DNA from: a virus
Reading direction: 5' to 3' (one strand)
Virus record (IMG/VR): IMGVR_UViG_3300035698_001366
Span: 1 to 23,588 of that record
DNA: 23,588 nt
The translations under genes and the position numbers were made by a program. The notes under the pieces were generated by a model that saw only the letters and a program-made list of their open reading frames with translations, did no database searches and was not told the DNA's origin. Positions 1 through 23,588 of the stretch are shown here, one piece after another. Position 1 is the stretch's first letter, and each line of letters starts with the position of its first letter.

Positions 1-405
1 AGTATCATCATTAAAAGAAACTTGCCCACTTGTATGGAAACCAGAAGCAAAACTACATATAATACCACAAGCTTTCCAAAGTTCTTCAAGAGCAGCAATA
101 CTATGCAAAGCAGCAGTTTCTCCATAACTAAAAACATAGGCTGCTATACCAAAATCATCACGTAATGTATTGATGTTATCTTGTAAGCTCCCACTTCCAG
201 TGTTTGTACTAATTATATGGGCAAGTCCGATTTTCGGGTCAAGAACTACTGTATTATCCGACCATCTAATTTGACCTTGACCTAATAGCCCTCTCAAATA
301 GTTTAAGTTACTTAATAGCCTATCTAATGGCGTAGGAGAAGTATAACCACCATCAGCACGATGTATATCACCAATAGAAGGTATCCAAGGATCAACAGCA
401 GCCAT
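1..405 (-). CDS. Tail-module protein of unknown function (3' end cut by window edge)
   Basis: An open frame begins at ATG 405 and stays open for 135 codons to base 1, so the C-terminus lies outside the window. The start is preceded by a good GGAAGG ribosome-binding site and lies 2 bases after the TAA stop of the 1023-residue tail hub gene, which argues for translational coupling. The protein starts MAAVDPWIPSIGD and has a Gly/Asn-rich stretch near residue 75, then an Ala/Leu-rich helix-like part. I do not recognise a family. Its place after the hub gene suggests a tail-tip, fibre or fibre-associated protein, by context only. Confidence 0.75.
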   Translation of the reverse strand, partial: MAAVDPWIPSIGDIHRADGGYTSPTPLDRLLSNLNYLRGLLGQGQIRWSDNTVVLDPKIGLAHIISTNTGSGSLQDNINTLRDDFGIAAYVFSYGETAALHSIAALEELWKACGIICSFASGFHTSGQVSFNDDT

Positions 406-407
406 AA

Positions 408-3400
408 TTACGCCTTCCACACGTTGCCAGATTCTAGTATAATATTTCCTTGTAGTACCCAAGCATCATTGTACGACGCTACAACGAAAACAATATCATC
501 TACATTTAATATACTATCACCACTATTATCAAGATTAGTCCAACTCTTAGGATTATCGACACCACCTTCTTCAGTTAAATCATAATCACCACCGGCAGTG
601 CTGGTAACCTTAGCAGGGTATATAAGATGATGATTTTCATGACCGCCACCAGCAGAAGTATTATCAATCAAGTATGTTGAGAGTAATTCTCCATCATCAC
701 CATATGTTTCAACAAGTATTGTGTAGTCATCAACAGCTAATAGAGCTGTACCACGATTTGTTATATCTGTCCAAGTATTCGCAGAGGGCGTATCATCGAC
801 ACAAGCATATAGTGGATCTGCTTCTGCGGTAATCTTAACCAGATAGAATCTTGTCAACTCATTTGTAACATAACCGCCTGGAGATACATTTGGTACAGTT
901 GCAGTAGTAGCTACAGCCTTAACAGTAAATGGTTGTTCTTCCTCTTTGAAAACATACCCATAACTGCCAGCAGGAATAAAATGACTACGAGTCCAGAAAA
1001 CACCAGATTCTGCAGGAAATTTAGTGCCGGTTGGATGGTTAATCCAAGCTACTCCTCTATGTCCAGACACAATTGGAACAACAGGAGAATAGGCTTTAAT
1101 ATCAGTAGAACCAGAGTTGTATACAACAAACCCACCAGAAAGACTGGGAACATAGTTTCGTACTGCCCTAGCAAGGGTAACATCTTCTGGTGAAGGATCA
1201 ACTACAACTGGATAATTAGGGTCACCAATCCAGAAATTAGCGTCAGCTTCAGGGACACCACCAGCTTCATCACCTTGCTTTGATTCTAAAATCGCGTCAA
1301 TAATGATGTTTGGCTGTCCTGTGTTCTGTGTTTTCGATCTCACTTCACCAAGAATCCCATTAGCAGAACCCGCAAACTCTTCGATTGCAAACTCAAGATC
1401 ATCATATGCCTCGACACCTAATGTTGTTAGGATTGTTGTCACATTGATCGTTCGCCATATATTAGAATACCTATAACCCCAAAATCCTGCACTAATCTGT
1501 ACTAATTCCTCAATATTGTAGATAAAGAAATGTACCTCTCGTTCTTGCAAACCATACGCGCTTATATTATTACTATAAACGTACCTCTTAGTCCCTTCTT
1601 GCTCTGGAAGTTTTTCTTTATTCTCCTTAATCCTTGGCACAGTTCTTAACTCAAGGATACGCATATTTCTAGGTAGATCAGCCTCAGCAACTTTACCCTC
1701 GAAGCCACTATAATCACGATCCCATTTTGCAGTTAATTTAGTTACAAGTTGGTCCTTAGTTGTAAGGCCAAGTGTCATGGTCTTTAACCAAACATCACTA
1801 TCATCAACAGTAAGTTGTCCAGATTCAGGATCAACAGAAAGATACTTAATATAGATAACATCATTATCGAGCCACATTGCACATCTAGCTTGCCAAGCAA
1901 TATTTTGACAGATCTCAATAGCATTAGGTTGATCGAAAAGAGCAAAATTACTTGGGTAATTAGTCACACTAGTATTAACATTAGAGAAAGTTGTAGCATC
2001 AACACTATATGCTGTGTAAGTAGTAATAAGATGTTCAATGATGTCAGCAGTATTACTGCCTATTGTAGAAGTTAAGGATACATAAACATTACCTTCCCAA
2101 CTCTCATCCTCATAATCTTCAAGTGGCTTATGGAACTCTAGTGTAGTGCAAGTCTTATTAGACTCACCACTTGTGTCAATAGTAATTACATCATCAAGGA
2201 CTAAAGTATAATAGCTTGAAGGAATCTGTACAAACTTCTTCTTGTCCTCAAGTTCACGGTAACCGTAGACCTCGAAAACTGCGTTTGACTCATAAAGATT
2301 AGCAACATATTTATCATTCCAACCATTGATAAGTTTAATATCTGCTCCATCTTTAACACGCCAACCATTCTCAGATATAGTATACCAAGTCACAGATGCA
2401 CCACCAACCCCAAAAATAGCCTCACGGGTATAGGTTACATTCCAAGATGCTCTTGGATATCCTGCAGTTTCTGTGATTGTTGAAGAAGCTGCAAAATCAT
2501 ATTCATCAGCACATTCATCTGGATCAGAAAAAGCTTTACTAAAGAAACATTTTGTTCCTTCTTGCTTAAGGCAATAGTTAACAAAATTTATGTAGAATGC
2601 ATTATCACCAGTAGCACTATAAACGTACTGCCCATCAATATTAACATCAGAGTCAGCAAGCCAAAGTACATGTGAATTACTGAAATCATCATCACCTATC
2701 GGACGAGCAGCAAGGGTTAAAGCTGTTTCAATAGCATCATTACTAGACACAACAGTAAATGTCTTATCCGACATCGTACCAGTAAACTTAATCTTACCAC
2801 ACATGATTTCGATTTGACTCGCATCAGGAAAGTTTTCACCACCATCAATATCGAACTCATCAGTATCGGAAGATACTACACCCTCACCGGTACCAGTAGG
2901 TTGTTCTGTAACTACTAATGTGCCAAGTGAAGCTTTCTGAATACGTACCGCTGGGACCTTGAGTACCGATCCAAAACATATTGGCCAAGGAACCTCAATA
3001 GCATCAGCATGTAGTTCTGTGAAAGCACCCTCAAGAGGGGCATAACCTATTTGTTCATCCTTGATTACTGACTCAATATCAAAAGTAAGTGTTCTTGCTC
3101 CTTCATTCCAGAGAGGGTCAAAAACTTTACCTTTCAATAATACAACAGAACTCACTATATCTAAAGATGCAAAAGAATGATAAACAGTAGCAATACTGCC
3201 AACCATTGCGTCAGTATTCCAAACTGTTTTCAAGGAACCATCAGTGTCATCGAGTGTTATATTCATACTTGAAACTTCACCAATAGCTTCATAACCGCCA
3301 GACATGATAGCGGCCCCAACCTCGATGAGGGCAGTCTTACAAGTCTCACCATCAAAAGATCTGGCTTTATCAGAATAATAAACAGCCCCACTTGGCCATT

Positions 3401-3479
3401 CAATACCGATTATTACAATCGGCTCGGATGCGAACTGTTTGTCCAGCTCTGTTCGTGATGCACCTGGAATAGTTTTCAT
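408..3479 (-). CDS. Putative tail hub / tail-tip attachment protein (1023 aa)
   Basis: Large acidic protein encoded after the tape measure and distal tail genes, where siphophages carry the hub or tip protein that closes the tube and carries fibres. Residues from about 20 onward (IVIIGIEWPSGAVYYSDKA) resemble the N-terminal beta-rich part of phage tip proteins. A central stretch around residues 480-560 (IIEHLITTYTAYSV, then FALFDQPNAIEICQNIAWQA) resembles the hub segment that precedes a short beta domain in many siphophage tip proteins. The C-terminal third looks like repeated small beta domains with FYLVKITAEADPLYACV and WTNLDNSGDSILNVDD motifs, as in virion appendages. Start ATG 3479 follows a GAGGAAC ribosome-binding site. 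The hub assignment rests on size, order and fold-like appearance, not on a diagnostic motif. Confidence 0.65.
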   Translation of the reverse strand: MKTIPGASRTELDKQFASEPIVIIGIEWPSGAVYYSDKARSFDGETCKTALIEVGAAIMSGGYEAIGEVSSMNITLDDTDGSLKTVWNTDAMVGSIATVYHSFASLDIVSSVVLLKGKVFDPLWNEGARTLTFDIESVIKDEQIGYAPLEGAFTELHADAIEVPWPICFGSVLKVPAVRIQKASLGTLVVTEQPTGTGEGVVSSDTDEFDIDGGENFPDASQIEIMCGKIKFTGTMSDKTFTVVSSNDAIETALTLAARPIGDDDFSNSHVLWLADSDVNIDGQYVYSATGDNAFYINFVNYCLKQEGTKCFFSKAFSDPDECADEYDFAASSTITETAGYPRASWNVTYTREAIFGVGGASVTWYTISENGWRVKDGADIKLINGWNDKYVANLYESNAVFEVYGYRELEDKKKFVQIPSSYYTLVLDDVITIDTSGESNKTCTTLEFHKPLEDYEDESWEGNVYVSLTSTIGSNTADIIEHLITTYTAYSVDATTFSNVNTSVTNYPSNFALFDQPNAIEICQNIAWQARCAMWLDNDVIYIKYLSVDPESGQLTVDDSDVWLKTMTLGLTTKDQLVTKLTAKWDRDYSGFEGKVAEADLPRNMRILELRTVPRIKENKEKLPEQEGTKRYVYSNNISAYGLQEREVHFFIYNIEELVQISAGFWGYRYSNIWRTINVTTILTTLGVEAYDDLEFAIEEFAGSANGILGEVRSKTQNTGQPNIIIDAILESKQGDEAGGVPEADANFWIGDPNYPVVVDPSPEDVTLARAVRNYVPSLSGGFVVYNSGSTDIKAYSPVVPIVSGHRGVAWINHPTGTKFPAESGVFWTRSHFIPAGSYGYVFKEEEQPFTVKAVATTATVPNVSPGGYVTNELTRFYLVKITAEADPLYACVDDTPSANTWTDITNRGTALLAVDDYTILVETYGDDGELLSTYLIDNTSAGGGHENHHLIYPAKVTSTAGGDYDLTEEGGVDNPKSWTNLDNSGDSILNVDDIVFVVASYNDAWVLQGNIILESGNVWKA

Positions 3480-3497
3480 TTTAAGTTCCTCTGATCT

Positions 3498-3806
3498 TTA
3501 AATCACTGCAAGCACGTCCCAGTCCATCCAATCGGAGAGGTCATACAAAGCATCAACTGTTGCTTTGAATTGCACCTTATACGCACCAGCAGTACCGACA
3601 TCAGTAGCACCATATGCCCATTTGAAAATGCCACTAGTGGCTGTCACTAAAGTGAAGATACCGTCGCATGCTCTTAAATCTCCATCTTTCTCTTTGAGTC
3701 TTGCTGTGATAACAGCTCCACTTAAGTCTTTAGCCACACCATCAGCCTTCCAAGTAATAGTTTGGCCAGAATACCTCGCACCGACATACGCATTTGCTAA
3801 AGACAT
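3498..3806 (-). CDS. Small tail/baseplate protein with BppU N-terminal-like domain (102 aa)
   Basis: Compact beta-rich protein with the order: short beta strand (TITWKADGVAKDLSGAVITA), acidic turn, then GIFKWAYGATDVGTAGAYKV and a closing strand. This pattern (G.p.dLsga.. then a G.y.w.....d...G.Y...f line) matches the N-terminal domain of BppU-type upper baseplate proteins, which link receptor-binding proteins to the tail. Here the domain stands alone, with no C-terminal extension, just upstream of the hub gene. Its start overlaps the stop of the 33-residue mini-gene as TAATG, and its ribosome-binding site GAAGGAG lies inside that mini-gene. The fold assignment is by eye. Confidence 0.65.
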   Translation of the reverse strand: MSLANAYVGARYSGQTITWKADGVAKDLSGAVITARLKEKDGDLRACDGIFTLVTATSGIFKWAYGATDVGTAGAYKVQFKATVDALYDLSDWMDWDVLAVI

Positions 3807-3906
3807 TATACAATTTCTCCTTCTGCACTAGGACCAGTTATCGCGCCCGCCACTTTTTGATCAAATGTCCCAGTGTTGCTAGGACCAGTAATCTCTCCAG
3901 TATCCA
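3805..3906 (-). CDS. 33-residue mini-gene with an internal ITGPS repeat
   Basis: Short frame of 33 codons plus TAA. It has a proper AAAGGA ribosome-binding site 7 bases before ATG 3906, follows the stop of the upstream coiled-coil gene by 5 bases, and ends in a TAATG overlap with the BppU-like gene. These junctions are what real genes in this operon show. The peptide carries two copies of an ITGPS..G motif (near residues 6-12 and 23-30), encoded by a repeated ACTGGTCCTAG, separated by FDQKVAG. No family is recognised. It may be a structural peptide or mainly a translational coupler for the gene after it. Confidence 0.6.
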
Positions 3907-3911
3907 TTAGA

Positions 3912-4238
3912 CTATCCTTTCACTTCTTCCAGTATATTTTTCATAGCCTGTAGTTGGCCTAACTCTCGGTCAGTACGTTCTAGCATATTATCTACAACAG
4001 ATAACTGATCAGTAAGTTCTTCAATCTTCGCTTCAAGTGCATCTTTCTGTCTGCGTGAGGCATCATTTTGTTTAATAGTATTCTGCATTGCTTGATTGAT
4101 TTCTGAAATCTTAATACTGATAGTTTCCTCGATACTCGGTGTTGCCTGAACATCCAGTTCAGGAGTGGCTGACTCCTGAGCATTCCCACTAACACAAACT
4201 AGTAACAGTAACACGAGAACCACGGCTGCATACTTCAT
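3912..4238 (-). CDS. Exported or membrane-anchored coiled-coil protein (108 aa)
   Basis: I start the gene at ATG 4238, not at the upstream in-frame ATG 4397, because 4238 has a strong leader (GGAGAAACAA then ATG) shared with two neighbours, and the longer version would overlap the upstream gene with a Cys/Arg-rich nonsense-like sequence. The protein begins MKYAAVVLVLLLLVCVSG, a signal peptide or anchor with a possible cleavage after NA of GNAQ. After a short Pro/Thr linker, residues about 36-105 are heptad-rich and charged, predicted coiled coil. Size and layout recall an inner-membrane spanin, but no partner outer-membrane spanin or lysin is seen nearby, so that is only one option. Role unknown. 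Confidence 0.75.
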   Translation of the reverse strand: MKYAAVVLVLLLLVCVSGNAQESATPELDVQATPSIEETISIKISEINQAMQNTIKQNDASRRQKDALEAKIEELTDQLSVVDNMLERTDRELGQLQAMKNILEEVKG

Positions 4239-4248
4239 TTGTTTCTCC
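4239..4248 (-). promoter_or_regulatory. Shared start leader GGAGAAACAA (copy 3)
   Basis: The bases directly before ATG 4238 read GGAGAAACAA on the minus strand, identical to those before ATG 4627 and ATG 4800. It contains the ribosome-binding core GGAG with 6 bases to the start codon and decides the start of the 108-residue gene. Confidence 0.75.
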
Positions 4249-4258
4249 TTTATTCTCC

Positions 4259-4627
4259 TCATTCTATTGGTACTGTTGCATCCACGATAACGGTTGCAAT
4301 GTCTAATTCCGATGTAGCGGCGTAGTTGATATTGATATTTGCTGCTAACACATTTCGTTCTGCTTCTGGCATACTTGCACCAATAGATTGTACACATCGT
4401 TTATCAATAGCTCTTGATAAGCCCTTGATCTCAGCATCAGATAAGTTATTAACAACTTTACGCACAAAATAATTACAATCACGCTTAGCTATTTTCGAGA
4501 ACTTCCCGTAAGCAGCCAGACGATGCTCAGGAATTCCAATGTAACGTTTCAAGAAGGGGCGTTGCCATCTTTGTGACCCTGCCCCTAGCATGAAACCTAC
4601 CAATAATACCAGTATGATCTTTTTCAT
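4259..4627 (-). CDS. Small protein with N-terminal membrane/signal segment (122 aa)
   Basis: The protein starts MKKIILVLLVGFMLGAGSQ, a hydrophobic segment that could be a signal peptide or an anchor, followed by a basic region (RWQRPFLKRY) and a mixed helical part with two Cys residues (in KRDCNYF and DKRCVQS). The C-terminal 30 residues look beta-rich. Its ATG overlaps the stop of the Gly/Arg-rich gene as ATGA, and its ribosome-binding leader GGAGAAACAA doubles as the last codons of that gene. The next gene starts 20 bases after its stop. Not recognised. As one of three consecutive membrane or exported products in a tail module, it may act at the cell envelope rather than in the virion. Confidence 0.75.
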   Translation of the reverse strand: MKKIILVLLVGFMLGAGSQRWQRPFLKRYIGIPEHRLAAYGKFSKIAKRDCNYFVRKVVNNLSDAEIKGLSRAIDKRCVQSIGASMPEAERNVLAANININYAATSELDIATVIVDATVPIE

Positions 4628-4800
4628 TTGTTTCTCCCTGTTCCCTTGCCACGACCATCACCTTGTCCTTGTCCGGGGCCATTCTTTTTACACGGATCCA
4701 TATTACGACCTTGTCGCTGTCCACCAGATCTCCCGGTTCCACCACCACGCCCATCTCGTGGCCTTGCAATACCTCTTGGATTCACTGTTTTCGTAACCAT
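4624..4800 (-). CDS. Gly/Arg-rich basic small protein (58 aa)
   Basis: Start ATG 4800 is chosen over the in-frame ATG 4839 because it carries the GGAGAAACAA leader and avoids overlapping the fibre gene, whose stop is at 4812. The product is very basic and low in complexity: RPRDGRGGGTGRSGGQ, then a single Cys in NMDPCKKNGPGQG, then GDGRGKGTGRNK. The DGxG...GxGxC..GPG.G pattern has a vague likeness to short Gly/Arg-rich proteins such as DUF5320, but the match is weak. The frame is GC-richer than its neighbours. It could bind nucleic acid or be a disordered virion component; neither is shown. Confidence 0.6.
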   Translation of the reverse strand: MVTKTVNPRGIARPRDGRGGGTGRSGGQRQGRNMDPCKKNGPGQGQGDGRGKGTGRNK

Positions 4801-4811
4801 TTGTTTCTCCT

Positions 4812-7004
4812 TTAGTTTGAACTTTTGGCGACTTGACACCAGCCGCCTTGTGTAGCATCATATGTCAAAGTCAATTTAACTTGAGCATTGGCGAATGTGT
4901 AATTCGCTGATCCTGATAAGAAAAGTGGATACGTTGCTAGACCAGCAGTGTCTATCATTGTTACCCAAGAGCCACCTGTACCAAGATCAGAAAGTATAAC
5001 TATAGAACCATCAACAGGGGCACCCCCATTTACTGTAATCTCACCACACTGGATACCGATTCTACTATCAGAGTCAAGACGTACCCAAGCCTTAGATATA
5101 TCTACTATAGCAGGAGCACCAACTGGCACTACAACAGTTTCAGTACCAAGTGTTAACATACCATTGAAATATAGTTGGTCAATACCAATACCAATTATAT
5201 CAGTATCAGAATTAATACCGATATATGCAAGATCCGTGGTAGTGTTTGAGTCTAACTCAAAATAATCACCATGGATCTTAAGGTCACCTGCACTAGTAGA
5301 ACGGAACAAATCACGTGTGTTTGCACGATCGTAAAAGGATGTATCTCCAGCACCAGCATAGTAATCTACTATAAAATCATCTCCAGAGGTTCTCAGATTT
5401 AATACTGCGGCAGTTGCAGTAGCTTCAAGATACTTATCGCTACCATTCTTGACTCCAATATGCATTCGATCCCAACTATAAGAGTAATGCACACTATGGG
5501 TCATGACCGCTTTCCAAGCAGCTACAGCATCACCAGGATCAATAGCACTTTCTGCCCAAATCTGTAATTTATCATCATTTTTTACAAGTAAAAAGTTACT
5601 ACCAACATCTGAGGATCTCCAGTTACCATCAAAATAAGCGTCGAAGCCAATAGCAACATAATCATGCTGCCAATTTAACATTTGCATCAATGGGTAATCA
5701 TTTGTTGCTGTAGTAAACTGCAGATGAGGACCACTAGCATTACCATTTGCACCATCAATAGCAAGTAAAGCATAACCAACACCACCATGTGGTACTGTTG
5801 TCGTGCCAATACCTAAAGTATCTAAGATACCCGCAGTAGCGGTAATACCCCCTACTAATGTCAGAAGGCCAGTACTGCTAGCCAACGTCATCTTAACAGC
5901 ACCACCAGCGTCTTCATCACGCCATAGGAAATTTCCACCAGCATCAAAATACATGTGTTGAGAAGCAGCAGACTCGATTAAGACATAAGTACCAGCATCT
6001 AGCTTAATCGTTCCAGCACCTGCAATATTGAAGCCTGTAAGAACATTGAGATTACTTTTCAGGTTAACCGCGTTAACATCAAGATCTCCGCCAAAAGACC
6101 CATCTCCGCCAAAGTCTCCATCACCCTCAACATCAAGATTAAGCTCATACGTAACATCACTATTTAACAAATAAAGAATAATATCTTGCGAAATACGCTC
6201 TAGGTCTACTGTCATATTGAGACTACCTGGACCCATTGTAATAGTATCAAATGAAGCTTGAATATCGAAAATTGTAGGCCAAGTTGTACCAAAATCAAAC
6301 TGCCATCCTGGAGCACCAGCAGTAAGATCACCGTATATACGTGTATCACCAATTTCATCAACACGGAATAAATCAACTGCAGAAGTACCTTGAATAGCGA
6401 ATTCTCCAGAGCCAGTATCATTATCATCGAGCCTAACATCAACATCAAGATGACTACTTAACAATAAGCTATTAGCATCAGCATAATACTGTCCGCCAGT
6501 AGCAACAAAATAGTCAGCAGTAATGAAACCTGTAGTTAATAGATTGTGAGTCTCAGATGTCCAATCATAATGTTTTGCTGCAACCCAATCAGCTAAAGCA
6601 TTATGGCTAAGAGCATAGATATTGACAGGAGTGCTGATCGTAAGATCATCAAGAACACCAACACCAGCCTCACTAACTGAGAAAGCTGTTGCACCCGCGT
6701 CATCCTTAATGATGAAGCTCAATGAAGAACTACCATCAGGGTCAAGATTGATCACGAAATCAGCAGTATCACTGCCGTATAGTTCTGGTACTTGCAAATC
6801 ATCATTAAAGGCCCAACGATCGTCAGAGTCATCCCACTTAAGATATTTAGCAGTGTTGCTTCCTGCATCACGAGCATATAGAAACCAATCTCCACCAGTT
6901 CCTACATCATAATTACCATAAATATCCAAAGCAAATTTTGTAGTAGCTGTTTGTGCGTGAGCACAAGCACATATAAACATGAGTAGTAAGAGTAGTTTCT
7001 TCAT
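4812..7004 (-). CDS. Large fibre-like protein with an N-terminal signal peptide (730 aa)
   Basis: The product starts MKKLLLLLMFICACAHAQT, a classical short signal peptide with an A-H-A cleavage site before Q18; the I-C-A-C at 11-14 could alternatively be read as a weak lipobox. The rest is beta-rich and Gly/Asp/Thr-rich, with degenerate units of the type LFRVDEIGDTRIYGD (about residue 210) and LFRSTSAGDLKIHGD, plus FSVSEAGVGVLDDL. Such units are typical of beta-helical phage tail fibres. It has no chaperone-like peptidase motif at its C-terminus that I can see. Start ATG 7004 follows GAAGGAG. A Sec signal on a fibre is unexpected because virion proteins assemble in the cytoplasm; it may instead be a secreted phage protein with fibre-like repeats. 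Confidence 0.7.
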   Translation of the reverse strand: MKKLLLLLMFICACAHAQTATTKFALDIYGNYDVGTGGDWFLYARDAGSNTAKYLKWDDSDDRWAFNDDLQVPELYGSDTADFVINLDPDGSSSLSFIIKDDAGATAFSVSEAGVGVLDDLTISTPVNIYALSHNALADWVAAKHYDWTSETHNLLTTGFITADYFVATGGQYYADANSLLLSSHLDVDVRLDDNDTGSGEFAIQGTSAVDLFRVDEIGDTRIYGDLTAGAPGWQFDFGTTWPTIFDIQASFDTITMGPGSLNMTVDLERISQDIILYLLNSDVTYELNLDVEGDGDFGGDGSFGGDLDVNAVNLKSNLNVLTGFNIAGAGTIKLDAGTYVLIESAASQHMYFDAGGNFLWRDEDAGGAVKMTLASSTGLLTLVGGITATAGILDTLGIGTTTVPHGGVGYALLAIDGANGNASGPHLQFTTATNDYPLMQMLNWQHDYVAIGFDAYFDGNWRSSDVGSNFLLVKNDDKLQIWAESAIDPGDAVAAWKAVMTHSVHYSYSWDRMHIGVKNGSDKYLEATATAAVLNLRTSGDDFIVDYYAGAGDTSFYDRANTRDLFRSTSAGDLKIHGDYFELDSNTTTDLAYIGINSDTDIIGIGIDQLYFNGMLTLGTETVVVPVGAPAIVDISKAWVRLDSDSRIGIQCGEITVNGGAPVDGSIVILSDLGTGGSWVTMIDTAGLATYPLFLSGSANYTFANAQVKLTLTYDATQGGWCQVAKSSN

Positions 7005-7005
7005 C

Positions 7006-7491
7006 TTATAACTCCTTCACAAGGTCACATTGTATATTCGCACCAGCAAACAGACCATCAAGAACCTCGAAGCCTCCAGCATCAGCAGTAAATTTACTTT
7101 CTGCTAACCGGGAACCTTCTACAAATATTGCTAAAGCATTTGGGTCAATCGGTAAATATTCAGAAGCAAAAGTATACTCAGTAGTTCCTGGGTCTGCTGC
7201 TTCTTGTGGTGCGATACCACAATAGTGTGCATGATCACTAGAGGATACAGCAACAAACTCTAGGCCATCCGCACCAACATTAACTCTAACATAATATAGT
7301 CCAGCACCAACATAATTAGCAGGTGTGTCCCCAAGATCTGTAAAATCAGCAGCAGTACCTATTTTTGTAGCAAGTTCGGCTATAGTAGTTTTCTTACTAC
7401 CATCTGTGCCAGCATCAACATCAACTACACAAATTATATCAGCATCATCTGGAGATGGTAGAGCAGCTAGATCAGTAAATTTTTTAACCAT
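7006..7491 (-). CDS. Short tail fibre-like protein (161 aa)
   Basis: N-terminal part (FTDLAALPSPDDADIICVVD, then KKTTIAELATKIG) matches a common start of phage tail fibre proteins: a short motif stating 'F.dL..l..pd..D...v.D' followed by 'kkitia.la..ig'. Next comes FTDLGDTPANYVGAGLYYVR, again a fibre-type repeat in which a DTP motif precedes a beta strand. The C-terminus is a small beta-rich domain with EYTFASEYLPIDPNALAIF. The gene overlaps the stop of the third distal tail paralogue (TGATG) and its own stop sits one base before the signal-peptide fibre gene. Likely a fibre base or connector, by sequence style and position. Confidence 0.65.
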   Translation of the reverse strand: MVKKFTDLAALPSPDDADIICVVDVDAGTDGSKKTTIAELATKIGTAADFTDLGDTPANYVGAGLYYVRVNVGADGLEFVAVSSSDHAHYCGIAPQEAADPGTTEYTFASEYLPIDPNALAIFVEGSRLAESKFTADAGGFEVLDGLFAGANIQCDLVKEL

Positions 7492-7952
7492 CAGAAACCT
7501 ACCGTTTCGTCAGTAAGCCACTCACTATTCTCAGTATCGAGACGCTCGTCACCTTCGGTAACAAACCCGATACCGAAATCCTCGTGACTAATCATTTTAC
7601 CTTGGAATACGAACTCTATCGTAGATAAGTCGCCACAAATACCCTTGCGCTTATAGATAAGTTTCAAAGGCCATGTAATAATTATACCGTTCCACAGTAT
7701 ACCATTATGATCGGTATAATTGATTGCGGCTCCAATATTAGCCCGCATGAATGTAATAAGATTTTCTAAATCACTATCTTCTAACAGATCAAAAACTAGT
7801 TTAAGTCTTTCAATGGTCGGGTTGTTCTTGTATGTAACAATATCTCCACTCTGCATCTTTTGTGGGTCAACATTACCTATGAAAGAATGAATATCACCCG
7901 GCATAGGGTTTTTAAGTGTTACCGATCCTGTCCCAACTAAAGTAACACTCAT
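7491..7952 (-). CDS. Distal tail paralogue C (153 aa)
   Basis: Third of three consecutive related genes after the tape measure. It shares with the other two an opening VTLKNPMPGD motif (V-T-[LV]-x-N-P-x-x-G), a mid part of the form L-x-F-x-x-x-x-x-x-x-D (KLVFDLLEDSDLENLITFMRA), a DH box (YTDHNGILWNGIIIT) and a closing F-x-F strand (IEFVFQG). It has about 40 extra C-terminal residues rich in Asp/Glu. Start ATG 7952 overlaps the stop of paralogue B (ATGA). Position suggests a component of the tail tip ring, comparable to lambda gpM/gpL or a half distal-tail domain; no specific family is claimed. Confidence 0.65.
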   Translation of the reverse strand: MSVTLVGTGSVTLKNPMPGDIHSFIGNVDPQKMQSGDIVTYKNNPTIERLKLVFDLLEDSDLENLITFMRANIGAAINYTDHNGILWNGIIITWPLKLIYKRKGICGDLSTIEFVFQGKMISHEDFGIGFVTEGDERLDTENSEWLTDETVGF

Positions 7953-8323
7953 ACTGCTACTCCCTCGAACTCAAGGTCTACATCACCGCGTTTACAAGCA
8001 CCATCATCTGTGTATTCAATACTCGGTGGTGCTGTAATAATATACCCACGCCATGATACTGATTCATGATCAATATATCCTACTTCCAACCCGGCTGTAG
8101 CCTTGAAGAAAGCTACCAAATCTGTGAGGGTTGACCCTTCAACATTGCGGAATAATACTCGTATTCGCCGTATATGTGGGTCATGTCTATATGTGTAAAT
8201 ATTTCCATCCATCGTCTTAGCAATAGTTGTACGGAGGTTGATATTTACACTATCCCCTAATTCAGGATTAGGCACAGTCACATAGTGTGTTGCCCCATTA
8301 TAAGGATATCTCCATACAGCCAT
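7949..8323 (-). CDS. Distal tail paralogue B (124 aa)
   Basis: Second member of the triplet. It begins MAVWRYPYNGATHYVTVPNP, with the shared V-T-V-x-N-P-x-x-G motif, followed by RIRVLFRNVEGSTLTDLVAF, the DH box YIDHESVSWRGYIITAP, and the closing strand VDLEFEG. It starts 2 bases after the stop of paralogue A and its stop overlaps the start of paralogue C (ATGA). All three genes have similar length and the same order of motifs, so tandem duplication followed by divergence is the simplest reading. Probable role in the tail tip between tape measure tip and hub. Confidence 0.65.
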   Translation of the reverse strand: MAVWRYPYNGATHYVTVPNPELGDSVNINLRTTIAKTMDGNIYTYRHDPHIRRIRVLFRNVEGSTLTDLVAFFKATAGLEVGYIDHESVSWRGYIITAPPSIEYTDDGACKRGDVDLEFEGVAV

Positions 8324-8325
8324 GA

Positions 8326-8679
8326 TTAAACCTCTTTCAGGAACTCGAACCTAAAATTATAGAAAGTATCATCTTGTTGAGTGATAATCTCTATAATAGG
8401 TGTCATAATGACACCAGTATGGCTATCCCCATTATGATCTACTATCGTTATTTCTTCAGCAACATTAGCCTCAAGAAAGGCTACAAATGCATCACGCTCT
8501 GTACCACAAATTGCTTCAAACTCCCAGTTAAGTATTTCATAACTAGGCCAGTCAGTATCCTTAAAAACTTTAAGGATATGTGATCGCGTTTCCCTAACTA
8601 GGGCACTCTCGTCAAGATCACGAGAGTTCCCTAATTTAGGGTTACGCAATGTTACAGCTCCACCTAGTGTAAAACTCAT
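8326..8679 (-). CDS. Distal tail paralogue A (117 aa)
   Basis: First of the three related genes. It opens MSFTLGGAVTLRNPKLGNS with the shared V-T-L-x-N-P-x-x-G motif, continues with EILNWEFEAICGTERDAFVA, the DH box IVDHNGDSHTGVIMTP and the closing strand FRFEFLKE. Its ATG 8679 overlaps the tape measure stop as ATGA, so the tape measure and this gene are probably translationally coupled. In siphophages the gene right after the tape measure normally encodes the distal tail ring protein, which fits in size only if this is a reduced form. Function is by position. Confidence 0.65.
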   Translation of the reverse strand: MSFTLGGAVTLRNPKLGNSRDLDESALVRETRSHILKVFKDTDWPSYEILNWEFEAICGTERDAFVAFLEANVAEEITIVDHNGDSHTGVIMTPIIEIITQQDDTFYNFRFEFLKEV

Positions 8680-11600
8680 GATAAGGAGGGTGCCCTCTTC
8701 CTGTTTTGAGCCTTCTTAATCTCTTTAGCAATCTCAATAACGTCGTACTTTGCACTCCCAGTTGGCAATGGATGTACATGGAGTTCACCAATCATTGTGC
8801 TACCTGTGGAAATATTACCATTCGGTGATAATCCAGAATTAATATTTAATAGCTGACTACTAAATTGTCTAGCAGCCTTAGCATTAACAACGAATTCACC
8901 TGGTGTCAGTAATGCTTGGATACTATCAGTGAACCCTGAACCAGAGATGAAACCTCCCAGTGCATTACCTTTAGGTTTCTCACCCTCTTCATCCTTCTTA
9001 TCCAAGTCAAGAGCCCTAAGGGCAGCATTAACTTTGGCTAAAGCCTCTGCCGCTAAGTCACTAGCTTCAGCATTGTCTTTCAAAGCTTTTAAGTGCTTCT
9101 CTGCCGCTGTTAAGACCTTATCCTCAATGCCTAGTTCTTCTTTATACAAGTCAAGTTGTTCTAATAACCCTTTAATTTTTTTCTCGTCAAACTCTAGTTG
9201 TTTCGCAAATAGTTGAGGATCTTGTATACCAGCATCCTGCATTTCTAATAATACTCTTTGCAATGTTGTAAGTAAAATGTGTAATTTAGTAACTTTCTCA
9301 CGAATAGTAGGATCATCAATAGCATCAACGTCAGTCACTGATGTTAAAGCATTTTTAATCTCAGTAAAACGTTCAATCATCCTATCTGTACTTACTCTGA
9401 TATCTAATTCTTTTCCATGCACAATAACATCAATAAGATCAGAAGCATCCTGTTGTATCTGAGCAATGAACTCACCTGCTTCTTGGAAACTAAGTTCATT
9501 CACTTTGAAAGCAAGACGTGCAAAATCAGGCACTTTTTGTCCCCTATCTTGAACGTCACCAACGGGTCCAGGTAGAAAACCGCCAGAAGCTTTTGAAAAG
9601 TCCGAGAGTAGAGACTCATTGGCTATTTGCAAATTAGTTTCAAAACGTTTAACTCTATTCCCAAGACCTTCTGCCCCTAGAAGAGTTGTATTTAGTTCTT
9701 TCAAAACATCACGTAATCTAGCATTAAGGTCAACTCTTAGATCACTTTCAGTTTGGATAGTATCAATATTCTTTTGGTCAAGAGCTAGTTTATCATTAGC
9801 TAGTTTTGTTAATTCATCAGCATTAATGTCACCAATTTGTGCAGTAGTTAAGGCTCTAACATTATCTTTCCATGCCTCTAATAATTCAGTACCAGCCTTA
9901 TCAGATTTGCCTGTAACAGAAAGTAATGTATCAATAGCTTTGATAAATCTACTGGAATAGGCAATAACTTCTTCTTCAGTCTTGAGTTTCCCTAAAGCCT
10001 CAGAACTAAAAGCTTTAGAGGTAATCACTGTTAAGTTTTGTAGCCGCTGTTGTTCTTTTACTAATTCTAATTCTTTTTCTATAGCCACAAGATGTGCTGT
10101 GTCTGCTTCTTCTTGATCGTCATGTTGGGCTTGTAATATTCTAGTAATTTCCTCATAACCAGCAATAAAAGTCTTTTTATCTTTCTTCTGAGCACGTAAA
10201 GTTTTATTTGTGCCGATATCAAGGGCACGTTGCAATTCAAAAATCTTGTTGTAGACCCCAAAACTTTCTTGAATAACTCGTTGGTATTGGGCTATTGAGT
10301 CATCAGTGATTTCAGAATCAAAGATGCTCTTTGCTTCTTTTCTTAACTCCTTAAGCAGTTTTGTGTATGCTTTCAAACTCTTCTTTAAGAAGGGATCAGC
10401 AGCAGTTTCTCTAGCTGCTTCTAAAGAGGCTCTTTCCTCTTCTAGCTGTTTCTTTTCACTCTTACGTAATTTTGACTCAGTATCCTTTAACTGGTCATCA
10501 ATAGACTTAATTCTGTCATCTATTTCTCTTTCTGCTGCCTTTGCGCCACGAACATGCTCTGCAATCTTGTAACCAAAGAACACTTCATCATACTGACGGA
10601 TTAAATTAGCAGTATCTTTAGCAATCTCCTCAAGATCTTTAGCAAGTTCCTTAGCATTACGCGTTATTGTTGTTTTTAATTTATTATATCTACCTTGTGC
10701 AGCAGAAACAGCTTTAGTTGAAACCTGCTTTATTTGTGCTATATACGCATCTAAATTCTTCTTATTTTCCTCAAACCAAGGCGCAAGGCCCACTATCTTC
10801 TCATTCAATAGCGCCTTTTTAGCAGAAATAACTTGTAATTCAAACCGATTTATTTCCTCATGCCCACGTTGTAAATTAGTTAATAATCGCTCTTGCTTAA
10901 AAATTATCTTATCAATAGCGGCATTATGCCTAAAAGCAAAATCTTCAACAACATTTTGAATATTGCCATATGCTTGTTCTAAATTGACTGACATCTGAAT
11001 AAGTTTACCAACAATCAAACCTATACCCACAAGTACAAGCCCAAGTGGGTTCTTGGCCATAACAAACCAAGTAGCAATAATCTTCTTTCTTAATAACTCA
11101 AAAGCACCCACTAATAATATACCAACAGCATAATACATTTTATCTACTAGAATTCTTACCCCTTTTTCAAGATTCTTAAAACCATCAAAGGTAGTAGCCA
11201 ATGCTCTAAGAATAGAGTTACCAAGATCAACTGCAAAAAAGTTTTTAATACGTGTTAATTGGATTTCTAGTAGTTTACCAGTGTTCTCCAAAACTATCTT
11301 AATAGAGTTTTCATATGTTTCTGCAGCATTGGCTATTGCATCAAAATTCTCTTTATACTTTTCTAACCCTTTCCCTTGAAGGGCAGCAGCACCTGTAAGA
11401 CCACGTATTCTATTGACTAATTTAGCAAGTTCTGTGCTAGAACCCTTGGTACGTTCTTGCAATCTTTCAAGGAAACCATATAATCCAAAAGTTGCAATTG
11501 CCGCCTCACCAGAGGTAACACCCATCTCGGCTAAAAACTTACTCATCTCTTTAGTAGGTTTTAGTAACTTAACAAAGATACCACGTAATTGTGTAGAAGC

Positions 11601-12944
11601 CTTATCAAACGTAATACCTCGAATTGTTAAAGTAGCAATAGTTGCATTAAGTTCTGTAAGATTAATATTTAACTGTGCGGCCAAAATAGCTACATCACCA
11701 AAAGAATTCGCCATTTCTTCAGCACGAACGCGCCCTAATTCAATAGTCTTAAAGAACTGTGCAGCAACTCCATTCACTTGTCTAGTAGCTAAATCATATG
11801 CATTCAGTGTTGCTGATAATAATTTAACAGCATTATCAGTATCCGTGACAGCAGCAGTAGCAAATCTATTCGCTTCCGCCATGAATCTTAATACATCTGC
11901 ACCTTTAGCGACCTGATTAGATAATGTCTGATAAGCGCCTTCTACTTGATTAATAAGAGAGATACCGAAAGCATCAGAAAGTTGACGCAAACCTGCTAGC
12001 CACTTCTCATTAGAGAGTTGATTATCTTGTGAAATTGTTGCAACTTCTGCTAACTTTTTTTGCAGGTCAATCGCAAAACTGATTCCTTCTCTTAGGCCAG
12101 TGATAAGACCATAAACAGCTTTATGCACTAACTGCACAAAAATCAGACGGTAGAAAGAACCCCAAGAAAGTGTTAAGTTTTTTGCAGCATTAGCTGCACC
12201 CTCAGTAGCTACGCCCATTCTTTTAATTGCATTACCAGCACCATCAAGCTTCTTAGCATTGAAAGCAGCATTCATCTTATGTGCTTGAGTCAGCATTCTA
12301 TTATGTACAACTTGTCCGCCGCCTATCTTTTTGTAAAGTCTGCCATACGCTTCTTCCTCACGACGTATCTGTGCTATACGATCATCTGCGGCTTTTTTAC
12401 CAAGTCTCGACGAAGTTTCTTGAACCTTTTTTACTGCTTTTTCAAGGTCAGTTTCAAGATGTTGCGCGGAAGTTTTAGCAGTATTTTTGAAAAGCTCAGT
12501 CATCTTCCTAGTAGTAAGAGTTGTTTGTCCTAACAATTTAGCTAGTGCTGCTTCTGCTTTTCTGTATGCAGAAACTTCCGACTCACTGCCAACACCAAGT
12601 TTTTCTTTAGTAGCACCTGCCCGTCTAGCAATAGTCCTATTCAATTTCTCTAAAGTATTGAATTCTTTATTCAGGATTGCAATTTTTCGTTTATGTATTT
12701 CAATTGTTTCTTTACCTTCTGCATTCCATCTATGTAATATTTGAGTCCCATTGGGTAAAATTTCAGTCAAAGTACCAAAAGCATCTGAAAGTTTACCACC
12801 AGTAACAGTAATTTGCGTCATAACATCTTTGGCATTTTTGACAACAGGGATATACTTGGCAAGAGCCTTAGACAGCTCTTCCACCTGTTTCATACCAGTT
12901 ATTACCATGCCATATTTTATTTGTTGATCTTCTCCAGCAGCCAT
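8676..12944 (-). CDS. Tail tape measure protein (1422 aa)
   Basis: Longest gene of the window. It sets tail length and is later ejected with DNA. The N-terminal 200 residues are helical and charged. Residues about 285-540 hold the TP901-type phage minor tail core (KLAEVATISQDNQLSNEKWL, then RFATAAVTDTDNAVKLLSAT and TELNATIATL). Residues about 604-650 form two hydrophobic helices (GILLVGAFELL and GLVLVGIGLIVGKLI), as expected for membrane passage. A long coiled-coil part follows, and the C-terminus has the classic GGFISGSGFTDSIQALLTPG motif before EFVVNAKAA. Using about 0.15 nm per residue, the length predicts a tail near 210 nm (inference). Start ATG 12944 has GGAGA upstream; the stop overlaps the next gene. 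Confidence 0.95.
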   Translation of the reverse strand: MAAGEDQQIKYGMVITGMKQVEELSKALAKYIPVVKNAKDVMTQITVTGGKLSDAFGTLTEILPNGTQILHRWNAEGKETIEIHKRKIAILNKEFNTLEKLNRTIARRAGATKEKLGVGSESEVSAYRKAEAALAKLLGQTTLTTRKMTELFKNTAKTSAQHLETDLEKAVKKVQETSSRLGKKAADDRIAQIRREEEAYGRLYKKIGGGQVVHNRMLTQAHKMNAAFNAKKLDGAGNAIKRMGVATEGAANAAKNLTLSWGSFYRLIFVQLVHKAVYGLITGLREGISFAIDLQKKLAEVATISQDNQLSNEKWLAGLRQLSDAFGISLINQVEGAYQTLSNQVAKGADVLRFMAEANRFATAAVTDTDNAVKLLSATLNAYDLATRQVNGVAAQFFKTIELGRVRAEEMANSFGDVAILAAQLNINLTELNATIATLTIRGITFDKASTQLRGIFVKLLKPTKEMSKFLAEMGVTSGEAAIATFGLYGFLERLQERTKGSSTELAKLVNRIRGLTGAAALQGKGLEKYKENFDAIANAAETYENSIKIVLENTGKLLEIQLTRIKNFFAVDLGNSILRALATTFDGFKNLEKGVRILVDKMYYAVGILLVGAFELLRKKIIATWFVMAKNPLGLVLVGIGLIVGKLIQMSVNLEQAYGNIQNVVEDFAFRHNAAIDKIIFKQERLLTNLQRGHEEINRFELQVISAKKALLNEKIVGLAPWFEENKKNLDAYIAQIKQVSTKAVSAAQGRYNKLKTTITRNAKELAKDLEEIAKDTANLIRQYDEVFFGYKIAEHVRGAKAAEREIDDRIKSIDDQLKDTESKLRKSEKKQLEEERASLEAARETAADPFLKKSLKAYTKLLKELRKEAKSIFDSEITDDSIAQYQRVIQESFGVYNKIFELQRALDIGTNKTLRAQKKDKKTFIAGYEEITRILQAQHDDQEEADTAHLVAIEKELELVKEQQRLQNLTVITSKAFSSEALGKLKTEEEVIAYSSRFIKAIDTLLSVTGKSDKAGTELLEAWKDNVRALTTAQIGDINADELTKLANDKLALDQKNIDTIQTESDLRVDLNARLRDVLKELNTTLLGAEGLGNRVKRFETNLQIANESLLSDFSKASGGFLPGPVGDVQDRGQKVPDFARLAFKVNELSFQEAGEFIAQIQQDASDLIDVIVHGKELDIRVSTDRMIERFTEIKNALTSVTDVDAIDDPTIREKVTKLHILLTTLQRVLLEMQDAGIQDPQLFAKQLEFDEKKIKGLLEQLDLYKEELGIEDKVLTAAEKHLKALKDNAEASDLAAEALAKVNAALRALDLDKKDEEGEKPKGNALGGFISGSGFTDSIQALLTPGEFVVNAKAARQFSSQLLNINSGLSPNGNISTGSTMIGELHVHPLPTGSAKYDVIEIAKEIKKAQNRKRAPSLS

Positions 12945-12954
12945 TAGCTATCTC

Positions 12955-13551
12955 CTAGACTCGCTTCGTTTCAAAGTAATCTGCAAAATTCGGTACATAT
13001 TTCTTTTTAGTGGCGTTCTTGTTGAAATAACTCCAGAAAGCATCAGTACCGAACCCTAGCGCATCCCACGGGCCAGAAGTATCATCGACAAGCCCAAACT
13101 CGTGTACAAACCACTGGTAAACCGGTATTGCGAAATTAAATCCAAAGATTGGATCCTCTTTGGTGCCATAAATAATTTGAAAAGCACTCGCACCTAATTC
13201 ACTACCGAACCCCACTGTCTTAATGCCTCCAGCCAGAGGCCAACCAGCAGCACCATATGTACTAAGATTTTCACGTTTCGACCCGTCGCGTCGTTTACCT
13301 AATTTTCTTGATTTTATTCTACGTGATTTCGGTGCTCGCCAAGTATTGATAGCAAGATTAACTGCTCTACTTAAAGGAATGAGTGAAGCAGCACTCATGC
13401 CGGTATCGCGCATAATATGTGTGATTGTGCCTTTTACAAATTCTTTAACACAATCTTTCCAAAGACGATGCATACCATTTATGAAGGCTTGGGTAAAAGC
13501 CACATCATCAAATTCAACAACAGTGAATTCTAATTGTCCTTGAATGGCCAT
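12955..13551 (-). CDS. Possible HK97 gp10-like / tail completion protein (198 aa)
   Basis: Basic protein with three visible parts: a helical N-terminus (FINGMHRLWKDCVKEFVK), a stretch DTGMSAASLIPLSRAV resembling the 'TG.L..s' line of HK97 gp10-like neck proteins, and IPVYQWFVHEFG resembling their 'YA.yvEfG' signature. Between these is a Lys/Arg-rich loop (RRIKSRKLGKRRDG). Such proteins normally sit between head closure and tail terminator genes; here the gene lies between the tail chaperone and the tape measure, which is unusual. The only ribosome-binding sequence before ATG 13551 is a weak GGGG, and a reading frame ending in TAA finishes one base upstream, so coupling may help initiation. 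Family call is tentative. Confidence 0.55.
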   Translation of the reverse strand: MAIQGQLEFTVVEFDDVAFTQAFINGMHRLWKDCVKEFVKGTITHIMRDTGMSAASLIPLSRAVNLAINTWRAPKSRRIKSRKLGKRRDGSKRENLSTYGAAGWPLAGGIKTVGFGSELGASAFQIIYGTKEDPIFGFNFAIPVYQWFVHEFGLVDDTSGPWDALGFGTDAFWSYFNKNATKKKYVPNFADYFETKRV

Positions 13552-13601
13552 TTTAACCCCACTGTTCTGCCATCACCCTTAAGAGTTTTGTAGCTGCCTT
13601 A

Positions 13602-13636
13602 CTAGCTAAAGGCCAAACATTGTGGCCCTTAGCTAG
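13602..13636 (-). other. 14-bp hairpin between chaperone and gp10-like gene
   Basis: The bases CTAGCTAAGGGCCA and TGGCCTTTAGCTAG (minus strand) pair over 14 positions, one of them G-U, around a 7-base loop. It stands 18 bases after the GC-rich hairpin at 13654-13677. No U-run follows, so it is not a textbook terminator. It lies within the stretch that is open in the chaperone zero frame, so structure and coding compete as explanations. Confidence 0.6.
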
Positions 13637-13653
13637 AAATGCACCTATAAGAA

Positions 13654-13677
13654 GAGGGGCTGATTTCTCAGCCCCTC
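13654..13677 (-). terminator. GC-rich hairpin at the end of the chaperone fusion gene
   Basis: Perfect 10-bp inverted repeat (GAGGGGCTGA / TCAGCCCCTC) with a GAAA tetraloop on the minus strand. The UGA stop of the frameshifted chaperone product lies in its 5' arm. Only a short TTCTTAT follows, not a clean U-run, so it is either a weak terminator, a processing or stability element at the mRNA end, or a recoding stimulator. It belongs to a set with the hairpins at 14353-14378 and 16152-16180. Confidence 0.6.
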
Positions 13678-14332
13678 ATATATGGGGCCATACTTTCTTC
13701 AGAATCTTCTATTTGTCTGATTTGGTCAAACGCTAGAAGTTGTGCTTGTCCCCAAAAGTTGGTATCGTCCCAATTGTCTGCTACATGTGGTGGTTTTATC
13801 TTAAATCTTTCACAGGCTCTCCAAATAGCGTAATCTACTGTTCTGAATTTTGGTAACTTCGTATATTTTACACCCGAGCCTGACCAGCTAAAAAACGTTG
13901 CCTTGCTTCTTCGATACGATCTTCATTGAGGCCGCATGCTTCCATGACTGCCGAAGTGATCATTCCGATTTCAACGATAGTTAGGCCAGAAGCCGTCATC
14001 TCATCCTGATAACCAGCCCAAGTCTCTGGATCACTCATCTTGACTGTGGTCCACTCAAGACCTTCTGTTGCAGAAAGAGATTTAAGAATCATCCACTGAG
14101 TACGTTTTGTACCATACTCATCTAAGAACTTTAGATAAGCAGGATCTTCATAATCCTTGAATCTCTCTCCACCCGGCTTAAGCACTTCTGCTGGCTGTGG
14201 TGATGTGCAGACCTCTTCAAACTCTTTGAAGTCCAACACGGCTTGTGCCGTAAAGATGACATCCCGATCATCACGTGGGATAACTATTGTCACATCTTTT
14301 GGCTTTCCAATATCTTTTCCCTGTACCTTCAT
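13668..14332 (-). CDS. Frameshifted tail assembly chaperone fusion, G-T type (221 aa)
   Basis: Predicted -1 ribosomal frameshift product. The heptamer T_TTT_TTA at 13895-13889 is phased exactly as the X_XXY_YYZ slippery rule requires in the zero frame (CGT TTT TTA). After slipping, reading continues AGC TGG TCA for 73 codons to UGA 13670-13668. The extension (opening SWSGSGVKYTKLPKF, with VDYAIWRACERF and NFWGQAQLLAFDQIRQI) looks coding and has no early stop, and it replaces a six-residue zero-frame tail. Most long-tailed phages make such a pair just upstream of the tape measure, where the extension contacts the tape measure. The slip site and open extension are seen; the frameshift itself is inferred. 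Confidence 0.82.
13868..14332 (-). CDS. Tail assembly chaperone, short form, G type (154 aa)
   Basis: Zero-frame chaperone that coats the tape measure during tail building. I start at ATG 14332, not the upstream ATG 14380, because 14332 has a GAGGAG site about 10 bases upstream while 14380 sits at the foot of a GC-rich hairpin and has none. The body has the usual chaperone look: a beta-rich N-terminus (KPKDVTIVIPRDDRDVIFTA), then a helical part FKDYEDPAYLKFLDEYGTKR, WMILKSLSATEGLEW and EIGMITSAVMEACGLNEDRI, ending RQRFLAGQARV. It stops at TAA 13868, 18 bases after the slippery heptamer. It lies between the tube and the tape measure, with one gene in between. Confidence 0.85.
   Translation of the reverse strand: MKVQGKDIGKPKDVTIVIPRDDRDVIFTAQAVLDFKEFEEVCTSPQPAEVLKPGGERFKDYEDPAYLKFLDEYGTKRTQWMILKSLSATEGLEWTTVKMSDPETWAGYQDEMTASGLTIVEIGMITSAVMEACGLNEDRIEEARQRFLAGQARV
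13889..13895 (-). promoter_or_regulatory. -1 frameshift slippery heptamer T_TTT_TTA
   Basis: On the minus strand the zero-frame codons CGT TTT TTA contain T TTT TTA, which lets both P-site and A-site tRNAs re-pair after a one-base backward slip. I see no clear downstream pseudoknot or hairpin within 10 bases. The 73-codon open frame entered by the slip supports function. Confidence 0.8.
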
Positions 14333-14352
14333 TTGGCTGCTCTCCTCATCTC

Positions 14353-14378
14353 GGGGCGGGCCAATTAAGGCCCGCCCC
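14353..14378 (-). terminator. GC-rich hairpin after the tail tube gene
   Basis: Perfect 10-bp inverted repeat GGGGCGGGCC / GGCCCGCCCC with a 6-base TTAATT loop (minus strand), beginning 6 bases after the tail tube stop codon. It is followed by GAGATGAGGAG, the chaperone ribosome-binding region, not a U-run. Likely an attenuator or an mRNA 3'-end stabiliser that separates tube from chaperone expression. Confidence 0.65.
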
Positions 14379-14383
14379 ATACT

Positions 14384-14926
14384 CTATATCTGCGCTGACC
14401 TAAGGACAGTCGCATCCGTAACGTTACACTTGCCCGTAATAGCGCAAGTCCCGGCCTTCAGGTCGTGTGCAATTGATTCATATCGGAAATCAGCAAGAGT
14501 GATTACTTCACTATCCCCACATGCCGCTGGAGTCGGTGTGTAAGTAATTATGATATCAATCGCATACGGTGCACATGCATCAGCGTCAGTTGATGTCCAA
14601 CTCGCAGCAGCACCAACTTGCTTCAATGCATCCTCAATCGTTGGCGTACCACCACTCGTGGTAGAGGCACTAGATGGACCTCGGACATATTCCCAGGTGA
14701 AGTCGAAATTGACCTCAACGGGTTCTTCATCTCCATTCCGGACCGTGTCAAGATTTCCACGGTTCTTGATATACTCCCGATTAACTTTCTCGGAGTAGGT
14801 CAAGTTGCCTTCACCGATCTTAACTTCAATAGAGTTAGCCGCAGCTAAATCCTGCAGCGTAACAACAGCATTCTTGAAGTCAAAATTAGCAAAGACTGTC
14901 TGCCACGGACTTGCTCGTAGCTTCAT
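14384..14926 (-). CDS. Putative major tail (tube) protein (180 aa)
   Basis: Medium-size, beta-rich protein just upstream of the chaperone gene, the normal place of the tube subunit. Residues about 37-80 (KIGEGNLTYSEKVNREYIKN, then EEPVEVNFDFTWEYV) resemble tube proteins in which a strand-rich core describes an added or compared quantity, and the C-terminus closes with beta strands (FRYESIAHDLKAGTCAITGK). The N-terminus reads MKLRASPWQTVFANFDF, and its W-Q-T-V-F part matches W-K-T-V-F at the start of the scaffold and coat proteins. Start ATG 14926 overlaps the stop of the preceding gene (TAATG) and follows AAAGGAGCAATTTA, close to the scaffold leader. Tube role is from position and style. Confidence 0.7.
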   Translation of the reverse strand: MKLRASPWQTVFANFDFKNAVVTLQDLAAANSIEVKIGEGNLTYSEKVNREYIKNRGNLDTVRNGDEEPVEVNFDFTWEYVRGPSSASTTSGGTPTIEDALKQVGAAASWTSTDADACAPYAIDIIITYTPTPAACGDSEVITLADFRYESIAHDLKAGTCAITGKCNVTDATVLRSAQI

Positions 14927-15375
14927 TAAATTGCTCCTTTGTATCTAGCCTCTACTGTTCCTTGTTGAACAGTAAGTTCCGGTTTAAGTTGTCCGTAATG
15001 AATTATCTCTATGCCCTGATCTCGTGACAAACATACAAGCTGTTCATCAGTATCCTCAACACCACTACCATACTTGTAAGCTATGATGGATTTTTCAAAC
15101 GCGGCACCCACCTGTCCGATTAAAGACCAATAAGTATGTGCCGAGTCAATTTTCGTATTGCATTGGACTAAAACATTAACATCTATCCCGAAAAGAGTCT
15201 CATTACCCAATGAATCTAAAATTCTTGGGCCATCCATACGGACTTCTATGAAACTCGCAACATCAGATGTTCGCCTCCGGAATCCTTCAATAAACACAAC
15301 AGTACCACTATCGAGAGTATCCTCGAAATGATTTCCGATAGAAGCGAATAACCATCTTGGTATATTTTCATTCAT
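14926..15375 (-). CDS. Putative tail terminator / head-tail joining protein (149 aa)
   Basis: Mixed alpha/beta protein between the head-closure candidate and the tube gene, where tail terminators (lambda gpU type) are usual. Visible elements: an N-terminal helix and strand (PRWLFASIGNHFEDTLDSGT), RMDGPRILDSLGNETLFGID, strand VNVLVQCNT, then a helix (HTYWSLIGQVGAAFEKSIIA) and a C-terminal strand pair. The strand-strand-helix layout after residue 60 fits the terminator fold. It overlaps the preceding gene by 8 bases and the tube gene by TAATG. No signature motif; assignment by order and length. Confidence 0.55.
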   Translation of the reverse strand: MNENIPRWLFASIGNHFEDTLDSGTVVFIEGFRRRTSDVASFIEVRMDGPRILDSLGNETLFGIDVNVLVQCNTKIDSAHTYWSLIGQVGAAFEKSIIAYKYGSGVEDTDEQLVCLSRDQGIEIIHYGQLKPELTVQQGTVEARYKGAI

Positions 15376-15781
15376 TTGATTTACTCTTGAGTTCCTTAGT
15401 CACTAATACATATCCTGCACCATTCTCCAAAATATGTACTTCTTTGATATCGTGATGTCTATTGTCGTAGACAATATAATAGTCAATAGCAGGAACGAAA
15501 TCAACCGTTAAATCCTTTGTGTCAATGATAAAGACCCTTGAACCTACATCGAAGTAACCACCATAAGAGAAATTACCACCAGCAATGTTTGAGAACTCTC
15601 GCTTCAATGTTTCTGGAAGAACAATCACTCGATTAATAGTCAATGATGGGAAATCTGCAAGATTTGTTCCTAGTTTATAATCTACTGTTACTGTGCCGGG
15701 CTTATACAAAACTATGCTCTGGCCAAAGTTACGTTTCAGCCTGTATAAGACTACTTTAACTTGCCTGAGCATATTCTGCAT
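15368..15781 (-). CDS. Putative head closure / stopper protein (137 aa)
   Basis: Beta-rich protein with a basic N-terminus (QVKVVLYRLKRNFGQSIVLY) and alternating strands through GGYFDVGSRVFIIDTKDL, ending IKEVHILENGAGYVLVTKEL. Small beta-barrel proteins of 100-140 residues that sit between connector and tail terminator genes are usually head closure proteins (SPP1 gp16 type), and the 'D.I......y.I......' course here is similar. Its ATG overlaps the stop of the membrane coiled-coil gene (TAATG). Function inferred from order; no catalytic motif expected or seen. Confidence 0.55.
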   Translation of the reverse strand: MQNMLRQVKVVLYRLKRNFGQSIVLYKPGTVTVDYKLGTNLADFPSLTINRVIVLPETLKREFSNIAGGNFSYGGYFDVGSRVFIIDTKDLTVDFVPAIDYYIVYDNRHHDIKEVHILENGAGYVLVTKELKSKSNE

Positions 15782-16128
15782 TAGTCCGCTCCCAGTTTAA
15801 TTAACACTCGTGTCAGCTTATTGTCTATCTCTTTCATTTCTCGTGTTAGCTTATTGTCTATCTCTTTCATGTCTAGTTTGATTTCAGTGATGTTCCCATT
15901 AGTTGTCTCGCAAGACTTTGTATTGAGTGATGTTGCTAAATCATTAGAGTTAAGTCTTAATCCAAGCCTAGTATTAGTTGCTTCGAGTTTGTCAATTCTA
16001 GTTTTACTGTTAGCCTCGTTCGTACTTATTGTAGCCAGTAACATTGCCCCACAAATTAATGCAGTAATTACTGGCGTTGCAACAATTTTGAAAATAATCA
16101 TTGTTGTGCTCTTTTGCTTTTCGGTCAT
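15781..16128 (-). CDS. Membrane-anchored coiled-coil protein with an 11-residue duplication (115 aa)
   Basis: I start at ATG 16128, preceded by GGAAAGG, rather than at GTG 16170, which would begin inside a strong hairpin. After a short basic head (MTEKQKSTT) comes one hydrophobic helix (residues about 10-31, IIFKIVATPVITALICGAML), then a long charged coiled coil. The end holds MKEIDNKLTRE followed directly by MKEIDNKLTR, from a 31-base near-perfect duplication with a 33-base period. The gene stands between coat and head closure, where a membrane protein is not expected. It could be an envelope protein made with the virion genes. No known family recognised. Confidence 0.75.
   Translation of the reverse strand: MTEKQKSTTMIIFKIVATPVITALICGAMLLATISTNEANSKTRIDKLEATNTRLGLRLNSNDLATSLNTKSCETTNGNITEIKLDMKEIDNKLTREMKEIDNKLTRVLIKLGAD
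15807..15870 (-). repeat. Two-copy 31-base direct repeat (33-base period)
   Basis: Copies at 15807-15837 and 15840-15870 differ at one base. They encode the duplicated MKEIDNKLTR units at the C-terminus of the membrane coiled-coil protein. The period of 33 bases keeps the frame and adds 11 residues, one and a half heptads, per copy. Confidence 0.9.
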
Positions 16129-16151
16129 CAGCCTAACCTTTCCAAAGAGGT

Positions 16152-16180
16152 TGGGAGGGGCGGCAGCCACGCCCCTCCCA
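16152..16180 (-). terminator. GC-rich hairpin after the coat protein gene
   Basis: An 11-bp inverted repeat (TGGGAGGGGCG / CGCCCCTCCCA) with a 7-base loop starts 18 bases after the coat protein stop codon on the minus strand. A CT-rich stretch but no true U-run follows, then the ribosome-binding site of the next gene. It is in the right place to stop or protect the abundant coat mRNA. Confidence 0.65.
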
Positions 16181-16198
16181 TGGTACCTAGGTATCTAA

Positions 16199-17599
16199 TT
16201 AAGCTAAGTAAATTGCTCCAAGACTAGTATTAAGGGTCTTAACACCAGCTAAGCAATCGACCGTTACACGTTTACCCTGTGCAGAGCCATCATAAGTCAT
16301 CGTAACACGTATCGACAACCCATTATAGCTAGCCACAAACGACAGAGCACCCGTACCTGCTGGCGGCAAGGCCAACGGACGCATAACTAAAGCCAGAGCA
16401 TTCTTATGGAATGCAAAGTTATAGTCACCATCTGGGCCTAGATTAACCAAGTCACCATCAGTGATTCCGGCATCCAACTGTCGGTCCAACTGCAACAGAA
16501 CTGTAGTTGGAGTAGACATAGCCGAATATACCTCATCAGCTGTACCGAAACTAATCAACTGTCCAACCTTTGGTACATGAGTACCAGAGAAGATAGTCGT
16601 AACGATCGGTTTCGTCCAGCCAGAGGCATAGTCGTCGCCGTTGTTGACATCACCTGATGTATAAATCGTGACAGCCGCGTCATTAACAACAGCCGTTACC
16701 AGACCTGGGTCAATAGTGATCGACGTACAAGCACCACCACCACCAACAGTACTAGTAATACGCTGCGGAATCATATCGCCAGCAATAGTACACCAGCAAC
16801 CAGTAGCCTCAGTACCAGTAATAGTCATACCATCAACCACAATTGTGGTAGCACCGACAGCATAACCGGCACTCAAGTTGACAGCACCAGCATCTGGCGT
16901 CGCAGCACCATTACTGATACTCGGCACATTCTGACACATAAAGGTATTAAACCCGAACTTGCGCCCGAGAGAACCTTCACGCAGGGTAGTACCTTCGTCA
17001 CCAACCTTTTCGGCATTGAGGAAATCTGCAATATTAAGTAAGGCGCCCTCAGTAGTCGGACAAACAATCAAGTTACGTCCAGACTGCGGAACCTTATTTG
17101 CATTCATAACCTCACGCAAGTCGATAAGACCCTTACGTGTAGGTGTAGTCCCCAATTTACCAGCACGATTGGTCATGAACTGATAAACCTGACCGCAGAC
17201 AATTTCGTCAACCGCTTGCGCGATAGACATAACTGCCGGGGTGAGGAACTCAGTAATAAGAGACTTCAGTCCCTTAGATTCCTGCCCGTCCTTGATGATA
17301 AACGTGGTATGCAGGTGCTGATTTAACTTAACTGCCACGTTAGTGGCCGTCGGAGTTTGGTCAGTAACACTGTCAGAGGCAATCTTCTTAACAGCCGTGA
17401 ATGTCCCCGGCTGCCGAGTATTGACCACGTCCCCATAGCTAGCAACCTTATCCTCGAAATCCCTATGGACAAGATTTGCCGCCACCATGTTTGCCTCAAG
17501 AATCATCAAGGATTCTTGAGCCCAGACTTCAGGAATATAGCAATCGGGGAAACTAGTTCCCGCGAAAACTGTTTTCCACGCTCGTGTCTTAGTATCCAT
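16199..17599 (-). CDS. Major capsid protein, P22 coat-like (466 aa)
   Basis: Shell subunit. The layout is that of P22-type HK97-fold coats: an N-terminal helix region with VWAQESLMILEANMVAANLV, then DKVASYGDVVNTRQPGTFTA (the extended-loop 'G.tv..r.P..f' line), LNQHLHTTFIIKDGQESKGL, a long spine helix, and RNLIVCPTTEGALLNIADFL. A beta-rich insertion (about residues 240-390) with GDMIPQRITSTVGG and ITIDPGLVTAV fits the insertion domain, followed by YNFAFHKNALALVMRPLALP, the strong 'fHk.Al.l..rPl' signature. The N-terminus MDTKTRAWKTVFAG shares W-K-T-V-F with the scaffold. ATG 17599 follows AAGGAG. The gene lies directly after the scaffold, as expected. Confidence 0.9.
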   Translation of the reverse strand: MDTKTRAWKTVFAGTSFPDCYIPEVWAQESLMILEANMVAANLVHRDFEDKVASYGDVVNTRQPGTFTAVKKIASDSVTDQTPTATNVAVKLNQHLHTTFIIKDGQESKGLKSLITEFLTPAVMSIAQAVDEIVCGQVYQFMTNRAGKLGTTPTRKGLIDLREVMNANKVPQSGRNLIVCPTTEGALLNIADFLNAEKVGDEGTTLREGSLGRKFGFNTFMCQNVPSISNGAATPDAGAVNLSAGYAVGATTIVVDGMTITGTEATGCWCTIAGDMIPQRITSTVGGGGACTSITIDPGLVTAVVNDAAVTIYTSGDVNNGDDYASGWTKPIVTTIFSGTHVPKVGQLISFGTADEVYSAMSTPTTVLLQLDRQLDAGITDGDLVNLGPDGDYNFAFHKNALALVMRPLALPPAGTGALSFVASYNGLSIRVTMTYDGSAQGKRVTVDCLAGVKTLNTSLGAIYLA

Positions 17600-17610
17600 T
17601 CAACTACTCC

Positions 17611-18429
17611 TTATTGAAATTGTGTTTCACCGCTCTTACGCGATGCCCTATATGCCTCAGTATCTGTTGCTAATGACGCTAAATCAGGAGCCTTTCCGCT
17701 CGTTTGGTTGAACCCGCCAAGGCCACCAACACCGTCTACACGGAATAAATTACTATATTGCTCCATTTCACTCATCCTCTTGACTGCTTCATTGATTGGA
17801 AGATCAAGAGTAACCAGCTTATCATCTTTATCCTTGTCGTCAAACTTAATTTGTGCGATGAGTTTGCCAGTTGAACTACCATCCTTACCGATCTCCTCGA
17901 CGAGTCGAGTATCTGTACTTAACATACGAACGAGCTGGTCAGGGCTGACAGCACCGTTCTCGATAGCAGCATCCTGGATAGACCTCAAAATAGTTGATTC
18001 TGTAAATCTTGTTTGCCATTCGTCACGTTCACCTGTAAGTGTTTCGACTTCAGTCTTATGCGCTTTGTCAAGTTTCTCTTTATCTTTAGCTGAAAGTTGT
18101 TCTTTAGTAAGCATTTCGTTTTGAATTTGCTCAATACGTGCCTCAAGTTCACCACGTTCTTTCTCAGTCAGGTTTGACCGAGTCTTAAGAGCTTGAACTT
18201 CGTCAAAAGCCTTCTTAACTCGCGCGTCATTTTCACGCTTCTCTTTTGCCACAACTGTATTCAGTTGCTCTTGTGTGAATGTTTTTGTTTTTGTCTTTGG
18301 CTTAGGTTCCGGTTCCGGTTCCGGATCTGGATCTGGATCTGGATCTGGATCTGGATCTGGATCTGGATCTGGATCTGGATCACCTTCGAAAACTGTTTTC
18401 CACATATCCCATTCTTGACTGCGTCCCAT
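17611..18429 (-). CDS. Capsid scaffolding protein with Asp-Pro repeat linker (272 aa)
   Basis: Assembly scaffold placed directly before the coat gene. The order is: an N-terminal peptide MGRSQEWDMWKTVFEG; a low-complexity acidic linker of ten DP, three EP and KPKTKTKT units (residues about 17-50); a long charged coiled coil (QEQLNTVVAKEKREND through KDKEKLDKAHKTEVETL); and a C-terminal region with ILRSIQDAAIENGAVSPDQL and RMLSTDTRLVEEI, the usual end of GP20-like phage scaffolds. ATG 18429 follows AAAGGAGCAGTTAA, close to the tail tube leader. No protease domain is fused. The DP linker is odd and probably unstructured; its role is unknown. Confidence 0.85.
   Translation of the reverse strand: MGRSQEWDMWKTVFEGDPDPDPDPDPDPDPDPDPDPEPEPEPKPKTKTKTFTQEQLNTVVAKEKRENDARVKKAFDEVQALKTRSNLTEKERGELEARIEQIQNEMLTKEQLSAKDKEKLDKAHKTEVETLTGERDEWQTRFTESTILRSIQDAAIENGAVSPDQLVRMLSTDTRLVEEIGKDGSSTGKLIAQIKFDDKDKDDKLVTLDLPINEAVKRMSEMEQYSNLFRVDGVGGLGGFNQTSGKAPDLASLATDTEAYRASRKSGETQFQ
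18305..18382 (-). repeat. Hexanucleotide microsatellite inside the scaffold gene
   Basis: On the plus strand three GGTTCC-type units are followed by nine perfect GGATCT units and one GGATCA. On the coding strand they read GAT CCA (Asp-Pro) ten times and GAA CCG/CCT (Glu-Pro) three times. The six-base period keeps the frame, so slippage changes linker length without breaking the gene. Confidence 0.95.
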
Positions 18430-18441
18430 TTAACTGCTCCT

Positions 18442-18885
18442 TTATACCCTATTAAGTTTAATAGATTGTACATCTCTCAGGTATGGCTTAATAAGCAACC
18501 AAGTTTTAGCGCTAGCAATACCATGTAAGAAATGCATTGGGATTCTGTTAGGATCATAGGTGGACCTAACAGAGCCGTACCCAACAGAAAGCATTCGCGC
18601 TCCTTCTGCTTCTAATTCAGTATCAATGCCATCGAGTAATGCTTTAGCATTTTCGAGACAAGCATATACAATATTTGTTGGGACTATTGTATCATCGCTA
18701 CGTGGGAACTGATTTACCTGATCAGTATCATTTAAGTCACCAATATAGTTTAACGCGTCAATAGCTAATGTTGACATATTCAAAGCGGCATTCTTATCTT
18801 CATCAGAAGCCTTATCCCAAGCGCTAGTATTAAGTTGCGTTGAGAAATAAGCATTTCCATCAGATACTTCTGCATAATTAGCCAT
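18442..18885 (-). CDS. DnaT-like head-tail connector / head completion protein (147 aa)
   Basis: Helical adaptor that docks under the portal. The N-terminus follows the DnaT-like phage protein pattern: YAEVSDGNAYFSTQLNTSAW, then DEDKNAALNMSTLAIDAL with YIG and QFPR, matching 'Y.s..eAdaYf....w...s..dK..AL..at..iD....w.g...d..Q...fPR'. A helix (NIVYACLENAKALLDGID) and a Ser/Gly/Tyr-rich part (EGARMLSVGYGSVRSTY) follow, the latter being the usual binding tail for the portal. It lies between portal and scaffold, consistent with a connector. ATG 18885 follows AAAGGAGAGAG. Confidence 0.8.
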   Translation of the reverse strand: MANYAEVSDGNAYFSTQLNTSAWDKASDEDKNAALNMSTLAIDALNYIGDLNDTDQVNQFPRSDDTIVPTNIVYACLENAKALLDGIDTELEAEGARMLSVGYGSVRSTYDPNRIPMHFLHGIASAKTWLLIKPYLRDVQSIKLNRV

Positions 18886-18903
18886 TAACTCTCTCCTTTC
18901 AAA

Positions 18904-18958
18904 CTTCTTGGAGCCCAGCTTCTCGGAGCCGGCTCCAAGAAGCCGGGCTTCTTGGAAG
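18904..18958. repeat. Long inverted repeat between portal and connector genes
   Basis: A near-perfect inverted repeat occupies 18912-18930 and 18931-18949, with 12 bases GGAGCCGGCTCC fully palindromic at its centre. In minus-strand RNA the few non-Watson-Crick positions are G-U pairs, so a stem of more than 15 pairs with a small loop can form. A direct repeat of CTTCTTGGA flanks it at 18904 and 18949. It fills most of the 74-base gap and may stop or attenuate transcription after the portal, or mark a mobile element end; no U-run follows. Confidence 0.75.
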
Positions 18959-18959
18959 C

Positions 18960-20663
18960 CTAGTTATTAGCTTTACCTCTTACAGCTTTACTAGGATCAT
19001 CTTGAATATCTGCTTGTTGTGATTCTTTTTTCTCTTCTTTACCATCTTCTGTTTGTGGATCAATACCCCTAGCTCCTTCACTTTGATACGTGGCAATAGC
19101 AGCAAGGCGTTCAGCATGGTCAATCTTAGCTTGTTCAGCCTCGCCTTCAGGGTAAAGCCGTGCTATGGAAGCAGTCTTAGTAGATACTAAACCGGCCTCA
19201 TGATCTGACTGTATTGTTGACGGTTCAATATCAATCACTACAGCCTCATCAATCTCATTATTGATTTCAGCTAATTTCTCTGCTGAAAGTTTTGCATCCA
19301 GTAAAGTATAAACAATTTCTTTTGCCATAACGCGTTGGAAACTTTTCGAGGGAACGACTGGTATGAACTTACGATGTTCCTCAGCTTCCTTACGCCGATC
19401 AGCATCAGACCTAAGTGAGTACTTAGCAGGATATTTTATAACACTCTCACCACTAAATTTTTCATATTCTGACCAGACTGAAAGAATATCCCTTTCCCCA
19501 TACTCACATTCCATACCGACAGCCGCCAGGCCCGCTTCTAAGCCATGTTTATCAGCAGCTTTCGACTCAGCGCTTGCGCGTTTTGGCTCAATATTTGTTA
19601 GTGCCAAATGCACTAATTGACGAACTTCATTCTTCATCTGATCTTGCTTCTTCATACTTGCTAGAAGTGGATCAGGACTTGGATTAATAAATTCTGGTCT
19701 TTCCGTTCCGATTGGATATCTACGACCTTGCACATTACCAACTTCCACAGCCGGATCACGCGCTACCTTATCTTCATCTGATTCACCATCATCAGAGTTA
19801 AGAATCGCGTCAGCTGTTCTCATATTTGGTAGCGTTGACATTGGTTCAAATTGCTCAGTATAGAAGGGGAAATTAGCTTTCGTGATGTAATTTACATCAC
19901 TGCTGCTAACATTAAGTAATGCGATTTGAATATTACAAATATCAGTCATCAATGCTTCAGTGATTTCGAAAATCGTGAATGGTATTCTACTTATCTCAAG
20001 AGTCATGGCATCGGCTTTAATCTCAGTACCAGCATTGTCATAGAACTGTACCGTTACCCCATCCGAGTGTCTACGCAATAGGCGATAACGATCTTCACGA
20101 CCAGTTGTTAATCCTGTTTCTGCATCAGTAACGAATGCGGTATCATGTAACAATAAACTAGTTAATTGATTGTATTTGTCATACGCCCAAGACTTGATAT
20201 CTTCTGCTTTATATGTATACAGATATGGCTTGACACCCTTTACATCGGCTTTTGTTGCTCCCTCTGGTATTGGTGGTTTATCAGTATAGACACCAACTTT
20301 ACCAATAGCCAGTAGATTCGGAAGAACTATTCTTCCCATGAAGCCATTCATTGTATTGCCGGTGAGATCCACACCACCATCTTTACCAATTATTGCTTGA
20401 ATATATGTCTCAGGACCGCCAAGACGGGTAATTTCAGCCATACGCTCATAGATTGCATTCCTGATTTCGTAAATCGCAGACTTAGCATGTCCCGGACAAT
20501 AACTTAATCCTTTCCTTTCGCGGAAAGAAAGGTCATCCTCACGTTTTGAATATTTTTTAAGATACAAATCTACAAAAGAATCACCACCTACGAAAGCGGA
20601 ACGATACTTCTTCCATAGTAAGTGTTTCTCATAATACTCAGGATGTACGAAACTAGTAATCAT
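18960..20663 (-). CDS. Portal protein (567 aa)
   Basis: Dodecameric channel through which DNA enters and leaves the head. Its start (EYYEKHLLWKKYRSAFVGGD, then FRERKGLSYCPGHAKSAIYE) fits the DUF4055-type portal pattern of an aromatic-rich front and a short helix with a 'R.R...L.y.p....ai.....' line. The middle has the wing and stem-like part (YTYKAEDIKSWAYDKYNQLT), and ALLNVSSSDVNYITKANFPF matches the 'L..l..s.d....y...g.P....' stem line of portals. The C-terminal 100 residues are charged and helical (crown), ending with a Lys/Glu/Gln-rich tail. ATG 20663 has AGGAGAG upstream. It directly follows the terminase in gene order, as is normal. Confidence 0.88.
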   Translation of the reverse strand: MITSFVHPEYYEKHLLWKKYRSAFVGGDSFVDLYLKKYSKREDDLSFRERKGLSYCPGHAKSAIYEIRNAIYERMAEITRLGGPETYIQAIIGKDGGVDLTGNTMNGFMGRIVLPNLLAIGKVGVYTDKPPIPEGATKADVKGVKPYLYTYKAEDIKSWAYDKYNQLTSLLLHDTAFVTDAETGLTTGREDRYRLLRRHSDGVTVQFYDNAGTEIKADAMTLEISRIPFTIFEITEALMTDICNIQIALLNVSSSDVNYITKANFPFYTEQFEPMSTLPNMRTADAILNSDDGESDEDKVARDPAVEVGNVQGRRYPIGTERPEFINPSPDPLLASMKKQDQMKNEVRQLVHLALTNIEPKRASAESKAADKHGLEAGLAAVGMECEYGERDILSVWSEYEKFSGESVIKYPAKYSLRSDADRRKEAEEHRKFIPVVPSKSFQRVMAKEIVYTLLDAKLSAEKLAEINNEIDEAVVIDIEPSTIQSDHEAGLVSTKTASIARLYPEGEAEQAKIDHAERLAAIATYQSEGARGIDPQTEDGKEEKKESQQADIQDDPSKAVRGKANN

Positions 20664-20680
20664 ATTACTCTCCTGCCCAA

Positions 20681-20767
20681 GCTATTAGACTAGACTGCTA
20701 TTAGACTAGACTGCTATTAGACTAGACTGCTATTAGACTAGACTGCTATTAGACTAGACTGCTATTA
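20681..20767. repeat. 16-base tandem repeat (5.4 copies) between terminase and portal
   Basis: Five perfect copies of GCTATTAGACTAGACT start at 20681 and are followed by a partial seventh-base copy ending at 20767. There are no spacers, so this is not a CRISPR. It abuts the 8-base array at 20771 and lies fully within the gap before the portal ribosome-binding site. Confidence 0.95.
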
Positions 20768-20770
20768 TCT

Positions 20771-20837
20771 TGGAAGCTTGGAAGCTTGGAAGCTTGGAAG
20801 CTTGGAAGCTTGGAAGCTTGGAAGCTTGGAAGCTTGG
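20771..20837. repeat. 8-base tandem repeat TGGAAGCT (8 copies)
   Basis: Eight perfect copies of TGGAAGCT, giving an AAGCTT palindrome at each junction, end 3 bases before the terminase stop codon. Related GGAAGCTTGG or GGGAGCTTG elements occur at 18949-18958 (degenerate), 22752-22823 and 23514-23588. Confidence 0.95.
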
Positions 20838-20839
20838 CT

Positions 20840-22468
20840 TTAGTAACTATTGATATTCTGCGATGCCATAAGTGTTACAGCCATATGCAATGCTACTTCG
20901 TTATATACACGAGCATGTGCGAAGTGATCATCATCCTTTTCGGCCTTAATATAGCGACCAACAGGATTATCATTAGCATCCTTGCTGTAATGTCTTACAG
21001 GTGCTTTGATATGTGCTCTGTACTCTAGGCTCAGGTCTTTAGGAAGCCTTATTGTATGAGCCTTGAACCGGCCTAAAGCAATATCCATCCAACTAGTCCG
21101 GTCAACTGTAACTTTTGGCTCATCAGTGCCAAGACTGATTTCGCGATTTTGGCTGTTACTATAAAAACATATTTTACAACGTCCAAAGAATTTTTCAGCA
21201 AATTCTTTTGCGAGCCTTCGCTCGGGTTGTGCATCTAGCACAGTATACTTAATATTGTGATCATAAATCAAAGGAATAAGGTCATCAAAATTTTCTACTG
21301 TGCCTTCATTAAGTAACTTACCTACTGTGCTTAAATGTACATCAGTACCCGGTTTTCCTAAAAACCATTCAGTGATTTCATAGTGAATCAATTTACCGAT
21401 ATCCGCGCCCATTGTAATAATGCTGTCCCGCTTCGCGGGGCCCTTAACATGGTCACCAATACAAGCATCAATATCAGCGTCAGTAATCTTTGCACCGCCA
21501 ACCGTGTAGGGTTGACCTAATTTACTGTTATGTAACTCTTGTGCTGTTGTTGGGTCATGCTCGGCTCTTAATACGAACTGTGCAATGTCTCCGGGTGTTA
21601 CAGTCATACTGTAAAGCTGGTTGATATAGAAGCCTCTTGACAATTTACCGGGACTAGCAGGAACCCAAATACCATCGGCCATGTAGTTAACTTTATCGGC
21701 ATGATCTAACTTATGCTTACATTCAGGGCAAGTGATGTAAGAATCAAGAATCTTAGGGTCATCCTCATTATCAGCCGTGATAACTAGGTTATCTAAGCCC
21801 TCAAGCTCAATGAGTTTTGAGCAATGTGGACACTTAAAATGGAAATGTTCTCCAGTACTCTTCAAGTACAGATTATTGATACCGTGATTAGGTATTGTTG
21901 GTGTACTGATATATACTTCTTGCTTATCGATCTGACCAGATAACCGTTCGGTTGCTAGTGTAACATTCTTGCTAGGCATCTCATCACGTTCATCAAAGAT
22001 GAGTAACGCAACCGGTACTGACTTAAGTTGTGATCGCGATCGCGATCCACGGACGAACAAATTTGCTGCACCAGCTCTTTTGTGTCCTACGTTCCGTGTG
22101 TCAGTAAACAAGTTACTTAGATGCTCGCTTAACTCCAGAGCCGGGTCAAACCGGCTATTACTGAAGTCTGATGCATCTGGTGTTGCTGCCGGTAAAACGT
22201 AAAGTACACTTTCCCCACGAACGTCAATACTGAAAAACGTCAGATTCAAACAGAACTCGGTATAACCCATCTGGGCCGCTTTCTGCCCAATGATTGTTCC
22301 TTTAGCATCATGCATCTCACGTGTCCAAGGATGATGTGTAAATCTCCAAGGTCCAGTGAAAGGCTTAGCTATTACTCGGTATGTTTCAGCCCATTTAGAG
22401 CAAGAAGTTACGGACTTTCTGGTCAGTCCTTGTATCACACGCTCATGTAATAGTTGTTCTAGATTCAT
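20840..22468 (-). CDS. terL: Terminase large subunit, GpA family (542 aa)
   Basis: DNA packaging motor and nuclease. I start at ATG 22468, which has AGGAG nine bases upstream; the in-frame ATG 22504 has none and would overlap the preceding gene. The lambda GpA order is clear: a basic aromatic N-terminus (WAETYRVIAKPFTGPWRFTH), the deviant Walker A GQKAAQMGYTE at about residues 61-71, Walker B ALLIFDERDEMP near 154-165, and a zinc ribbon with C213, C216, C247, C250. Next is WVPASPGKLSRGFYINQLYS, then the nuclease part with IITMGADIGKLIHYEITEW and YTVLDAQPERR. Length is below lambda gpA (641 aa), with the C-terminal portal-binding part short. It overlaps no gene and is followed by the repeat arrays. 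Confidence 0.92.
   Translation of the reverse strand: MNLEQLLHERVIQGLTRKSVTSCSKWAETYRVIAKPFTGPWRFTHHPWTREMHDAKGTIIGQKAAQMGYTEFCLNLTFFSIDVRGESVLYVLPAATPDASDFSNSRFDPALELSEHLSNLFTDTRNVGHKRAGAANLFVRGSRSRSQLKSVPVALLIFDERDEMPSKNVTLATERLSGQIDKQEVYISTPTIPNHGINNLYLKSTGEHFHFKCPHCSKLIELEGLDNLVITADNEDDPKILDSYITCPECKHKLDHADKVNYMADGIWVPASPGKLSRGFYINQLYSMTVTPGDIAQFVLRAEHDPTTAQELHNSKLGQPYTVGGAKITDADIDACIGDHVKGPAKRDSIITMGADIGKLIHYEITEWFLGKPGTDVHLSTVGKLLNEGTVENFDDLIPLIYDHNIKYTVLDAQPERRLAKEFAEKFFGRCKICFYSNSQNREISLGTDEPKVTVDRTSWMDIALGRFKAHTIRLPKDLSLEYRAHIKAPVRHYSKDANDNPVGRYIKAEKDDDHFAHARVYNEVALHMAVTLMASQNINSY
22032..22047. repeat. 16-base perfect palindrome inside the terminase gene
   Basis: GATCGCGATCGCGATC reads the same on both strands and encodes S-R-S-R-S just before Walker B. 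It holds three overlapping GATC sites. It may be coincidence of a repeated Ser-Arg codon pair. Confidence 0.9.
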
Positions 22469-22490
22469 GCTCCTATGCTCCTGTGCTTTG

Positions 22491-22733
22491 CTACCATACA
22501 GCAATAACTATATCAGTAGCCGTGCCAATAATTTGTAATTGATTTAAGTTGCCAATAGTATTGATCTTACGCCTATCGCCGGGCGCCAAGACTGTTACTA
22601 ACCGTTGCCCGTAGTAAACACTCGTGTTACCACTATTAGTTATTGGGGCTTCGATCTCTAGGGTTCGCACATCTACTTCTAAAGCTGGAAGAGCAACCTT
22701 AGAGATTGTTACTGTTTGATTAATTAATTGCAT
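22491..22733 (-). CDS. Small hypothetical beta-rich protein (80 aa)
   Basis: Preceded by AAAGGA seven bases before ATG 22733. The product looks like one small beta-sandwich or barrel: ISKVALPALEVDVRTLEIEA, then PITNSGNTSVYYGQRLVTVL, and LQIIGTATDIVIAVW at the end. Small beta proteins of this kind between the terminase subunits are seen in various siphophages, but I do not recognise the family. It could be a head decoration or packaging accessory protein. It ends 22 bases before the terminase start. No catalytic residues or membrane segment. Confidence 0.6.
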   Translation of the reverse strand: MQLINQTVTISKVALPALEVDVRTLEIEAPITNSGNTSVYYGQRLVTVLAPGDRRKINTIGNLNQLQIIGTATDIVIAVW

Positions 22734-22751
22734 TAGTTCGTCCTTTCATTT

Positions 22752-22823
22752 CTACAGGAAGCTCGGCTAAAGGAAGCTTGGCTTCTGGGCTACAGGAAGC
22801 TCGGAAGCTTGGCTTCTGGAAGC
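22752..22823. repeat. Short direct repeats with AAGCTT core between small-terminase and hypothetical gene
   Basis: CTACAGGAAGCTCGG occurs at 22752 and 22790, and GGAAGCTTGGCTTCTGG at 22772 and 22803. The unit shares the GGAAGCT core with the arrays at 20771 and 23514. Together they fill the 90-base gap apart from the ribosome-binding site of the next gene. Confidence 0.85.
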
Positions 22824-23354
22824 TCAATCTTCCGGGTCCAAAGCCATTAGCTGTGCTAATTTCGCAGCAATCTTGTCTGCTTGCTCTGGAGTTAACTCTT
22901 CATTAAGAATCTCTACAACGTTACCAGCGAATTGTATCACTGCTGATTTATCCAACAGCACACCCATCTGACCTTCAATCTTATGACAAGCGGTAACAAC
23001 TTTTGCAATCTTATCAACAAGGTCACCAATGGGTGCCATCTGTAAGATTAGGTCTACAGGTTTTTCACAACTTCGGAACCTTTCTTCAAGCATGATTCTT
23101 AAAATCCCAATCTCATCCCGGAGGGATTTAATATCGGGGCTTGCAGTCTGTTGTTCCAGCCTATCCTGCCATATACCTAAATAGTAATTACGCATTTGCT
23201 GCTTTGCATCAGATTGCACGGATGCATTGCCGCCATGCTTCCCACAAAAGCGGGAACCCTTTACAGCTAAAAGGTTGCATTGCCCGGAAGGGATAACGCC
23301 TTGACACTGATTCGGGTGTCCGCTGTATGGAACTTTTTCTAAAGGTAATATCAT
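22824..23354 (-). CDS. Zinc-knuckle protein in the small-terminase position (176 aa)
   Basis: I choose ATG 23354, giving MILPLEKVPYSGHP, because AAAAGGCG lies just upstream, while the in-frame ATG 23378 has no ribosome-binding sequence. Near the N-terminus the pattern C-x8-C-x10-C-x2-H (GHPNQCQGVIPSGQC, then GSRFCGKHGG) should bind one zinc ion. Behind it come several charged helices (YYLGIWQDRLEQQ, DEIGILRIMLEERF, LVDKIAKVVTACHKIEG) and a C-terminal helix rich in Ala (ADKIAAKLAQLMAL). Small terminase subunits are helical DNA-recognition rings that lie upstream of the large subunit, so this is the best candidate, but it is not a classic Nu1 helix-turn-helix. Confidence 0.6.
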   Translation of the reverse strand: MILPLEKVPYSGHPNQCQGVIPSGQCNLLAVKGSRFCGKHGGNASVQSDAKQQMRNYYLGIWQDRLEQQTASPDIKSLRDEIGILRIMLEERFRSCEKPVDLILQMAPIGDLVDKIAKVVTACHKIEGQMGVLLDKSAVIQFAGNVVEILNEELTPEQADKIAAKLAQLMALDPED

Positions 23355-23378
23355 CTGGACGCCTTTTGTGTACAACAT

Positions 23379-23513
23379 TTGGGTAAGGATATAATATCCC
23401 TACTACCTATTACGGGGGATCAAGTAAAAAGTTTCCAACTGTTTTATCTAAATTTCTCGATGAGAAATTACGTCCGGTCAGTGATTCTTAAATCACTAGG
23501 CTTCTAGGCTCCA
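23379..23513. other. Non-coding leader of the structural module with three dyads
   Basis: No gene is seen. It holds three inverted repeats: GGATATAATATCC at 23387-23399 (6-bp arms), AATTTCTC-GAT-GAGAAATT at 23451-23469 (8-bp arms, 3-base loop), and AGTGATT-CTTA-AATCACT at 23480-23497 (7-bp arms). A sigma-70 promoter for the minus strand is plausible here but no well-spaced -35/-10 pair stands out. The dyads could be operators or the terminator of an upstream transcript. Confidence 0.5.
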
Positions 23514-23588
23514 GGAAGCTTGACTCTCGGGAGCTTGACTCTCGGGAGCTTGGCTCTCGGGAGCTTGACTCTCGGGAGCTTGACTCTC
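23514..23588. repeat. 15-base tandem repeat running off the window edge (5 copies)
   Basis: Five copies of GGGAGCTTGACTCTC (first copy GGAAGCTTGACTCTC, third with GGCTCTC) occupy 23514-23588 with no spacer and end exactly at the last base, so the array probably continues outside. The core is related to the AAGCTT elements downstream. Confidence 0.9.

Follow-up and report, generated by a model that had tools for sequence, protein, structure and literature searches.

Three virion proteins with similar N-termini

The stretch of DNA analyzed here, referred to as the window, is a 23.6 kb fragment (23,588 nucleotides) of viral DNA that stops short of the replication region, where related phages encode a protease-like gene. 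Its minus strand encodes a head scaffolding protein, a major coat protein and a tail tube protein, each of which carries a short N-terminal sequence, hereafter called the tag:

17611 to 18429, minus strand: head scaffolding protein gene, 272 aa (phrog_206, head scaffolding, E 6.9e-8)
18388 to 18429, minus strand: scaffold N-terminal tag, putative leader or propeptide (residues 1-14, MGRSQEWDMWKTVF), from the sequence, with profile and junction taken from relatives
18310 to 18381, minus strand: acidic low-complexity linker of Asp-Pro/Glu-Pro repeats, immediately after the predicted scaffold junction
16199 to 17599, minus strand: major coat protein gene, 466 aa, P22-gp5 type (PF11651, E 7.7e-30; phrog_283, E 1.8e-68)
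17564 to 17599, minus strand: coat N-terminal tag (residues 1-12, MDTKTRAWKTVF), from the sequence
14384 to 14926, minus strand: tail tube protein gene, 180 aa, from position and homology to relatives' genes
14891 to 14926, minus strand: tube N-terminal tag (residues 1-12, MKLRASPWQTVF), from the sequence

The coat protein scored 104.4 bits against PF11651 (P22_CoatProtein; curated cut-off 24), which places it in the P22-gp5 coat family, and in relatives the scaffold gene lies directly upstream of the coat gene. The tail tube protein gave no PHROG match and no Pfam match above cut-off; its gene is flanked by tail terminator-like and tape-measure-chaperone-like genes. These results uphold the gene identities of the original prediction and its statement that the three proteins are otherwise non-homologous, scaffold (phrog_206), coat (PF11651/phrog_283) and tube (without a PHROG match) being of different families. 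At the scaffold site occupied by the acidic linker in the window, relatives have EG/DG-, PA- or Ala-rich stretches.

The motif W[K/Q]TVF is present on all three N-termini, as had been described: MGRSQEWDM-WKTVF-EG in the scaffold (W10-F14, 18388-18402), MDTKTRA-WKTVF-AG in the coat (17564-17578) and MKLRASP-WQTVF-AN in the tube (14891-14905). The 17 bases reported as common to the scaffold and coat copies match exactly, and the tube copy is indeed written in different codons (TGG CAG ACA GTC TTT). A search of all six frames of the window for W-x-[TS]-[VIL]-[FYLW] gave five occurrences; three are these N-termini, one is internal to a 730-aa ORF and one falls in a frame that stop codons interrupt. 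In an AlphaFold2 model of the window coat, residues 1-17 form the main disordered stretch (pLDDT < 50). The motif is short, and three similar N-termini in a single window could by themselves coincide.

The window has other repeated sequences. Short intergenic repeat arrays of related make-up lie between virion genes at 18910-18959, 20665-20848, 22747-22823 and 23489-23588; they include nine copies of CTTGGAAG, an array of the 16-base GCTATTAGACTAGACT and, at the contig end, 15-base GGGAGCTTGACTCTC units. A 129-aa ORF between the coat and head-completion genes contains an in-frame 33-base tandem duplication (15807-15872, 94% identical) that repeats EMKEIDNKLTR. Three phages of more than 100 kb have a second ORF resembling coat model positions ~231-319 (G002:86402-86602, G003:92993-93262 and G004:79743-79997), perhaps a shared inserted surface domain borne by another protein.

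N-terminal tags in related phages

A search with the coat protein returned 39 viral contigs, and two more profile searches raised the set to about 130 distinct contigs, all of them uncultured viral contigs except for one contig from a metagenome-assembled genome (MAG). In nearly all, the scaffold and the coat have an N-terminal extension of common sequence, 7-30 residues long, and often the tube does too; the portal or the tape measure is rarely tagged. The sequence differs from phage to phage. Tags alike within one phage include PWFVVF/IWNPVF/PWIPVF (L001), YYVTY/YPTTY/YPTTY (L009), PWVIIG/RNIVG/RPIVG (L031), RKYLIPH/RKYPVPH/RSYLVPH (L025), ADARPIAH/ADARPIAH (L016), IQLTIC/IQLTIC (L104) and IRQAYF/IRQAYF (L093).

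Exact W[K/Q]TVF is the version of the window phage only, and most relatives lack it because each has its own version, common to its own proteins. The rule that absence of the motif from most homologues should count as refutation would have misled. A fixed-motif search (W-x-[TS]-[VIL]-F) recovered few of the tagged relatives, so that comparison within genomes was required.

N-termini were therefore scored against those of the same and of other genomes, after near-duplicate genomes had been taken out. The scaffold-coat score was 32.6 within a genome and 17.8 between genomes; the corresponding values were 26.4 and 15.9 for coat and tube, and 23.5 and 16.6 for scaffold and tube. None of 20,000 permutations scored as high for any of the three pairs. 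Replication in dozens of genomes with different tags, together with this result, speaks against coincidence, and a functionless ancestral duplication would not keep the copies alike in each genome while they diverge between genomes. We consider it practically negligible that the N-termini are alike through chance or common descent without function.

A tag on every virion protein was also considered. A census of 22 long contigs yielded essentially scaffold, coat and tube, with few and mostly weak other matches at threshold. The tube tag is often absent from otherwise tagged phages, and such tubes begin M-A-Q-I-D.

Single phages have the tag on further proteins: on the portal in L005 (MRIWKSIFAG) and L013 (MMNIWYTVFTG), and on the tape measure in L005 (MKIWKSVFG) and L028 (MKSWMSVFA). 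The phage of L080 encodes a tandem pair of 91-aa paralogs of no assigned family (L128:7238-7510 and 7557-7829), which start with the tag of that phage (MRFAVATPVATSYD and MKFAIATSFASSFD) and are possibly further virion substrates. In the phage of L098, an insert (L138:2236-4606) splits the coat gene after ~35 residues; it carries a LAGLIDADG-like ORF and weakly matches a group I intron (E 0.046, below the gathering score). The 5' exon of this coat gene keeps a tag, GPFVTAY, matching LPFVTAY of the scaffold.

Conservation of the tags at the peptide level

The original prediction had argued from the window for selection on the peptide, and had asked whether conservation lies in the protein or the DNA. 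Across relatives the tags agree within genomes at the peptide level, while silent positions differ in most pairs and codons are mostly different: among identical residues the same codon was used in 3 of 10 cases in L016, 3 of 10 in L066 and 1 of 8 between coat and tube in L105. Overall, identical tag residues used the same codon in 50% of cases, compared with 41% expected from the codon usage of each genome (z 4.7). This small excess suggests some recent copying, of which the scaffold/coat pair of the window may be one case.

The same excess and the 17 bases common to the window scaffold and coat could also be taken to favor an initiation-region or other RNA/DNA element for high expression, with the likeness of the peptides as a by-product; scaffold, coat and tube are highly expressed genes. 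However, the codons differ at half of the identical residues, and the matches stay in frame, at a constant distance from the protein body but not from the start codon. The likeness of leaders pointed out earlier (AAAGGAGCArTTwA) is real in the window (85% over 20 nt), but the ribosome-binding site accounts for most of it. In relatives, agreement over the 20-nt leaders is only marginally better within a genome (6.4-7.1/20 matches) than between genomes (6.0-6.3/20). Both the codon and the leader tests count against a nucleic acid element, and the initiation-region explanation can be set aside as very improbable. The near-palindrome GAAAACAGTTTTC of the window scaffold and coat copies was likewise considered; it is not common to the tags of relatives.

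The junction between tag and protein body

The tags of the three proteins fit a common profile, [LI][LI][AS][KR][PIV]-W-x-[TPA]-V-[YF]|[ADE], in which the bar marks the junction. Aligned on this junction, the profile reads L/I at -10 and -9, a small residue at -8, K/R/T at -7, P/I/V/A at -6, W/F at -5, T/P/A at -3, V/A at -2 and Y/F at -1, the last in 87 of 99 scaffolds and 79 of 104 coats. After the junction follow D/E in the scaffold, A/D in the coat and A in the tube. Agreement between scaffold and coat within genomes peaks at -5, -3, -2 and -1 (z 10.7, 11.5, 10.4 and 7.0, values that include noise from automatic junction placing, which was wrong in a few genomes, e.g. the L075 scaffold and the L082 coat). 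By this alignment the cuts in the window are predicted at F14/E15 in the scaffold and at F12/A13 in both the coat and the tube.

In some relatives (L020/L023, L024, L074 and L305) the tag is absent from scaffold, coat and tube together, and the coat starts right at the junction, with M-AN or M-A. This is also where coats of the isolates R5C, Pan1, SSP002 and Hiyaa start, with (M/V)-A-N-T. Since untagged relatives, and also the untagged tubes of tagged phages, begin at the junction, the tag is a module set before the protein body. Three proteins that are otherwise unrelated thus carry genome-specific tags, which end at a fixed junction and match at the peptide level.

These data bear on whether the tag is cut off or retained. 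A retained tag could serve docking or self-recognition, the N-terminal peptides binding a common partner (a groove of the coat, a chaperone or each other) that unites the right virion proteins and coevolves with the tag. Any coevolving partner would fit genome-specific matching at the peptide level, and T4 has short N-terminal targeting peptides (PMC5694885). For docking, though, it is unexpected that the constraint is tightest right at the junction (-1, -2, -3 and -5) and ends there, as at a cut site, and that untagged relatives manage without a tag. Moreover, tube and coat are assembled by separate pathways with no common site.

A gene that accompanies the tags

The gene content of 15 tagged, near-complete contigs was set against that of two long contigs without tags. 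Only one of 34 families, a stand-alone protein of ~155 aa, was present in all 15 tagged contigs and in neither untagged one; a DNA-ligase-like family came close to this pattern (14/15 against 0/2). The argument from gene presence is one of few independent losses, with two untagged near relatives on long contigs. The ~155-aa protein was not found in the isolates R5C, Pan1, SSP002 and Hiyaa, and tblastn of the phage collection found no isolated phage with it.

In the reverse direction, the viral collection was scanned with the ~155-aa protein alone, which gave 13 contigs beyond those of the coat search. Eight of these hold a coat gene, and in all eight the scaffold and coat tags match (among them KLWITVF/KIWTPVF, NYYSLICF/NYYSLICF, RARLVCF/RARFVCF and YLSRPWVSCF/YLSRPFVACY). 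In the other five, probably fragments, there are replication genes but no virion genes were recognised, the coat included.

Three tagged contigs had no clear match to the protein: L333 and L071, which are fragments from which the replication module is missing entirely, and L025, whose syntenic ORF is highly diverged, contains Cys and His and is assigned as a homologue mainly by position. The gene lies among replication genes, away from the virion genes. In the MAG contig (L112; QQVP01000119.1, Planctomycetota, 444 kb) the tagged coat and the gene are ~36 kb apart, which gives a lead to Planctomycetota as hosts of the phage family.

The tags might instead be propeptides cut by another enzyme, from the host or an unrecognised phage protease, with some other role for the ~155-aa protein. 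There are just two untagged long relatives, which tend to lack other families as well. On the other hand, no other family occurs in all tagged and no untagged genomes, and the resemblance in fold to leader peptidases and the covariation rank, both described below, are independent of the presence test. A host protease also fails to explain the differences in tags among relatives unless the hosts differ accordingly. These results leave another enzyme improbable.

Predicted fold and covariation with the tags

The ~155-aa proteins are about 140-180 aa long and stand alone, with no ABC transporter part, so that they are not the N-terminal domain of a transporter. No curated Pfam family was matched at E<=1, and no PHROG. 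An AlphaFold2 model of the protein had a pLDDT of 95.4. Foldseek placed papain-like proteins (YopQ and staphopains) above any C39 domain, with an E of only 1.4e-3. In the ranking by VIA-align 2 the leading matches were C39 leader-peptidase domains, namely PCAT1 (Z 11.8), an AMS/PCAT protease in complex with its leader peptide (6mpz; Z 11.6) and ComA (Z 11.3); staphopains came after these at 10.6. The best C39 alignment, with Z up to 11.8 and an rmsd of 2.4 over 118 residues, points by a small margin over staphopains to a papain-like fold nearest to C39. Cys, His and Asp of the catalytic triad are invariant in 24 of 24 sequences. Judged from the model, the protein is C39-like in fold, and we do not file it as a member of the C39 family.

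The relationship between tags and protein was analyzed after junctions had been corrected by hand. Similarity of the tags tracks similarity of the ~155-aa protein (r 0.30, p 4e-4), also as a partial correlation on the coat core (0.24, p 0.002). Among 24 core families the protein ranked second in covariation with the tags, behind only the scaffold, in which the tag itself is contained. In the Mantel analysis its lead over the next control gene was modest (r 0.381 vs 0.343), and since control genes come this close, cophylogeny explains part of the covariation. The tags and one protease-like gene, which has a predicted fold with an intact triad, are thus present together and covary.

If the tag were retained, this protein would be unrelated to it or a reader that does not cut; some C39-like domains, such as that of HlyB, bind their substrate without cutting it. 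That a gene with a protease fold and an intact triad tracks the tags is, however, less expected of a docking peptide. Together with the constraint at the junction, this makes an uncut tag an unlikely reading, if a better one than another enzyme.

A proposed role for the tags

The original prediction had left open docking, targeting or processing, and was right in kind; the evidence favors processing. We propose, with a probability of about 0.7, that the tags are cleavable propeptides removed by a coevolving, stand-alone C39-like protease of the phage. Three things we infer here: the cleavage, the ~155-aa protein as its enzyme, and the purpose of the cut.

According to this proposal, the main self-assembling virion proteins (scaffold, coat and tube, and in relatives sometimes portal and tape measure) would be made with a leader. 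The last six or so residues of the leader would form the recognition core: an aromatic residue at -1, residues that are small or branched at -3 and -2, and in most cases W or F at -5. The phage C39-like cysteine protease would read this core and cut directly after the aromatic residue. The cut would leave a mature coat beginning A-N-D.. and a tube beginning A-Q-I-D-L-K, the N-termini of untagged relatives after removal of the initiator methionine. Most of the tagged proteins are ones that polymerise, so an uncut leader may hold back their assembly; cleavage would then license assembly, or ensure that coat, scaffold and tube do not polymerise until there is protease. The leader would drift jointly with the protease, as lock and key, and since the set of substrates and the enzyme must change together, tags would match within phages and drift between them. 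Retention of the tag and cleavage by another enzyme explain less simply that the constraint ends at the junction and that the protease is present and covaries with the tags.

It is also possible, though we would sooner doubt it, that assembly is licensed in a phage-specific manner, the C39-like protease having to unlock the phage's own coat, scaffold and tube before these can assemble. The rapid turnover of lock and key would then reflect conflict, for example with co-infecting phages or with satellites that use foreign virion proteins.

Relation to known systems and significance

Known prohead proteases have another fold, which is herpesvirus-assemblin-like. The candidate described here models as a papain/C39 fold and is encoded among replication genes, and its cleavage is a prediction; no prohead-protease gene was recognised among the window morphogenesis genes scanned. 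In T4, with its capsid targeting sequences and the prohead protease gp21, and in SPN3US and phiKZ, N-terminal propeptides are cut at a common motif by prohead proteases (PMC5694885, PMC10052503). Like these systems, the tagged phages have several structural proteins whose short N-terminal extensions share a motif. They differ in that the known substrates are head proteins with a simple, stable motif (A-X-E in SPN3US), whereas here the tube is tagged too and the motif is phage-specific.

C39 peptidases remove N-terminal leaders that they read via several hydrophobic positions (Val-4, Leu-7 and Leu-12; PMC6363468). The nearest solved folds to the candidate are the C39 domains of PCAT/AMS transporters (ComA, PCAT1 and LahT), which it resembles in its Cys-His-Asp triad, its domain size and the N-terminal leaders of its putative substrates. 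C39 enzymes cut after Gly-Gly and inside transporters, whereas the predicted junction here is V/A-[YF], with no Gly-Gly, and the putative substrates are virion proteins and not exported peptides. Nanhaivirus R5C and Pan1, Mardecavirus SSP002 and Hiyaavirus share with the tagged phages the P22-gp5-type coat family and a scaffold-like gene directly upstream of the coat, but, unlike them, have neither the tag nor the C39-like gene. Among open-access papers we found none on N-terminal tags common to coat and tube, and none on a phage maturation protease of the C39/papain-like kind. Removal of the leaders as the virion assembles is probably the work of a hitherto undescribed protease, rapidly evolving and of the lock-and-key type.

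The analysis thus predicts, from sequence alone, an undescribed maturation protease of a large uncultured phage family, with its substrates and cut sites, and the prediction is easily testable. Searching with a single fixed motif would miss such systems, which only matching within genomes reveals. About a hundred natural matched sets of substrates, with the protease genes known for some two dozen, provide material on the evolution of protease specificity. If the proposal is correct, the tail tube would join the head as a target of proteolytic maturation, and the fold of bacteriocin-leader peptidases would enter virion assembly. Phage-specific licensing, if true, would be a form of assembly control unknown in phages, acting on head and tail in one step.
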